Below, in pieces: positions 1 to 64,000 of a stretch of 64,000 nucleotides of DNA; positions within the stretch are counted from its first letter, which is position 1; the number at the start of each line of letters is the position of its first letter. The stretch covers positions 1 to 64,000 of the forward strand of contig JAUJOK010000018.1 in the NCBI GenBank assembly GCA_030447685.1, written 5' to 3'. The notes beneath the pieces were generated by a model, which had not been told where the DNA came from, searched no databases, and saw nothing but the letters and a program-made list of their open reading frames with translations. The position numbers and the translations under genes were made by a program. Source of the stretch: Armatimonadaceae bacterium. GTDB lineage: Bacteria; Armatimonadota; Armatimonadia; Armatimonadales; Armatimonadaceae.

Positions 1-20
1 GAATAAACGCCTGCCGAGTT

Positions 21-78
21 ACTTAACGAGTCCCTCAATCGCCAAACGTCCATTAGCCCTCTGAGGGACTCGTTAGGT
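21..78. repeat. interrupted palindrome with attC-like outer boxes
   Basis: Positions 24-37 and 62-75 are perfect 14-base reverse complements separated by 24 bases. The pairing continues outward to 21 and 78 with a single G-T mismatch. The outermost heptamers ACTTAAC (21-27) and GTTAGGT (72-78) fit the integron attC consensus boxes RYYYAAC and GTTRRRY. Unlike classical attC sites, the stem is fully paired, with no unpaired central spacer or extrahelical base. It could also be an insertion-sequence end or a plain stem-loop; no T-run follows. Confidence 0.55.
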
Positions 79-414
79 ATTTCTAAGCTTGAACGCTACT
101 TCCTCTATTGCGATGGCTACAGCCCCAGCCCCTGGGCGGCATTGTCTCGGAAGAGGCTCCCTTCCCGGATGTAGGGAAGGGGCAGGTGGCGGAGTCACCG
201 AAAACGCAAGTTTTCGGGCACAGTGGCAGGACCCACCAGGGTGGCAGCCTGCCTGGGACGGATCGAGACACGGCAAGGGCTCAACACGACGGCGGCGTAA
301 CGGGTGATGGCCGAGGCGACCGACGAGCGCTGCCCAGGCATCGGGGCCGTTCCCGAGCGTGAGCGTTTCCGCACTCACTTCGGAGGAGGCGGGCGGCAGA
401 GTGGAAGCTACGCC

Positions 415-443
415 TTGTCAGACGCACAAGCCGAGGTTATAAT
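415..443 (+). promoter_or_regulatory. sigma70-type promoter for a leaderless transcript
   Basis: TTGTCA (415-420), 17-bp spacer, TATAAT (438-443). Seven bases past the -10 box is position 450, the A of the PhyH start codon, so the mRNA would begin at the AUG. There is no Shine-Dalgarno sequence. Confidence 0.75.
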
Positions 444-449
444 CCGACC

Positions 450-1271
450 ATGCACAGTCATTCCCCTTCAGCAGCGACATACACGATCTTCGATTATGCT
501 GATAACCGTGAAGCGGAAATCAGCAAAGCGGAGCTGAGGCAAAGATTTGACCGCGATGGGGTTGTGGTCATGCCAGGCTTTCTCACGGAGTCACAAATGC
601 TCCCGCTCCGCCGTGAGCTGGATGCCCATTACGCGCCGCTCGCAAGCAAGGCGGCGACCTCGCACAACGGAGCGGGTATTCTGGCAAGGTTCGAATGCGA
701 CGTAATGGTCTGGGCGCCTTTGAAGGATGGCAACGCCGCATTCGTGGCTCTGAGCGAAATGCGCGAACTCGCGGAGGTCACGGAAGCTCTTCTGGATACC
801 GGCTACGCGACGAACCCTAATGGATTGGTGATGTATTCCGTGGGCGGAGGACGCGGTCAGGCTTGGCACCAGGACTGTCCGCCCGGCGGCCCGGAGAGCA
901 AAGAATTCAACCTGAACCGCCTGATCTACACGGACGACGTGGCGCTGGCCGATGGAGCCATTGTCTTCGTGCCAGGCTCGCACTGCTTCAGGCGTATCCC
1001 GTCCGGCGGGCATCAGGAGCCAATTGAAGGCGAAATCACCCTGGAGCCGCGCGCGGGCACTGTCATCTTCCTGCACGGCCACGTTTACCATCGTGTGACG
1101 CCCAACTCGAACATGAAGCCGCGCACCTCAATCAACTTGCGAGCCTATCCGGCTGGGACGGACGCCGCCGTAAACTGCATCGGCGTTTATCGGAATGGTG
1201 ACGTAAACTTCTGCGAGACCTTCAAGCAACACGACGGCAAACCGGTCGAACTCGTCGCCAATATGCGATGA
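450..1271 (+). CDS. phytanoyl-CoA dioxygenase (PhyH) family protein
   Basis: A 273-residue Fe(II)/2-oxoglutarate-dependent oxygenase of the PhyH family, normal family length. The metal-binding facial triad is visible: H140-x-D142 in WHQD, and a distal histidine (H214) in HGHVYHRVTPN. It is followed by an arginine (PRTSINLR) that would bind the 2-oxoglutarate carboxylate. No signal peptide, so it should be cytosolic. The family hydroxylates varied small molecules, so the substrate cannot be named. The start is fixed by a promoter whose predicted +1 falls on the ATG. The next gene, 89 bp downstream on the same strand, encodes an exported glycoside hydrolase-like protein, which hints at a catabolic setting but does not identify the substrate. 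Confidence 0.88.
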   Translation: MHSHSPSAATYTIFDYADNREAEISKAELRQRFDRDGVVVMPGFLTESQMLPLRRELDAHYAPLASKAATSHNGAGILARFECDVMVWAPLKDGNAAFVALSEMRELAEVTEALLDTGYATNPNGLVMYSVGGGRGQAWHQDCPPGGPESKEFNLNRLIYTDDVALADGAIVFVPGSHCFRRIPSGGHQEPIEGEITLEPRAGTVIFLHGHVYHRVTPNSNMKPRTSINLRAYPAGTDAAVNCIGVYRNGDVNFCETFKQHDGKPVELVANMR

Positions 1272-1360
1272 CGCATCGCCCTCTGATCACCCGGAACCAC
1301 CTGGTAACGAGGACGTGCCGTGCAGCAGCAAGGGCGCGCCGCTAGCGCCGGGTAAATCTT

Positions 1361-4300
1361 TTGAAGCCAAAACATTTTCTGATCGTGCCAGTGCTGATGG
1401 CAGCAATGTATTTCGTTGTGCCGGGAATGGAACCCGTGGCGGAGGCTCAGGAGCCTGTACCGCAAGGCATACCCCTGCCGGTAGAAATTGAAAGCGGCAA
1501 ACGCGCCCGCGTCAACCTGAACGGCCCCTGGAAGTTCTCGCCCGCGCGAAGCATCAGCGGGCAGGCCAATGCCGCGCCGCAGCAAGGCTGGGGTCGGATT
1601 CAGGTGCCCGGCTCGTGGCGTCGCAGCCAGGACATAATCGAGGTGGGTACCGGCCCGCAGTGGGCAGGTTTCGATGGCAGCAAGTTGGCTGGCGCGTGGT
1701 ATGAGCGCCGCTTCAAAGTGCCCACCGACTGGAATGGTCGCCACATCTCGATTGATTTTCAGCGCGTCAGCACCGACGCTACCATTTGGATCAACGATAA
1801 GCCGGCGGGAAAAATCGACTGGCCCGAAGGCGAACTCGACATCACCCCTCTGGTCACGCCCGGTCAGGAAGTGACCTTGCGTGCCTTCGTCGTAGCTACC
1901 CTTGATAAAGCGGAAGCCCTGGTTTTGATGGGCAATGAACCCGGTCAGAACTACACGGCCAAAGCCGAACTGCAATCCGGCGGAATAGTCGGCAGCGTGA
2001 CCCTGAAAAGCCGCCCGCATGGTGCCCATATAAGCGACGTTTATATCAAACCGAGTACTCGCAGGAAGGAGTTGGGTACCGATGTCGAGCTGTCCGGCGT
2101 GACGCAGAGCGGGCCGGTGCAGATTGTCGCCCGTCTGCTGGATGAAAATGGGAGCGAAGAAAAGCGCTTTACGCAAACTGTCAACGTGGTAGCTCGGTCG
2201 AAGCAGAGCGTGCAAATAGCCTGGCCGTGGACGAACCCGCGTTTGTGGGATTACAACAAGCCCAACCTGTACACGATGCGACTGAGTGCAAAGGGTGCGG
2301 GCGTCGATGACGAGACGGCTCAGAAATTTGGATTTCGTGAAGTATGGGTACAGGGACGCGAGGTGTTCTTTAACGGCACGCCGTTTCGTATCCGTCCGTT
2401 CTTGTTGGGTGCGACTGGGGCTAACGAAGGGGCCAAGCGCTTAAAAGAGGCGCGTGAACTGGGCTATAACTTCGGCGAACTGTGGCCGGAAGATATAGAA
2501 TCGCGCAGCCGCGACGCCCGTTATACCGACTGGTATGATGTCGCCGACCGCGAAGGTTTCCCAATTTCCGGCGTCATGCCGCACATGGGTTGGATGGGCA
2601 GCCAGATCAACTCACCTGACAAAATGGCCACATATCGCGCAAAAACCGAGCGTCTGATGCGTCGCTATCGCAATCACCCGTCAGTCATCATCTGGGGAAC
2701 ATCGGGCAACATGATGGGCGGCTCGCGTGATCCGCGCTACGTCGGTCTGCGTGAGGAGTCCATAGCCTCAGAGACTGTGCGCGGGTCCCAGAGTGCTCGG
2801 ACAATCCCTTTAGCTGAAAAAGGCGTCAATATTATCAAATCGGTTGATCCGACTCGTCCTGTTCTGATCCACAATGGGGGCGCAGCAGGAGATATTTATA
2901 CGCTCAACCACTACCTCAACTTCATTCCACTGCAGGAACGGGAAGAATGGCTTTCCAATTATGTGGTGAAGGGCGACATGCCATTGATGTATGTCGAATT
3001 CGGCACACCAGTCAACATCAGTTTAATGCGCGGGCGCAGCGGTTTTCTTAATGCCTACGTCAGCGAAAATTTGCTCACCGAGTTCACCGCGATCTATCTG
3101 GGCAACGAGGCATACAAACTTGAACCCGCCGATTACCGCAAACGAACGGCGGAACGTTTTGTGAAAGACCAGGCCTACCAGTGGTCGCAGAGCATGAAAG
3201 AGCGGGATTTCTCGCCGAGTTGGATGCAGTTGCAGGATTTGTTCATTAGAAACACCTGGCGTTCGTGGCGTACCATGGGCATAACCGGTGGAATGGTGCC
3301 GTGGGACGAGGGTTACGTCAGGCTCAACGGACAGCTTACACCTGCCGGAAAAGCCATGCGCGCCAACAATAGCGACACACTGGCATGGATCACGGGCGCC
3401 GCCCAAACCGGCGACATCGCCGCCTTCACCTCTAAAGATCACTCTTTCTTCGCCGGAGAAAAGGTTCGCAAGCAAATCGCGCTGCTCAACGATGCCCGTA
3501 TCGTGCAGAAGTACACCTTGCGATGGACGGCAACCATCAATAACAAGATCGTTGGGAGTGGCAAGATGAGCGGCAGCCTGGCCGTCGGCCAAACTCTCTT
3601 TGTGCCGTTCGAGTTCGCTGCCCCCACCACAACGAGTAAGGCGAACGGAGCGATTACTCTCGATGCCGCCATCGGTGAGAACAAGCACTTCGACCGCTTC
3701 GATTTTCGCGTCTGGCCGCGCGCTGTTGCATCCAAAGGCACCATCAGCATCTTCGATCCTGAAGGCAAAACGAGCGCGATGCTGCGTGCCCTCGGCTACA
3801 CCGTCGCGCGGTGGAACGGAAAATTCAGCACTCAATTGCTGGTGATTGGCCGCAACGCTTTGAAAAACGGGGCCAAGCTTCCTGGCGACCTGAAAGCTTT
3901 CGTGGAGAACGGTGGCCGGGTGCTTCTTTCGGGACACGATCCGCACTGGCTGCGCGGAAATATGGGCGTGCGCGTGTCCTACCATCAGTCGCGGCGTTTG
4001 TGGAATGTCGGTGACGCCCCGATTGTGCGTGGGTTGGACGAGTTGGATTTGCGCGACTGGCGCGGCCACAGCACTTTGCTTAATCCTCGCCCGGACTACA
4101 ATAACCAAAAAGGTCCCGATGTCCGACTCGCAAAAACCACCTATCCCTATGCCGGTTGGCGCTGGGGCAATCGAGGCACCGTGGCTTCGGCAGCGATTGA
4201 AAAGCCGCATCGCTCTGGATGGAGACCGTTGCTGGAAAGCGAGTTCGATCTGGCGTATTCGCCGTTGATGGAACTCGATTTCGGCAAGGGCAAAATGATT

Positions 4301-5563
4301 TGGAGCCAGCTCGATTTGGAAGATCATGTGACGCTCGACCCTGCCGCGCGACGTCTGTCACAACAACTCATCGAGTACGCGTCCAAAACCCCGCTCGCAC
4401 CGCGCGTTTCGGTCACTTACATCGGCGGCGAAACGGGAAGCGCGCTGCTGAATTCACTGGGTGTGCAGTTCAAAACGAGGACGACCCTGCTCTCTTCGGG
4501 TCTGGTTGTTGTCGGCGCGGACGCGACAATCCGCGACGCGCAGCTTGAGACTTTCGCGCGCGGCGGCGGCAAAGTGATGTTTCTGCCGCGACGCGACGCC
4601 AAAGGCGCGGCGGGCCTGCAATTGCAACAGAAAACCGATTTCGTCGGTTCGGTGCAGGCTCCGAGGTGGCCCGAAGCACGCGGCTTGTCCGCTTCCGATT
4701 TGCGCTGGCGCAACGCCAGTAGCGCGTGGCTGGCAGCTTCGGGCGAAGGCTGGCAAGTCGGGGCCGATGGCCTGCTGGCGCGGCGCGAACTCGGAAAGGG
4801 CGTAATGATGTGGTCGCAAATCGACCCCACCAGCCTGCCTGCCGACGAAAAGACCTACTTCCGCTTTACGCGCTGGCGACAAACTCGCGCTCTGTCGCAG
4901 GTTCTGGCGACCCTTGGCGCATCCTTTACCACCGATGAACGTATCTTCTCGCCGCGCGCGGAAGTTAACGCGCCCGTGGTCGCCCTTGGTGGGGAATGGC
5001 GCGCGCGTCAAATCCAGCGTTTTGAGGCCGCGCCTTCATCCGACAAAGGGCACGAAGATAAAGGCATCAGCGCAGAAGCCAAAAGCGCGATTGCAGCCGA
5101 TTTCAACGACGCCAACTGGCAAGTTGTGCAGGCTCCGCGCGACATGGATTCTTATGGCGGCACCTGGGCAAACGCCGACGGTGAAGCCGTCTTCCGCAAA
5201 GTCATCGAAGTTCCTGCCGCATTGGTTGGCCAGGACCTGAAGCTGTCGTTAGGGTCCGTTGACGATTTCGACGACACCTATTTCAATGGCGTGCGCGTCG
5301 GCGGCATTGGCAAGGAGAACAATGCGGCTTGGGGCGTCAAGCGCGAATACACCATTCCAGCGAATCTGGTTAAAGCGGGTAAAAACGTAATTGCAGTGCG
5401 CGTGTGGGATCGCTACGGCGGTGGTGGCTTTACCTCAAACGTGCCAGCTGAGCTTTTGCTTCAATCAACACGCGTTCAGGCCCGGGCGGCGGGACTGTAT
5501 CACCCCGATTACCGTGAGGATTGGGAATTGGGCGACGAGCCTTATCGCTATTACAACTGGTAA
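1361..5563 (+). CDS. exported glycoside hydrolase family 2-like protein, acid/base Glu absent
   Basis: A 1400-residue protein starting at TTG, with a signal peptide (residues about 1-30, basic start, hydrophobic core, AEA cleavage region). An N-terminal GH2 sugar-binding beta-sandwich (LNGPWKF, WYERRF) is followed by an immunoglobulin-like domain and a TIM barrel from about residue 325. The strand-7 nucleophile is present as E546 in YVEFG. At the strand-4 position, where GH2 enzymes have Asn-Glu, this protein reads N450-M451 in NHPSVIIWGTSGNM, so the usual acid/base is missing. A large middle region looks like a beta-galactosidase small-chain or GATase-like segment, and residues about 1240-1380 form a second galactose-binding-like jelly roll. 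It may be a non-classical hydrolase or a binding protein. No good ribosome-binding site precedes the TTG. Confidence 0.8.
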   Translation: MKPKHFLIVPVLMAAMYFVVPGMEPVAEAQEPVPQGIPLPVEIESGKRARVNLNGPWKFSPARSISGQANAAPQQGWGRIQVPGSWRRSQDIIEVGTGPQWAGFDGSKLAGAWYERRFKVPTDWNGRHISIDFQRVSTDATIWINDKPAGKIDWPEGELDITPLVTPGQEVTLRAFVVATLDKAEALVLMGNEPGQNYTAKAELQSGGIVGSVTLKSRPHGAHISDVYIKPSTRRKELGTDVELSGVTQSGPVQIVARLLDENGSEEKRFTQTVNVVARSKQSVQIAWPWTNPRLWDYNKPNLYTMRLSAKGAGVDDETAQKFGFREVWVQGREVFFNGTPFRIRPFLLGATGANEGAKRLKEARELGYNFGELWPEDIESRSRDARYTDWYDVADREGFPISGVMPHMGWMGSQINSPDKMATYRAKTERLMRRYRNHPSVIIWGTSGNMMGGSRDPRYVGLREESIASETVRGSQSARTIPLAEKGVNIIKSVDPTRPVLIHNGGAAGDIYTLNHYLNFIPLQEREEWLSNYVVKGDMPLMYVEFGTPVNISLMRGRSGFLNAYVSENLLTEFTAIYLGNEAYKLEPADYRKRTAERFVKDQAYQWSQSMKERDFSPSWMQLQDLFIRNTWRSWRTMGITGGMVPWDEGYVRLNGQLTPAGKAMRANNSDTLAWITGAAQTGDIAAFTSKDHSFFAGEKVRKQIALLNDARIVQKYTLRWTATINNKIVGSGKMSGSLAVGQTLFVPFEFAAPTTTSKANGAITLDAAIGENKHFDRFDFRVWPRAVASKGTISIFDPEGKTSAMLRALGYTVARWNGKFSTQLLVIGRNALKNGAKLPGDLKAFVENGGRVLLSGHDPHWLRGNMGVRVSYHQSRRLWNVGDAPIVRGLDELDLRDWRGHSTLLNPRPDYNNQKGPDVRLAKTTYPYAGWRWGNRGTVASAAIEKPHRSGWRPLLESEFDLAYSPLMELDFGKGKMIWSQLDLEDHVTLDPAARRLSQQLIEYASKTPLAPRVSVTYIGGETGSALLNSLGVQFKTRTTLLSSGLVVVGADATIRDAQLETFARGGGKVMFLPRRDAKGAAGLQLQQKTDFVGSVQAPRWPEARGLSASDLRWRNASSAWLAASGEGWQVGADGLLARRELGKGVMMWSQIDPTSLPADEKTYFRFTRWRQTRALSQVLATLGASFTTDERIFSPRAEVNAPVVALGGEWRARQIQRFEAAPSSDKGHEDKGISAEAKSAIAADFNDANWQVVQAPRDMDSYGGTWANADGEAVFRKVIEVPAALVGQDLKLSLGSVDDFDDTYFNGVRVGGIGKENNAAWGVKREYTIPANLVKAGKNVIAVRVWDRYGGGGFTSNVPAELLLQSTRVQARAAGLYHPDYREDWELGDEPYRYYNW

Positions 5564-5696
5564 TCCGAGAGCAAACATCGATTTATATGATTTGGACGGC
5601 GCGCCGGCCCTGCCGTTTGAGATCGGTGAGCTCCCGCTGCTACGTCCACACCGCCGAGGACGCGCGCTTCGTGGCTGTTTTGCGGCAGGGGGGAAC

Positions 5697-7577
5697 ATGA
5701 CTTCGTATGACGAATTGAAACAGCGCCTCGCACGCGGCTGGAACACGTGGAACACTCGCAGCGTGCTGTCGCATGTCCTGCTGCCTTCCGGCTTCGCCCT
5801 GAACCTGTGCCTCAAGGAGTACGCGGACGGCCAGTACCTGAAGGAGGCGCTCATCGGACGCCAGAACAAGGATCAAGAGCAGATCCATCCCGGTCCGCAC
5901 GCTTACGACGGCGCCTACACGGAACTGACACTCGCCTGGCGGGGAATAGAGATCCGCATCCAGAGCGCTACTGAGAACGACCATCTGGTCCTCTTAGTGA
6001 CGCCGCTGCGGAACCAAACAAAGCCCGCCCTGCTCGTGGTCGAACCGGGCTTCCTTTGGAACCGACCCGGTGTCGTTCAGCGCGACGGTGACACGCTCCG
6101 GGCCACGATCCCCGACCAAACGGTAACCATTTACGCCACGGGCGCGAGTGTTGTGGAAACGCAGGTCGCCGCCCAAACGCCGTACCTGGCTTTGCCCCTG
6201 GACGGGCCAGTCGGCCTTTCCACGGGGCGGCCCCGAACGCTGGCGGAGATCGAGGCGGTTGTGCGGCATCAGAAGGAAAAGCACGACGCGGAAATCGCCT
6301 CGTTTGGCGATCTGGCTGAGGTGTATGCGGCCGTACAGACCTGCCTGGCCTGGGACACGATCTATGATCCTTCCAAACAGCGCGTCGTGTCGCCGGTCAG
6401 CCGGATCTGGAACGTGAACAGCGGCGGTTACGTGCTGTTCTGCTGGGACAACTACTTCGCCGCCTACCTTGCCGCGCTCGGCAGCCGCGACCTGGCCTAC
6501 GCGAATGCCATCGAGATCACGCGTGAGCGCACCGACGACGGCTTCGTACCCAACTGCGCCTGGGCGAACGGCGTGACGAGCCGTGACCGCTCACAGCCGC
6601 CGGTTGGCGCGCTGATGGTGCGCGAGCTGTATCGCCGATTCGGCGAGCGGTGGCTGCTCGAAGAGCTCTTCGACGATCTGCTTACCTGGAACCGCTGGTG
6701 GGCCGAGCGCCGGTGCCGTGACGGACTGCTCGCCTGGGGATCGAACCCGTACACGCCCCGGGTCGGCAACATATGGGAAACGCGAGGCGTGGGCGGTACC
6801 TTCGGCGGCGCGCTGGAGTCGGGCCTCGACAACTCGCCAATCTACGACGACATCCCGTTTGATTCGGCTACGCACACCATGCAACTGGCCGACGTTGGCC
6901 TGAACGGTCTGTACCTGGCCGACTGTTCCGCCCTGGCCGAGATTGCCAGCGTGCTGGGCCGGGCGGCCGAGGCGGGCGAACTGCGCGAGCGCCGAGATGC
7001 TTTCGCGGCGAACCTGCAAAGCCTTTGGGACGAGCCGACCGGCCTATTTCTGAACCGCCGACTCGACACGGGCGCATTCAGCCGCCGCCTGTCGCCGACG
7101 CACTTCTACCCCCTGCTCGGGCAGGCGGCCTCGCCTGCACAGGCCGCGCGCATGATCCAGGAACATCTGCGTAATCCTGACGAGTTTTGGGGCGAGTGGG
7201 TGCTGCCCTCCATCGCGCGCAACGACCCCGCGTACCCAGACCAGACCTACTGGCGTGGCCGGATTTGGGCACCCATGAACTTTCTGGTGTATTTGGGCTT
7301 GCGCAACTATCCCGACCTCAACGAAGCCCAGCAGGCCCGGCGCGATCTTGCTGAACGCTCCGTCGCGCTCCTGCTCAAAGAATGGCAAGAGCACGGCCAT
7401 GTCCACGAAAACTATTCGGCGGACACCGGCGAGGGCTGCGACAAAAGCAACAGCGACCGCTTTTATCATTGGGGTGGCCTGCTTGGCCTCATCGCCTTGA
7501 TCGAAGCCGGCCACCTGGATGGCCCGGAGCGGCCACTGATCGATCTTTCCAGCAAGGAAAGCATGACAACGGAATGA
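5697..7577 (+). CDS. GH63 mannosylglycerate/glucosylglycerate hydrolase-like protein
   Basis: A 626-residue cytosolic protein resembling bacterial GH63 (alpha/alpha)6-barrel enzymes that hydrolyse mannosylglycerate or glucosylglycerate. The N-terminal segment (RGWNTWNTRSVLSHVLLP, then EALIGR and HPGPHAYDG) is highly typical. The likely catalytic acid is D251 in CWDNYFAA and the base E571 in HENYSADTGEG; the C-terminal SDRFYHWGGLLGL motif is conserved. The start is the ATG preceded by a run of G's (AGGGGGGAAC); the frame remains open upstream but reads into the preceding gene. These enzymes recycle compatible solutes, so the host may make or scavenge glycerate-linked sugars. Which hexose is cleaved cannot be read from sequence. 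Confidence 0.82.
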   Translation: MTSYDELKQRLARGWNTWNTRSVLSHVLLPSGFALNLCLKEYADGQYLKEALIGRQNKDQEQIHPGPHAYDGAYTELTLAWRGIEIRIQSATENDHLVLLVTPLRNQTKPALLVVEPGFLWNRPGVVQRDGDTLRATIPDQTVTIYATGASVVETQVAAQTPYLALPLDGPVGLSTGRPRTLAEIEAVVRHQKEKHDAEIASFGDLAEVYAAVQTCLAWDTIYDPSKQRVVSPVSRIWNVNSGGYVLFCWDNYFAAYLAALGSRDLAYANAIEITRERTDDGFVPNCAWANGVTSRDRSQPPVGALMVRELYRRFGERWLLEELFDDLLTWNRWWAERRCRDGLLAWGSNPYTPRVGNIWETRGVGGTFGGALESGLDNSPIYDDIPFDSATHTMQLADVGLNGLYLADCSALAEIASVLGRAAEAGELRERRDAFAANLQSLWDEPTGLFLNRRLDTGAFSRRLSPTHFYPLLGQAASPAQAARMIQEHLRNPDEFWGEWVLPSIARNDPAYPDQTYWRGRIWAPMNFLVYLGLRNYPDLNEAQQARRDLAERSVALLLKEWQEHGHVHENYSADTGEGCDKSNSDRFYHWGGLLGLIALIEAGHLDGPERPLIDLSSKESMTTE

Positions 7578-7620
7578 CGCTTCACCACACCTACTTCATC
7601 CAACCGCGAGCGGTGCGGGG

Positions 7621-8580
7621 CTATGCCAGCAGGGTTTTAAGGAGAAGGTCGCGGGCGGCCTCTGCGCGTCCCTGTGCCATATCCACTGTCACCTCTGCGT
7701 TGGACTCGCCTTCACCTAAGACGACTGTCCTGCCTCGTGTCTGTTCGCTCTGCGCCTGGACATGGATCCGCATCGGCTGGGTTTCGTAATGGCTGCTGCT
7801 GCCGCCGCTACCCGTCGTTTGGTCCAGACTCCACAGGATCGGCGCCAGGTCGTACATGACGGGTCCGGGTTTGCCGCCCTTGTGGGGCCACCACAGATCG
7901 ATGCAACGGGAGAGAGCAACCGTGAGCGGTGTGCCGCGTTCGCGTATCAGCGCGCAGTGCTCCGGCATCAGGACGACGCGACGGGTGACATCCCACGTTC
8001 CCATGAAGAGCGGCACCCCCGAAGTCAGAACGACCTGGGCTGCCTCCGGGTCCCAGGCCACGTTGTGTTCGGCACGTTCGAGGCGGACCTCACCGCCCAT
8101 CATCGCTATCCACTTGATCTTGCCAGCAATATCAGGTTCGCGCAGCAGCACCTTGGCAAGGTTGGTCACAGGCCCGATCGTGACCACAGCCACCTCACCG
8201 GGGTACTCTTCCACGGTGCGCAGGATCAGGCCGACCGCATCTGGGTCTACAGGCGGCTCCGCGGCGGCCTCGCCCGGTGAAACGATGGAATAATGGTTCA
8301 GCATATAGCCGCCGCCGCTATCGCCGCCGCCGTTAAAGTTGTCCTCACTGTCTGCGTGTCCCAAAGGTGTTGCCGCGCCCGCCGCGACTGGAATGTCGGT
8401 GCGCCCCAATAGGCGCAGCAGTTTACGGACGATGTGTACGCGCCGATCCGGGAAGGGAGTGACTGTCGTGATGGCGCGCACGTCCAGATCCGGTCGCAGC
8501 AACGCAAACGCGAGGGCGAGCACGTCGTCCACGTCATCACCGGGATCTGTGTCGATAATTAGCTTCTGTGGGAGTGGCAT
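7621..8580 (-). CDS. cytosolic nucleoside hydrolase (IUNH family)
   Basis: A 319-residue inosine-uridine-preferring nucleoside hydrolase. The N-terminal calcium-binding signature DTDPGDDVDD is complete, and the second ligand region (EHNVAWDPEAA) is intact. The family cleaves the N-glycosidic bond of ribonucleosides to ribose and free base. The start ATG at 8580 has a clear GGAGGAAG ribosome-binding site, which rules out the longer upstream frame. It lies convergent to the glycerate-sugar hydrolase gene and downstream of a second, exported nucleoside hydrolase on the same strand. Base preference is not deducible. Confidence 0.9.
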   Translation of the reverse strand: MPLPQKLIIDTDPGDDVDDVLALAFALLRPDLDVRAITTVTPFPDRRVHIVRKLLRLLGRTDIPVAAGAATPLGHADSEDNFNGGGDSGGGYMLNHYSIVSPGEAAAEPPVDPDAVGLILRTVEEYPGEVAVVTIGPVTNLAKVLLREPDIAGKIKWIAMMGGEVRLERAEHNVAWDPEAAQVVLTSGVPLFMGTWDVTRRVVLMPEHCALIRERGTPLTVALSRCIDLWWPHKGGKPGPVMYDLAPILWSLDQTTGSGGSSSHYETQPMRIHVQAQSEQTRGRTVVLGEGESNAEVTVDMAQGRAEAARDLLLKTLLA

Positions 8581-8847
8581 GGAAATCTTCCTCCGTCGGC
8601 ACGGGCAGGCACGCTCTACTGTCGCTGTTCTGCGGACTTCTGATGTGCCTTCCCGTATCCCGGCGAAACATATCAACCGCCGCCAAGCCCGCGAGCAAGA
8701 ATCCACCAACGGGCGGGCTGCCCACCTGCAGAAATGGCTAAACAGCAGAGGTTTCAACTGGTTAGCGCACTGGGCCGCGGTGGATGGCTCCTGTACTCAA
8801 CAGCGGCAGTGAATATGGGTAGTCGATGCTGTGCCAAGGACAGGAAT

Positions 8848-10020
8848 TTACCGCTTCGTGGGCGGCAATCCTGCCTTGGGCGGGCGTGTTGCGAGACCCT
8901 CCATCATCTCGGCAAGCACCTTCGCGGCGGCGGGGTCCACCAGTTCCGACGCGTAGCGCTGGTTCGGCGCATCCGGCTCTGCTATCCATGCGTTCCTGCC
9001 CACTGCATCGATCTCGTTGTGGCCTGTCTCCACCACCTTGAAGTGCGGTGCAAGCCCGCGCACGGCCACGAACACAGCGATGGAGTCCGCCGCGTGCCGC
9101 ACGGGGCCACTCCTGGTGTTATCGAAGTAGCTTCGGTAAGCGCGGCTGATGGGCCAGACCTTGGGGTCGAGCGTGGTGATCCTGCGCCCGATGGCCATCG
9201 ACTCGGCAAAGCGTCCCCCGCCGGTGAAGGTAATCATGGTCGGCCAGCTCGCTGCCACTTCGCGCGCTGATTCCGGATCGGTGCGGAAGTTGCCCCAGCG
9301 TCCGGTGCCTGGGTCCGTGTCTGCTGGGTAGCGGCTGCCCATGCACACGTACTGCGCCACCTTGGCCGCCACGAGGCTCCTTCCGTCCAATTTGCTGTGC
9401 CGGTCCGGCGGGGAGCGCAGCAGCGCGGCAAGGTTCGTCAGGTCACCGACGCTGATGATGGTGACGCTGTGGTCCGGCTGCCCCGCCAAGACCTTCCGGT
9501 ACAGATCGACTGCCGAGACCCGGTCGCGGCCACCCTCTCTGAAGTCTTGGGAGAACTCCTGCGCGACCTCACGGGCATAAGGACTGGACTGGAGGATGGC
9601 TCGTTCTCCGAAGGGGCGGCCAATTGGGATGTCCGGGCGAGCATAAAAGGTGTTTACTGCGTCGGCGCAGGGTCCGGACCATTCATTGTGACCGGAGATC
9701 ATGACCGCGAGCAGCTGGACCTCACCCGCATCGGCCATGGCATGCAGCTGGCAGAGCGCGGCCACGTCATCCACATCCGAGTCCATGTCCGTATCGAAGA
9801 TCACAGGCATCAGCGATCCTGCCACTGAACCCTGCGGAACAGCAGCAGAAATAGAAGTAGAAGCGCTGCTTACTGGCGCGTGAGATGCCAACAAGATGGC
9901 AAATGCCACGGTCGCGAGGCGAAGCGCGAGGGACACGACATGACTTCGCCTGCGCGCCGAGTCGTGTTTTCGGGAGCCAGTGCCATCTCTTCTGGCGTAG
10001 CCGTCGTTTGAATCGTTCAT
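8848..10020 (-). CDS. exported nucleoside hydrolase-like protein
   Basis: A 390-residue protein with a basic N-terminus, a hydrophobic signal segment (about residues 29-50) and then the IUNH-type metal site FDTDMDSDVDD. A later motif ISVGDLTNLAALL matches the family fold, while the C-terminal GHNEID replaces the usual NxxxDPEA pattern, so it is a divergent branch. It probably cleaves nucleosides or related N-ribosides outside the cytoplasm. The chosen ATG lacks a Shine-Dalgarno sequence; a TATACT -10-like box lies only 8 bases upstream, so the transcript may be leaderless. It may feed the cytosolic nucleoside hydrolase encoded next to it. Confidence 0.82.
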   Translation of the reverse strand: MNDSNDGYARRDGTGSRKHDSARRRSHVVSLALRLATVAFAILLASHAPVSSASTSISAAVPQGSVAGSLMPVIFDTDMDSDVDDVAALCQLHAMADAGEVQLLAVMISGHNEWSGPCADAVNTFYARPDIPIGRPFGERAILQSSPYAREVAQEFSQDFREGGRDRVSAVDLYRKVLAGQPDHSVTIISVGDLTNLAALLRSPPDRHSKLDGRSLVAAKVAQYVCMGSRYPADTDPGTGRWGNFRTDPESAREVAASWPTMITFTGGGRFAESMAIGRRITTLDPKVWPISRAYRSYFDNTRSGPVRHAADSIAVFVAVRGLAPHFKVVETGHNEIDAVGRNAWIAEPDAPNQRYASELVDPAAAKVLAEMMEGLATRPPKAGLPPTKR

Positions 10021-10028
10021 CTGGTAAC

Positions 10029-10034
10029 AGTATA
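10029..10034 (-). promoter_or_regulatory. -10 box very close to the nucleoside hydrolase start
   Basis: TATACT on the minus strand ends 8 bases before the ATG at 10020. No convincing -35 box is seen at the standard distance, so this is a weak call, but it fits the leaderless pattern seen elsewhere in the window. Confidence 0.35.
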
Positions 10035-10264
10035 ACGGATGAGTAAAGACAAAGCCACAGGCAGAAAGCCGTCGCTCCGAAACCGCACTACACATAAAGT
10101 TTGCTCGCTTGCCCTCTCCCCTCTCGTCTTGTAACGTCCTGTATGTTGGCCATGCGGCCACTCAACGCACCCCGCCCGCCGGCGTACGACCGGTCCGGAT
10201 GGCTTTCACGGGTGCTTCCATTGCACGGTAAAGGCCGAACTGTCCTTGATTCTCAGGACCTCGC

Positions 10265-12619
10265 TCACTCGATGGCCAGACCCGGCGGGGGCGGGATCGT
10301 CGCGCCCACATCCATGGCCGGGCCGCCGGGCTTGCGCCGGTAATCGCCGCGGGCGGGGTCCCGGAACAATACCCCCAGGTCGCTGATCACCTGGCTGCCC
10401 GTACCCAGGTAGGGTTTCTCCACCTCGCGGATGTAGATGTTGTTCTCGATCTTTCCGGAAATATCTTCCGCCAGGCCGTGGAGAATGTTATTGCGGATGA
10501 TCAAGCCCTGAGGGGCGCTGGGGCTGCCGGCCCGCTGGCCGAGGATGCCGGTGGCCCAGGCCACGTTCGGATTCATGTTCACGAACGTGTTGTTGATGAA
10601 ATGGATGTCCTTGATCTCCCGTCCGCCGACGCTTCCGCTGGTCCACATTGCCACCGATACGGCGGATCTCCCCCGCCCGTCGATCACGTTGTTGCGGAAG
10701 GTGAGTCGTTGCGCGTTGCGGTTGATGGCGATGGTGTTGTGAACGTAGTTCCCCTCGAAGAGAATGTCGCCGCAGCCCTCGTAGAAATTGAGGCCGGAGG
10801 AGTGCATGCCGAAATGGTTGAGCACGACATTCCCCTGCAGCACGCCGTGTTTGGCCTCGTAGTGCCGGATGCCGGAGCCGGAGTTCTTGTCCAGGCGGTT
10901 GCCGGTCAGTCGGAAATGGTTCGTGCGGTTGACATAGATCCCCACGGTCCAGCCGGGGCACTGATGGATAAAGCAGTTCTCCACCGCCACGTTGTCACTG
11001 TGGTTGAGGCTGATACCGGACTGCCCGCTGATGAACCGCACCTCGCAGTCGGCAATGGCGATATGACTGGGTCTTGCTGCTCCGCGCGCCTGGGTTGCCA
11101 CCGCGCCCGCTCCGCCGGAATAGCGCTGAATAAGGAAGCCCCGGACCTGGACGTGGGACGTCTGCCCGATCAGCCGAATGCCGGTACCCAGCACGGGATA
11201 GCCGATGTTAACCGGTTGTCCGTCCTGCAGTCGCTCCGGCAGCAGGTACACCCGCGTCCGGCCGCCGTCCAGCGGCACGAGGCACCACTCGCCCGGTCGC
11301 TCGATAAAGCGCGGCGAGTTATAGAGTGCGTACCGGGTCGTGTCGTAGGTCGTGGCCTGGAAATGGGGCACAAACAGCTGGTGGGTTTGCGGATCGTAGC
11401 GTCGGACCCGGGCAAAATACACATGATTGTTGCCGCCGTGGACGCCGACGAACATGCCGTCGTACCCGTTCGGTTCCTTCTGCACCAGGCGCTTCTCGTC
11501 GCGGATGATGCTGGAGACCCGATGCTCGATGACATTGGTTCCGTCGGGGCTAAAGGCCGCGATCTGCTGGAGATTGGTCCAGGTATGCTTGCCGGGATTG
11601 GAATGCCGCAGTTGGAATGTCAACTTCTGTGCCTTCACCGGCTGAGGCAACTTGAATCGCTGCATGGCGGTTTGCCTGGGATCCACTTCCGCCTTGAAGA
11701 TTTCCTTTCCGTCAGCCAGAAAGACAATGTGTTCCGGAACCGGTGTGCTCGCCGGGCGGAACAGGGTGAAGCCGATTTCCGAAATGGTGGCGGGCTCCTT
11801 CATTTCCACCGAGACGCCGCCTCCGTTGAAGGGTTGGATCACGGGCGCGGCGGCGCCGCCGAAAGTGATCGCGATCAGGGGCAGGGACCGGTTGCCGGTC
11901 GTGCCCTCCTCGTAGTAGACGCGGTGCGGGTAATTGTCCGTCAGCCGGTGGGGAGATTGGTAAAAATCCCCCGGAAGGTCGGGATAAAAAGGATCCGAGG
12001 GCTTAGGCTCCTGGGCAATCGGCAGGATCCGGCGCTCCCCGTCAATCAGGAAGAGGCGCTGCCACGGGGCCTGCCGGGCCGTCCCGGCGTCCCGGTGCGC
12101 AACGAAGTTGTCCTGGTTGAAGTTGCTGGATAAATCCACATCCAGGTCTGCGTACATGATCTGGTTCCATTTGGGATTGCCCTGGACCTCTGCCGCCGCC
12201 CCGACGCGCTGCCAGTTTGTGATCATGCGTGCGCCATCGAGAATGGCGCGCCCCTGGCCGAACGTGCCGGCGGTGTTGCCGTCGAGCGTGATCGGTTTGC
12301 CCTCGCTGCCGGAGACGCTCAGTTGGATTTCGCCGTGGTAGGCTACGCCTCCCTTGAACAAGATCGTGTCGCCGGGATCGATCTTGGCGGCGTGCGGTTT
12401 ATCCGTGGCATTCCGGTCGCCCGGGCTGTGCTTCCAGGCGGTCTGCGGAGTCAGGCCGTCCGCCTGATTGTTCCCGCCGGCGAAATCCACGTAGTAGGTA
12501 GCGCTGAAAACGGGCAAGGTCATCGTCATGAGAAAGGCGAAGACCGCCGGCAGGATCCATAGCCGCAATTGGCGGCCAGACAATTCGAGTCCGACCCGCC
12601 GTTCTGTGTGACAGATCAT
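10265..12619 (-). CDS. exported right-handed parallel beta-helix protein (pectate lyase-like fold)
   Basis: A 784-residue protein with a signal peptide (hydrophobic core about residues 18-38, cleavage near VFSA). The mature start YYVDFAGGNNQADGLTP is typical of bacterial polysaccharide-acting or surface beta-helix proteins. Residues about 480-720 contain many short repeats with N-rich turns (ENCFIHQCPG, LTGNRLDKNSGSGI, LQGNVVLNH) forming the helix coils. A jelly-roll-like domain probably lies around residues 250-330. Two ATGs are adjacent; the second (12619) is preferred because AAGGAG then sits 5 bases away rather than 2. It could be a lyase, hydrolase or adhesin; no catalytic residues can be assigned. 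Confidence 0.82.
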   Translation of the reverse strand: MICHTERRVGLELSGRQLRLWILPAVFAFLMTMTLPVFSATYYVDFAGGNNQADGLTPQTAWKHSPGDRNATDKPHAAKIDPGDTILFKGGVAYHGEIQLSVSGSEGKPITLDGNTAGTFGQGRAILDGARMITNWQRVGAAAEVQGNPKWNQIMYADLDVDLSSNFNQDNFVAHRDAGTARQAPWQRLFLIDGERRILPIAQEPKPSDPFYPDLPGDFYQSPHRLTDNYPHRVYYEEGTTGNRSLPLIAITFGGAAAPVIQPFNGGGVSVEMKEPATISEIGFTLFRPASTPVPEHIVFLADGKEIFKAEVDPRQTAMQRFKLPQPVKAQKLTFQLRHSNPGKHTWTNLQQIAAFSPDGTNVIEHRVSSIIRDEKRLVQKEPNGYDGMFVGVHGGNNHVYFARVRRYDPQTHQLFVPHFQATTYDTTRYALYNSPRFIERPGEWCLVPLDGGRTRVYLLPERLQDGQPVNIGYPVLGTGIRLIGQTSHVQVRGFLIQRYSGGAGAVATQARGAARPSHIAIADCEVRFISGQSGISLNHSDNVAVENCFIHQCPGWTVGIYVNRTNHFRLTGNRLDKNSGSGIRHYEAKHGVLQGNVVLNHFGMHSSGLNFYEGCGDILFEGNYVHNTIAINRNAQRLTFRNNVIDGRGRSAVSVAMWTSGSVGGREIKDIHFINNTFVNMNPNVAWATGILGQRAGSPSAPQGLIIRNNILHGLAEDISGKIENNIYIREVEKPYLGTGSQVISDLGVLFRDPARGDYRRKPGGPAMDVGATIPPPPGLAIE

Positions 12620-12622
12620 CAT

Positions 12623-13272
12623 TGCTCCTTGTTACTCCTTCGCGGGGCAACCCCTGGCACTCCAGAGCCTTCCACGGCTCTGTCCTGGTTCACCGGCAAC
12701 GCTCCGGCGCCCGAGGGCCACGTACCGTTGCTCCGCCTACATTATACAGATTATAGATAAGAGCGGCAGCTTAATCCCGGCCGAGCATCCGCAGTCGGTC
12801 TTTCTCCACGACAGCCAGACCCTTGGGTTCCTGAACGCTACCAGGGACCAGCTCATCAACACGTCGGCGCTCGACTTCTCGTACGCAACCCCGCACCCGA
12901 CCGACCCTGACCTGGATTAAGATGACCAAGGCACGGGCTAGAATCCCCAACAGCGCCGTCACGGTGAGCTCAACCGCGGCACACCTGGCGGTGACGACGA
13001 CGTTCCCGGTCTATCGCTACGTCGTGAACATTATCACTGCCGAGTTCTAAAGCGCTAATCTCCCCGCCGGAGACCCAACGCGGTGCTGTCATGCCAACTC
13101 TATGACCTGGACGCCGCCGTGTCAGAAAACGCAGGTTTTAGGGAACAAACCGGGCACATGCCGCTAACGTACAATGGTGTGATTCTTAGGGAGGAGCGTG
13201 TACAAGGCTGAGTCCTTCGCCAGGAGGCTGTGGTACCATCCAAAGTGGCTTCGCACGAAGAGGAGGACAACG
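12623..13272. other. gene-poor stretch with possible coding remnants
   Basis: About 650 bases between the divergent beta-helix and HTH genes. Apart from the possible gene remnant listed separately and a small stem-loop at 13125-13139 (GAAAACGCAGGTTTT), nothing coding is convincing. Confidence 0.5.
12741..13050 (+). pseudogene. possible broken gene remnant, unknown
   Basis: Two short plus-strand frames have protein-like composition: one up to 12919 (containing HPQSVFLHDSQTLGFLN and ending PTDPDLD), then a second frame from 12922 to the stop at 13048-13050 (containing VYRYVVNIITAEF). They could be neighbouring pieces of one frameshifted gene, but I recognise no family and neither has a good ribosome-binding site. 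Low confidence. Confidence 0.25.
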
Positions 13273-13482
13273 ATGGTTAGTAGTACGGATAGCCGTGATC
13301 TGCTCACGGTAGAACAGGTGGCGGCCCTTCTGCAGATGAGCCAGTCCAGCATCCGCTCCTATATCCGTCAGGGCAAGCTCTCCGCCTTTCGCATCGCCGG
13401 AAAGCGCAAGGTGCTCATCGCCCGCCCCGCCCTGCTGGCGTTGCTGGAGCCGGCACGGACAGACCAACACGAGGCGGCATAA
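13273..13482 (+). CDS. small helix-turn-helix protein (excisionase/MerR-like, HTH_17)
   Basis: A 69-residue DNA-binding protein. The pattern LLTVEQVAALLQMSQSSIR followed by SYIRQGKLSAFRIAGKRK is the winged HTH of excisionases and MerR-like domains: helix-turn-helix, then a basic wing. The ATG is preceded by AGGAGGAC at ideal spacing, so it is preferred to the GTG 25 codons upstream. It sits alone between decayed DNA and a DUF72 gene. Such proteins act as phage or transposon directionality factors or as small regulators. No integrase is in this window, so the role is open. Confidence 0.8.
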   Translation: MVSSTDSRDLLTVEQVAALLQMSQSSIRSYIRQGKLSAFRIAGKRKVLIARPALLALLEPARTDQHEAA

Positions 13483-13654
13483 TGCTCGCTATTCGGCGGG
13501 CGCGTCTTCACGGGTGGTGACAACCATGGGCAGGTCAGCAGCGCTGCCTCCGGACAAGCTCCTATTTCTCTACCCCGTTAGTAAGGCAACGGACTGCGGG
13601 GGCGTCGGCCCAACGTCCTTCCAGTGAAACATCCGGTTCTGCACGACGATCCGC

Positions 13655-14401
13655 ATGACAGAGAATAAATTGCACCCCAACGTTTACATCGGCTGCGCCG
13701 GATGGAGCATTCCTAAAGAGCACGCCGAGCAGTTTCCTGAAGCTGGCAGCCACCTCATGCGCTATGCCCAGCGCTTCAGCGCCGTCGAAATCAACTCTTC
13801 CTTCTACCGCTCTCATCGCCCTGCCACGTTCGCAAAATGGGCAGCCTCGGTCCCTGATCACTTTCGGTTCGCTGTCAAGGTGCCCCGCCAGATCACCCAT
13901 CTTCGCCGCTTGGTGGATTGCGTAGAACTGCTGGAAGGCTTTCTGGCAGAGGTCGGGGCACTGGGCGAGAAGCTTGGGCCGCTTCTCGTACAACTCCCGC
14001 CCAGCCTTGTCTTTGATGCGGCGATTGCCTCAGCGTTTTTCGTCACACTGCGAGATCGCTTTGCCGGAAGCGCTGTCTGTGAGCCGCGTCATCCGAGTTG
14101 GTTTCAACCTGATGCCGCGCAGGTTCTGGTAGAGTTCGAGGTAGCACGTGTCGCCGCCGATCCCGTTGCCCCTGTTCCTGAGGCAGCACAGCCGGGCGGG
14201 TGGAGCGGCCTGGTGTATTACCGCCTGCATGGCTCCCCGCGCATCTACTACTCCGCCTATGAGGAGCACTACCTGGAGACGCTGGCAGGAAAGCTGCATG
14301 TACCGGCGGCTGCTTCGGCTTCGGTCTGGTGCGTCTTCGACAACACCGCGCTGGGCGCTGCGACGGCCAATGCTCTATACATGGCACAGAGCGTGCAGTA
14401 G
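13655..14401 (+). CDS. DUF72 domain protein (YecE-like)
   Basis: A 248-residue DUF72 TIM-barrel protein, full length for the family. Recognisable blocks are YIGCAGWSIPKE near the N-terminus, RFSAVEINSSFYR, FRFAVKVPR, the LGPLLVQLPPSL strand and YYRLHGSPRIYYSAY near the C-terminus. The biochemical role of DUF72 proteins is not established; they are cytosolic and often annotated YecE. No strong ribosome-binding site precedes the ATG. It stands alone, with a putative minus-strand small RNA about 130 bases beyond its stop. Confidence 0.88.
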   Translation: MTENKLHPNVYIGCAGWSIPKEHAEQFPEAGSHLMRYAQRFSAVEINSSFYRSHRPATFAKWAASVPDHFRFAVKVPRQITHLRRLVDCVELLEGFLAEVGALGEKLGPLLVQLPPSLVFDAAIASAFFVTLRDRFAGSAVCEPRHPSWFQPDAAQVLVEFEVARVAADPVAPVPEAAQPGGWSGLVYYRLHGSPRIYYSAYEEHYLETLAGKLHVPAAASASVWCVFDNTALGAATANALYMAQSVQ

Positions 14402-14528
14402 GGCTTCGGCAGGTGAAGAAAGAGAGAACGTGATGATAGCTTCAAAGGCTTTATCGGGGGGGAAGAATTGAAAAATCGAGCCTGTGCTTGAGGAACGTTG
14501 CGGGAGGGAACGACATCCGCAGAAAAGC

Positions 14529-14561
14529 AAAAAAGCGACGGCACCGCCAAAGTGCTGTCGC
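14529..14561 (-). terminator. intrinsic terminator of the putative small RNA
   Basis: A 10-bp GC-rich stem (arms 14535-14544 and 14552-14561, one A-C mismatch) is followed on the minus strand by TTTTTT (14529-14534). Classical rho-independent layout. Confidence 0.75.
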
Positions 14562-14586
14562 CTGTGCCTTCCCCGCAGTTGAATAT
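14529..14586 (-). ncRNA. putative small RNA of about 58 nt
   Basis: On the minus strand a consensus promoter (TTGACA-18-TATAAT) predicts a start near 14586. The transcript would have a 5' single-stranded segment rich in G and A, then end in a 10-bp hairpin (GCGACAGCAC / GTGCCGTCGC, one mismatch, 7-base loop) followed by six U's. No open frame of useful length and no gene downstream on that strand explains this unit, so a stand-alone small RNA is the simplest reading. No known family recognised. Confidence 0.6.
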
Positions 14587-14592
14587 GTTCTT

Positions 14593-14622
14593 ATTATAAC
14601 ACGGTGCACCCCCCTCTGTCAA
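14593..14622 (-). promoter_or_regulatory. consensus promoter of the putative small RNA
   Basis: Minus strand: TTGACA (14617-14622), 18-bp spacer, TATAAT (14593-14598). Both hexamers are perfect sigma70 consensus. Confidence 0.7.
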
Positions 14623-14810
14623 AGCGGCCCTCGCTGAGCACAATCTCATTGGTTATGCACATCCGAAAGATTATCGGCTGGTCAACAGCAAGAATCGGAC
14701 GTTGAATAGCACCACCTTCAACGATAGAAAGGGTTTGGCTGTCTCTTATCTGTCTCCTGTTTCTTTTTTACTGTCTCTTGTCTTTTCAAGAAAGCTGTGC
14801 TCGGTTCCGG

Positions 14811-14930
14811 ATGCACGACCAGGCGGGCGTCCTGATCCTGCTGGGACGTCCCGCGGACGCTCTGGAGGCTTTAGAGCAGTCGGCAGCGCTGACGGCGTTG
14901 AATGCCGACGCCCGCGTGCATACAGCCTGC
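14811..14930 (+). pseudogene. TPR repeat fragment
   Basis: One frame reads like a single tetratricopeptide repeat (LILLGRPADALEALEQ followed by SAALTALNADARVH). It lacks a start, further repeats and a plausible end. Probably a relic of a TPR gene; chance resemblance is possible. Confidence 0.3.
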
Positions 14931-15489
14931 CCAAAGAAAAGGACAAGCAAAGAGCAGTCGAAGCACTGCCAACAGATCGGTGACAAGGCATTAGAGCGTA
15001 CCGTGACGGACGAGCAGAAGAAACCGGCGCTGCCGCGATTCGGGTACCCGGCCCAGAACGCGCGATGAAAAAGGGGCAGAAGCGGAGGGCCCAGTAATCG
15101 AGACCTACCCGATGACGGCGGGTGAATGTGTTGTTGAGTTCAGTAACAGTGGCAACGCTTGCTATTAGTTGCACTGATGCTTTCTGTCCGGAAGAAGATC
15201 CGGCGTCAGCCGTTACTCGGTGCATAAGAGCGTCCGCATTAAGTGGCGTGGCCGACATCGAGCTGTTCTTTCTGCCGTCCTGTCAATCATGCGAAATCTT
15301 CAGAAGCGCGTTCATAGGCGCACGTCAAATCTATAGAACCGCGAACAATCCCGCGGTTGCAATCTGATTTCGGTTAAAACAGTGACCGGGCAGGAAAAAC
15401 CGCCTGCTTCCCGGAAAACAAAGGGCAGTCAGCGCCTTTGGCGGCGTGCCCATTGTCCCCTGCTCCCCAACAAAAAAGAAAAGAACGAC

Positions 15490-18126
15490 ATGAATAGGAA
15501 AACGCCCGTCTTTCTGCTCGCCCTGCTGCTGTTCACCGCTTTGGGCGCAGCGGGTCGCGCCGCGCCCGTCACCAGTCCGAAAGCGTATCTGGGCTTTACG
15601 CCCGGCGATGACTACAAGCTCGCCAACTACAAACAGTCCTTCGGCTACTTCAAAAAGATCGCCGGGGAAACGGGGCGGATGAAGCTGTTCGAGGTGGGAA
15701 AATCCGCGATGGGTGAGCCGATGCTGCTGGCGGTCATCTCCTCCGAGGCTAACCTGGCGCGGCTGGAGCGGCTGAAGGAGATTGCACGGCGTTTAGCCGA
15801 CGGGCGCGGCACGACCGACGATCAGGCACGAACGCTGGCGAAGGAAGGGCGCGCGATGGTCTGGATCGACGGCGGCATGCACGCCACCGAAGTAGGCCAC
15901 GCGCAGCACATGATCAATCTCGCCTATGATATGGTGACGCGCGACGGCGACGAGTACCGCAAGATTCGTGACCGCGTGGTGCTGCTGCTCATTCCTTCCA
16001 TCAACCCCGATGGCCAGAACATGGTCGCCGACTGGTTCATGAAGAACTATGGCACACCGCGCGAAGGAACGCCGCTGCCCTGGCTGTATCAAAAATACGC
16101 CGGGCACGACAACAATCGCGACTGGTTTATGCTGAACCTTCCCGAAACGCGGCATATGACGAAGCTTTTGTACCACGAGTATTTCCCGCAGATCGTCTAC
16201 AATCACCACCAGTCCGCGCCGTTCCCCGCGCGCATCTTCATTCCGCCCTACGCCGACCCGATGAACCCCAATATTCCCCCGCTGGTCATGCGCGGCAACA
16301 ATCTGGTCGGCACGGCCATGCACCAGCGTTTCGAGGCGGAAAACAAAGCGGGTGTGATCTCGGAGCAGACCTTTTCGGCCTGGTGGAACGGCGGCATGCG
16401 GACCACTCCCTACTTCCACAACGTCATCGGCATCCTGACGGAAACCGCGCACGCCTCTCCCTACCCAGCCGAGTACAAGCTGACACCGGAGCAAATGGAG
16501 CCGACCGGCTGGTACCCGAACCCGTACAAAGGGGGTTCATGGCGCTTTCGGGACACGGTAGACTACATGAATACGGGGAGCATGGGGGTACTGTACATCG
16601 CCGCCGACCTCTCGGAAACCTTCCAGTTCAACCGGTATCTGATGGCGAAGCGCGCCGCACAGCAGGGCGAAACGGAGGCCCCCTACGGCTTCATCTTCCC
16701 GCTCGACCGGCGCGACCCGAACACGGCGGCGGATTTCTTGAACCGGATGATTCTGGGTGGGCTGGAGGTTCAGGTCGCCAGAACCCCCTTCATGCAGGAC
16801 GGCGTCACCTATCCGGCTGGCACGCCGGTCATACTGGCCGCGCAGCCGCACCGTCCCCACCTGATGGACATGGTCCTCCCGCAGAAACACCCGATGCGCC
16901 TTCAATACCCCGGCGGCCCGCCTCTGAAGCCCTATGACATTGCGGGCTGGACGCTGACCGAGCAGATGGGCGTCACCGCGATTCCGATGAGGACGCGGCC
17001 CTCGGCGCAAACGCGACAACTGTTTACCCGAGTTGAAACCATTCAGCCGCCCGCCGGGCACGTCACCATGACGCAGGGTAAAGTGACAGCAGCGTTCCTT
17101 CTGCCCCACGACCGCAATATCGCCGTCACCGCCACAAACCGGCTGCTCGCTCTGGGCGAACAGGTACACTGGCTCAGCGAAGACGCCGCCATTGACGGCG
17201 TGGCTCATCCGGCGGGGACGGTCTTCGTCCCCACGAAACCAGGCACCGATGAAAACGTCCGGCGGATTGCGGGCGAACTTCGTTTCCCGGCGCGCGCGAT
17301 CAGCCGCCTGGGACCGATGAAGACGCTGCGGCTGAAAAAGCTGCGTGTCGGCACTTACGATCCCTACGGCGGGAATATGCCGCAGGGCTGGACGCAGTAC
17401 GTGCTGGAGCAGTTCGGCTTCGCCCATGTGCCGCTCACCAACCCCGACATTCGCGCCGGAAACCTGAAGGAAAAGGTGGATGTGCTTATCCTTACCACCT
17501 TTCCGAATGTTATTGACCGGCGCGCATCGGGGCAGGCCGGGCCGGGCACGCTGGGCGGCGGCTTTCTGGGCGGCCCCGCGCCGAAGGAGCTTGCGCCCGA
17601 AGTGGCCGCGCGCCTTCAGGGAATCGGCGACGCGGGGCGCGAGAACCTGGTTGCCTTCGTTCGCAGCGGCGGCGTCCTGATCGGCCTGGAATCGGCTAAC
17701 GAGCCGCTGGTGAACCTGTTCAAGCTGCCGCTGCGCGAAGTGACGAAGGACAGCAAGTTTTACTCGCCCGGCTCGGTCTTTAAGGTGGACGTTGACCCGA
17801 CGCATCCGTTCGCCTGGGGAATGCCCGCCGAGGCCAAGATATTCTTCAGCGACGGCGCGGCCTGGGAATCGTCGGTGTCGTTTCCGTCGGCGTCTCAGGG
17901 CGGCGCGTTCGTGCGCTACCCGGCGACCAATCCGCTGGTGTCGGGCTGGATCATCGGCGACGAGGTGATTCATAACAAAGCGGCGGCGGTGGAGTACCGC
18001 ATCGGGGCGGGGCGGGTGGCGCTGTTCGGCTTCGATGTCACCTTTCGAGCGCAGCCGCACCAGGGCTTTTTGCTGCTGTTCAACGCCATGCACGCCGGGG
18101 CGGCACAGCCCGCGACACTGAACTGA
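15490..18126 (+). CDS. exported M14 family zinc carboxypeptidase
   Basis: An 878-residue protein with a signal peptide (residues about 1-26, LLALLLFTALGAAGRAAP). The M14 domain follows: zinc ligands in GMHATEVG (HxxE) and a third histidine in YNHHQSAP, with the putative catalytic glutamate in ILTETAHA. The second half (from about residue 620, TYDPYGGNMPQGWTQYVLE) resembles the glutamine-amidotransferase-like domain attached to large bacterial M14 peptidases. It should cleave C-terminal residues from peptides outside the cytoplasm. The ATG at 15490 was chosen because the signal peptide begins there; an upstream GTG would add a non-signal leader. Its stop overlaps the next start (TGATG), so the two genes are probably coupled. 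Confidence 0.88.
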   Translation: MNRKTPVFLLALLLFTALGAAGRAAPVTSPKAYLGFTPGDDYKLANYKQSFGYFKKIAGETGRMKLFEVGKSAMGEPMLLAVISSEANLARLERLKEIARRLADGRGTTDDQARTLAKEGRAMVWIDGGMHATEVGHAQHMINLAYDMVTRDGDEYRKIRDRVVLLLIPSINPDGQNMVADWFMKNYGTPREGTPLPWLYQKYAGHDNNRDWFMLNLPETRHMTKLLYHEYFPQIVYNHHQSAPFPARIFIPPYADPMNPNIPPLVMRGNNLVGTAMHQRFEAENKAGVISEQTFSAWWNGGMRTTPYFHNVIGILTETAHASPYPAEYKLTPEQMEPTGWYPNPYKGGSWRFRDTVDYMNTGSMGVLYIAADLSETFQFNRYLMAKRAAQQGETEAPYGFIFPLDRRDPNTAADFLNRMILGGLEVQVARTPFMQDGVTYPAGTPVILAAQPHRPHLMDMVLPQKHPMRLQYPGGPPLKPYDIAGWTLTEQMGVTAIPMRTRPSAQTRQLFTRVETIQPPAGHVTMTQGKVTAAFLLPHDRNIAVTATNRLLALGEQVHWLSEDAAIDGVAHPAGTVFVPTKPGTDENVRRIAGELRFPARAISRLGPMKTLRLKKLRVGTYDPYGGNMPQGWTQYVLEQFGFAHVPLTNPDIRAGNLKEKVDVLILTTFPNVIDRRASGQAGPGTLGGGFLGGPAPKELAPEVAARLQGIGDAGRENLVAFVRSGGVLIGLESANEPLVNLFKLPLREVTKDSKFYSPGSVFKVDVDPTHPFAWGMPAEAKIFFSDGAAWESSVSFPSASQGGAFVRYPATNPLVSGWIIGDEVIHNKAAAVEYRIGAGRVALFGFDVTFRAQPHQGFLLLFNAMHAGAAQPATLN

Positions 18127-18890
18127 TGCCGCCAACCTCATTTGACCTGGAGATGTGGCCGTGGATACTCGCGGCAGCCGCCTCGTTCGGCATCGGATTG
18201 TCCAAGACCGGAATCGCGGGCCTGGGGATTCTGGTCGTCGCCGTCTTCGCATCCGTGCTCCCGACGCGCTCCTCGGTCGGTGTGGTCCTGCCGATACTGC
18301 TGGCGGCAGACGTGGTCGCGGTCACGGCGTTCCGTCGTCATGTGGTGTGGGCGCAGTTGTGGCGTCTGTTCCCCTGGGCGGCAGTCGGCGTGGTTCTGGG
18401 ATATTTCGCGATGGGCCGCATCAACGATCAGCAGACCGAGAAACTGATCGGTGTAATCATGCTGGCGATGATCGTCGTTCACCTGGTGCAGCGTCACCGC
18501 GCGAGCCGCCAGACCGACCTGGAGGCCTCCCTGCCCCACACCCTCTGGTTCGCCGCCAGCATGGGCATCCTGGCGGGTTTTACCACGATGGTGGCAAATG
18601 CCGCCGGGCCGGTCATGATCCTGTTTCTGCTGGCGATGAGCCTGCCCAAGATGGAGTTCATCGGTACGGCAGCCTGGTTCTTTTTGACGGTCAACCTGTT
18701 CAAAGTGCCCTTCAGCTACCACCTGGGCCTGATTACTCCCGCCAGCCTGGGCCTCGTCGTCCAGCTTGCGCCGTTCGCGGTGGCGGGCGCGCTGTGCGGG
18801 CGGATGCTTCTGCGCCACATCGACCAGAAGTTGTTTGAAAACGCCGCCCTCGTTCTGACCGTTATCGCCGGTCTGCGCCTGTTATTCTGA
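18126..18890 (+). CDS. TauE/SafE family membrane transporter
   Basis: A 254-residue polytopic membrane protein with about eight hydrophobic segments and the TauE/SafE pattern: GIGLSKTGIAGLG early, and GFTTMVANAAGPVM at the start of the second half, each preceding a helix pair. The family exports or imports sulfite, sulfoacetate or other organosulfur anions; the substrate here is unknown. The start codon overlaps the stop of the M14 peptidase gene, implying translation from the same mRNA. Confidence 0.9.
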   Translation: MPPTSFDLEMWPWILAAAASFGIGLSKTGIAGLGILVVAVFASVLPTRSSVGVVLPILLAADVVAVTAFRRHVVWAQLWRLFPWAAVGVVLGYFAMGRINDQQTEKLIGVIMLAMIVVHLVQRHRASRQTDLEASLPHTLWFAASMGILAGFTTMVANAAGPVMILFLLAMSLPKMEFIGTAAWFFLTVNLFKVPFSYHLGLITPASLGLVVQLAPFAVAGALCGRMLLRHIDQKLFENAALVLTVIAGLRLLF

Positions 18891-18986
18891 CACGCCTGCT
18901 TTCCGTTTCGCCGCGAAACCCGGCGGGTAACAGGTACAGCAGCAGCAGAGGAATGACTGCTGGAAAGAAGACAGGCTATAGACGTG

Positions 18987-19553
18987 ATGCGTTCGGAATC
19001 AAACCCGCCGGTTGACAGACATCCTTCCGGGCTTGCCCCGGTTGTTGAGCGAAATATTCAGGCCCTGCTGGCCCGACGCCGGGATGAGGAGCAGCAAAGG
19101 AAAACGCAGGATCGGGTCGCCGACAGTATTACCGGCTTCACCGGCAGCATGCATTTCGTGTATCTGCACCTGCTTATCTTCGGCTTCTGGATCGTCGTTA
19201 ACCTTGGCTGGCTGCCCATCAAGCCGTTCGACCCTTCGTTCGTCACCCTGGCGATGGTCGCTTCGGTGGAAGCTATCTTTCTGTCTACCTTTGTGCTGAT
19301 CAGCCAGAACCGAATGGCCGCCTTAGCCGATAAGCGCGCCGATCTCGACCTGCAAATCAGCCTGCTGACCGAGCACGAGGTGACCCGGCTGGTAACGCTG
19401 GTGGCGGCGATGGCGGAGCGAATGGGCATTGACGAGGCCCATGATCCGGAACTGGCGGAACTGGCGCAGGACGTGGCACCCGAAAAGGTTCTGGACGAGA
19501 TGGAAATACACGAGCGGGTATTTGAGGCCCAGAAGACCGAATCAGCGGCGTAG
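18987..19553 (+). CDS. DUF1003 membrane protein
   Basis: A 188-residue protein with the DUF1003 core: DRVADSITGFTGSMHFV, a first membrane helix (LLIFGFWIVVNLGW), the conserved PFDPSFVTLAM segment, and a second helix ending in LISQNRMA. A cytosolic coiled-coil tail follows (ADLDLQISLLTEHE). Function unknown. The ATG at 18987 follows directly after a GTG in frame; either could be used. It is convergent with rpoC, and a GC-rich hairpin lies between them. Confidence 0.88.
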   Translation: MRSESNPPVDRHPSGLAPVVERNIQALLARRRDEEQQRKTQDRVADSITGFTGSMHFVYLHLLIFGFWIVVNLGWLPIKPFDPSFVTLAMVASVEAIFLSTFVLISQNRMAALADKRADLDLQISLLTEHEVTRLVTLVAAMAERMGIDEAHDPELAELAQDVAPEKVLDEMEIHERVFEAQKTESAA

Positions 19554-19570
19554 CCGCACGACCAAAAGAA

Positions 19571-19600
19571 ACGGGCCGGAGGAAAAATCCTCCGGCCCGT
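19571..19600 (-). terminator. bidirectional hairpin between DUF1003 gene and rpoC
   Basis: Perfect 12-bp inverted repeat (19571-19582 and 19589-19600) with a 6-base loop. On the minus strand it is followed by TTCTTTTGG, giving a usable U-rich tail for rpoC; the plus-strand tail is poor. Confidence 0.7.
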
Positions 19601-19644
19601 GGCGATTGCCACCTTAGCGGGCTGCGCCCGCCGTCAGGTACCGA

Positions 19645-22600
19645 CTACTCCTCGTCAATCTGCAGACCCGGCGCCGCGTCACTCGCGCCGCTTTCCGCGC
19701 CCAGTTGAGCGGCGGCGGCGGCCATCAGGCTGTCCATCGCGCCCAGTTCCTCGTCCAGCCCTTCCAGGCCGTCCCCGCCGGAGCGATCCAGGGCAGTGGC
19801 GCGGGAGCCAATCGCCTTGCCGTCCGGAGAAACCACTTCCAGCGCCCGATACTGCGCCAGGCCCGTGCCCGCCGGAATAAGGCGTCCGATAATGACATTC
19901 TCCTTCAGGCCGACCAGCGAGTCGCGCTTACCGCGTACGGCGGCTTCCGTCAGAACGCGGGTGGTCTTCTGGAAGCTTGCCGCCGACAGGAACGAGTCGG
20001 TAGCCAGCGACGCCTCGGTGATACCCAGCAGCACCGGGATGGCGACACCGGGGCGACCCGACATCTCCAGCGCCTCGATGCGGCGGTTCTCGTCTTCCAG
20101 TTCGAAGCGGTCCGTCTGCTGCCCGTGCAGGAAGCGGGTGTCGCCCGGCTCGATGATCTTGCGCTTGCGCAGCATCTGCCGCACCACGACCTCGATATGC
20201 TTGTCGTTGATATCGACGCCCTGCTGCTTGTAAACGTGCTGCACCTCGCGCACCAGGTACTCCTGAACGCCGCGCACGCCCTGAAGCTCCAGGACTTTCT
20301 GTGGGTCCAGCGGGCCTTCCGTCAGTCGGTCGCCTGGCTCCACGGTATCCCCGACATTCACCTCCAGTTCGCCTCGGTAGGGAACCAGGGTCTGCTTGCG
20401 GACGAGAATGCTCTCGTACCCGGCGTCACGGATCTTACGGGCCTCACGGTCCGTAATCTCCTTGCCCGCCGGGACAATAACCTCGCCGTTTTCGGCGCTG
20501 ATGATGTCTTCCGCCGCAACCTCGCCCGATATGCTCTTGGCATCGTCGCTGACCTTGAGCGGCGTGTGAATGGTGACACGCTTCAGACCCTCGATGGCGA
20601 TGTCGGCCACCAGTCCGCCCAGTTCGGTGACAATGGCCTGCCCCTTAGGCTTGCGCGCCTCGAAGAGTTCGACCACGCGCAGCAGACCGCCGACCTGCTC
20701 CTCGGCGACCTTCAGCAGCGCCTGAACCGCACGGGCGCGCTCCCGCTCATGGCCGGGTTCGGTTCCCAGCGAGATACGGCCCTGCTCGGCGTCGTCGTAG
20801 ATATACTGAAGGTTCTGCGACCGCGCCCGTTTGACGTTGGCGACACCGGTAAGCTGCGTCGCCGACGCAACGCCGCCGGTGTGGAACGTACGCATCGTTA
20901 GCTGCGTTCCCGGCTCGCCAATCGACTGCGCCGCAATGATACCCACCGCGACACCGATCTCGACCAGCTTGCCCTTCGCCAGATCGCGCCCGTAGCAGGT
21001 TGCGCAGACACCCTGCCGGGATTCGCATCCCAGCACCGAGCGCAGGCCGACACGCTTGACGCCCGCCTTCTCTACCGCCATAGCGGCCTCGTCGCTGATG
21101 ATCTCGCCCTTCGGGGAAAGCACCTCGCCCGTTTCCGGGTGGATGATGTCTTCCAGCGCCGTGCGCCCCTTGATGCGCTCGTTCAGCGCTTCGATCAGGT
21201 CGTTGCCTTCCTTGATCGGGCCGACATGAATACCCGCCTCCGTGCCGCAGTCGATCTCGCGGATAATCACGTCCTGCGCGACATCCACCAGGCGGCGGGT
21301 CAGATAACCCGCGTCCGCCGTTCGCAGCGCCGTATCCGCCAGCCCCTTGCGCGCACCGTGCGTCGTCACGAAGTATTCCAGAACCGACAGTCCTTCATGG
21401 AAGTTGGACTTGACCGGCAGGTCTTCGATGATGTTGCCGAACGGGTCGCTCATCAGGCCGCGCATACCGGAAAGCTGCGAAATACGCGTCGGGCGCGCTC
21501 CCGAGTCGGTGATGATGAAGATCGGGTTGAAGCGGTCGATATTAGCCATGATCTCATCGCCGATACGCGCCGTCGCTCCCGTCCACAGTTCGACGACTTT
21601 CTGCTTTCGCTCCGAGGGCGTCATCATACCACGCCGGAACTGGGTGTTCATATGGGCGACCTTCTGCTCCGTCTCGGCCAAGATTTGGGCGCGCGATTCC
21701 GGGCTTTGCATGTCGGTAAGCGAGAAGGTGATTCCCGCCTTACAGGCCCAGTAGAATCCCAGCGCCTTCATCTCGTCCAGCAGCGTGATCGTGTGCTCGT
21801 CGCCCAGTTCGTCGTGAACTTCGGCGATAAAGCGCGTCAGCGACTTCTTGTCCATCGTCCGGTTGACGTAGCGCATCTCCTCGGGCACGATCTCGTTGAA
21901 CAGCAGGCGGCCCGCCGTTATGCGCTCCGGCTTCTCGCCCGGCTTCAAACGCACGTCAATCAGTTCGTGCAGATCGAGAAGTCCCTGGTTGTATGCCTGC
22001 ATGGCGTCCTGCGCCGACGCGAACGGCATGTGGCGCGGGTCGCCGGGCTTTTCCATGGTCAGGAAGTAGCAGCCCAGAACGATGTCCTGCGCGGGCGTGA
22101 CGATAGGATCGCCGTTCGCGGGCGAGAACAGGTTGTGCGTCGCCAGCATCAGCACGCGCGCTTCGGCCTGGGCATGCGCCGACAGCGGAACGTGCACGGC
22201 CATCTGGTCGCCGTCGAAGTCCGCGTTGAAGGCATGGCAAACCAGCGGGTGAAGCTGAATCGCCTTGCCGTCCACCAGCTTCGGCTCGAACGCCTGAATA
22301 CCCAGTCGGTGCAGCGTCGGGGCGCGGTTCAGCAGAACCGGGTGCTCCGAGATGACCTCTTCCAGAGCGTCCCAGACCTCCGGGCGCATCCGGTCGATCA
22401 TGCGCTTGGCCGTCTTGATATTGCTTGTATACTGGCGCTCCACCAGCGTCTTCATCACGAATGGCTTGAACAGTTCGAGCGCCATCTCCTTGGGCAGACC
22501 ACACTCGTGCAGCTTCAAATCCGGCCCAACGACGATAACCGAGCGGCCCGAATAGTCGACGCGCTTGCCCAGCAGGTTCTTGCGGAAGCGCCCCTCCTTG

Positions 22601-23904
22601 CCCTTGAGCATGTCCGAGAGCGACTTGAGCGGGCGCCCGTTGGAACCCGTGACCGGGCGCGTGCGGCGTCCGTTATCGATCAGCGCATCCACGGCTTCCT
22701 GAAGCAGCCGCTTTTCGTGGTTGACGATGCTTTCGGGGGCGCGGATTTCGGTAATCTTTTTCAGCCGGTTGTTGCGGTTGATGATGCGCCGGTACAGGTC
22801 GTTCAGATCGGACGTGGCGAAGCGCCCGCCGTCCAACTGCACCATCGGGCGCAGTTCGGGCGAGATAACCGGCACGGCATCCAGAATCATCCACTCCGGG
22901 CGCGACTTGGATTCCAGGAACGCATTCACGACCTCGATGCGCTTGATGGCGCGCAGCCGCTTCGGCCCCTGCGTCTCCTCGATCTCTTTCTTCAGTTGGC
23001 GCTGAAGAGCGTCCAGGTCGATCTCCTGAAGCAGCGACTTGATCGCCGCGCCGCCCAGGCCCGCCTCCACCACATCGGCCAGACTCTCGTCCACGCGCCG
23101 CGTGAAAACGTCCAGCAGCCGCTCCACCGCGCGCCACTGATCCTCGTTGATAAGCATCCGCTTTTCCAGCGTGCGGAGAAGTTCCAGCGAAGCGACCAGC
23201 TCTTCCGAGCGCTCCTTGGTGTCCTTCTCTTCCTGGCGGATACGCTCGTCCAGAGACTTCTGACGGTCCGTAATTTCGTCTTCGGTATACGGTTCGCGCT
23301 CCGGCTCCTCATCCTCGTCCAATTCGACTTCGGGATCGTTGTGGATGATCTTGCCCAGAGCAATATCGCGGGCGAACTCGTCGCGGTAGTCACGAATCGC
23401 TTCGTCACGCTCATCTTCCAGGCTGGCGACCTCTTCATTCACCGAATCACGGAACTGATCCTGACCCGCCATGATCCGCCCCTTATCGACACTGGTGACG
23501 ATATAGGAGGCGAAGTAAAGCACCTTCTCCAGTGGGCGCGGCGTCATGTCCAGCAGCAGCGCGAGCGGCGAAGGAACGCCTTTCAGATACCAGATGTGGC
23601 ACACCGGTGCGGCAAGCTCAATATGGCCCATCCGCTCGCGGCGCACCTTGGAGCGCGTGACCTCGACGCCGCAGCGGTCACAGATGATGCCCTTGAACTT
23701 GACCTTCTTGTAGCGCCCGCAGTGGCACTCCCAGTCTTTCACCGGGCCGAATATCTTCTCGCAGAACAGACCGTCACGCTCCGGCTTGAACGTGCGGTAG
23801 TTGATGGTCTCCGGCTTCTTTACTTCGCCGTAGGACCACGTCCGGATTTCGTCCGGCGATGCAATGCTGATTCGGATTTTGTCGAATGTACTTGCGTCAG
23901 CCAT
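19645..23904 (-). CDS. rpoC: RNA polymerase beta' subunit
   Basis: A 1419-residue RNA polymerase largest subunit. The active-site loop NADFDGD carries the three magnesium-binding aspartates D562, D564 and D566. The N-terminal zinc site is C60, C62, C75, C78, and the second zinc site is near [12 protein letters not shown] charged, coiled-coil-rich stretch (about residues 175-260, with DEDEEPERE) makes the clamp region longer than in small bacterial homologues. The start ATG at 23904 follows a GAGGAG ribosome-binding site; the frame stays open upstream only into a GC-rich repeat. It follows rpoB by 116 bases and presumably shares its mRNA. Unlike the common arrangement, no rpsL or rpsG follows. 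Confidence 0.98.
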
Positions 23905-24020
23905 TTGGCTTTTAGCTCCTCGAATATCGAGTGTGGCCGTGCAGAATGATTCCGTCACGGCAATACCCCCTCCCCGGCCCCTCCCCACGCTGTGGGAGAG
24001 GGGAGAAAGAGGGGTTAGTT

Positions 24021-28157
<4,137 letters not shown>

Positions 28158-28206
28158 ACAGGTTTGCCCTCCTGGCAGTGCGCCTGGTGGTGCGGCACGA
28201 AATAGT

Positions 28207-28235
28207 ACGATACCACTTTACAATGGCAATGTCAA
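28207..28235 (-). promoter_or_regulatory. rpoBC promoter
   Basis: Minus strand: TTGACA (28230-28235), 17-bp spacer, TATCGT (28207-28212). Predicted start near 28200 leaves a leader of about 43 nt before rpoB. Confidence 0.6.
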
Positions 28236-28299
28236 TACTGGTTTCCTTAAATATTTACGCAAACGGCGCAGAAAGGTTCCCGCTGGCTGCTTTTCGCGC

Positions 28300-28328
28300 T
28301 TGCCGCTTCCCACACTTCTTGGTATAAT
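28300..28328 (+). promoter_or_regulatory. greA promoter
   Basis: TTGCCG (28300-28305), 17-bp spacer, TATAAT (28323-28328). Predicted start near 28335, leaving a leader of about 110 nt that contains a terminator-like hairpin. Confidence 0.7.
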
Positions 28329-28383
28329 CCACCAAACGGTTGTCCCGGCCCCAAAACCGGAACCCAGACAGCGAACGGACCAT

Positions 28384-28409
28384 GCCCCGCATAGCGGCGG
28401 GGCTTTTCG
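28384..28409 (+). terminator. attenuator-like terminator in the greA leader
   Basis: Stem GCCCCGC (28384-28390) / GCGGGGC (28397-28403) with a 6-base loop, followed by TTTTCGTTT. It sits between the greA promoter and its ribosome-binding site, so it would stop part of the transcription before greA and release a leader RNA of about 75 nt. Confidence 0.6.
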
Positions 28410-28444
28410 TTTGCCAAAAACGGTCATCAGGAGAGCAATAGAGT

Positions 28445-28915
28445 ATGGCAGACGACATCCTGCTCACCCCCAGTGGTAAGAAAAAGATCGAGGACGAGTT
28501 GGTGCGGTTGAGAAGCACGGAGATGCCCGCGCTGTCCGAGCGCATTCGTGTCGCGCGTGAACTGGGTGACCTTTCCGAGAACTTCGATTATCAGGATGCC
28601 AAGCGGCAGCAGGGATTTATCGCGGGCAAGATCGCCGATCTTCAGGCGACCCTGGACCGGGCGCGCATCGTCGATGAAGTAGCGCCGGGCACCGAAGTCG
28701 CCGGGATGGGTTCGACGATTACCGTGCGCGACCTGGACTACGGCGACGAATTCTCCTACACCCTGGTCGGAGCGTACGAAGCGGACCCGGCCAATGACTG
28801 TATCTCGGCCTCCTCGCCGGTGGGCAAGGCCCTGATGGGCCGTAAGGTCGGCGAGACGATTCAGGTAGACACGCCCGCCGGCAAGGCCGCATATCAAATC
28901 ATCGCCGTTGCGTAG
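28445..28915 (+). CDS. greA: transcription elongation factor GreA
   Basis: A 156-residue GreA of normal length. An N-terminal coiled coil carries the catalytic tip (ELGDLSENFDY; D42 and E45) that enters the polymerase secondary channel to stimulate transcript cleavage. The C-terminal FKBP-like domain has the usual S-P-[IVL]-G-x-A-L-[ML]-G motif (SSPVGKALMGRKVGE). It rescues backtracked RNA polymerase. The gene is divergent from rpoBC, with a promoter and a terminator-like element in its leader, suggesting attenuation control. Confidence 0.97.
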   Translation: MADDILLTPSGKKKIEDELVRLRSTEMPALSERIRVARELGDLSENFDYQDAKRQQGFIAGKIADLQATLDRARIVDEVAPGTEVAGMGSTITVRDLDYGDEFSYTLVGAYEADPANDCISASSPVGKALMGRKVGETIQVDTPAGKAAYQIIAVA

Positions 28916-29010
28916 GCTCCTGCCGCGCTCTTGACCATGCCAAACCCGCCGCTCCGCGCCAACAACCCGTGTTTTCGCCCCCCTGCGAAATCGCCCCACT
29001 CGTGCCGATA

Positions 29011-29664
29011 ATGAGAGATATGAGACGATTCCACCGAAAACGGCGAAACGTGGCGCTGGCAAGCGCCCTGCTGGCGGCGCTGACACTGGCGCTGACACTC
29101 GTGCCCCGCTTAGCCCACTCCGAGCTTCTTCTGACCGAAGGGGCCGCGCAGGCACCGCGTAAAAATTTGTGGCAGCAGTTGTTCGACAGCGTTCCCGCCG
29201 CGCTTCGCCCCACCCGGGATGTGGTGGTGGACGAAGTGACCGATGCCCAAATGGACCAGATGATCCGCGATGACCCCAGCCAGGACGCGCGCGAAGAGGA
29301 AAACTCTTCCGTGGTCCGGGGCATGTTCTTGTTCGACGAGGACGATCAGGCGGTTATCGCCCTGCGCCGGTCGCTGGCCGCCGACGAAGCGCGGGTCGTT
29401 TTCGTCCATGAACTGGGTCATCTGGTCTGGGAAACGCACCTTTCCAAAGGTGAGCGCCGCCGATACAATGAGGCCTACAAGCGCGCGCGCTCCGAAAAGT
29501 GCCTGATAACGGCTTACGCCGCCGATTCGGTGGAAGAGGGTTTTGCGGAAGCCTTCTCCTTTTACGTGCGTAAGCCGGAAACGCTGCGCCGCCGCGATCC
29601 CCATTCCTACGCCGCCCTGAGTGAAATCCAGGCGGAACGTGACGAGCGCGCCGCCGAAAAATAG
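29011..29664 (+). CDS. membrane-anchored or exported HEXXH metallopeptidase-like protein
   Basis: A protein of about 217 residues. A basic N-terminus and a hydrophobic segment (ALASALLAALTLALTLVP) form a signal peptide or anchor. The zinc motif VFVHELGHLVWE supplies two histidines and the catalytic glutamate; a likely third ligand is in SVEEGFAEAFSFY, about 50 residues later. This is a gluzincin-type layout in a small domain. The start is uncertain: ATG at 29011 or 29020, neither with a strong ribosome-binding site. Substrate unknown. It follows greA by about 95 bases on the same strand but looks unrelated. Confidence 0.75.
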   Translation: MRDMRRFHRKRRNVALASALLAALTLALTLVPRLAHSELLLTEGAAQAPRKNLWQQLFDSVPAALRPTRDVVVDEVTDAQMDQMIRDDPSQDAREEENSSVVRGMFLFDEDDQAVIALRRSLAADEARVVFVHELGHLVWETHLSKGERRRYNEAYKRARSEKCLITAYAADSVEEGFAEAFSFYVRKPETLRRRDPHSYAALSEIQAERDERAAEK

Positions 29665-29669
29665 TTTCC

Positions 29670-31235
29670 TCAGGAAGATTTCGCGCGGCGCTTGGCTTCC
29701 ATAATGTTCTGGCGGCTTTGCTGGTAGGCCGGATCGTCGGGGGCGAGGCGCAGCGCCTGTTCGATTGCATGGGACGCCTTTCCGAAGCTGCCGGTATGGG
29801 CAAGCGAAACGGCCAGGCTGTGGTAGGCGGCGGCATGGTCGGGGGCCTGGCGTATGGCCGCGCGGCAGGCGGTGGCAGCAGCTTTATGATCGCCCAGGCA
29901 GGCAAGCGTGATCGCCAGCGCGTGGTGCCGGGCGGCGTCCTCCGGGTTCAGGCGCAGGGATTCCGTATAGGCGTCCACTGCCTCCTCGTGCCGCTCCAGC
30001 GCGGCCAGAGCCTCCCCCAGCGCGAAAAAGGCGTCTGCGTCCTCCGGGTCCAGTTGAGTGACCGTTTCAAAGACAGGCACGGCTTCCGCCCATGCCTGCT
30101 GTTCCCGCAGGGCGATACCCAGGTTGAAGTGCGCGGCGGGATCGTCGGGCGCGCGGCGGATAGCATCCTCGTGCGCGGCGATTGCCTCGGAAAAACGCCC
30201 CAGATGCCGCAGCGGAATGCCCCGGTTGTTGTGGGCAGCGACTAAATCGGGATCGCGGCGAAGCGCCTCGTCATAGGCGGCAAGCGCCTCCTCGTAGCGT
30301 CCGAGTTCATCCAGGGTAATACCCAGATAGTTGCAGACTTCGGCATCTTCGGGAGCCAGGCGCATCGCGGCGCGCAGCGGGACAGCGGCCTCTTCCCAGC
30401 GCTCCAGATCGCCCAGCAGATACCCCAGGCGGCGCTGAATCAGCAGATCGTCCGGGGAAAGTCGCGCGGCTTGGCCCAGCGCGGCGGCGGCCCCCTCCCC
30501 GTCGTCCTGCTCCTCTAAAATCAGCCCCAGGTTCGCCTGCGCTTCGGCGTTCGCCGGGTCGAGACGCACTGCCTCCCAGAACGCCTCCGCCGCCTCGTCA
30601 TCACATTCCAAACGGCGGAAAGCAAAGGCCAGGTCGGTGTGAGCGGAGGCATCGGCGGGGGCGATACGGGACGCCTCGCGATACGCGGTAACGGCCTCTT
30701 CGTACTGATCGCTCTCTTCCAGCGCCGCGCTCAGCGCAAAGCGCACGGCAAAGGAGCCGGGGTCGCGGCGCAGGGCCTCGCGATAGTGGCGCACGGCCTC
30801 CGTCCATCGCCCGGCCTCGCCCAGCGTCTCCGCAAGCTGCGCGTACGGTAAAGCATCCGACGGGTCCCGATGATACCGCACCGCTTTTTGCAGCGCGGCA
30901 ATCGCCTCATCCAGATTCCCCGTTTCCCGCAGCGCCACCGCCAGGCTGATATGCAGGTCCGCGCTTTTGGGGTCGGCGCGCAGACCGCTCCGGCACGCCT
31001 CGATAGCCTCGTCCCATTGTCCCTCTTCGACCAGAAGCGCGCTCAGCTCAGCCCAGGCCGAGGCGAAGTCCGGCGCGAGCCGCACCGCTTCCCGGTAGGC
31101 GGCAATGGCTTCGGTTTTGCGCCCGCAGGCATCGAGCGCCTGCGCCCGCTGGAACTGAAGGCGGACCTGGGGTTTGCTGGCGGACTTCACGCGCTGGCTC
31201 TCGCTTCCGTATCCGCAAAATCGAGGCACGGTCAA
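29670..31235 (-). CDS. TPR-repeat protein
   Basis: A 521-residue protein made almost entirely of about 14 tandem 34-residue tetratricopeptide repeats, each with the A/G/Y/A/P signature (for example YREAVRLAPDFASAWAELSA). There is no signal peptide and no extra domain, so it should be a cytosolic scaffold. The frame opens at a TTG 4 bases after the stop of the Rieske gene; a GTG two codons on is an alternative start, and neither has a clear ribosome-binding site. Co-transcription with the three upstream genes is likely from the tight spacing, but the partner proteins are unknown. Confidence 0.85.
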   Translation of the reverse strand: MTVPRFCGYGSESQRVKSASKPQVRLQFQRAQALDACGRKTEAIAAYREAVRLAPDFASAWAELSALLVEEGQWDEAIEACRSGLRADPKSADLHISLAVALRETGNLDEAIAALQKAVRYHRDPSDALPYAQLAETLGEAGRWTEAVRHYREALRRDPGSFAVRFALSAALEESDQYEEAVTAYREASRIAPADASAHTDLAFAFRRLECDDEAAEAFWEAVRLDPANAEAQANLGLILEEQDDGEGAAAALGQAARLSPDDLLIQRRLGYLLGDLERWEEAAVPLRAAMRLAPEDAEVCNYLGITLDELGRYEEALAAYDEALRRDPDLVAAHNNRGIPLRHLGRFSEAIAAHEDAIRRAPDDPAAHFNLGIALREQQAWAEAVPVFETVTQLDPEDADAFFALGEALAALERHEEAVDAYTESLRLNPEDAARHHALAITLACLGDHKAAATACRAAIRQAPDHAAAYHSLAVSLAHTGSFGKASHAIEQALRLAPDDPAYQQSRQNIMEAKRRAKSS

Positions 31236-31239
31236 AAAA

Positions 31240-31662
31240 CTACAGGTGCAGTACGACGCGCCCCGCCTCCACCGTCACCGGGTAGGTCTGCACGGCGGGG
31301 TCTTCTTCCTCATCCCCTCCCCCATCTTCGGGCGGCTCCACCGTCACCTCATACGCTTTGACGCGAACCCGGTGCGGGTTGAAGAGAGAGCGGCCTGTGA
31401 GAATATCGAATTCCCAGCCGTGCCAGGGGCAGCGCAGAATCTCGCCTTCGCGCGCCCAGAGATATTCGCCGGGCGCGGACGGCAGCGTGGTTCCCTTGAC
31501 ACTTCCCAAACACAGCGGCGCGCCCTGGTGCGGGCAGCTATTGCGGAGCGCATAATAGGTGCCGCGCACATTGAACACGCCCACGGAGACGCCGTTCACC
31601 TCGACAATCCGTCGCTGCCCCGGCCCTATCTCCGCCACCGTCCCGACAATATGCTTCGCCAT
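31240..31662 (-). CDS. Rieske [2Fe-2S] ferredoxin-like protein
   Basis: A 140-residue protein with the Rieske cluster ligands CPHQG and CPWHGWEF. Between them lies an extended loop containing SAPGEYLWAREGEI, as in ferredoxin components paired with ring-hydroxylating or monooxygenase systems. After the cluster domain comes an acidic insert (EDGGGDEEED). It would transfer one electron in the cytosol. It stands between a DUF402 gene and a TPR gene on the same strand, and an amidohydrolase of the decarboxylase type lies upstream. No oxygenase alpha subunit is nearby. Confidence 0.92.
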   Translation of the reverse strand: MAKHIVGTVAEIGPGQRRIVEVNGVSVGVFNVRGTYYALRNSCPHQGAPLCLGSVKGTTLPSAPGEYLWAREGEILRCPWHGWEFDILTGRSLFNPHRVRVKAYEVTVEPPEDGGGDEEEDPAVQTYPVTVEAGRVVLHL

Positions 31663-31736
31663 AGGTATCGCTCGATTCCGCCCTCATCCGTTTTACGACT
31701 GCGGCATGGGCAGAGGTTTCCGCAGTCGGGCTTGCT

Positions 31737-32210
31737 TTACTTGCTGCCTTTTGCGGTGCTGCTGTCCGGCAGAAAAGGCCGCAGGCAGCGCGGCGGAAAA
31801 TCTTTACCGCCATGCAGGTGCGCGTCCAGAAACCGCTGAAGACCGCGCAGCGGTTCGTGGAGCGTCCGACCGCAAACTTTCCCGGAAGCCAGCGCATCGG
31901 CCAGATCGTCCAGGTCGATCATGCGATAGGTGGGGCCGTTCCCTTCTACGATCACGTCGATGTACAGATCGTCCAGATCGATAGTCGCGTCATCGGCCCA
32001 GCCGATAGCGACCAGGTCCGCCTGCCAGCAGTCCCGCCAGCCCCACGGCTCGTGCATCAGCTTGACCGATTCGTCCAGAAGCAGGTAATGGCGCATCACC
32101 GGCCCGCCCGGTTCATAGGCATGGTCGAAGGCGGCGACCACGCCATCGGTTCGGCCCGTAATATCGCCGAGCCGCGACCGAATCCGCAGATTTCTCAGAG
32201 ACGGTACCAT
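31737..32210 (-). CDS. DUF402 domain protein
   Basis: A 157-residue protein. The core (MRHYLLLDESVKLMHEPWGW, then YIDVIVEGNGPTYRMIDLDDL) matches DUF402, a beta-barrel family related to nucleotide phosphatases/FomD. Characterised relatives act on nucleoside di- or triphosphates, but the reaction here is not proven. The ATG at 32210 overlaps the amidohydrolase stop by 16 bases, supporting co-translation; a longer start would overlap more deeply. The C-terminus (RCLRPFLPDSSTAKGSK) is basic and unstructured. Confidence 0.75.
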   Translation of the reverse strand: MVPSLRNLRIRSRLGDITGRTDGVVAAFDHAYEPGGPVMRHYLLLDESVKLMHEPWGWRDCWQADLVAIGWADDATIDLDDLYIDVIVEGNGPTYRMIDLDDLADALASGKVCGRTLHEPLRGLQRFLDAHLHGGKDFPPRCLRPFLPDSSTAKGSK

Positions 32211-33286
32211 TCGCGGGCATTCGTTTCGAAGATGCGTTGGCGCATGGCTTCGGGCAGCTTCGGAAAGGCGCGGGCAGGCGAATCGAAGTCCCAATGCGGA
32301 TAGTCGGAGGCGAACATCAGCACATGTTCGGCGTCCATCATCGCCAGTAGCTGCAGCAGTTCCTTATCGTCGTCGGGCCGCTCCAGGGGCTGCGAGCTGA
32401 GGCGCACATGGTCGCGCAGATACGCCGAAGGGCGCTGCTTTACCCACGGCACCTCGGTGCGGAGCGCCTTCCATTCGGCATCCAGACGCCACAGCAGGCC
32501 GGGCAGCCATGCGACGCCCCCTTCGACCAGCACGACCTTGAAGTTCGGGAACTTCTCGAAAACCCCTTCGGTGAGGAAGGAGACCAGGTGCGCCTGAAAA
32601 GCGAGGGATAGACAGGTGTGCCACTCGATATAATGGGTCGGGTAGCCGGGCGAGGGCTGACTGTTGATACCCATGCCATCCGTGCCGGGATGGATGGCAA
32701 AAGGCAGGTTATGCTTCGCGCAGGCTTCGTAGATCGGATAATACTGCCGCTGGCCGAAGGGAGCGCGCGCGCCGGAGTCGGTCATTACCTGGACGAAATG
32801 CGGATGCCCCGCCCACCGCTCGATCTCTCTGGCGGCGGCCTGCGGGTCCTGGTGCGCGACCGTGATACTGCCCTTGAACGCGCCGTCGGCGTTGTACGCA
32901 CCGAGCCAGGTTTCGGCCAGCCAATCGTTATAGGCGGCGGCAATCGCGGTGCCGAAGTCGGGGTCGGGATGGTGGTTGCAAAAGGCGCGCGGCAGCAAAA
33001 CGGCGTGCGCGATACCGTACTCGTCGATAAGCTGCTTTCGCAAAAACTCCGGGTCGGTGCCCGGCCCGCCGCCCGACGGCGGCTTGCTGTCCAGACGCGC
33101 CCCGTGAACCGGGTTACCGAAGAACCCGCGCCCACCGCCGTTCCAGCGGTTGCGGAACGGCAGCGGCATGTGCGCCTTGATCTCATCATTCGTGCGGGGG
33201 CCGGGGTGGACATCGCAGTCGATAATCCCGGCGCGGCGCGGAGCGGTACTCTGCGCTGCCGGGCGTTCCCTTGTCGCGGTGGTCAT
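32195..33286 (-). CDS. amidohydrolase family protein (ACMSD/decarboxylase-like)
   Basis: A 363-residue metal-dependent TIM-barrel protein of the Amidohydrolase_2 family. Strand 1 carries IIDCDVHPGP (the HxH-like metal site modified to D-x-H), a central histidine is in FAIHPGTDG, and the C-terminal FASDYPHWDFDSP contains the catalytic aspartate. Relatives are decarboxylases or hydrolases of aromatic or lactone compounds. A strong AGGAGGA ribosome-binding site precedes the ATG. It heads the minus-strand cluster amidohydrolase, DUF402, Rieske, TPR. Specific substrate unknown. Confidence 0.87.
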   Translation of the reverse strand: MTTATRERPAAQSTAPRRAGIIDCDVHPGPRTNDEIKAHMPLPFRNRWNGGGRGFFGNPVHGARLDSKPPSGGGPGTDPEFLRKQLIDEYGIAHAVLLPRAFCNHHPDPDFGTAIAAAYNDWLAETWLGAYNADGAFKGSITVAHQDPQAAAREIERWAGHPHFVQVMTDSGARAPFGQRQYYPIYEACAKHNLPFAIHPGTDGMGINSQPSPGYPTHYIEWHTCLSLAFQAHLVSFLTEGVFEKFPNFKVVLVEGGVAWLPGLLWRLDAEWKALRTEVPWVKQRPSAYLRDHVRLSSQPLERPDDDKELLQLLAMMDAEHVLMFASDYPHWDFDSPARAFPKLPEAMRQRIFETNAREWYRL

Positions 33287-33367
33287 GGTTCCTCCTGAGG
33301 CGGATCGAAGTCGTTATGTAGATGATACCGGAAAACGGCGCGTATGGTAAGCTAAATTATCGAGAAA

Positions 33368-34243
33368 ATGCACATGCCGGAACCGAACGCAGCAGAAGGA
33401 GCGCCCCGGCGATGGCGACGGCGTCGTCTGATCGGCCTTGGGGTCGGCACTATCGCGGCGGCTGTTTTGACGGCCTGCCGCGATGAGCAGGTGACAAAGG
33501 AACGGGTGGGAATGAGACAGGAAAGACAGCCGTCCGGCATGCCGGAGGCTGAGGCAGGCCGGCTGCGGGCACGTCCCGGAAAAATAACAACAGCAGCGGG
33601 ACCAGAGCGGGGCCTGCAAAAACTGAAGCTGGGAGATACGCGCGACGGCCTGCTGTACGTGCCCGCCGGGTATACGCCGGAACGGCCCGCGCCGCTGGTG
33701 GTGATGCTGCATGGTGCCGGGGGCAATGCCGACCATGGCCTGAACTCGCTGCGACCGCTTGCCGATACCGCCGGGCTGATTCTGCTGGCGCTCGATTCAC
33801 GGGGCCGGACGTGGGACATCATCCTCGGCGGGTACGGCCCGGATATCGCGTTTATCGACCGGGCGTTGGCGCACACGTTTGCGTGTTATGCCGTCTACCC
33901 CGCCCATATCGCGGTCGAGGGTTTTTCCGACGGCGCTTCCTACGCGCTTTCGTTGGGCATCACCAACGGCGACCTTTTCACGCATGTTATCGCCTTTTCG
34001 CCGGGGTTCATGTCCCCCGCCGGGCAGCAGGGCAAGCCGCGTCTCTTTATCTCGCACGGAACGCACGATGGGGTGCTTCCGATTGACCGGTGCAGCCGCC
34101 GGATTGTACCGCAGGTGCAGCGCGCGGACTATGACGTACTTTACCGGGAGTTCGACGGCCCGCATACGGTTCCGCCGGAGATAGCCCGTGAGGCAGCGAC
34201 GGAATGGTTTCTGCCGGAGCCTAACGCCGCCGCGCCACGATAA
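33368..34243 (+). CDS. lipoprotein alpha/beta hydrolase (phospholipase/carboxylesterase type)
   Basis: A 291-residue protein. The N-terminus has a basic cluster (RRWRRRRLIG), a hydrophobic run and a lipobox LTAC with C37, so it should be a lipid-anchored exported protein, possibly Tat-routed. The hydrolase domain shows VVMLHGAGGNAD (oxyanion region), GFSDGAS with the nucleophilic serine, HGTHDGVLP with the acid and FDGPHTVPPE with the histidine. It resembles small esterases of the phospholipase/carboxylesterase or PHB-depolymerase type. The stop overlaps the convergent SpoIIE gene by 23 bases. Confidence 0.85.
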   Translation: MHMPEPNAAEGAPRRWRRRRLIGLGVGTIAAAVLTACRDEQVTKERVGMRQERQPSGMPEAEAGRLRARPGKITTAAGPERGLQKLKLGDTRDGLLYVPAGYTPERPAPLVVMLHGAGGNADHGLNSLRPLADTAGLILLALDSRGRTWDIILGGYGPDIAFIDRALAHTFACYAVYPAHIAVEGFSDGASYALSLGITNGDLFTHVIAFSPGFMSPAGQQGKPRLFISHGTHDGVLPIDRCSRRIVPQVQRADYDVLYREFDGPHTVPPEIAREAATEWFLPEPNAAAPR

Positions 34244-35921
34244 GGCAGGCATCGTCGTGGAGTGAGCCGCCCGCGAAGTCACGGGCGGCATTGAGAATGG
34301 CCTGTCCCAGCGCGTGGACCGAAGAACCCGATGCCTGCTGAGCAACTTCCACCATGCCGTCGTAGCCCAAAAAGCTGCTGCCGCGCCGCGCCTCGGTGAT
34401 ACCGTCCGTCGCCAGGATGATCGTGTCGCCTTCAGAAAGCCGTACTGTCGTAGACTCATAGCTCTGGTTGGGGAATGCGCCCAGCGGCAGGCCCCCGGTC
34501 GGTATCTCCTCCACGCGCTTACCCCGCGCCCGCAGCACCAAGGGCGGCTCCGCACCCGCCGAACCGAAGATCGCCTCGCCGGAGTTCGTGTCAATCACCA
34601 CCAGCGCCAGGGCAACGAAGCCTTCCTGCTCGCGCGCATCCAGCCGCTGGGCATCGCACAGGAAGTCATTGAGGCGGGCGAGGATACGCGCCACAGCCAG
34701 GCCCCTGAAAGAGCGCAGGAAAGCTCGCAGCACGTCCTTCACTTCCGATGTGCGCGCCGCCGCCTCCAGCCCCTTGCCCGAAGCGTCCCCGACCACCAGG
34801 GCCACCCGGCCCTCACCCAGTGCAAATGCATCGAAGAAGTCGCCGCCGACTTCGGATTCCGCAAAAGCGGCGGCGTAAAAGCTGGCCGTGAAAAGGCCGG
34901 GAAAGGCATCCTCGGCCAGTTCCACCAGAAACGACCGCTGAAGCGTCTCGGCGATGCGGTGCTCCCGCTCGTACTTCTTTTGCAGGTTTATCTCCGCCTG
35001 CTTGCGCTCCGTAATATCGCGCAGCACCTTCACAAAGCCGCGCAGGTTGCCGTGCGCGTCCTTCAGCGCGGTAAGAACGCCGCTGGCAAAGAATCGTGAA
35101 CCGTCCTTCTTCAGGTGCCAGCGTTCGTCCTCGGCCCGGCCTTCCCGTATTGCCGTCTCGGCCTCTTTTTCCGGCTCGCCGCGCTCGCGGTCTTCAGGGG
35201 TGAAGATAAAGGAGCCGGGCTGTCCCATCGCCTCTCTCTCCGTGAAGCCCATAATCGTTTCCGCACCACAGTTCCAGTGCACCACCCGGTTGCGCGCATC
35301 CAACATGAAGATAGCGAAATCTTTCACCTCTTCCACAATCAGGCGGTAATGGCTCTGTTCGGTCTGCTTGCGCTCGGAAACGTCGCGCACCAGCCAGCGC
35401 AGGCCGGTAATCTCGCCGTCCGAGCCGTGCGCGGGAGCGACCGTCAGCGCCGCCGTAATATCGGATGCGCGGCGGCGTTTCAGGCACACTTCCCATTCCC
35501 GCACGTTCGCACCTTCCGACAGGCGGGAAAGCAGAGACCGAAAATCCGGGCGCTCGTCCTCATGAACGAAAGTGATAAGGGGTTTTCGCAGCAGAAACCG
35601 TGGGCTGATTCCCAGGAGTGCAGCAGCGGCAGCGTTGGCTTCCTGGACCACACCGGCAGTATCGGTAACCAGATAGGCGTCCGGGGCGAAGTTGAAAAGC
35701 CCCGCATAGCGCTGGCGCTCGGTTTCCAGCGCCTCGTGGGCGTGCATCAGCTCCTCGTTCTGCACACGCAGCTCTTCCTCGGCGACGCGAAGCTCTTTCA
35801 GACTGATGCCCAGCTCCACAAAGGACTGCTGCAACAGGCCGTGTGGCTCCCCGTGGCCGTTGCCCCGCAAAGCGGCCAGATGCGCTTCCATGTCCTTTAT
35901 CTGCTTATCAAGGCGATCCAT
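34221..35921 (-). CDS. PAS-PAS-SpoIIE/PP2C serine phosphatase
   Basis: A 566-residue cytosolic signalling protein. Residues about 1-75 are a coiled coil; PAS domains lie at about 75-190 and 195-325, the second with a PAC motif; the C-terminal 200 residues are a PP2C-type SpoIIE phosphatase with metal aspartates in GGDFFDAF, VGDASGKG and ATDGITEA. Such RsbU-like enzymes dephosphorylate anti-sigma-factor antagonists in partner switching. The ATG at 35921 begins the coiled coil. A decayed insertion sequence starts 72 bases upstream and separates it from the GAF-PAS-HATPase gene on the same strand, which looks like its natural kinase partner. Confidence 0.9.
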   Translation of the reverse strand: MDRLDKQIKDMEAHLAALRGNGHGEPHGLLQQSFVELGISLKELRVAEEELRVQNEELMHAHEALETERQRYAGLFNFAPDAYLVTDTAGVVQEANAAAAALLGISPRFLLRKPLITFVHEDERPDFRSLLSRLSEGANVREWEVCLKRRRASDITAALTVAPAHGSDGEITGLRWLVRDVSERKQTEQSHYRLIVEEVKDFAIFMLDARNRVVHWNCGAETIMGFTEREAMGQPGSFIFTPEDRERGEPEKEAETAIREGRAEDERWHLKKDGSRFFASGVLTALKDAHGNLRGFVKVLRDITERKQAEINLQKKYEREHRIAETLQRSFLVELAEDAFPGLFTASFYAAAFAESEVGGDFFDAFALGEGRVALVVGDASGKGLEAAARTSEVKDVLRAFLRSFRGLAVARILARLNDFLCDAQRLDAREQEGFVALALVVIDTNSGEAIFGSAGAEPPLVLRARGKRVEEIPTGGLPLGAFPNQSYESTTVRLSEGDTIILATDGITEARRGSSFLGYDGMVEVAQQASGSSVHALGQAILNAARDFAGGSLHDDACLIVARRR

Positions 35922-35984
35922 ACCGATATCTTCTTTCGTAAGAGCCTTCCTGATAGGTTCAGACCGCGAATACTTTTCTCCTGC

Positions 35985-35992
35985 TTTTTTAT
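35985..35992. repeat. left copy of insertion-sequence target duplication
   Basis: TTTTTTAT directly left of the element, identical to the right copy at 37419-37426. Confidence 0.7.
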
Positions 35993-37418
35993 GGGTGTGG
36001 ATTATGAGGGTCTTTGGGAGCAGCTTGCCGCGTCCGTGAAATCCACCTGTTGGCTGCCGCACCAGGCGCTGCGCAAATGCAGCATCGCTTCGGCACCTTC
36101 CTCGCTCCAGCGCATCCCTGCCCCTTTCATCCGTGCCTGCACCACGGCCTTCAAGCCGCCTCCATCACCCCGCTGCCGATGTGTCAGCCTGCTTGACGCA
36201 AACTGCCGTAGCCCATCCGGTGTGCATGGGTCTCCAGATAAGACACGACCTTGCGACGCACCTCACGCCCCTCATGCGTCACGGGAACCCACTGCGCCAC
36301 CGCGTGACGCACCTGCTCGTCTTATCGCGCAAAAGGCGCTCCTTCTGCTCCTCCATCCAGGCGGCGGCCTCTTGCGCTGCCCTGGCCAAAGCGCAACCGA
36401 GCCACCTGCCATAGGTGCTCACAGACATGATAGAAGTCCAGCACCTGCACGCTCTGAGGAAAGTGCTTGCCCGTCTCCTGCCATATCCAAGCCGCCCCGT
36501 CAGCGACTATGCCCACCCGCGAGCAACGGCCCGAACCGGCCCGGTGCGCCAGTGTGCGCACCCGCCGTCCAAAAGAAGCAGAGCGGGCAAGCGTAGCACA
36601 GTAACGCGCCGTCTTCACACCGTTGGCTTGTCCGTGCGCGTCCTTGCCCGTCTCATAAGCCACCGCGCACTTAACCTCGCGCCACTCGCCCCCAACGAAG
36701 AGGAGTACCCCGTCCATCGACAGGTGTAAGCTGCGCAGGCAGGGGAGCCTTGTTCTTGTGCACTAATTGCTCCTCATGCGCGCCTGCTCCAAAGCACGCC
36801 CACCGCCTGCGCCTCGCGCCGCACCGTGCTTGCCGACAGGCGCACCCGCATGATCTCACGAGCCGCCGTGCCAAAGGGCAGAAAACTGGCGAAGCGAGAC
36901 AGCCGTGCTCGCACCGCCGACGTGCATTGAGAGCGTCCCAGACCAAGATGGGCATCAAGCGGGCAAAAGCCTTTGCGGCAGGTTGAGCAGTAATAGTAGG
37001 CACGCCAGACGGTGGCTATCCCACACAAAGTTACCATCTGCTTCTTGTAAAGAGCCACATACCGGGCGCTCCTTTGGCAAGAGCAGAGGACGCTGCTACC
37101 CACGTAGCCCGTTCCCGCCAAATCCAGCAACTCCTTCTGCACCGCTTCCTTAACCTGCTCGCCCAGGCGGTCCGCCCGGCGCTCTATCTCCTCCAGCGTC
37201 ACCGGCCCCATGGGCATCTCTTGGCGCAGGCGCTTCTCGAACTCTTCGACCAGTTTCTGGATGTGCGATTCGGCATCGGCAGTGGGTGTGTCATCAGGGG
37301 TAGAATCTGGTTTCTTGGACATCGGTAACTCCCGTGGCAGTGTTACCCCTGTCTTCGACGTAACCGGCAATACATACTCCTGACAAAGCGACACTACTCA
37401 TAATTCTGAAACGCACCC
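35993..37418 (-). mobile_element. decayed ISKra4-family insertion sequence
   Basis: The 1426-bp element is bounded by an 8-bp direct repeat TTTTTTAT. Its ends share GGGTG as terminal inverted bases; inward, both ends contain ATTATGAG, with a short gap in the left end. The interior is one transposase gene broken by several frame changes, so the copy cannot transpose on its own. Family assignment rests on the transposase. Confidence 0.75.
36002..37322 (-). pseudogene. ISKra4-family transposase, multiply frameshifted
   Basis: The N-terminal part (ATG at 37322, GGGAG ribosome-binding site) runs intact to 36774 and holds the family's CSTCRKGFCPLD block. The frame then breaks near 36780-36810; short pieces continue in other frames (EEQLVHKNKAPLPAQL). 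The DDE core resumes at 36717 with MDGVLLFVGGEWREVKC and later VGIVADGAAWIW and VLDFYHVCEHLW. It breaks again near 36370, continues with VRHAVAQWVPVTHEG, and breaks near 36190 at HIGSGVMEAA, before ending at 36002 after ARMKGAGMRWSEEGAEAM. All major blocks are present in order, so this is a recent, full-length but inactivated copy. Confidence 0.85.
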
Positions 37419-37426
37419 TTTTTTAT
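37419..37426. repeat. right copy of insertion-sequence target duplication
   Basis: TTTTTTAT directly right of the element, matching 35985-35992. Confidence 0.7.
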
Positions 37427-37453
37427 GGGGGATTACATCGGGCTGAAACAGCG

Positions 37454-39946
37454 TCAGATACCGGTCAGCCAGGAGGGTTCCGGTTCCGCGCAGTCCTGCT
37501 CCAGCACGACCCTGGTACCTTCCGGCCCCGTCAGCAGCCACACGCGATCCGCCGATCTCAACATCATCCAGAAGCCATGCCCCAGACTTCCCGCCGTCGT
37601 GTAGCCGCGCTCCAGCGTCGCGCGCGGCAGCCGCTCCACATCGATTCCGGCGCCCATATCTTCAATCCAAACCTGAATCGTACCCTGCGCGCTCGCATGG
37701 ACGCGCGCCCAGCCGCCGCCCGCGTGAACGACGGCGTTCATACTTGCCTCGCCCACCGCCGTTAACAGATCATGCCACCGCTCCGGCGGGAAGCCAAAGG
37801 AGATAGCCACCTCACGGGTTACCTGCCGGAGCCACCGCAGGCTCGGCTTCGATAGCTCTATCGGTTCGGCGGCGGCGGGCAGGGGCGCGGGCAGGTCGGA
37901 CGCGGCATCGCACAGGCGCAGCTTTCCCTCGGTGACACTGGCCAGAACATCGCGCAGAAAAACGCGCTGCCGGTGCTCGTTTTCGATCAGGGTATCCTCG
38001 GCGTGCTTGCGCTCCGTCACATCGATACAGGAGCCGATAAAGCCCGCGAAGTGCAGATCTTCCAGAAAGCGCGGCGTTCCTATGCCCAGTATCCAGCGGT
38101 ACTCGCCGTCGTGGCGGCGCAGACGGTACTCCATCTCGAACGGTTTTCGCGCCTCAAAGGCGGAAAGGTAGATGTCCAGGCAGCGGGCCAGGTCATCCGG
38201 GTGAACCCCTTCCGCCCAGCCACTACCCATCTCCTGCTCCAGCGTCCGGCCCGTGAAGTCCAGCCAGGGCTTATTGAAATAATAACGAAGCCTGTCTTCT
38301 CCGGACAGCCAGATCAGGACGGGCGCAGTATCGGCCATGACCTGGAAACGCTTCTCGCTTTCGCGGATCGCCTCCTCAGTGCGCTTACGCTCGGTAATAT
38401 CGGTACAGACACCGACGGCCCGCCATTTTCCCGGCGCGAGCGGCTCGATCTGCACGTCTTCCTTGAACCAGCGCACCTGCCCGTCGCTTCCCCGGCAGCG
38501 GAACTCCTGGCTGTAGCTATTGTTCGCCCGCACCTGCGAAGCTCCATAGGCTTCCATCGATTCTTTATCTTCGGAAAGCTTGGACAGATGCCAGGCAAAC
38601 GTGTACGGCATCTCCGGCGGGTCCGTATCGAGCGGAAAAAAACGCTGCGCCGCCTCTTCGTCGGCGACATGCATATCCCAGCGCAGCCAGTACTTGCCGG
38701 TCTCCTCCACAGTCGCGTGCCATAAGATGCATTGGGCGCGGGCGGAGATCAGGCGCATCTCCTCTTCCGCCCGCTTTCGCTCGGCAATCTCTTCCTGCGC
38801 CTCGCGGTACAGTCGGGCGTTATCTATGGAAAGAGCGGCCCGTCGCCCCATCTCCTCGGCAAGCGCCCGGTCATCCGCATCGAAACGCCGTCCCGACTCC
38901 GCTGTCGTCACCAGAGTAATCGCCCCAAGCGTCCGGTCACGTACCGTGAGCGGCACACACAAATAGGAGAGCAGGTTTAATTCACGCAGCAGGTGCAGGT
39001 GGTCGGCGTCCTGCGCCAGGGTTTGCAGATCGGCGTCGGAAACGTCAGCGGCGAACTGCGGCTGACCGGCCAGACAGCTCAGCACCGGATGGGAGCCATG
39101 AGGGGCAAGCGGGTACTGTCGCTGCACCTCACGGATGATTTCGGCCTTGGCCGGATCCACATGGGCGACCGCCAGCCGCTGCACGGCACCGTCGTCGCTC
39201 TTAATATCAATCGCACACCAATCGGCAAGCTGGGGAACAAGGAGGCGGGATATGGCGGCGAGCGTGGTTTCCAGGTCCAGCGAAGCGGCGGCGACGGCGG
39301 CGCTCACTTCGGCTAAAAAAGCCATACGCCGCTGCGCCGCTTCCGCCGCCCCCAGCGCCTTCACCGCATCGTCATAAAGCCGCGCCCGTTCCAGCGCCTG
39401 GGCGCACTGGCGGGTAAGCGCCAGCATATACACACGGTCATCGTCGCTGAAATCGCGCGGGTGCGGGAAGGTCAATCCGATTGCGCCAACGGCACGGTTT
39501 TTGATGACCAGGGGCAGCGCCGCCCACGCTTCATTCAACTCCTTGCGGATGGCGCCCCCGTCAATGTCCGGAAAACGCGACAGCCAGGCTTCCCGGTTTT
39601 CCAGATAGACCGGCTCCCCGGTACGCACCGCTTCCGCAATAGGCACCGGCGCTTCCACCGAAAAGCGACGCCATCGCTCCACCAGAGCTTCGGGATAGCC
39701 GACGGCGCGCACTACCTCCAGTTCCGTGCCGTCCTCGGTCAGCAGCACCATGCTCCCCGCGCTCGCCTCCAGCGCGGCAACCCCCTCTCCCACCACCACG
39801 CCTCCCACCTGCGCCGGGGTAAGCGATTCGGAAAGCGCGGCGGTGACGGATTGAAGCCTTGCGATGCGGTGGGTAGCCCGCTGCATGACCGGATCGAAAA
39901 CAAGGGGATTCGGCACGGCTTCCTGATTGGGTTCTGGAGCACTCAT
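37454..39946 (-). CDS. GAF-GAF-PAS-PAS sensor with RsbW-like ATPase domain
   Basis: An 830-residue cytosolic sensor. Domains in order: GAF (about 30-190), GAF (about 215-385), a coiled linker, PAS (about 400-520), PAS (about 530-650) and a C-terminal GHKL ATPase (about 700-820). The ATPase shows the N box GEASMNAVVHA, the G1 box DMGAGID and the G2 segment GSLGHGFWMM. There is no HisKA dimerisation histidine between the last PAS and the ATPase, so it resembles an RsbW/SpoIIAB serine kinase (anti-sigma factor) rather than a classical histidine kinase. The same strand continues, after a decayed insertion sequence, with a SpoIIE-type phosphatase gene. No sigma factor or STAS antagonist gene is in this window. 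Confidence 0.88.
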   Translation of the reverse strand: MSAPEPNQEAVPNPLVFDPVMQRATHRIARLQSVTAALSESLTPAQVGGVVVGEGVAALEASAGSMVLLTEDGTELEVVRAVGYPEALVERWRRFSVEAPVPIAEAVRTGEPVYLENREAWLSRFPDIDGGAIRKELNEAWAALPLVIKNRAVGAIGLTFPHPRDFSDDDRVYMLALTRQCAQALERARLYDDAVKALGAAEAAQRRMAFLAEVSAAVAAASLDLETTLAAISRLLVPQLADWCAIDIKSDDGAVQRLAVAHVDPAKAEIIREVQRQYPLAPHGSHPVLSCLAGQPQFAADVSDADLQTLAQDADHLHLLRELNLLSYLCVPLTVRDRTLGAITLVTTAESGRRFDADDRALAEEMGRRAALSIDNARLYREAQEEIAERKRAEEEMRLISARAQCILWHATVEETGKYWLRWDMHVADEEAAQRFFPLDTDPPEMPYTFAWHLSKLSEDKESMEAYGASQVRANNSYSQEFRCRGSDGQVRWFKEDVQIEPLAPGKWRAVGVCTDITERKRTEEAIRESEKRFQVMADTAPVLIWLSGEDRLRYYFNKPWLDFTGRTLEQEMGSGWAEGVHPDDLARCLDIYLSAFEARKPFEMEYRLRRHDGEYRWILGIGTPRFLEDLHFAGFIGSCIDVTERKHAEDTLIENEHRQRVFLRDVLASVTEGKLRLCDAASDLPAPLPAAAEPIELSKPSLRWLRQVTREVAISFGFPPERWHDLLTAVGEASMNAVVHAGGGWARVHASAQGTIQVWIEDMGAGIDVERLPRATLERGYTTAGSLGHGFWMMLRSADRVWLLTGPEGTRVVLEQDCAEPEPSWLTGI

Positions 39947-40061
39947 CGGGATAGGAATTCTTGGATATGGCGACTGGCGTATGCAATTCTTCCCGCCCGC
40001 CCGACTGCCGAAACGCCATTCAAGAAGCCCGCGCGTGCATCGATTGTGGCGCTGGATGCTG

Positions 40062-40244
40062 TTACGAAAGTCCGTCGTGGAGCAGCGTCAGGAACGCCTG
40101 CGTCACCTGTGGGTCGAACTGCTTCCTGCTCTGGCGCGCGATCTCCTCCACCGGCCATGTCTGCTTGTACGGGCGCGCGTGCGTCAGCGCGACGAACACA
40201 TCCGCGACGGCCTTTTTCGGCGGTGAGCGGCGAAAAAGAAGCAC
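40062..40244 (-). pseudogene. HD-GYP domain C-terminal remnant
   Basis: The frame reads AVADVFVALTHARPYKQTWP then EEIARQSRKQFDPQVTQAF, the characteristic end of an HD-GYP cyclic-di-GMP phosphodiesterase (ADVFDALT, RPY, FDP). Nothing upstream in this frame contains the HD or GYP motifs; instead the helicase gene occupies that space and overlaps by about 60 bases. It is a truncated relic. Confidence 0.7.
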
Positions 40245-41674
40245 GAATCGCGTATCTCCGGCGAACGTGCCGCCGTGGACTGGCTTCCACGGCGGAGACG
40301 GTGCGTAGTGCGGTTGACAACAGAGAACGGCAGACGACAGTTCCCGTCGACTGCCGCGTACCGGAAGCGGCGCGGGGAGCCGTCGCTTGCCTGCGGGAAA
40401 CGACGCGGCGCAGGGGCGGCGGGCGGGTGCGCGTGATTCGGCTGCCGCCCGCTGGACGACGGCCCGGTTTGACGGCGCGGGCGCTGCGGTTCGCGCGGGG
40501 GGCGGGCGAACTCGGCGTCTTTGGCCGGTGCCGGGGCATTGTAATCGAAGCCTGGCACCGTCCGCCGCTCGATGGCGTACCCTACCGCCCGCTCGATAGC
40601 CCGCACCATCGGTGCGTCTTCCAGGGTGACGAAGGTAAAGGCGTCGCCGTTATGAACGGCATTGTCGGCAGCGGACATGCGCCCAGTGCGCCCGATGCGG
40701 TGGATATACGCATCCGTGGTATCGGGAATATCATAGTTGATGACGTGCGATACGCCCGCCACGTCGATACCCCGCGCCGCGATGTCCGTCGCCACCAGAA
40801 TCTGGAACGTGCCGTCGCGGAAACCGTCGAGCGCCGCCTGCCGCCGGTTCTGCGACAGGTTACCCTGAAGCGACGCGGCGCGGTACCCCGCCTTTTCCAC
40901 CTGCTCCCCGATGCGCCGGGCGCGGTGCTTCGTGCGCGTGAAGATCAACACCGAGCCGGTGTCCGTCTTCGCCAGCAGTTCCAGCAGAAGCTTCGTTTTC
41001 AGATGCTGCTCGACCGGATACAGCGCGTGCGCGACCGTTTCGGCGGGCGCGGTGCGGTTGATCTGCACCGTAACGGGGTTGTGCAGAGCCTCGCCCGCCA
41101 GCTTTTCGATGTCGGCGGGCATGGTGGCGGAAAAAAGCAGCGTCTGGCGCTTCGAGGGGACCTGCTTCAAAATGCGCCGCACATCGGGCAAAAAGCCCAT
41201 GTCGAACATCTGGTCGGCCTCATCCAAAACCAGCACTTCCAGCCGTGAAAGGTCGATGGTGGTCTGCGCCAGGTGGTCGAGCAGGCGGCCCGGACAGGCG
41301 ACGACGATGTCCACGCCCATGCGCAGCTTTTCGATCTGCGGGTTCATGCCGACCCCACCATAGACGGTCATGCTGCGAAGACCGGTATTCGCGCCCAGCT
41401 TAACGAAGGAGTCGTTGATCTGCTCCGCCAACTCCCGCGTCGGGGCGACGACGAGCGCGCGGACCTGCCTGCGCGGCCCCTGGTGCAGACGCTGGAGAAT
41501 AGGAAGCGCGAACGCGGCGGTCTTGCCGGTGCCGGTCTGGGCCAGGCCCATTACGTCGCGGCCCGAAAGAACCGGGGCGATAGCCTGCGCCTGGATCGGC
41601 GTTGGCTCCACATAGCCGGAAGCGTCAATGCCCGCCTTGATAGAGGGGGCGAAGTCAAACGAATCGAATGTCAT
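40184..41674 (-). CDS. DEAD-box ATP-dependent RNA helicase
   Basis: A 496-residue helicase. All core motifs are visible in order: AQTGTGKT (I), PTRELA (Ia), DEAD (II, VLDEADQMFDMGF), SAT (III), the ARGID motif (V) and HRIGRTGR (VI). The core ends at about residue 375. The remaining tail is basic and proline/arginine-rich, as in RhlE-type proteins, but its last 60 or so residues are unlike other helicases and run over a perfect hairpin (40270-40295) into an HD-GYP remnant, so the original stop has probably been lost. The ATG at 41674 has an AAGGAC ribosome-binding site. It remodels structured RNA, probably in ribosome assembly or cold adaptation. Confidence 0.93.
   Translation of the reverse strand: MTFDSFDFAPSIKAGIDASGYVEPTPIQAQAIAPVLSGRDVMGLAQTGTGKTAAFALPILQRLHQGPRRQVRALVVAPTRELAEQINDSFVKLGANTGLRSMTVYGGVGMNPQIEKLRMGVDIVVACPGRLLDHLAQTTIDLSRLEVLVLDEADQMFDMGFLPDVRRILKQVPSKRQTLLFSATMPADIEKLAGEALHNPVTVQINRTAPAETVAHALYPVEQHLKTKLLLELLAKTDTGSVLIFTRTKHRARRIGEQVEKAGYRAASLQGNLSQNRRQAALDGFRDGTFQILVATDIAARGIDVAGVSHVINYDIPDTTDAYIHRIGRTGRMSAADNAVHNGDAFTFVTLEDAPMVRAIERAVGYAIERRTVPGFDYNAPAPAKDAEFARPPREPQRPRRQTGPSSSGRQPNHAHPPAAPAPRRFPQASDGSPRRFRYAAVDGNCRLPFSVVNRTTHRLRRGSQSTAARSPEIRDSCFFFAAHRRKRPSRMCSSR
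40270..40295. repeat. perfect 10-bp inverted repeat in the helicase 3' region
   Basis: CCGCCGTGGA (40270-40279) and TCCACGGCGG (40286-40295) with a 6-base loop. No T-run follows on either strand. It lies where the helicase reading frame becomes unlike its family, so it may be a relic of an earlier intergenic hairpin. Confidence 0.5.
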
Positions 41675-41799
41675 GATTGTCCTTCTGGCCGAAACGAAAG
41701 CCACTGTTCATCCAGAAGGCAATTTCCGACCCGCCTGCATTGGCTGCAGACTGCTCCTATCGTATCACACTTCGCAGTCCCGCGCCCGTTTTGCGGCAT

Positions 41800-41960
41800 T
41801 CACCAGCGGGGGGCACGCGCCCGAAGCACCTCAGCGGCTTCCGCAGTGATCGGTTCGGAGAAAAAGAACCCCTGGCCGTTCTGGCCGAGCGTAGCAGCGC
41901 CGGATGCTCCGCCGTCTCCACCCCTTGCGCCACGACCGCGATATGCAGGCCCTGCCCCAT
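41800..41960 (-). pseudogene. EAL domain C-terminal remnant, frameshifted
   Basis: Two frames together give the end of a cyclic-di-GMP phosphodiesterase EAL domain: GLHIAVVAQGVETAEHPALL in one (41892-41960 region) and NGQGFFFSEPITAEAAEVL in the other, ending at a stop at 41800. These match the conserved AEGVET and QGxxFSxP segments. The upstream parts of the domain are missing; the aldo/keto reductase gene begins where they should be. Confidence 0.7.
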
Positions 41961-41968
41961 GCTTCGTT

Positions 41969-42859
41969 TTACCCGGCCCAGCGGCGGTCATCTTCCTGGT
42001 AAATGCCGGCGGTTCGCAGCGGCACCTGGGACAGGTCGAAGTGGGATGCAAAACCGGCGGCAATCTGAATATTGCGATCCACCTCGTGGGGCCAGCGCGC
42101 GCCGACCAGCGCCGTATGGACGCGCGGGTCGGAAAGCACGAAGCGCAGACAGACATCGTACGGGTCGCGGGCGGCGAGCCATTCCGGGGCCAGGTCGCGC
42201 AGAATACGCGGCAAAATCCCCGAAGTCATCGGGCGCATCACGGCGATTCCGATGTTTGCCGCGCTCGCCTTCGGCAGAGCGTGCTCCGCCGCCTGATGGT
42301 TCAGCAGATTGTAGCGAAGCTGAACCACGTCGAACGCGCCGGAGGCGATCAGCGGCAGCGCCGTGAACGGTTCTTCACAGGTGAAACCCAGAAAGCGTAT
42401 CTTGCCCTGTTCCCGCAGGCGGTCCAGTCCGTCCAGCGGACCATCTTCGAGAATATGCCGCGCATCGCTTTCGGTGAACATGCCGCCGTGAAACTGAACC
42501 ACGTCCACGGTCTCACGCCGGAGCCTTTTCAGCGACGCTTCCACGCTGGCTATGACCTCCGCCGCCCCGACATTCGCCCACGGGCACTTGGTCGCCAGCG
42601 TATACGAAGCCGTCACCCCTTCGAGCGCCTCGCCATAGATGCTTTCGGAGTTGCCGTCGCCATAGCCAGGCGCGGTGTCGAAGTAGGTGATGCCCGACTG
42701 GAGCGCGTGCCGGATGGTAGCGACCGCCTGCGCGCGGCCTTCCAGCGTGAACGGGTTCCACCCCTGCACTTCATTGACACCTCCGAAGGGGAAGCCGCCC
42801 ATGCCGAGTTGCGTCACCGAAAGACCGGTTCGCCCAAAAATAACCGCAGGTAAGTTCAT
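41969..42859 (-). CDS. aldo/keto reductase
   Basis: A 296-residue NAD(P)H-dependent (beta/alpha)8 reductase. The catalytic tetrad is recognisable: Asp in FDTAPGYG, Tyr in the same motif, Lys in TKCP and His in VQFHGGMF. Length is normal. The C-terminal region (HTALVGARWPHEVDRNIQ) matches the cofactor-binding end of AKR proteins. Its start overlaps the stop of the upstream alpha/beta hydrolase gene by ATGA, so the two are translationally coupled. Substrate unknown. Confidence 0.92.
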   Translation of the reverse strand: MNLPAVIFGRTGLSVTQLGMGGFPFGGVNEVQGWNPFTLEGRAQAVATIRHALQSGITYFDTAPGYGDGNSESIYGEALEGVTASYTLATKCPWANVGAAEVIASVEASLKRLRRETVDVVQFHGGMFTESDARHILEDGPLDGLDRLREQGKIRFLGFTCEEPFTALPLIASGAFDVVQLRYNLLNHQAAEHALPKASAANIGIAVMRPMTSGILPRILRDLAPEWLAARDPYDVCLRFVLSDPRVHTALVGARWPHEVDRNIQIAAGFASHFDLSQVPLRTAGIYQEDDRRWAG

Positions 42860-43794
42860 CGACGAGTCTCCTTATCTAATGCATCTACTGCCAGAGCGTC
42901 GGCAAAGAAGCGGGAGACGCGTTTTTCGTACTCCGCCTGCCGCAGTGCATAGCCGCCGACATGCCCCGCCCTCTCGATGCGCCATAGCTGTTTAGGTTCC
43001 CCGGCGGCGGCAAACAGCAGGCGGCTGTTTTCGGGCAGCACCAGCGTATCTTCCGTGCCGTAAATCAGCAGCAATGGGCGCGGGCTGATCTGGGACACAT
43101 GGCGCAGCGGCGCGACCGTCGCCGTATCCGTTCCCAGAATACGCTCGCCGAACCAGCGGGCGGGAACGCCCATGATGTCGCCGCTCGCTCCCGCGTAGCG
43201 CCGGAAACGCTGAGCGACGGCCCGGTCGAGGCTGGCATACGGGCTATCAGCGGCAACGGCCCGGATGGCCTTTGAGCGGGCCGCCGCCTGCAAGGCCACC
43301 GCGCCGCCCATCGATACGCCGAAGATTCCCAACGGCTGCCGCCGCGTGTCGGGGCGCGCCTGTAGATAGGCCACGGCCCCCAGTGCATCGCGCACCTCCT
43401 CGTAGCCGATGGTAGTGGTATCGCCGCCGCTTTCGCCCAGTCCCCGGAAATCGAAAGAAAGGACACTGAAACCGGCGCGATGGAGAAAGGCCGTGAAGGG
43501 CAGCAAGTCGGCGCGATTGCCAGGATAGCCATGGCACAAAATAATGACACCCCGGCTCCGTTTGTGAGGAACGAGCCAGCCCTTCAGCAGCAGCCCGTCG
43601 GTCGAGGGGAAGGAGACGTTCTCATAGGGCAGGTACAGCGCGGCGGACGGCGTGCCCACGAGCGCCTGCCGGGGTGGGTGCAGCGAGACGTGCACCAGTG
43701 CGTAAACAGCGGCGAGCCAGCCAAACAGAGAGGCCAGAAGGATGCTCAGCATCAGCCGCGCCAGCCGTTGTCTCCACCGTGCCTTTGGTTCCAC
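42856..43794 (-). CDS. membrane-anchored alpha/beta hydrolase
   Basis: A 312-residue protein with one N-terminal membrane helix (LMLSILLASLFGWLAAVYAL) and an alpha/beta hydrolase domain outside the membrane or facing the cytosol. Motifs: LCHGYPGNRAD (oxyanion), GVSMGGA with the nucleophilic serine, YGTEDTLV with the acid and RAGHVGGYA with the histidine. It resembles the YfhR/Bem46 group of serine hydrolases, whose substrates are unknown. Coupled to the downstream aldo/keto reductase by an ATGA overlap. Confidence 0.88.
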   Translation of the reverse strand: MEPKARWRQRLARLMLSILLASLFGWLAAVYALVHVSLHPPRQALVGTPSAALYLPYENVSFPSTDGLLLKGWLVPHKRSRGVIILCHGYPGNRADLLPFTAFLHRAGFSVLSFDFRGLGESGGDTTTIGYEEVRDALGAVAYLQARPDTRRQPLGIFGVSMGGAVALQAAARSKAIRAVAADSPYASLDRAVAQRFRRYAGASGDIMGVPARWFGERILGTDTATVAPLRHVSQISPRPLLLIYGTEDTLVLPENSRLLFAAAGEPKQLWRIERAGHVGGYALRQAEYEKRVSRFFADALAVDALDKETRR

Positions 43795-43871
43795 TTCCGC
43801 CCTCCTCGCTCACAGGTTGAGTGTACCCCGCGCGGCGGAGCAGACGCCTGGGCCGTAAGTCCCGGTTTTCG

Positions 43872-44432
43872 TCAGAATTCACCCAGAAGCGCTTCGGCGG
43901 ACTCGGTACCGGCGCACGCTTCGGGAAACGAGGCCGCAATGACCTTTGAGTCGGCGTACCCGAGTTTCCCCTTCAATGCGGCGAGGACCGGATACTCCCC
44001 GGCGACCGTCGGCTGGCGCATATCGAAGAAGTACAGCACGTTCCCGCCGTCGGATGCGAAGGACAGCGCGCCCGGCAGATACTGCGGCACATGATAGCCC
44101 AGGAACAGCTCCCGCAATTCGCGCGTCGGGAAAAAGTGAAACCAGCGCTCGCCGGTGCGAAAATCGCCGCCGTTCGACCACTGCAGAAAGCTCAGGTACG
44201 ACGGCGGCAGCAGCCCATCGGGTATCGTCCAGGCCGCCGGATCGAAGCGGCGGTACGCCGCATGCCAGGGATCATCGGCGGGAAACGGGTTCCACTGGGT
44301 GACATTCACCGCCGCGATCTCTTCGGGCGACAGGGGCCGCCGGATGCGTGCCATGATCTCCGCAAGCTCGTCTTCCCAGACACCCGGTTCGCGGTAGATT
44401 TCATCGAAAATGTCCGACCAATCCGTGCTCAT
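43872..44432 (-). CDS. SMI1/KNR4 (SUKH) family protein
   Basis: A 186-residue protein with the SUKH core: LPPSYLSFLQWSNGGDF, then FFPTRELRELFLGYHVPQYL, then FASDGGNVLYFFDMR. These domains commonly act as immunity proteins to secreted nuclease or deaminase toxins, or as regulators. No toxin gene is adjacent, so an orphan immunity or housekeeping role is equally possible. The ATG at 44432 has an AAGGTG ribosome-binding site. Next to a metallo-beta-lactamase-fold gene on the same strand, 17 bases apart. Confidence 0.82.
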   Translation of the reverse strand: MSTDWSDIFDEIYREPGVWEDELAEIMARIRRPLSPEEIAAVNVTQWNPFPADDPWHAAYRRFDPAAWTIPDGLLPPSYLSFLQWSNGGDFRTGERWFHFFPTRELRELFLGYHVPQYLPGALSFASDGGNVLYFFDMRQPTVAGEYPVLAALKGKLGYADSKVIAASFPEACAGTESAEALLGEF

Positions 44433-44449
44433 GGTACACCTTGCCCGCA

Positions 44450-45112
44450 CTAACCGGCGCGTTTATTGAAGAAGTAGTTGTCGTGGCCGGGAAGGATGAC
44501 ATCGGCTTCCGCGCGCAGGCGGTCGATGCTGTTTGCTACCGCTTCAAAGTCGTGCGAGTTGAAGTAACCTGCCCGTGCCTCGAAGAAATCGCGGGTCATA
44601 GCGGCATCGGCGGCAAGGACGACCCGGAACCCGTCCCGGTCGGTGAAAGCGAGACCGGCAAGGCCCGGCGTGTGGCCGGGCAGATGCATGGTGACAATAC
44701 CGGGCGCGATCTCGCTGTTTTCAGCGGGCACGGGCAGCAGACGCTCCAGCAGCGCCCGGTCGGGAGAATCAGCGGCAAGGCGTCCGTCCCAGAAAACACA
44801 TTCGTCGTCGGGCATCAGCCATTCGGCTTCCGGGAAGGCTTCCAGACCGAAGCGATGGTCGCCGTGAAAGTGCGTCAGGTAAACGTGCGTCACATCGGCG
44901 ACGGCAAGGCCGGCGCGCCGGTCCAGCAGGCCCGGCATCTCCTCCGGTTGCATCGGGGGGTCAACCAGGATGACGGCTTCACCCGCCCGCACGAGTGCCG
45001 ATGTGCAAAGCGCGCCGCGCCGCGCCGTTTTCTCGTCTTCGCCCCAGAAGCGGTTGCGCGACAAATGCCCAATCGTGAGCACATGCCACTGAATCTGCGT
45101 CGCGGCGCTCAT
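44450..45112 (-). CDS. metallo-beta-lactamase-fold hydrolase
   Basis: A 220-residue protein with a full binuclear zinc site: THFHGDHRFG (HxHxDH), LPGHTPG, a bridging aspartate in VLAADAAM and the final histidine in LPGHDNYF. No signal peptide; cytosolic. Family members hydrolyse thioesters, phosphoesters or lactones; this one cannot be assigned. Its start overlaps the stop of the preceding small gene by ATGA, so they are co-translated. Confidence 0.9.
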   Translation of the reverse strand: MSAATQIQWHVLTIGHLSRNRFWGEDEKTARRGALCTSALVRAGEAVILVDPPMQPEEMPGLLDRRAGLAVADVTHVYLTHFHGDHRFGLEAFPEAEWLMPDDECVFWDGRLAADSPDRALLERLLPVPAENSEIAPGIVTMHLPGHTPGLAGLAFTDRDGFRVVLAADAAMTRDFFEARAGYFNSHDFEAVANSIDRLRAEADVILPGHDNYFFNKRAG

Positions 45113-45468
45113 AATGCCTCCCGATTCTTGATCCCGTAAAGGCGCGGCAGATCGTCCAGCAGGCGCATCGCCTGACTGCGCGAGCCGACGCCGTCTCTTA
45201 ACTCTCGTCCGACCTTGAGCGATTCATCGAGATCGCCCTCGCTGCTAACGCGCCGCATCAGGTAAAGAAAATCATGATAGCGACTTGGTTCGTCGCGCGC
45301 CTTGAGAACACGCCTCAGCGCGGCGTCAAAATCGCCATCGGTTTCGGATTCGGCAAGAGCGGCGCGCAGAATGGTCTCCACCTGGCGGTAGTTTTCTTCT
45401 CCGGCAGAAAAGTCGAACAGGAAACGACGCAGACGCTCAAGGAGATTGCCTTCGCCGGGTGCAGCCAT
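45109..45468 (-). CDS. uncharacterised 119-residue protein
   Basis: A mostly alpha-helical, charged cytosolic protein (NLLERLRRFLFDFSAGEEN, then QVETILRAALAESETDGD) with no family I recognise. It sits immediately after the sorbosone dehydrogenase-like gene on the plus coordinate but is transcribed before it: its ATG abuts that gene's stop codon region, and its stop overlaps the start of the metallo-beta-lactamase-fold gene. Tight coupling supports it being real. Confidence 0.75.
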   Translation of the reverse strand: MAAPGEGNLLERLRRFLFDFSAGEENYRQVETILRAALAESETDGDFDAALRRVLKARDEPSRYHDFLYLMRRVSSEGDLDESLKVGRELRDGVGSRSQAMRLLDDLPRLYGIKNREAL

Positions 45469-46902
45469 CTACTTCGCAGCGTCCTTTTGCGCCGGTTTGA
45501 CAGCCTGGCTCCCACCGGCATAAAGAACGCGGAAGATTTTTCCCGCGCCGTCGTCGGTGATAAGCAGCCCACCCTGACTGTCAACGGCCACATCCACGGG
45601 GCGGCCCCACACCTTCCCGTCCGCTGTTTTCCAGCCGGAAAGGAAGTCCTCGTAGCCGCCGGTCGGCCTGCCGCCCGCATCCATCCGAATACGCACCACC
45701 TCATAGCCGGAGCGCGCCGAGCGGTTCCACGAGCCATGCAGGGCGACAAAGGCGCTGTTCTTATACGCGGCGGGGAACTGGCTGCCGGTATAAAAGTCGA
45801 TTCCCAGCGCGGCGGTGTGGGACGTGAACAGAACATCCGGGACAAGCGTCTTGTCCTTCAGTTCGGGCCTATCCGGGAAATCGGGCTGATCGTTGCCGCC
45901 GATATAGTACCAGGGCCAGCCGTAGAAGCCGTCGGGCTTCACCGCCGTCGCGTAGTCCGGCACCAGATCGTCGCCCAGGCCGTCCCGCTCGTTGACCGCG
46001 CTCCACAGCGCGCCGGTAACGGGGTTGAAGGCAAGGCCGACCGGGTTCCGCAGCCCGGACGCATACACGCGGTAGCCGGTGCCGTCGGGGTTGTATTCCA
46101 GAATCGCGGCCCGCTTCTCTTCCTCCACCGCGACATTGCCTTTCGAGCCGACGCTGACATACATCTTCGTGCCGTTGGGGCTGAAAACGACGTTGCGGGT
46201 CCAGTGCTGGTTATAGCCGCCGCCGGGCAGATCGGAAACGATGGTCTCAGGCGAACCAGAGGCTTTCGCATCGCCGTTCTTGTACGGAAAGCGCACCACG
46301 GAGTCCGTATTCGCCACATAGACATGCGTCGGGTTCGGGCCGGGCGGATAGAAGGCGATACCGAACGGCTGGCGCAGTCCGTCGGCGAAGCGCTCGCGGA
46401 CCTCGGCCTTGCCGTCGTTATCCGTATCACGCAGCACCGTCACCCGGTTGGCTCCGCTTTCGGCGACGAACACATCCCCATTCGGAGCGACCGTCACCAC
46501 ACGCGGCGTCTGAAGGTCACGCGCCCACTCATACACGGCGAAGCCCGGCGGCACGCTTAGCTTCGCCCCTTCCGGCTGGGAAACGACATTGGGCGGGTTG
46601 TTCACCGAAGGCGTCGCGCCCGGCGCGGGCAGATCGGAAGCACGAACGGTGTGTGTCTGCGGCTCCCGCGTCTCAACGGGAAGCGCGCCGGAAGGCAGAA
46701 GCAGCGGACCGTTACCCGGCTGGGGAGAACCACCGCCGACCGTCGAACCGCCGCCGGGAGAGCCGCCGTTACCCGGAAGCTGGGGCGTCGGCGTGGACAA
46801 CGTGCGCGGCGTCTGCCCGCAGCCGCTGGAGAAAAGAAGCGCCGCCGTACCCAGCAGTGCCGGGAGCATCCGCCGAAACGTGTGGGAAGGATAGACTTGC
46901 AT
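45469..46902 (-). CDS. lipoprotein PQQ-type sorbosone dehydrogenase-like beta-propeller
   Basis: A 477-residue exported protein. The signal peptide ends in a lipobox (LFSSGC, C28), followed by a Gly/Pro/Ser-rich linker to about residue 75. The rest is a six-bladed beta-propeller of the soluble glucose or L-sorbosone dehydrogenase type, with GDVFVAESGANRVTVLRD, LRQPFGIAFYPPG, NQHWTRNVVFSPNG and HGSWNRSARSGYEV. The family oxidises sugars with PQQ, but many environmental members are uncharacterised, and PQQ synthesis genes are not in the window. The gene heads a run ending with the metallo-beta-lactamase-fold gene. Confidence 0.87.
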   Translation of the reverse strand: MQVYPSHTFRRMLPALLGTAALLFSSGCGQTPRTLSTPTPQLPGNGGSPGGGSTVGGGSPQPGNGPLLLPSGALPVETREPQTHTVRASDLPAPGATPSVNNPPNVVSQPEGAKLSVPPGFAVYEWARDLQTPRVVTVAPNGDVFVAESGANRVTVLRDTDNDGKAEVRERFADGLRQPFGIAFYPPGPNPTHVYVANTDSVVRFPYKNGDAKASGSPETIVSDLPGGGYNQHWTRNVVFSPNGTKMYVSVGSKGNVAVEEEKRAAILEYNPDGTGYRVYASGLRNPVGLAFNPVTGALWSAVNERDGLGDDLVPDYATAVKPDGFYGWPWYYIGGNDQPDFPDRPELKDKTLVPDVLFTSHTAALGIDFYTGSQFPAAYKNSAFVALHGSWNRSARSGYEVVRIRMDAGGRPTGGYEDFLSGWKTADGKVWGRPVDVAVDSQGGLLITDDGAGKIFRVLYAGGSQAVKPAQKDAAK

Positions 46903-46949
46903 TGTGTGTACCTGCTTCGGCGCTCGTGCGTGCGTCGCCTTATTCTATA

Positions 46950-47252
46950 CTATACCGCACCCCGGTCTTCCGGCTTCACACGAGCGTCATTGCGCTCCAT
47001 CACGCCTCCCAGCGCCTCGGCCACGTTATAGCCGATTCGGATGCCGTATAGGCGTGCGTTAGGACGCTTATTTTTTAGGTCGCGCGCGGACGCGATACCG
47101 GTTTCGTCCACCTCGAAGTCCCCGGTTTCGATGTCAATGATGACCATCTTGCCGATGTTCTCTTCCGTCTCCACCTGCGCGCGAATACTCTGCTCGTACA
47201 GTGCCTTCGCGCGCCGCGCCACCTCCTCGCGGCTCAAAAGCAGCGTTTCCAT
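46950..47252 (-). CDS. uncharacterised 100-residue protein
   Basis: Begins METLLLSREEVARRAKALYE, then has the segment GKMVIIDIETGDFEVDETG and ends with RLYGIRIGYNVAEALGG. I have the impression of a widespread small family seen in cyanobacteria and relatives, sometimes in possible toxin-antitoxin pairs, but I cannot name it. A GGGAGG ribosome-binding site precedes the ATG, which excludes the longer upstream frame. No partner gene of toxin size lies adjacent. Confidence 0.7.
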   Translation of the reverse strand: METLLLSREEVARRAKALYEQSIRAQVETEENIGKMVIIDIETGDFEVDETGIASARDLKNKRPNARLYGIRIGYNVAEALGGVMERNDARVKPEDRGAV

Positions 47253-47331
47253 GTCGTGCCTCCCCTTCCGATTGTACCGCTCATTGGTTGACCTTCCGAA
47301 CTGGGCGGCACTTCGTGATCGTTGGGCGTTG

Positions 47332-47910
47332 TCATGCTTGAGGGCGCGGGGCAGGTGCAAAGGCCACCAAGTTTGGTACGCGGGCTTCAAGCCATGTCCT
47401 GGTTCTCTCTGAGACAAATGTATAGCCCCAATCTTCCACCCGAAACCAGTCCTCGCCATTCCAAGAATCACTCTGCTGGAAAATATTATCGCGATTGGCA
47501 GTCGTGGACACAGAAACACGTAGCTCCCAAAGCAGCCCGACTTGCTCCGATAGTTCCGGCGAGTGTGGCCGCTCCAAGAGGTAGTCTTCTGGCTCACCAC
47601 TGTCTGGATACTCCTGCGGTTCATCAGCAGAAATGTCCCACCGATGCCAATCCAGATGAACGATGCGTGCCTTGATGACGGGAACAAACGAGAAGCCCGT
47701 CAAACCAGAGGTTTCCAGTTCCACCTTGAAGGAATCGGTAACAACGATAACATCAATGTCAGGAAAAGAAAGATTTGGTATAAAAGGGGCTGTCCGTTCC
47801 AATTGAGCCAAGCCATCCTGCCTATCAAGATGAGAGGCCATACCCTGCATGAGAATATCGCCGTAATCTCCCCAGGGAGGTTCAGGAGCAGAAATGACGT
47901 AAATGCTCAT
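47332..47910 (-). CDS. uncharacterised 192-residue protein, possibly immunity-like
   Basis: A cytosolic protein with VVTDSFKVELETSGLTGF, a Trp/Asp-rich central part (ARIVHLDWHRWDISADEP) and a C-terminal GYTFVSERTRTWLEARVP. The pattern recalls small bacterial immunity-type families, but I cannot place it with certainty. Base composition is visibly less GC-rich than the neighbours, which would fit acquisition by transfer. The gene is close to ppa (15 bases) but probably unrelated in function. Confidence 0.7.
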   Translation of the reverse strand: MSIYVISAPEPPWGDYGDILMQGMASHLDRQDGLAQLERTAPFIPNLSFPDIDVIVVTDSFKVELETSGLTGFSFVPVIKARIVHLDWHRWDISADEPQEYPDSGEPEDYLLERPHSPELSEQVGLLWELRVSVSTTANRDNIFQQSDSWNGEDWFRVEDWGYTFVSERTRTWLEARVPNLVAFAPAPRPQA

Positions 47911-47925
47911 AGTCTACCTATAGTG

Positions 47926-48462
47926 TCAGTCCAGCCCGGCGGATTGCTTTCCTTCGTGGAGGGCGCGGCTGTGGGTGATGATCTGCTGCGCTGTTTCCAC
48001 GTCCTGCCAGCCCAGGATCGTCACCTCTTTTTCCTCCAGCGTCTTGTAGACGTCGAAGAAGTGCTCGATCTCTTTGAGGATATGCTCGGAGACGTGGGAC
48101 AGGCGGCGGACGCCGTGGTAGCGGGGGTCGTGGACGACGCGGGCGAGAATCTTCTCGTCCGCGCCTTTTTCGTCGCGCATCAAAAGGACGCCGAGTGGGC
48201 GGCAGGAGACGAGGCAGCCGCAAAAGGTGGGGTGCGAGGCGATAACCAGAACGTCCAGCGGGTCGCCGTCGGCGGAAAGGGTGCCGGGTATCCAGCCGTA
48301 GTCAAACGGGTAGAACAGCGGCGAATACAGGGGCCGGTCCAGCTTGAAAACGCCCAACTGCTGATCGTACTCGTATTTGTTGGAGGAGCCGCGTGGTATC
48401 TCAATGACGGCATTAACCTCTTCGGGAGCGTTGTCCCCGATAGGTAAGTTATGATAAGGCAT
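47926..48462 (-). CDS. ppa: inorganic pyrophosphatase
   Basis: A 178-residue family I soluble pyrophosphatase. The active-site signature DGDPLDVLV carries the metal-binding aspartates; YEYD, YPFDYGWIPGT and the DEKGADEKILARV segment match the family. It hydrolyses pyrophosphate from biosynthetic reactions, in the cytosol. It follows pyrD by 9 bases on the same strand, so it belongs to the pyrimidine unit. Confidence 0.96.
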   Translation of the reverse strand: MPYHNLPIGDNAPEEVNAVIEIPRGSSNKYEYDQQLGVFKLDRPLYSPLFYPFDYGWIPGTLSADGDPLDVLVIASHPTFCGCLVSCRPLGVLLMRDEKGADEKILARVVHDPRYHGVRRLSHVSEHILKEIEHFFDVYKTLEEKEVTILGWQDVETAQQIITHSRALHEGKQSAGLD

Positions 48463-48471
48463 CGGTTCGGA

Positions 48472-49455
48472 TCAAATCTCCTGCGTCGGTTCCGGCGTCG
48501 TGCGGGGCCGGATGTCCGCCGCCTGCACCGCGCCGATTATCTGCCGTACCTCGGTAAAGCCGTTTTGCGCCAGATATGCGGCGATACCGTCGGCGACCTC
48601 GTGGACGGCGGTCGGGTTCACAAAGGTAGCCGTGCCGACCGCGACCGCCGTCGCCCCCGCCAGCAGAAACTCCACGGCGTCCGAGGCGTCCATGATACCG
48701 CCCATGCCGATTATTGGTACCGTGACGGTTTGAGCGACGCGATACACCAGGTTCAGCGCGATGGGCTTGATGGCCGGGCCGGACAGCCCCCCGGTGCCGT
48801 TGGCGAGGCGGAAGCGGCGGCGCTTGATGTCGATGCTGGTGCCGACAAGCGTATTGATCAGCGATATGGCGTCCGCGCCCGCATCCTGGGCCGCCTTCGC
48901 GATGGGCCGAATATCGGTGACATTGGGCGAGAGCTTGGCAATCAGCGTCAGGTCAGTGACTTTTCGGCAGGCGGACACCACTTCGGCGGTCAGGCGCGGG
49001 TCGGTGGCATAATCCAGACCGTGAGAGACATTGGGGCAGGAGATATTCAGTTCGATGGCATCGGCGACGCCCGCTTCGGTAAGCCGCCGCGTGACGGCAG
49101 CGAAATCTTCGGGGTCCTCGCCGGGCACATTGACAATAATCGGGCAGTCGAACCGGCGCAGGAACGGGGCTTTCTCACGGATATAGTTCTCGACGCCGCC
49201 GTTCTGGAGGCCGATGGCGTTCAGCATCCCGCCGGGCGTCTCGACAATGCGGGCGGGCGGGTTGCCGATACGGGCATGGCTGGTGGTGGCCTTGACGCAG
49301 ACCGCGCCCAGGCGGTTCAAATCCACCAGGTCGGCCAGTTCGGAGCCGAAGCCGAACGTACCGGAGCCGGTGGTTACCGGGTTGCGCAGGGTGAGTTTTC
49401 CGATCTGAACGGATAGATCGGGCGCAGCAGCAGCAGTCACGGCAGCAGCGGTCAT
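48472..49455 (-). CDS. pyrD: dihydroorotate dehydrogenase class 1B, catalytic subunit
   Basis: A 327-residue FMN TIM barrel that oxidises dihydroorotate to orotate in pyrimidine synthesis. The catalytic cysteine of class 1B is present in NISCPNVSHG, and the FMN-binding end GMGGIMDASDAVEFLLAGA is complete. The ATG at 49455 overlaps the pyrK stop (ATGA), as expected for a heterotetrameric PyrD-PyrK enzyme made in equal amounts. The last residues (RPRTTPEPTQEI) are a short extension beyond the usual end. Confidence 0.96.
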   Translation of the reverse strand: MTAAAVTAAAAPDLSVQIGKLTLRNPVTTGSGTFGFGSELADLVDLNRLGAVCVKATTSHARIGNPPARIVETPGGMLNAIGLQNGGVENYIREKAPFLRRFDCPIIVNVPGEDPEDFAAVTRRLTEAGVADAIELNISCPNVSHGLDYATDPRLTAEVVSACRKVTDLTLIAKLSPNVTDIRPIAKAAQDAGADAISLINTLVGTSIDIKRRRFRLANGTGGLSGPAIKPIALNLVYRVAQTVTVPIIGMGGIMDASDAVEFLLAGATAVAVGTATFVNPTAVHEVADGIAAYLAQNGFTEVRQIIGAVQAADIRPRTTPEPTQEI

Positions 49456-50246
49456 TGCCAGACCACCTCGCGCCCATCGAACACCGGGCCGTCCACGCAG
49501 CCGCGCGCATAGGTTCCGTCGGTTCGATGCACGGCGCAGCCCATGCAGACCCCGAGACCGCAGGGCATGAACACCTCCATGGAAACCTGGCAGGGAACGT
49601 CGAACGCGGCGGCCATCTCCGCAACCGCCTGCATCATGGGAGTAGGGCCGCAAGTGTAGATATGCGCGGGGCGGCTCCGGTCGCCGAGCAGGTCGGGAAG
49701 CACGCCGGTAACGCGCCCATGATGGCCGCAGGAGCCGTCATCCGTGCACAGCCACAGCGTCACCCCGATCTCCTCCAGCCCGTCCGTGCCGACCAGGAAC
49801 TCCTTGGAGCGCGCGCCGTCCACAAAGTCCATCAGGGCATGGGGGTCTGCCGCGTGTATCGTCTTCGCCAGGAAAACGAGCGGCGGGACGCCGTAGCCGC
49901 CGCCGACGAAGATATGACGAACGCCGGGCCGGGAGTCCGGTGAAAAGACGCGCCCGCCCAGCGGCCCCACCAAATCGAGCGCATCGCCGGGGCGCATCGC
50001 GGCCAGCGCCTGCGAGGTCGGGCCGTGGACGCTGAAAAGAATGGACGCTTCCCCCGTGGCCGGGTCGGCGGTGAACACGGAAAAAGGTCGGCGAAGCACC
50101 TGGACGCCGGTGTCGGCGGCGACCGCGACGAACTGCCCGGGGCGGGCGTCAGCAACCAGAGCGGGCGCAAGGAAGGTAAGAACGCGGTGGCCCGGCGCGG
50201 CGAGCGGCATGTTGGCGATAACCGGGGCAAGGAACTTACGAATCAC
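49452..50246 (-). CDS. pyrK: dihydroorotate dehydrogenase electron transfer subunit
   Basis: A 264-residue FAD- and [2Fe-2S]-containing subunit that passes electrons from PyrD to NAD+. The flavin motif RRPFSV, the NAD-binding GGGYGVPPL and the cluster cysteines in PCGLGVCMGCAV plus the later ARGC are all present. It starts at GTG, 10 bases after GAGGAAAGG. It is first in the pyrK-pyrD-ppa unit. Confidence 0.95.
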   Translation of the reverse strand: MIRKFLAPVIANMPLAAPGHRVLTFLAPALVADARPGQFVAVAADTGVQVLRRPFSVFTADPATGEASILFSVHGPTSQALAAMRPGDALDLVGPLGGRVFSPDSRPGVRHIFVGGGYGVPPLVFLAKTIHAADPHALMDFVDGARSKEFLVGTDGLEEIGVTLWLCTDDGSCGHHGRVTGVLPDLLGDRSRPAHIYTCGPTPMMQAVAEMAAAFDVPCQVSMEVFMPCGLGVCMGCAVHRTDGTYARGCVDGPVFDGREVVWQ

Positions 50247-50402
50247 GACGTTGCCTTTCCTCGCAAAGCACAGGCGTAAAAGAACGCCGCGCAGAAAGGA
50301 AAACCGGCGGGTGCGGGGCGTCTACGGCATTATACCCGATGACAACGGCTGAACCGGTTACTATGCGAAGCAGGAAGACGCGCCTAAAGGGAGAACTAAA
50401 GA

Positions 50403-50433
50403 GCGGCAGGACTGCGATGCGAAGCCCTGCCGC
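50403..50433. promoter_or_regulatory. hairpin in the leader of the lipoprotein gene
   Basis: GCGGCAGG (50403-50410) and CCTGCCGC (50426-50433) can pair over a 15-base loop, 10 bases before the AGGAGG ribosome-binding site. It could influence translation; there is no T-run. Confidence 0.4.
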
Positions 50434-50456
50434 AAGGAAAGAAGGAGGACGTTGAG

Positions 50457-51415
50457 ATGAAGGCTCGTCGTAGCGACGACGCTAAACTGCTGCGGCGCGA
50501 TTTTCTTCGCGCCATCGGGGGGGAACCGCCTTACTGACCCTGGGCGGACTTTTGAACGGGTGCGACAGTGGTCGGATTGGCTCGGTAACGCCCGATCCGG
50601 GGCCGGGGCCGACGCCAGGGCCGGGGCCGACGCCGGGGCAGACGCGGGTTCTGGTGGCCCCGAATTCGCTGCCGGTGGGCCAGGACAATGGCCAGACGGT
50701 GGCGCAGGTGGCGACGCTGGAAAACGTGAACGGACGCAACTATCACGTATTCGCTGTGGAGGACGCCGAGTTTCTGCCGCAGCGCATCGTTCAGACTATC
50801 GCCTGGCAGAACGACCCGAACCAGTTCGCGCGCACTATTTTTGACAGCCAGAGCCGCCCCGCGCAGGTAGTACATGGCCCGACCGGCCACTTCGCGACGC
50901 TGGGATGGAACCTGGATAACTCGGTGGTAACGGTCCGTGCGTACGATCCCCAATCGAGGGTGCTTGGCGGCGCGCGGGTTCGCCGCCAGGGTGACAGCTA
51001 TTTTATCGAGCCGCTTGAGGGTGGCGACGTTCTGAGGTCGGGCGTTCGGGCCGCCAGCGTGGCGGCGGCGTCGGTATCGGTGGACGAGGTCACGCGCTTC
51101 GTGGCAAAGGAGTTCGGGGTGAACGTGCTCACACGCCTGCTGGCGCTCACGAATCCCTACATTCTGCTGCTGGGAGCGCTGGTGCTCCTGCTGAGCAATG
51201 CGTCCACGGGGGCGCTGCTGTCTCCCAACGCGCCTGCCATCGCGACGCTCCTGGTCACGTTCCTGATCCTGGCGCTTTCCTTCGGTGGCGATTTTGGCAC
51301 CGCGCGCGAACGGCTCAGCGGGGGCAGCGCCCTTGCCGCCGCTCTCACCGCAGCCGTCAATCTGTATATCGCTCACCGCTTCGATCCGGCGACGGGCTTT
51401 TATATGACTACATAG
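50457..51415 (+). pseudogene. Tat-type lipoprotein, frame broken at a G7 run
   Basis: From the ATG at 50457 (AGGAGG ribosome-binding site) the protein starts MKARRSDDAKLLRRDFLRAI, a twin-arginine signal. At seven G's (50517-50523) the frame is lost; with eight G's it would continue as TALLTLGGLLNGC, giving a hydrophobic core and a lipobox. The mature part has a PGPGPTPGPGPTPG linker, a beta-rich domain and two membrane helices near the C-terminus (NPYILLLGALVLLLSN and IATLLVTFLILALSF). As written it is broken by one missing base; a slippage-prone tract or a consensus error are both possible. Family unknown. Confidence 0.75.
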
Positions 51416-51431
51416 AGGCCCCAATTCATCG

Positions 51432-51457
51432 GCAGGGCGGGAGAATTCCCGCCCTGC
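51432..51457. terminator. hairpin between convergent genes
   Basis: GCAGGGCGGGA (51432-51442) and TCCCGCCCTGC (51447-51457), perfect 11-bp stem, 4-base loop. No good T-run, so perhaps a weak bidirectional terminator for the lipoprotein and the small minus-strand gene. Confidence 0.55.
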
Positions 51458-51772
51458 TTACAGCGTGGTGAGGTTTCCCGCATCATTTCCTGCCTGCGTG
51501 CGGCCCGTGCGGGCGGAGTCCCGCGCACGCTCCATAACTCCTCCACCATCGATACGCCGCTCGTTCAGGAAAATACCAGACAGCGCCGACTGGTGGTCAT
51601 AGAAGTTATGCATTGCGCCATGCTCGCGTCCCATCGTGTCGGCGCGCTCGGGCACAATGTCGCAGACCGCTCCCGGCACGATCCCCCGCTCCGGGTCGTG
51701 CATCCCCGGCAAATTCGACTTGCCAGCAGGGTTCCCTGCCCCGCCGGACATTTCTTTCCCGACGCTTGACAT
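51458..51772 (-). CDS. uncharacterised 104-residue protein
   Basis: Frame from the ATG at 51772 (GGAG just upstream) to the stop adjoining a terminator-like hairpin. The C-terminal half (HNFYDHQSALSGIFLNE, then RRIDGGGVMERARDSARTG) is protein-like and the codon use plausible. Its start lies on the -35 box of the Nudix regulator promoter, so the two would be expressed divergently. No family recognised; it could be spurious. Confidence 0.45.
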   Translation of the reverse strand: MSSVGKEMSGGAGNPAGKSNLPGMHDPERGIVPGAVCDIVPERADTMGREHGAMHNFYDHQSALSGIFLNERRIDGGGVMERARDSARTGRTQAGNDAGNLTTL

Positions 51773-51795
51773 CTCCGGCAGGCATCGAGTAGTAT
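51766..51795 (+). promoter_or_regulatory. promoter of the Nudix regulator gene, leaderless
   Basis: TTGACA (51766-51771), 18-bp spacer, TAGTAT (51790-51795). The predicted +1 (51802-51803) coincides with the ATG at 51803. Confidence 0.7.
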
Positions 51796-51802
51796 GTGTG
51801 TA

Positions 51803-52540
51803 ATGGACACTAACTTGACAGGTGGAGCGGGAACGTACGACGTGTCGGCGTTCGACCGGCCTTCGGTAGCGGTGGACGTTGCAGCGATAACGGCGCGCGG
51901 CGACCGGCTGCATATACTGCTCGTGCGGCGCGGCGTCTGGCCGTTCGAGGGACGCTGGGCGCTGCCGGGCGGCTTCGTTAAAATGGACGAAGACCTCGAT
52001 ACCGCCGCGCACCGCGAGTTGTGCGAGGAGACCGGGGTCGCCGGGGCGTCGTATCTGGAGCAGTTGTACACGTTCGGCGCGCCCAACCGCGACCCGCGCA
52101 CCCGTGTTATCTCGGTCGCCTACTACGCGCTGCTGCCGGGGCCGGACAGCGCGCTGCGCCGCGAAGGCCGCGCGATGGTCGCCTGCGAGCCGGAGGCCGG
52201 AACGGACGCCGCCGAGGCGCGCTGGTGGCCGGTGGATTCGCTTCCCCCGCTCGCCTTTGACCACAACGCCATTGTCGCCACCGCCCTATCCCGCCTGCGC
52301 GCCAAGCTGGGCTATACGTCGGTCGCCTATGCCCTGCTGCCCGAAGAGTTCACACTGACCGAGCTTCAGCGGGTGTACGAGGTGATTCTGGCCCAGGAAC
52401 TGGACAAGCGAAATTTTCGCAAGAAGATGCTGGCGGCGGGTATTCTCGATACCGTCCCCCGCCAGAAGCGCGAAGGGGCGCACCGTCCGGCGCAGCTTTA
52501 CCGCTTTACCAAACGCGAAGCCGTTTTTCTGGACGACTGA
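51803..52540 (+). CDS. NrtR-type Nudix domain transcription regulator
   Basis: A 245-residue protein: N-terminal Nudix hydrolase fold (about 20-160), C-terminal winged helix (about 165-240). The Nudix box is complete (GGFVKMDEDL, then RELCEETGV), so it may still hydrolyse ADP-ribose or only bind it. The winged part has the family's LPEEFTLTELQRVYEVIL and GAHRPAQLYRF. NrtR regulators control NAD+ synthesis and salvage and respond to ADP-ribose. Here the gene heads a same-strand cluster with ADP-ribosylglycohydrolases and nicotinamidase, matching this role. The ATG sits at the predicted transcription start, with no Shine-Dalgarno. An alternative ATG at 51794 lies within the -10 box. Confidence 0.88.
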   Translation: MDTNLTGGAGTYDVSAFDRPSVAVDVAAITARGDRLHILLVRRGVWPFEGRWALPGGFVKMDEDLDTAAHRELCEETGVAGASYLEQLYTFGAPNRDPRTRVISVAYYALLPGPDSALRREGRAMVACEPEAGTDAAEARWWPVDSLPPLAFDHNAIVATALSRLRAKLGYTSVAYALLPEEFTLTELQRVYEVILAQELDKRNFRKKMLAAGILDTVPRQKREGAHRPAQLYRFTKREAVFLDD

Positions 52541-52547
52541 TAAAAAG

Positions 52548-53399
52548 ATGCTTCTGGAACTGGCTGTCGGGGACGCTTACGGCGCGGGCTTCGAGTATGC
52601 GGGACGTGATCTTATCGAGGCGCGCAACGACCTTTCGTGGTACGTGAAGCATCCCCGGCACGAGACGCCGCCGGGGTTCTACACGGACGACACCCAGATG
52701 AGCCTCGCTATCGCCGAGGCGCTGGTGTCGGGCGAGCCGTGGACGCCGCAAAGGCTCGCGGATCGGTTCGTGGAGGTCTTCCGGCGCGACCCGCGCACCG
52801 GCTACGCCAGCCGGTTCTACGACTTCCTGCGGCGTATGGAGAACGGAGCGCAGTTTCTGGCCGAGATCGTCCCCAGAAGCGACAAAAGCGGCGCGGCGAT
52901 GCGCGCGGCTCCGCTCGGCGTGCTGGCGTCCGTCTCCGAAGTGAGGCATAAGTGCCGCATCCAGGCGGCGATAACGCACGACACGCCGGATGGCATCAAC
53001 GCCGCCGTCGCCGCCGCGCTGATGACCCACTATTTTCTGTACGACTGCGGCCCCAAGCGCGGCCTGCCCGACTTTCTGGAGACACACGTCCCCGGCTATG
53101 GGTGGAGCGAGCCGTGGCAGGGCAAGGTAAAAAGCAAGGGCTGGATGAGTGTCCGCGCCGCCGTCACCGCCGTCACCGCGCACGACCGGATGAGCGACCT
53201 GCTCCGCGCCTGCATCGCCTTCACGGGCGATGTGGATACCGTAGCGACCATCGCCCTTGCCGCCGGTTCGTGCAGCCCGGAGATTGAGCCGGACCTGCCC
53301 CCATCGCTTATTGACGGTCTGGAAAACGGCGCGTTCGGCAGAGACTATCTGATTGCTCTGGATGAAGAACTATTGGAGATTGCGACAAAATGCACCTGA
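52548..53399 (+). CDS. ADP-ribosylglycohydrolase family protein
   Basis: A 283-residue protein with the ADP-ribosylglycohydrolase (DraG/ARH) landmarks: LAVGDAYGAGFEY, the metal-binding YTDDTQMSL, SGAAMRAAPLG and, near the end, FTGDVDTVATIALAAG in place of the common GGDTDT. It should remove ADP-ribose from a protein or nucleic-acid substrate, or hydrolyse a related metabolite, in the cytosol. It begins 7 bases after the Nudix regulator stop, and its stop overlaps the next gene by 10 bases, so the set is an operon. A second, frameshifted member of the family lies 1 kb downstream. Confidence 0.92.
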   Translation: MLLELAVGDAYGAGFEYAGRDLIEARNDLSWYVKHPRHETPPGFYTDDTQMSLAIAEALVSGEPWTPQRLADRFVEVFRRDPRTGYASRFYDFLRRMENGAQFLAEIVPRSDKSGAAMRAAPLGVLASVSEVRHKCRIQAAITHDTPDGINAAVAAALMTHYFLYDCGPKRGLPDFLETHVPGYGWSEPWQGKVKSKGWMSVRAAVTAVTAHDRMSDLLRACIAFTGDVDTVATIALAAGSCSPEIEPDLPPSLIDGLENGAFGRDYLIALDEELLEIATKCT

Positions 53400-54046
53400 T
53401 AACCGAGCCATATCTGGTTCAAAAGTCCCGCTGGCCCTGTAGTGGAAAGCACATTCTGGCGCAATACGATGACGAAAGCATCATCGTGTATCAAGCCTAC
53501 TGTCGGTCAATCGGCCAGTTCGCCGCGACAAACGGTTACTTCGGAAGTGGGTTCAGCTTGAATCGGATGAGCTGGATCAAGCCGAATTTCCTCTGGATGA
53601 TGTTCCGATGTGGCTGGGCATCAAAGGATAACCAGCAAAGCGTCCTGGCGATACGACTGAAGCGAGCGGCGTTTGACACCATTCTCGAACAGGCCGTCCA
53701 TTCCAGCTACGTGATGGAAGTCTATGGCAGCCAGGAAAACTGGAAAAGTGCGCTTGCTCAATCTAATGTACGTCTTCAGTGGGACCCCGACCATACGCCA
53801 AGCGGTGAACCGGTGGAGCGTCGGGCGATTCAACTGGGCTTGCGCGGGACAACGCTGGCGCAATATGCACGTGACTGGATTCTCGGAATCGAGGACATAT
53901 CCGACTTTGTTCGAACCCAGCACAAGCATGTTGTGACGCGCGATTATAGCCAACTCGTGATTCCGCGCGAGGAGGTGTATCCAGTGAATGAGATTGTGGC
54001 GGCGAGGCTTGGAATGGTCGTATCTTCTCAGGAAGCAAAGGGTTGA
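53390..54046 (+). CDS. DUF4291 domain protein
   Basis: A 218-residue protein closely matching DUF4291 along its whole length: IVYQAYCRSIGQFAATNG, FSLNRMSWIKPNFLWMM, VRLQWDPDHTPSGEPVE, RRAIQLGLRG, and PREEVYPVNE near the C-terminus. Function is unknown. Here it overlaps an ADP-ribosylglycohydrolase gene by 10 bases and precedes further ADP-ribose genes, suggesting a role in ADP-ribose or NAD+ chemistry. Base composition is slightly less GC-rich than the neighbours. Confidence 0.93.
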   Translation: MHLITEPYLVQKSRWPCSGKHILAQYDDESIIVYQAYCRSIGQFAATNGYFGSGFSLNRMSWIKPNFLWMMFRCGWASKDNQQSVLAIRLKRAAFDTILEQAVHSSYVMEVYGSQENWKSALAQSNVRLQWDPDHTPSGEPVERRAIQLGLRGTTLAQYARDWILGIEDISDFVRTQHKHVVTRDYSQLVIPREEVYPVNEIVAARLGMVVSSQEAKG

Positions 54047-54048
54047 CG

Positions 54049-54421
54049 ATGAACGAACCGGAAACCATTACGTTGTATCGCCCGGTCGGGCAGAAGGAGT
54101 GGGAGCTTATTCGCGACAGCGGGTGGCGCGCATTCCCACCACGCCTGCCGGAGCAGCCCATCTTTTACCCGGTGCTGAACGAGGAATACGCCACCCAAAT
54201 AGCGCGGGACTGGAACACCAAAGACCCCGATGTCCGGCCATGTCGGTTACGTCACCCAGTTTCGCGTCCGCGCCGACTTCGTGAGCCGGTACGAAGTAAA
54301 AACGGTGGGAGCCGCGCTTCATCAGGAATACTGGATTCCCGCTGGCGAATTGCCCGCGTTCAACGAGGCTATCGTCGGGCTGATAGAAGTCGTGGCCGAG
54401 TACCGCCCCGTGTCGGAGTAA
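54049..54421 (+). pseudogene. small ART-like protein (frame broken once)
   Basis: The first frame from ATG 54049 reads LYRPVGQKEWELIRDSGW, FPPRLPEQPIFYPVLNEE and ARDWNTKD; near 54225 it must switch to the frame continuing SGHVGYVTQFRVRADFVSRY, HQEYWIPAGELPAF and VGLIEVVAEY, ending at 54421. The total is about 124 residues. I recall similar small proteins labelled ADP-ribosylation/crystallin J1, and the start resembles ADP-ribosyltransferase folds, but no catalytic residues can be assigned. It starts 2 bases after DUF4291. One indel restores the frame, so error or recent inactivation are both possible. Confidence 0.7.
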
Positions 54422-54430
54422 TCACGTTCT

Positions 54431-55355
54431 ATGGAAACAAATGCAGACGCTCGGCTTGAGCGTGCCCGATGCTCGCTGGAAGGGCTGTCGGTCGGTGATG
54501 CGTTCGGCGAGCAGTTTTTTATCAACCTGAATATCGTTAATGGTCTTATCGAACAACGTGCGTGCGCTGCGGACGCCGCCGTGGCCTTTTACGGACGATA
54601 CACAGATGGCGTTGTCTGTCGTGTCTATTCTGCGGCAGTACGGCAGAATCCGAGCAGGACAGGCTGGCTCAGAGCTTCGCAACGCGCTACGATATTTCTC
54701 GCGGCTACGGCCCTGCGATGCACGGCCTGCTGCAAAACATCAGCCTCGGTGTTTCCTGGAACGTCGCGGCGCGGTGGCTGTTCAACGGTCAGGGGTCGTT
54801 CGGCAACGGTTCGGCAATGCGCGTCGCTCCTATTGGTGCGTATTTCGCGGACGATCTGGATGCCGTTGTCGAACAGGCTCACCTTTCCTCGGAAGTGACC
54901 CACGGCCATCCTGAAGCGAGCGCGGGAGCGATTGCCGTCGCCGTTGCTGCGGCGCGGGTGTGCAGGCTGCGCGGCTCCGCACCTCCGACACGCAAGAGTT
55001 CCTGGAGAACATCCTGCCCCTGGTTCCAGATAGCGAAGTGCGGGAACGGATTCGGCACGCCCGGAATCTGGACACGAGCGCATCGGTGCGCCTGGCGGTG
55101 GCGGCACTGGGAAACGGCACCGGCGTTTCCGCGCAGGATACGGTTCCCTTTCGCGCTCTGGTGCGCCGGGGAGTGCCTGGATAATTTGAGGAGGCGATGT
55201 GGCTGACGGTAAGCGGGCTTGGCGACCGCGACACCACCTGCGCTATCGTCGGCGGCATCGTGTCGATGTTCACCGGCGCTGAAGGCATACCCTCCGAATG
55301 GAGGGAGGCGCGCGAACCCCTTCCTGACTGGCCTTTTGAGGAGACAGAACCATGA
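54431..55355 (+). pseudogene. second ADP-ribosylglycohydrolase, multiply frameshifted
   Basis: Pieces in alternating frames assemble, in order, into a whole family member: RCSLEGLSVGDAFGEQFF; PPWPFTDDTQMALSVVSILR; YDISRGYGPAMHGLL with GSFGNGSAMRVAPIGAYF and VEQAHLSSEVTHGHPEAS; EFLENILPLVPDSEVRER; FALWCAGECLDN; and LTVSGLGDRDTTCAIVGGI. Five frame changes are needed. The final frame ends by overlapping the nicotinamidase start (ATGA), so it was once translationally coupled to that gene. It differs from the intact copy at 52548 (standard GDRDTT motif instead of GDVDTV), so it is a distinct paralogue and not a duplicate. Confidence 0.85.
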
Positions 55356-55917
55356 CCGTAGAACCGACCGACGCTCTGCTAATCGTGGATGTACAGAATA
55401 CCTTCTGCCCCGCCGGGACGCTGCCCGTTCCCGATGGCGACGCCGTGGTGGAGCCGCTTAACCAGATAATGGCGCTGTTTGCCGGGCGCGTGTATGCGAC
55501 CCAGGACTGGCACCCCGACAACCACTGCTCGTTCGGTGCGCAGGGCGGCCCGTGGCCCCCGCACGCCGTCCAGAACACGCCCGACGCCGAACTGCACCCC
55601 GGCCTGAACCGCAGCGGCATCACCGAGGTGGTGCAGAAAGGGACGCTGTCCGAGCGAGACGCCTACTCCGGCTTCGAGGGAACGGATTTAGCCGGTAAAC
55701 TGCGCGCGGCAGGCATCACCCGCGTTTTCGTCGGCGGGCTGGCGACGGATTACTGCGTGAAGGCGACGGCCCTTGATGCCCGCGCGGCGGGACTGAAGGC
55801 GGTAGTCCTTGCGGATGCCTGCCGCGCCGTGGACGTAACGCCCGGCGACGGCGAACGTGCACTGATGCAGTGCAGGCAGCCGGGGCTACGATAGTATCCA
55901 CAAATGATCTGCTGTGA
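55352..55917 (+). CDS. pncA: nicotinamidase, 3' end frameshifted
   Basis: A cysteine hydrolase of the PncA type that converts nicotinamide to nicotinate for NAD+ salvage. Seen: catalytic D in LIVDVQNTFCP, metal ligands in YATQDWHPDNHCSFG, lysine in VVQKGT, and the nucleophile in VFVGGLATDYCVKATALDA. The frame as written stops early at 55894, but one missing base near 55870 would restore QAAGATIVSTNDLL and end at 55917, the normal family end. All catalytic residues lie before the break, so the product may work. Last gene of the NAD+/ADP-ribose cluster. Confidence 0.88.
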
Positions 55918-55923
55918 GCGTTC

Positions 55924-56121
55924 TCAGCGGCGAAATCGTTCTATCCAGTACAGTACGCAGCAGGCCAGAATCGCCAGGCCGCATAGCAGAAAAAAGACTG
56001 CCAGAAGCCTGGCTTCCGTCCCGGCTATTTCGACGAAGAAATTGCCGCCACGGGTCCTGCTGACATAGGAACCGGAAATAAGGCTCTTGATGCTGCCTAC
56101 AATCATCATAAACGCCACCAT
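55924..56121 (-). CDS. small membrane protein, 65 residues
   Basis: Two hydrophobic segments: MVAFMMIVGSIKSLISG at the N-terminus and LLAVFFLLCGLAILACCVLY at the C-terminus, ending WIERFRR on the cytosolic side. The first ATG of the frame is used; there is no clear ribosome-binding site. Convergent with nicotinamidase. No family recognised. Confidence 0.5.
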   Translation of the reverse strand: MVAFMMIVGSIKSLISGSYVSRTRGGNFFVEIAGTEARLLAVFFLLCGLAILACCVLYWIERFRR

Positions 56122-56215
56122 GAAGACAAGGTATCTCCGAACCCGATCCGTATCTCATGCCTGCTCTCCCATAAAATCAGCCTTTTTCCAGGACTGTTTT
56201 CTACCACGTTTCCTG

Positions 56216-56383
56216 ATGTATGCAGTTGAGTGCGACGGCGACACAGACCATTTGCCAGAAACGAGATTCCGCTATACCATGAGGTTTGGCCTGCCGCAGT
56301 GGGTATCCGGGCTGGGCGAACAGGGCTGGCAATTCGCGCTGAGGCGCACAGAAAGAAAGCGGGAACGGCATGAAGGGTATTGA
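56216..56383 (+). CDS. possible 55-residue DUF4177-like protein
   Basis: MYAVECDGDTDHLPETRFRY followed by LPQWVSGLGEQGWQFALRR resembles the short DUF4177 pattern (a W or Y strand, then LNELGxxGWELV). It overlaps the start of the redoxin gene by 14 bases. Too short to be sure. Confidence 0.35.
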   Translation: MYAVECDGDTDHLPETRFRYTMRFGLPQWVSGLGEQGWQFALRRTERKRERHEGY

Positions 56384-58256
56384 TAGGCGCGTTAAAGGCG
56401 GCTGGGCGGCGGCGAGCGCATTGCTGATTACGGCGGCGCTGGGGGCGGCTGTATCGCCCGCGCCGCGCGCCGAGGAACCGGCGGCGGCGTCCAGGGCAGC
56501 AGCAGCCATTCGCTGGACGGATGTTCAGGGGCGCGTTTATGGGGCGGACGATCTGGCGAAGGCGAAAGCGACGGTCTTCTTCTTCTCATCCACGCAATGC
56601 CCGGTTTCCAATCGGTATACGCCGCGTATGATCGCGCTGGCCCGCGATTACACCAGGCGCGGCGTCCGCTTCGTTCTGGTCAATGCCAACGCCGAAGACA
56701 GCGCCGCCGCCGTTGCCCGCTACGCACATAATCGTAAAGATCCCCTTCCCCGCCGTTAAAGACGATAACACCGCGCTTGCCGACCGGCTGGGCGCGAACA
56801 TCACTCCCGAAGCGGTGATTGTGGATGCGGCGGGCACCGTTCGCTACCGGGGCCGCATCGACGATAACCGCGACGCGAAGATGGTGACGCGCCACGATGT
56901 GCGCGAGGCGCTGGACGCTTTGCTGGCGGGTAAACCCGTCGCCCGCACGCGCACGCTCTCCTTCGGCTGCACCATCTTCCGTGAAAAGCCCGCTCCCGTT
57001 TCCCCGGCAGCGGTGGCGACAAAGATTACCTATGCCCGCGATGTCGCGCCGATTTTGAACGCGAACTGCGTCTCCTGCCATCGCGCGGGCGATGTCGCGC
57101 CGTTCGCGCTGGAAAACTACCAGCAGGCGCGCACCTACGCCCAGCCGATCAAGGAGTACACCGCGCGCCGCCTGATGCCGCCCTGGAAGCCGGTTCCCGG
57201 CCACGGCGCTTTTCACGACGCCCGCCGCCTTTCCGACGCGCAGATTGCCACGCTCGCGCGCTGGGCGGACAGCGGCGCTGCGCAGGGCGATCCGAAGCAG
57301 ACACCCCGACCCCACGCTTCGCTGCCGCGCGAGGCTGGACGCTGGGAACGCCGGACAGGGTCCTTCAGCCTGCCCGCGCTTATCGTCTGGCCGCCGAGGG
57401 CAAGGACGTCTACCGCAACTTCGTTCTGCCCGCCGATTTCGAGGAAGACAAGTGGGTCGCAGCGTGGGACTTCAGGCCCAGCAACCGCGCTGTCGTCCAC
57501 CATATCATCGCCTATATCGACCCGACCGGCGAATCGGCGAAGCGGGACGGTCAGGAAGACGGCGAGCCGGGCTATTCCGTGTCGGGCGGCGGCGCGGGCA
57601 TCCGGAACGCGCAGTGGGGCGACGGCTGGGCGCCCGGCAGCACGCCGCGCCGTCTTCAGCCGGGGGTCGCCACCCGTATCCCCAAAGGCGCTAAACTCGT
57701 GCTCCAGGTTCACTACCACAAGACCGGCAAGGTGGAGGAGGACCGTTCGCAGGTCGCGCTGTATTTCGCCAAAGGCAAGGTAAGCGACCCACTTTATGTC
57801 GCGCCGGTCGGCAACGCCTCCTTTGAGCTTAAGCCGGGAGTCGCCTATCAGGAGGTGCGCGCGAGCCTGGTCACTCCGGCCAATGTTAAAGTGCATGCCG
57901 TCTTCCCGCACATGCACATGCTGGGTCGCGAGATGAAGGTAACGGCTACCCTGCCCGACGGTACGCAGGTTCCGATGATATGGATACGCGACTGGGACTT
58001 CGCCTGGCAAACGAACTATCACTATACGAAGCCGCAGTCCTTCCCCAAGGGAACGAAAGTGGATGTGGTAGCGGTCTACGACAATTCGGAGAAAAACCCC
58101 CGGCAGCCGTCCCACCCGCCCCAGACCGTCCGCTTCGGCGAGCAGACCACCGACGAGATGTGCTTCGCCTTTATCAGCTTCACAGTAGATAAAAGCGCGG
58201 CAAGTAGCAGCGGCACGGCGGCGTCTTTGCCTGCCGCACCGAAGGCGACGCTGTAG
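56370..58256 (+). pseudogene. redoxin / cytochrome c / copper type II monooxygenase fusion, two frame breaks
   Basis: Signal peptide (SALLITAALGAAVSPA), then a thioredoxin-fold redoxin with STQCPVSNRYTPRM, then a cytochrome c site ANCVSCHRAGD, then a copper type II ascorbate-dependent monooxygenase domain with histidine pairs HHIIAYIDPTG, VHYHKTGK and HMHMLGREM. In total about 628 residues. One extra base near 56730 and one missing base in a C-rich stretch near 57305 split it into three frames. The fused enzyme would work outside the cytoplasm, with the haem and redoxin parts possibly feeding electrons to the copper site. As the three frames are otherwise clean, a sequence error is as likely as true inactivation. 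Confidence 0.82.
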
Positions 58257-58325
58257 CGAAAAGGCACCTGTGCGAAGCCACTTCTCTTGCCGCCGTTTCC
58301 GGGGCGAAGGGGGACCGAGGGCAGC

Positions 58326-58727
58326 ATGAAAACCGCAACGCAGCTACAGCGAATCTGGCGCAGGGAGTGGTTCAAGCACAACCTGCGCTGGATGGTGCCG
58401 ATTTTGTTGCCCCTAACGGTCGTGCTGGGGTTTCTGTTCTGGTGGCTTGAGTTCTACCTGGACAACCCGCTTCCAGGTACCGGGGAACCGGAAAGACAAC
58501 AGAGCGTTGCTGTCGTTACGCGTTTTATGCCCGCATACACGAGTCGAGGCGGCAGGCCCTGGCTTCCCTTTCTGGTCGGGCTGCACATGGACGGCACCTC
58601 TACCCCGCTGATACCAACAGCAGCGCGCCTGCACAAAGGACAGACGGTTCGAGTGACATACCGTGTCAGCAGGACGGGCAGGCTGTTTGTGGAGCATATC
58701 GAACCTATAGAAGGCGAGCAAAAGTAG
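58326..58727 (+). CDS. small single-pass membrane protein
   Basis: A 133-residue protein. After a basic start (RIWRREWFKHNLRW) comes one membrane helix (VPILLPLTVVLGFLFWW), then an extracytoplasmic domain with VRVTYRVSRTGRLFVEH. Ribosome-binding site GAGGG before the ATG. No family recognised. It follows the redoxin fusion by 69 bases on the same strand and may be expressed with it. Confidence 0.72.
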   Translation: MKTATQLQRIWRREWFKHNLRWMVPILLPLTVVLGFLFWWLEFYLDNPLPGTGEPERQQSVAVVTRFMPAYTSRGGRPWLPFLVGLHMDGTSTPLIPTAARLHKGQTVRVTYRVSRTGRLFVEHIEPIEGEQK

Positions 58728-58792
58728 GCTTCCTGCATTTCCGGTGCGACACGCAGAGCAGCCCGCGCCCCTGCCGTTTGCGGCGGCGTGGC

Positions 58793-59983
58793 CTATCCCA
58801 GCAGACCGTACTCGTAGCGGGCGGTGACGGGTTTTCCTTCGGTGTAGCGTGTCGAAGCGAGCGGGGAAAGGTCGAGCGTTTCATAGGTTCCGGTCGCGAG
58901 CAGTTCGCCGAAAGCGCGCCCGACTACCGGAGCCAGCTTGAAGCCGTGGCCGGAAAAGCCCGCCGCGACATAGAGGCCGCCGATTTCCGGGAGTGCGCCG
59001 AGAACGGGGTGCATATCGGGCGTGCAGTCGTACAGGCCCGCGTAACCGCCCCGCCCGGGGCCGCGCTGAAGAGCGGGCAGGCGGCGTGTCACCCGTTCGC
59101 GGCAAAAGCGCAGAAAGGCGTCGGGCGCGGATTCATCGTAATCGTCCGGGTCGTTTACCACGTCATCGCCGGATATATCGAGCGCGCCCACCAGAGTGCG
59201 GGACTCGTCGGGGCGGCAGTAGAATTCGCCGGTCAGGTCGCCGATAACCGGGTGGCCGCTCTGCAGGTCGTGGGGCCGGGCGAAGAACGCCAGCGTCGGG
59301 CGCGTCGTAGTAATGGGCAGCGCAAGACCCAGCGGCGCGAGCAGGCGGTTTGTCCACGGCCCGGCGGCAAGGATGATGCGGCGGGCGGGAAGGCAGCCAT
59401 CATGAGTTTCCACCCCCGTAACGGCTTCTTTTTCGACCCGCAGCCCGGTCGCTGTACAGTTCGCGCGCAGTGTCACGTTTTCCCGAGCACAGGCGGCTTC
59501 CAGTGTCGCAAGAGCGATTAACGGGTCGCAGTACCCCGCATCCGGCTCCCATGCGCCCAGAACATCCTCTTCTACGGCCACCATCGGGGCCAGCGCGCGT
59601 ATCTGTTCCGGCGTCACCAGTGCGGCGCGGCAGCCTGCCTCCCGCATCAGCCCGACGTTGCCTTCGAGCGCGGCCCGCTCCCGGCGGTCGGCCAAGATAA
59701 GACAGCCGACACGCTGGAAGCCCGACGGCCCGCCCGCCCAGCTTTCTAAGTCGCTATAAAGCTTCAGGCCGTCACGCGCCATCGCCACGGTCAGCGGGTT
59801 GGAATAGTGCTGCCGCAAAATCGCCCCGGATTTGCCGGACGCGCCCGCACCGATATAGCGTTTCTCCAGCAGGGTAACGCTCAGACCGCGCCGCGCCGCC
59901 TCCAGCGCGATGCACAGGCCCATGACCCCGCCGCCGATCACGGCGACATCGACCGGTGACGAAAATCCGTCTTCTATGGACAA
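58793..59983 (-). CDS. FAD-dependent oxidoreductase (DadA/sarcosine oxidase type)
   Basis: A 396-residue flavoprotein. The Rossmann FAD site is VAVIGGGVMGLCIALEAARR, followed by EKRYIGAGASGKSGAI; the C-terminal GGLYVAAGFSGHGFKLAP is the second FAD contact of D-amino acid, sarcosine and dimethylglycine oxidases. It starts at TTG (AGGGGAA upstream). It is the last gene of a three-gene minus-strand operon with an alcohol dehydrogenase and a Gfo/Idh/MocA protein, so the substrate is probably an amine or amino-polyol. Confidence 0.9.
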   Translation of the reverse strand: MSIEDGFSSPVDVAVIGGGVMGLCIALEAARRGLSVTLLEKRYIGAGASGKSGAILRQHYSNPLTVAMARDGLKLYSDLESWAGGPSGFQRVGCLILADRRERAALEGNVGLMREAGCRAALVTPEQIRALAPMVAVEEDVLGAWEPDAGYCDPLIALATLEAACARENVTLRANCTATGLRVEKEAVTGVETHDGCLPARRIILAAGPWTNRLLAPLGLALPITTTRPTLAFFARPHDLQSGHPVIGDLTGEFYCRPDESRTLVGALDISGDDVVNDPDDYDESAPDAFLRFCRERVTRRLPALQRGPGRGGYAGLYDCTPDMHPVLGALPEIGGLYVAAGFSGHGFKLAPVVGRAFGELLATGTYETLDLSPLASTRYTEGKPVTARYEYGLLG

Positions 59984-60018
59984 GCAGAGGTTCCCCTATC
60001 GCCCCTTTCGGGGACAGG

Positions 60019-61023
60019 TCAGGATTCTTCGATGGCAACCCGCGTGCCGGTCTCGAACGAACGAATAGCGGCATGAGCGAGAAGCAGAGCGCGCCGACCC
60101 GCGCGGGCGTGGATCGGAGGCTCCTGCCCGGCCCGGAACGCCGCAAGCAAGTCGGTGAGGTGCATATCGAAGGTACGGTGGAACTCGCGGCCCCGGTCGT
60201 TGAAGTAGCCCGCCTGCCACACCTCGCCGGTTTCGCTGCCGGTCGGGTGGAAGGCGTAGCGGCGCACCGTGTCCTCCACCAGAACGCGACCGGCGGTCCC
60301 GTTTATCTCCAGCAGATGCGTACCGGGATAGCTGTAGGACGAGTCATAACTGCCGAGCAGGCTTCCCACCGCGCCGCTGGCGAAACGAAGCGACAGGGCG
60401 AGCGTGCGCCAGCCGCCGCCGGTTTTGTCGGTCATTTCGGCCATAACGGACGCGATGGGGCCGCAAAGCCATTCCAGCAGATCGAAGCCGTGGCACTGCG
60501 TCTCGATCAGGTTCGCGTGCGGGTGGTCGCTGCGCCCCTCGCCGCCGAAGCGCCAGAGCGCGAAGACGAGGTCGCCGAGTCGTCCGGCATCAATGGCCGT
60601 GCGGGCCATCTGGTGCGGGCGCGCGTAGCGATGGTTGAAGTTGATGGCAAAGAACAGGTTCCGCGAAGCCGCCGCCGCGAGTAGCGCGTCCGCCTCGTCC
60701 AGATCGAAGGCAAGCGGCTTTTCCACGAACAGGTGGCAGCCCGCCTCGATAACCGCCCGCGTGGGTTCGTAATGGCCCTGGTTGGGCAGGGAAAGGCTGA
60801 CCAGGTCGGGCCGTTCGCGCTCGATCATCTCCCCGATGTCGGTGTAAGCGCGGATGTTGAACTCGCGCGCCCGCGCCTCCGTCCGCTCCGGCGTACGGCC
60901 CGCCACCGCGCATAGCTCAACCTCCGGGTGCGCCGCGAAGACCCGCGCGTGCTGGCGTCCCCAGCCGCCCGCGCCTACCAGCGCGACCCGCACGCGCTCA
61001 CCCGGTTCAAAAACGCGGCGCAC
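60019..61023 (-). CDS. Gfo/Idh/MocA family oxidoreductase
   Basis: A 334-residue NAD(P)-dependent oxidoreductase: dinucleotide site VRVALVGAGGWGRQHARVF, the family's VEKPLAFDLDEAD, and the catalytic region ETQCHGFDLLEWL. It starts at GTG with a perfect AGGAGGA ribosome-binding site, 3 bases after the upstream stop. The family oxidises cyclitols, sugars and derivatives; substrate unknown. Middle gene of a three-gene operon. Confidence 0.92.
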   Translation of the reverse strand: MRRVFEPGERVRVALVGAGGWGRQHARVFAAHPEVELCAVAGRTPERTEARAREFNIRAYTDIGEMIERERPDLVSLSLPNQGHYEPTRAVIEAGCHLFVEKPLAFDLDEADALLAAAASRNLFFAINFNHRYARPHQMARTAIDAGRLGDLVFALWRFGGEGRSDHPHANLIETQCHGFDLLEWLCGPIASVMAEMTDKTGGGWRTLALSLRFASGAVGSLLGSYDSSYSYPGTHLLEINGTAGRVLVEDTVRRYAFHPTGSETGEVWQAGYFNDRGREFHRTFDMHLTDLLAAFRAGQEPPIHARAGRRALLLAHAAIRSFETGTRVAIEES

Positions 61024-61026
61024 GTT

Positions 61027-62088
61027 TCAGTCCTCCTGCACCACGACCACCTTGCCGGTCGCTCCGGACCAGAACCGTTCAAACGCCTGGGTTATCTCCT
61101 CAACCGGAAAGCGATGGGTAATTATGGGCCGCAGATAGTCGCGCGCGGCGGGGTCGCGCAAAAGCGTCCGGTTCGCGGCAAGCTCATCGAAGCGGAAATA
61201 CTCGCTTCCGGCCACCAGGTTCTCGCGCTGGATCAGGTCGCGGGAGACGTTCACGCTCAGATCGCCGCCGTGCCCGACGCAAAGGAGCAGGCCGCGCCTG
61301 TCCAACAGCGGAAGGGCCGCCTGCCGCGCCCCGGCGTTGCCGCTGGTATCTATGGCCGCATCGACCGCATCCGTACCCAGGCCGCGCAGTTGTTCCGATA
61401 CCGGGCGGTCAGAATCGGCGCGCAGGGGGACGCCGCCCAGGCGCTCGGCCATCTCCAGACGGTACGGCAAAATGTCCGCGATGAAGACGCGCGCCGCCGT
61501 TCCGAGCCGCAGACGCGCCATCGCCAGTACAGCGAGGCCAATCGGCCCGGCACCAATTACTAACAGTGTCTGTGGCCGCTCATCCGGCCCGGCGCACAGC
61601 CGCTGTGCGTATTCGATGGCGTGCCCGCCCGTACCCATCACATCCAGCAGCAACGTCGCCTCGTCGGGCGGCAGATCGTCGGGAACTGCGAAAAAAACGT
61701 TCTCGTGAATCAGCTCATACGCGCCATAGCCGCCGTCGCGGCTGAAACCCATATCGCCGCGTTTTGCCAGGCACAGGTTTGTCCAGCCGCGCCCGCAGGA
61801 GCGGCATTCGCCGCAGAAGTCCATGAGATAGACGACGCCGGGTGTTCCGACGGGTGTGGTTGTGCCGGGACCGGCAGCGACAACCACACCCGCCGCTTCA
61901 TGGCCGGGGGTGACGTTCGGCGAGCCGCGAAAGAACTGGCCGCGCTCCGAGCCGCACAGGGCATTGGCGCGGACGCGCAGCAGCAGTTGGCCCGGCCCCG
62001 GCTCCGGCACGGGCTTGACAGTTGTCCCTATACGACCCTCCCCCACAAATTGGGGAACGCGCATGGTGGCGGGAATCGTCTGATTCAT
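61027..62088 (-). CDS. zinc-containing alcohol dehydrogenase (MDR family)
   Basis: A 353-residue medium-chain dehydrogenase. The catalytic zinc region is ANALCGSERGQF with GHEAAGVVVAAG; the structural zinc cysteines are in CGECRSCGRGWTNLC; the cofactor site is TLLVIGAGPIGLAVLAMARL. The ATG at 62088 begins MNQTIPATMRVPQF; an upstream start is less likely. It leads the operon with the Gfo/Idh/MocA and FAD enzymes, together looking like a pathway for a polyol or amino sugar. Confidence 0.92.
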   Translation of the reverse strand: MNQTIPATMRVPQFVGEGRIGTTVKPVPEPGPGQLLLRVRANALCGSERGQFFRGSPNVTPGHEAAGVVVAAGPGTTTPVGTPGVVYLMDFCGECRSCGRGWTNLCLAKRGDMGFSRDGGYGAYELIHENVFFAVPDDLPPDEATLLLDVMGTGGHAIEYAQRLCAGPDERPQTLLVIGAGPIGLAVLAMARLRLGTAARVFIADILPYRLEMAERLGGVPLRADSDRPVSEQLRGLGTDAVDAAIDTSGNAGARQAALPLLDRRGLLLCVGHGGDLSVNVSRDLIQRENLVAGSEYFRFDELAANRTLLRDPAARDYLRPIITHRFPVEEITQAFERFWSGATGKVVVVQED

Positions 62089-62119
62089 GGAGGTCTCTCT
62101 AACCTGGCTGCACGCAGAT

Positions 62120-62494
62120 TCACTTCCCAAAACCACCGCTGCCGAAGCCCCCGCCGCCCGTTCCGGTGCTCGGCGGCGGCACCCGGAACACCTTTCGTGA
62201 CGGCAGCTTTTCGCTGTGGGTCTGGCTTAAGCTGTTCCCCCCATTGGTCATGTAACGCGTAATATAGCCGTCGCCGATCACATATATCGCGTCATTGATA
62301 ACCACCGCCGTTGGGTTATGCGCGACATCACCGACGATCTCGCGGTTTTCCGGCGTATTCTGCGGCGACGGCGGGGCAGTGAGCGAGCGTTGCTGGGCTT
62401 GGGCAGGCGACGCTGTAAACAGGGGGCGCAGCAAAAGCCCCCACAGCGGCACCGCGACAAAAACAAGCAGAACTTTCAGGGTGCGATCTGACAT
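62120..62494 (-). CDS. small exported protein of unknown function
   Basis: A 124-residue protein with a signal peptide (VLLVFVAVPLWGLLLRPLFT then SPAQAQ) and a short mature part ending in a glycine-rich tail (GTGGGGFGSGGFGK). The segment AVVINDAIYVIGDGYITRY is a beta-hairpin-like motif. AGGAGGA precedes the ATG. Not recognised; it lies between the alcohol dehydrogenase gene and the divergent TrkA genes. Confidence 0.75.
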   Translation of the reverse strand: MSDRTLKVLLVFVAVPLWGLLLRPLFTASPAQAQQRSLTAPPSPQNTPENREIVGDVAHNPTAVVINDAIYVIGDGYITRYMTNGGNSLSQTHSEKLPSRKVFRVPPPSTGTGGGGFGSGGFGK

Positions 62495-62575
62495 CTCTTC
62501 TTCCTCCTGGCTCCCTGGTGGAGCGAGAACAGCATTCGGCGGGCCGCGGGAAGTCTCCTTCCCCGTGGGCGGCAG

Positions 62576-62605
62576 TTTCACGGCGGGAAAGGTTTGTGGT
62601 ACAAT
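62576..62605 (+). promoter_or_regulatory. probable promoter of the TrkA genes
   Basis: TACAAT (62600-62605) with TTTCAC (62576-62581) 18 bases upstream. The -10 box is good, the -35 box poor. Confidence 0.45.
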
Positions 62606-62644
62606 CGGGCGGCAATTTGCCGTAGAGTAAGTGGAAAGAAAATC

Positions 62645-63103
62645 ATGAAGATAATAATCCTCGGCTGCGGTCGGGTCGGCTCGACCCTCGCCAGGCGTAT
62701 GGCGACAGAAGGCCATGACGTGACGGTGATTGACCTCACTTCGGACGCCTTTCGACGCCTGGGCAGTAAGTTCAAGGGCACGCGCCTGGTGGGCGGCGGT
62801 ACCGATATGGATGTTCTTCGCCGGGCGGGAATCGATTCGGCGGATGCGTTCGTCGCTGTGACCAACGGCGACAACCGCAATATCATGGCCGCGCAGATCG
62901 CCAAAGAGGTGTTCAGCGTGCCCAAAGTAATGACCCGCCTTTATGACCCGATCCGCGCGGATGCGTACCAGGATATGGGTATCGAAACTATCTGCACCAC
63001 CACGATTGCGGCGGGCCTGCTCCACGACATCGCCCTGGATGAACCGGTGGAAAATCTGGTGGAAACGCTGCGCGCGTACCGGCGCGAAAGCGGCGGCGTG
63101 TAA
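62645..63103 (+). CDS. TrkA-type potassium transport regulator (N domain only)
   Basis: A 152-residue RCK/TrkA-N protein: nucleotide site IIILGCGRVGSTLARRMA, then VTVIDLTSDAFRRL and SADAFVAVTNGDNRNIMAAQ. It has only the NAD-binding domain, with a short C-terminal extension and no TrkA-C domain. Together with the next gene it should form a regulatory ring for a Trk/Ktr potassium transporter, sensing ATP/ADP or NADH. The transporter subunit is not in this window but may follow. Confidence 0.9.
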   Translation: MKIIILGCGRVGSTLARRMATEGHDVTVIDLTSDAFRRLGSKFKGTRLVGGGTDMDVLRRAGIDSADAFVAVTNGDNRNIMAAQIAKEVFSVPKVMTRLYDPIRADAYQDMGIETICTTTIAAGLLHDIALDEPVENLVETLRAYRRESGGV

Positions 63104-63115
63104 GGAGGCAGAACC

Positions 63116-63778
63116 TTGTATTGTATTGTCGTGGGCGGCGGCAACGTCGGCTACTACCTGACCAAAGACCTGATTCGGGCCGGGCACGAGGTGCTGCTGC
63201 TGGAAAAAGATCGAGGCTGCGCCGCGCGCCTGGAGGAAGAGTTGGGCGAGACCGTAATGCAGGGAGACGGCTGCGATGTGCGGATGATGGAGGACGCAGG
63301 GTTCGCGCGCGCCGACGTGGTCGTGGCCGTGACCGGCGAGGATGAGGACAACCTGGTGGTGTGCCAGATGGCAAAGACCAAGTTTTCCGCGCCGCGCACG
63401 ATTGCCCGCGTCAACTCCCCCGCCAATGAGCGCATCTTCGCCACACTGGGAATCGATGGAACCGTCTCCTCGACCCGTATCATTTTCAACCTGATCGAGC
63501 AGGAGATTCAGACCGATGAGGTCGTGCCGATTGCGGCTCTTTCGCGCGGCAATCTCGAAATCGTGGTAGTCGAGCTTTCCCGAGACTCGCGTGTGGTCGG
63601 CCAGCGTATTTCCGATGTGCATCTGCCCGCCGAGGCGCATATCGTCTCCGTTATCCGGGAGGATAAGGGGATGCTGCCCAACGCGGATATGGACCTGCGC
63701 GTCGGCGATTCGGTGCTGGCGCTGGTGAGCACCGAGCAGGAAGACGATCTGCGGCGGTCTTTTTCCGAGTCGTCCTGA
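63116..63778 (+). CDS. TrkA-type potassium transport regulator (N and C domains)
   Basis: A 220-residue protein with TrkA-N (YCIVVGGGNVGYYLTKDLIR, ADVVVAVTGEDEDNLV) and TrkA-C (RDSRVVGQRISDVHLPAEA, LRVGDSVLALVSTEQ). It starts at TTG, 7 bases after AAGGAGG. It lies 12 bases behind the single-domain paralogue, so the two are co-translated and may form a hetero-oligomer. Confidence 0.93.
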   Translation: MYCIVVGGGNVGYYLTKDLIRAGHEVLLLEKDRGCAARLEEELGETVMQGDGCDVRMMEDAGFARADVVVAVTGEDEDNLVVCQMAKTKFSAPRTIARVNSPANERIFATLGIDGTVSSTRIIFNLIEQEIQTDEVVPIAALSRGNLEIVVVELSRDSRVVGQRISDVHLPAEAHIVSVIREDKGMLPNADMDLRVGDSVLALVSTEQEDDLRRSFSESS

Positions 63779-63782
63779 TTTT

Positions 63783-64000
63783 ATGTCTTCGCCGCAGCCA
63801 GGCGGGGCGCGCCCATCACGGCGCGCCCTTTTTCCATTCCTTTTGCTGATCCTGCTTCTGGCGGGCCTGTCGGCGGCGCTGGGCATGGCGGCGCGGTGGG
63901 CGCGTGACGCCCGGCACATCCCGCCCGACGTTCCCCCGGATGTATCCGCTCCCGCCGTGCGCCGCGCCCGGCAGGCGCTGGAAACGGCGGAGCGCACCCT
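63783..64000 (+). CDS. membrane protein, 5' part only
   Basis: A partial frame of about 72 residues cut by the window edge. Basic start (RPSRRALFPF), membrane helix (LLLILLLAGLSAALGMA), then a basic, alanine-rich stretch. The ATG is 4 bases after the TrkA stop and has no ribosome-binding site. A perfect terminator hairpin lies inside its first codons, so the true start could be further down, for example the TTG at about 63840. Confidence 0.5.
   Translation, partial: MSSPQPGGARPSRRALFPFLLLILLLAGLSAALGMAARWARDARHIPPDVPPDVSAPAVRRARQALETAERT
63805..63833 (+). terminator. intrinsic terminator after the TrkA genes
   Basis: GGGCGCGCC (63805-63813) and GGCGCGCCC (63820-63828), perfect 9-bp stem, 6-base loop, then TTTTT. 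It ends the TrkA transcript, yet lies within the possible coding start of the next gene. Confidence 0.75.

Follow-up and report, generated by a model that had tools for sequence, protein, structure and literature searches.

A dispersed, order-specific family of sigma70 promoter and early-terminator modules with a -10-like element at the predicted RNA start in Armatimonadota

At the lambda late promoter PR', a sigma70-dependent pause occurs at about 16 nt, before an intrinsic terminator is reached, and is brought about by a -10-like element at +1 to +6 (PMC4604602). In Pseudomonas aeruginosa, a chromosomal promoter/terminator leader is controlled by AlpA, which recognises an element within the promoter (PMC7969949, PMC9371919). 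Short RNAs also arise from the csRNA genes of Streptococcus, which are driven by the CiaRH regulator (PMC4211561), and from Rli51 of Listeria monocytogenes, a 5'UTR whose early termination yields a short RNA (PMC11394854). Small RNAs in Armatimonadota seem to have received little attention in print: of seven papers that a literature search found to name both, none deals with the subject. Here we examined a 64,000-nucleotide stretch of an Armatimonadaceae genome (hereafter the window; whole genome 5.0 Mb in 116 contigs), in which an earlier note had proposed a stand-alone small RNA gene on the minus strand. We found this proposal supported, and strengthened by conserved copies of the unit; the multi-copy nature of the unit, a -10-like element over its start and the many relatives that stand as leaders before genes had been missed.

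Inspection of the minus strand between 14529 and 14622 confirmed, at the same coordinates, a TTGACA-18-TATAAT promoter, a predicted 58-nt transcript and a hairpin followed by six U's, with no gene served. The -35 box TTGACA (14622-14617) is perfect in eight of the nine core copies described below and degenerate in the copy C59. It is followed by an 18-nt spacer (14599-14616), the first 15 nt of which are 53% identical to the paralogue C80a, and which carries at its 3' end the conserved TG of an extended -10 (14601-14600), one base before the -10 box TATAAT (14598-14593; identified from the sequence and the alignment of core copies). A second -10-like hexamer, CATATT (14582-14587, approximately -1 to +5; YATANT in the family), spans the predicted +1, an A at 14586. 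The mostly unpaired 5' region of the RNA (14562-14586) holds GGGGAAGG at 14574-14567, and the 27-nt terminator hairpin GCGACAGCACTTTGGCGGTGCCGTCGC (14561-14535), indicated by folding and by covariation, runs into the T6 tract (14534-14529) that marks the predicted 3' end; the predicted transcript (14529-14586) was derived from these two ends. Beyond it the minus strand offers just the 3' end of a convergent, plus-strand DUF72 gene (13655-14401; Pfam PF01904, E = 1.4e-53), which is the nearest downstream feature. With its own promoter, a short non-coding predicted transcript, an intrinsic terminator and no gene of its own, the locus would qualify as a small RNA gene. No Rfam 15 family matched the window at the gathering threshold, and the best match at a lax threshold was Xoo2, with 15.6 bits where 45 are needed. 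The fold energy of the RNA is unremarkable by itself (z = -1.9). Upstream of the promoter, at 14735-14790, lie degenerate CTGTCTC(T) repeats (plus strand ctgtctcttatctgtctcc...) that are partly kept in C80a; the CTGTCTCTTAT within them is identical to the beginning of a widely used transposase sequencing adapter, which is probably a coincidence. Elsewhere in the window, an imperfect palindrome of ~124 bp (23966-24089; 73% self-complementary over 135 columns) surrounds the start of rpoC.

Consensus sigma70 promoters are uncommon in this genome, at about one per 110 kb, and the window unit is the sole 12/12 match within 9-20 kb. The perfect pattern nevertheless occurs 44 times genome-wide versus 0 for a reversed control, indicating that consensus sigma70 is a genuine promoter type here. 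Loss of promoter and hairpin in close relatives, which the earlier note had named as one outcome that would count against the gene, is the reverse of what we observed: both are retained, the hairpin with covariation. Compensatory changes affect three hairpin pairs among nine core sequences and four among 13, exceeding all or nearly all shuffles as well as slid controls; a further, larger count weighs less because its alignment was structure-fitted and includes a few doubtful rows. An alternative GGCAC/GUGCC antiterminator pairing that can be drawn in the window copy is, by inspection, not retained across copies, and among these we found no conserved antiterminator pairing or aptamer.

A BLAST search with a 221-bp query detected four further copies in the window genome and two in a second genus, one of the latter on a contig matching a record of the uncultured Armatimonadetes bacterium AVDCRST_MAG63. 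Covariance models brought the count to six in the window genome (G000; C77, which is the window copy, C80a, C80b, C54, C59 and C89) and three in the second genus (G003), and a third genus (G006) holds at least six, comprising four full members of the last model and at least two seen by eye. Chance is excluded by the existence of these further copies. Within the same order, the last model matched 12 of the 19 genomes examined at E <= 0.01, versus none of 20 from the rest of the phylum, and an earlier model run over 291 phylum genomes matched five, every one in this order; the genomes compared are mostly draft assemblies. Since the model itself rewards the promoter and the T-tract, the weak members that it found in the sister family may include look-alikes. 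Matches of the first models outside the order (G022, G029, G031 and G036) were treated as look-alikes; the last model has none there. A search of phage records for the window unit returned no match, and 37 viral contig matches to an 18-mer included none with a family-like score (best 26.8 bits). The closest copies all carry the -10-like motif at the RNA start, and so the unit looks like a member of a genuine family of short RNA units that has no name as yet. Judged from sequence, this family is order-specific, undescribed and marked by a distinctive start-site element, and it would add a conserved, multi-copy, order-wide RNA unit to those without an Rfam entry.

The copies occupy unrelated loci without synteny, except for C77 and C80a, which have 277 bp around the unit in common and an HTH_17 gene nearby in both. 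This HTH_17/MerR-like gene (window 13198-13482; contig L038 6444-6693, near C80a) is 80% identical at the DNA level; between it and the unit stands the DUF72 gene in the window and a BamHI-type restriction-modification system at C80a, and the relative orientation is inverted. A further 49 bp of the window (15235-15281) are 92% identical to L038 17716-17764, about 9 kb from C80a. Members are also found close together or nearly identical: two in G006 (L056 821-940 and 1501-1617, on C19) stand in tandem 680 bp apart, each before its own ORF, and G002 has near-identical units at different loci (L053 1501-1634 and L196 1501-1634), apparently from a recent duplication.

C77 and C80a provide the clearest test for selection, because their nearby flanks are 58-59% and their -35/-10 spacers 53% identical. 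Against this background, the -35 region (7/7), TGnTATAAT (9/9) and the T tail (11/11) are unchanged, the segment comprising the discriminator and the 5' part of the RNA (14592-14564) matches at 28 of 29 positions, and the hairpin at 25 of 27, so that promoter boxes and transcript parts are 93-100% identical. Altogether 80 of 83 positions match in the functional parts, versus 133 of 228 in nearby flanks plus spacer (Fisher p = 1.9e-12); against the spacer alone the difference remains strong (p = 4e-5). Retention of boxes and transcript while spacer and flanks diverged indicates that the unit is under selection, and a diverged spacer between two perfect boxes argues against gene conversion.

Besides promoter and terminator, all nine core copies have in common the hexamer CATAWT exactly five bases past the -10, which puts the predicted +1 on its first A; the corresponding RNA 5' end reads AUAWUC (in one copy AUAAUU). 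Across a wider set of 31 members, gathered by a model that rewards the hexamer positions, the consensus is C/T-A-T-A-N-T, with A second in 28, T last in 29 and any base at the fifth position, and this YATANT profile is, as a sequence pattern, that of a -10 element. At 14 offsets checked after the -10, no YATANT-like hexamer was present in any of 25 other perfect sigma70 promoters of the genome, whereas within the window genome alone six of six copies have it. Most of the nine core copies, all of them high-scoring, were first detected by BLAST, and the 25 control promoters do not depend on the model.

In many members, arranged like terminated leaders, an unrelated gene begins 9-60 nt past the end of the unit (C59, C89, G006b, G006b2, G006c, G013a/G016a, G014a/G018, G005a and G005b). 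These genes encode haem-dependent N-demethylase-like, aminotransferase and histidine phosphatase proteins and, each in two species, SMP-30-like and cytidylate-kinase-like proteins; in the window genome, C59 is followed by a 97-aa ORF and C89 by a secreted-looking ORF. In 10 of 32 members, an ATG/GTG ORF of at least 100 aa starts between -5 and +65 nt from the end of the module, compared with 8% of control positions (p = 2e-4). In the sister family a gene directly follows most relatives, and two pairs there have orthologous placement (G013a/G016a and G014a/G018). Elsewhere C80a lies 227 nt upstream of the DNA methyltransferase of the BamHI-type restriction-modification system, and G003b is separated by a second terminator-like hairpin from the ECF-type sigma factor gene that it precedes. 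For C77, C80b, G003a and G006a the only gene nearby is a convergent one, and the terminator of C80b may work in both directions. The mixed contexts suggest a family made up partly of leaders and partly of free-standing units. Directly after the intact C54 copy, a tRNA-editing (YbaK-like) gene (L039 ~3540-4010) appears frameshifted, which could reflect a pseudogene or an assembly error.

The explanation that we rank first, and to which we give an even chance, is that these are dispersed, order-specific modules of sigma70 promoter, start-site -10-like element and early terminator that yield short RNAs, gate transcription as leaders where a gene follows, and in the window copy produce what is likely a trans-acting small RNA. 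Each module would combine a near-consensus sigma70 promoter with extended -10, YATANT over the start and an intrinsic terminator 50-100 nt downstream. In the window, RNA polymerase would initiate at A14586, binding of sigma70 to the -10-like element is predicted to hold it early and briefly, and most polymerase would then terminate at 14529, releasing an RNA of ~58 nt. A gene downstream would make the module a leader that gates read-through; since none follows the window copy, that copy would make nothing but the RNA, which would most likely act in trans as a small RNA. Against this explanation, the downstream genes have no common function.

The earlier note had offered GGGGAAGG as a pairing seed or as a site for sequestering a protein, and neither suggestion fared well. 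GGGGAAG(G) is present only in C77, C80a and C54 (three of nine core copies), and the complement of CAACTGCGGGGAAGG, the 15-mer around it, has 21 matches in the genome versus 22 for a control, with no enrichment. Protein sequestration finds little support: CsrA is encoded in the genome, but GGA motifs are too few, with about one in the 5' region of each G000 RNA and none there in the three G003 copies, and we rejected a CsrA-sequestering RNA of the CsrB/RsmY type, which has multiple GGA motifs in loops. A different pairing role, which we consider less likely than our first explanation, is that the copies are sibling small RNAs that redundantly use the conserved 5' end (AUAWUCRA...) to pair with mRNAs, perhaps helped by Hfq; their placement before genes would then be incidental, and the resemblance of an AU-rich seed to a -10 element a coincidence. 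Several related copies in differing contexts are also seen in known sibling small RNAs (PMC4211561), and here one genome has six, of which C77 and C80a agree at 93-100% in their functional parts and throughout the 5' region. Only a convergent gene is close to C77, C80b, G003a and G006a, and Hfq is present in the genome (canonical at C53; we also noted a second, divergent Hfq-like protein, L116, at C90:3185-3343). Such a seed would, however, be short and AU-rich, and a freely varying +4 between fixed neighbours is odd for pairing; the complement of the tested 15-mer containing GCGGGGAAGG is not enriched in the genome, and most relatives in the sister family directly precede genes.

This last point, together with gene starts 9-60 nt past the terminator in many members, could be read as plain cis attenuation, with promoter and conditional terminator serving the next gene and the window copy an orphan relic left after loss or replacement of its gene; the frameshifted tRNA-editing-like gene after the intact C54 copy would fit. 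We consider this unlikely, because a relic would be expected to degenerate, whereas the promoter of the window copy is perfect and its transcript matches that of a diverged paralogue at 93-97% identity, and because the downstream genes are unrelated and neither an antiterminator pairing nor an aptamer is conserved. Dispersal over unrelated loci without synteny, and the 277 bp plus nearby HTH gene common to C77 and C80a, might suggest a small MITE-like repeat, selfish or transposed, that carries promoter and terminator by chance. That is very improbable: no common ends or inverted repeats were seen, similarity stops at the unit in most pairs, the functional boxes are selected and the spacer is not, and placement in the sister family is orthologous (G013a/G016a, G014a/G018). 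We give almost no credence to the hairpin being mainly the terminator of the convergent DUF72 gene. It does lie about 130 nt past the DUF72 stop codon, but on the plus strand it is followed by CTGTGCCTTCCCC and not by T's, which refutes that role for the window copy, and promoter and 5' region are conserved too.

If the start-site element does pause polymerase, the modules of our preferred explanation would be a case of cells using, at sites scattered through the genome, a mechanism whose study has centred on phage late promoters, and their copies are sites for a direct test of start-site pausing. A broader version, which we regard as rather unlikely, is that one order of Armatimonadota possesses a dispersed chromosomal regulon of sigma70-pause leaders, in which the second -10 at the start site stalls polymerase and some factor licenses passage of the terminator. 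Such a regulon would be the host's equivalent of the lambdoid late switch, and its free-standing copies would make short RNAs.

Compared with known systems, the modules resemble the csRNAs in that a single genome has several related small RNA genes, set in differing contexts and varying in number between species (PMC4211561). They depart from the CiaRH-driven csRNAs in their near-consensus sigma70 promoter and start-site -10-like element, and in the many relatives that precede genes. Early termination of a 5'UTR into a short RNA recalls Rli51, which acts both in cis and in trans (PMC11394854); Rli51, however, is a single locus of 121 nt with a predicted terminator/antiterminator switch, and no such switch is conserved in the modules. 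The AlpA-controlled leader (PMC7969949, PMC9371919) is likewise a chromosomal promoter and intrinsic terminator before genes, with an in-promoter element where the modules have an unconserved spacer. A strict analogue of lambda Q control seems doubtful: no antiterminator is known and no Q homologue was identified for the modules, and a spacer only 53% identical between the closest paralogues speaks against a conserved, lambda-Q-like site between -35 and -10. Unlike lambdoid leaders, the modules are chromosomal, short (about 58 nt) and present in many dispersed copies, some of them, including the window copy, having a terminator with no gene behind it, while many relatives have the gene as well. 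What they share with the lambdoid late-gene leader (lambda PR', PMC4604602) is its core layout, namely a sigma70 promoter, a -10-like element in the initial transcribed region (~+1 to +6 there, YATANT at -1 to +5 here), an intrinsic terminator downstream and a short terminated RNA, here predicted.
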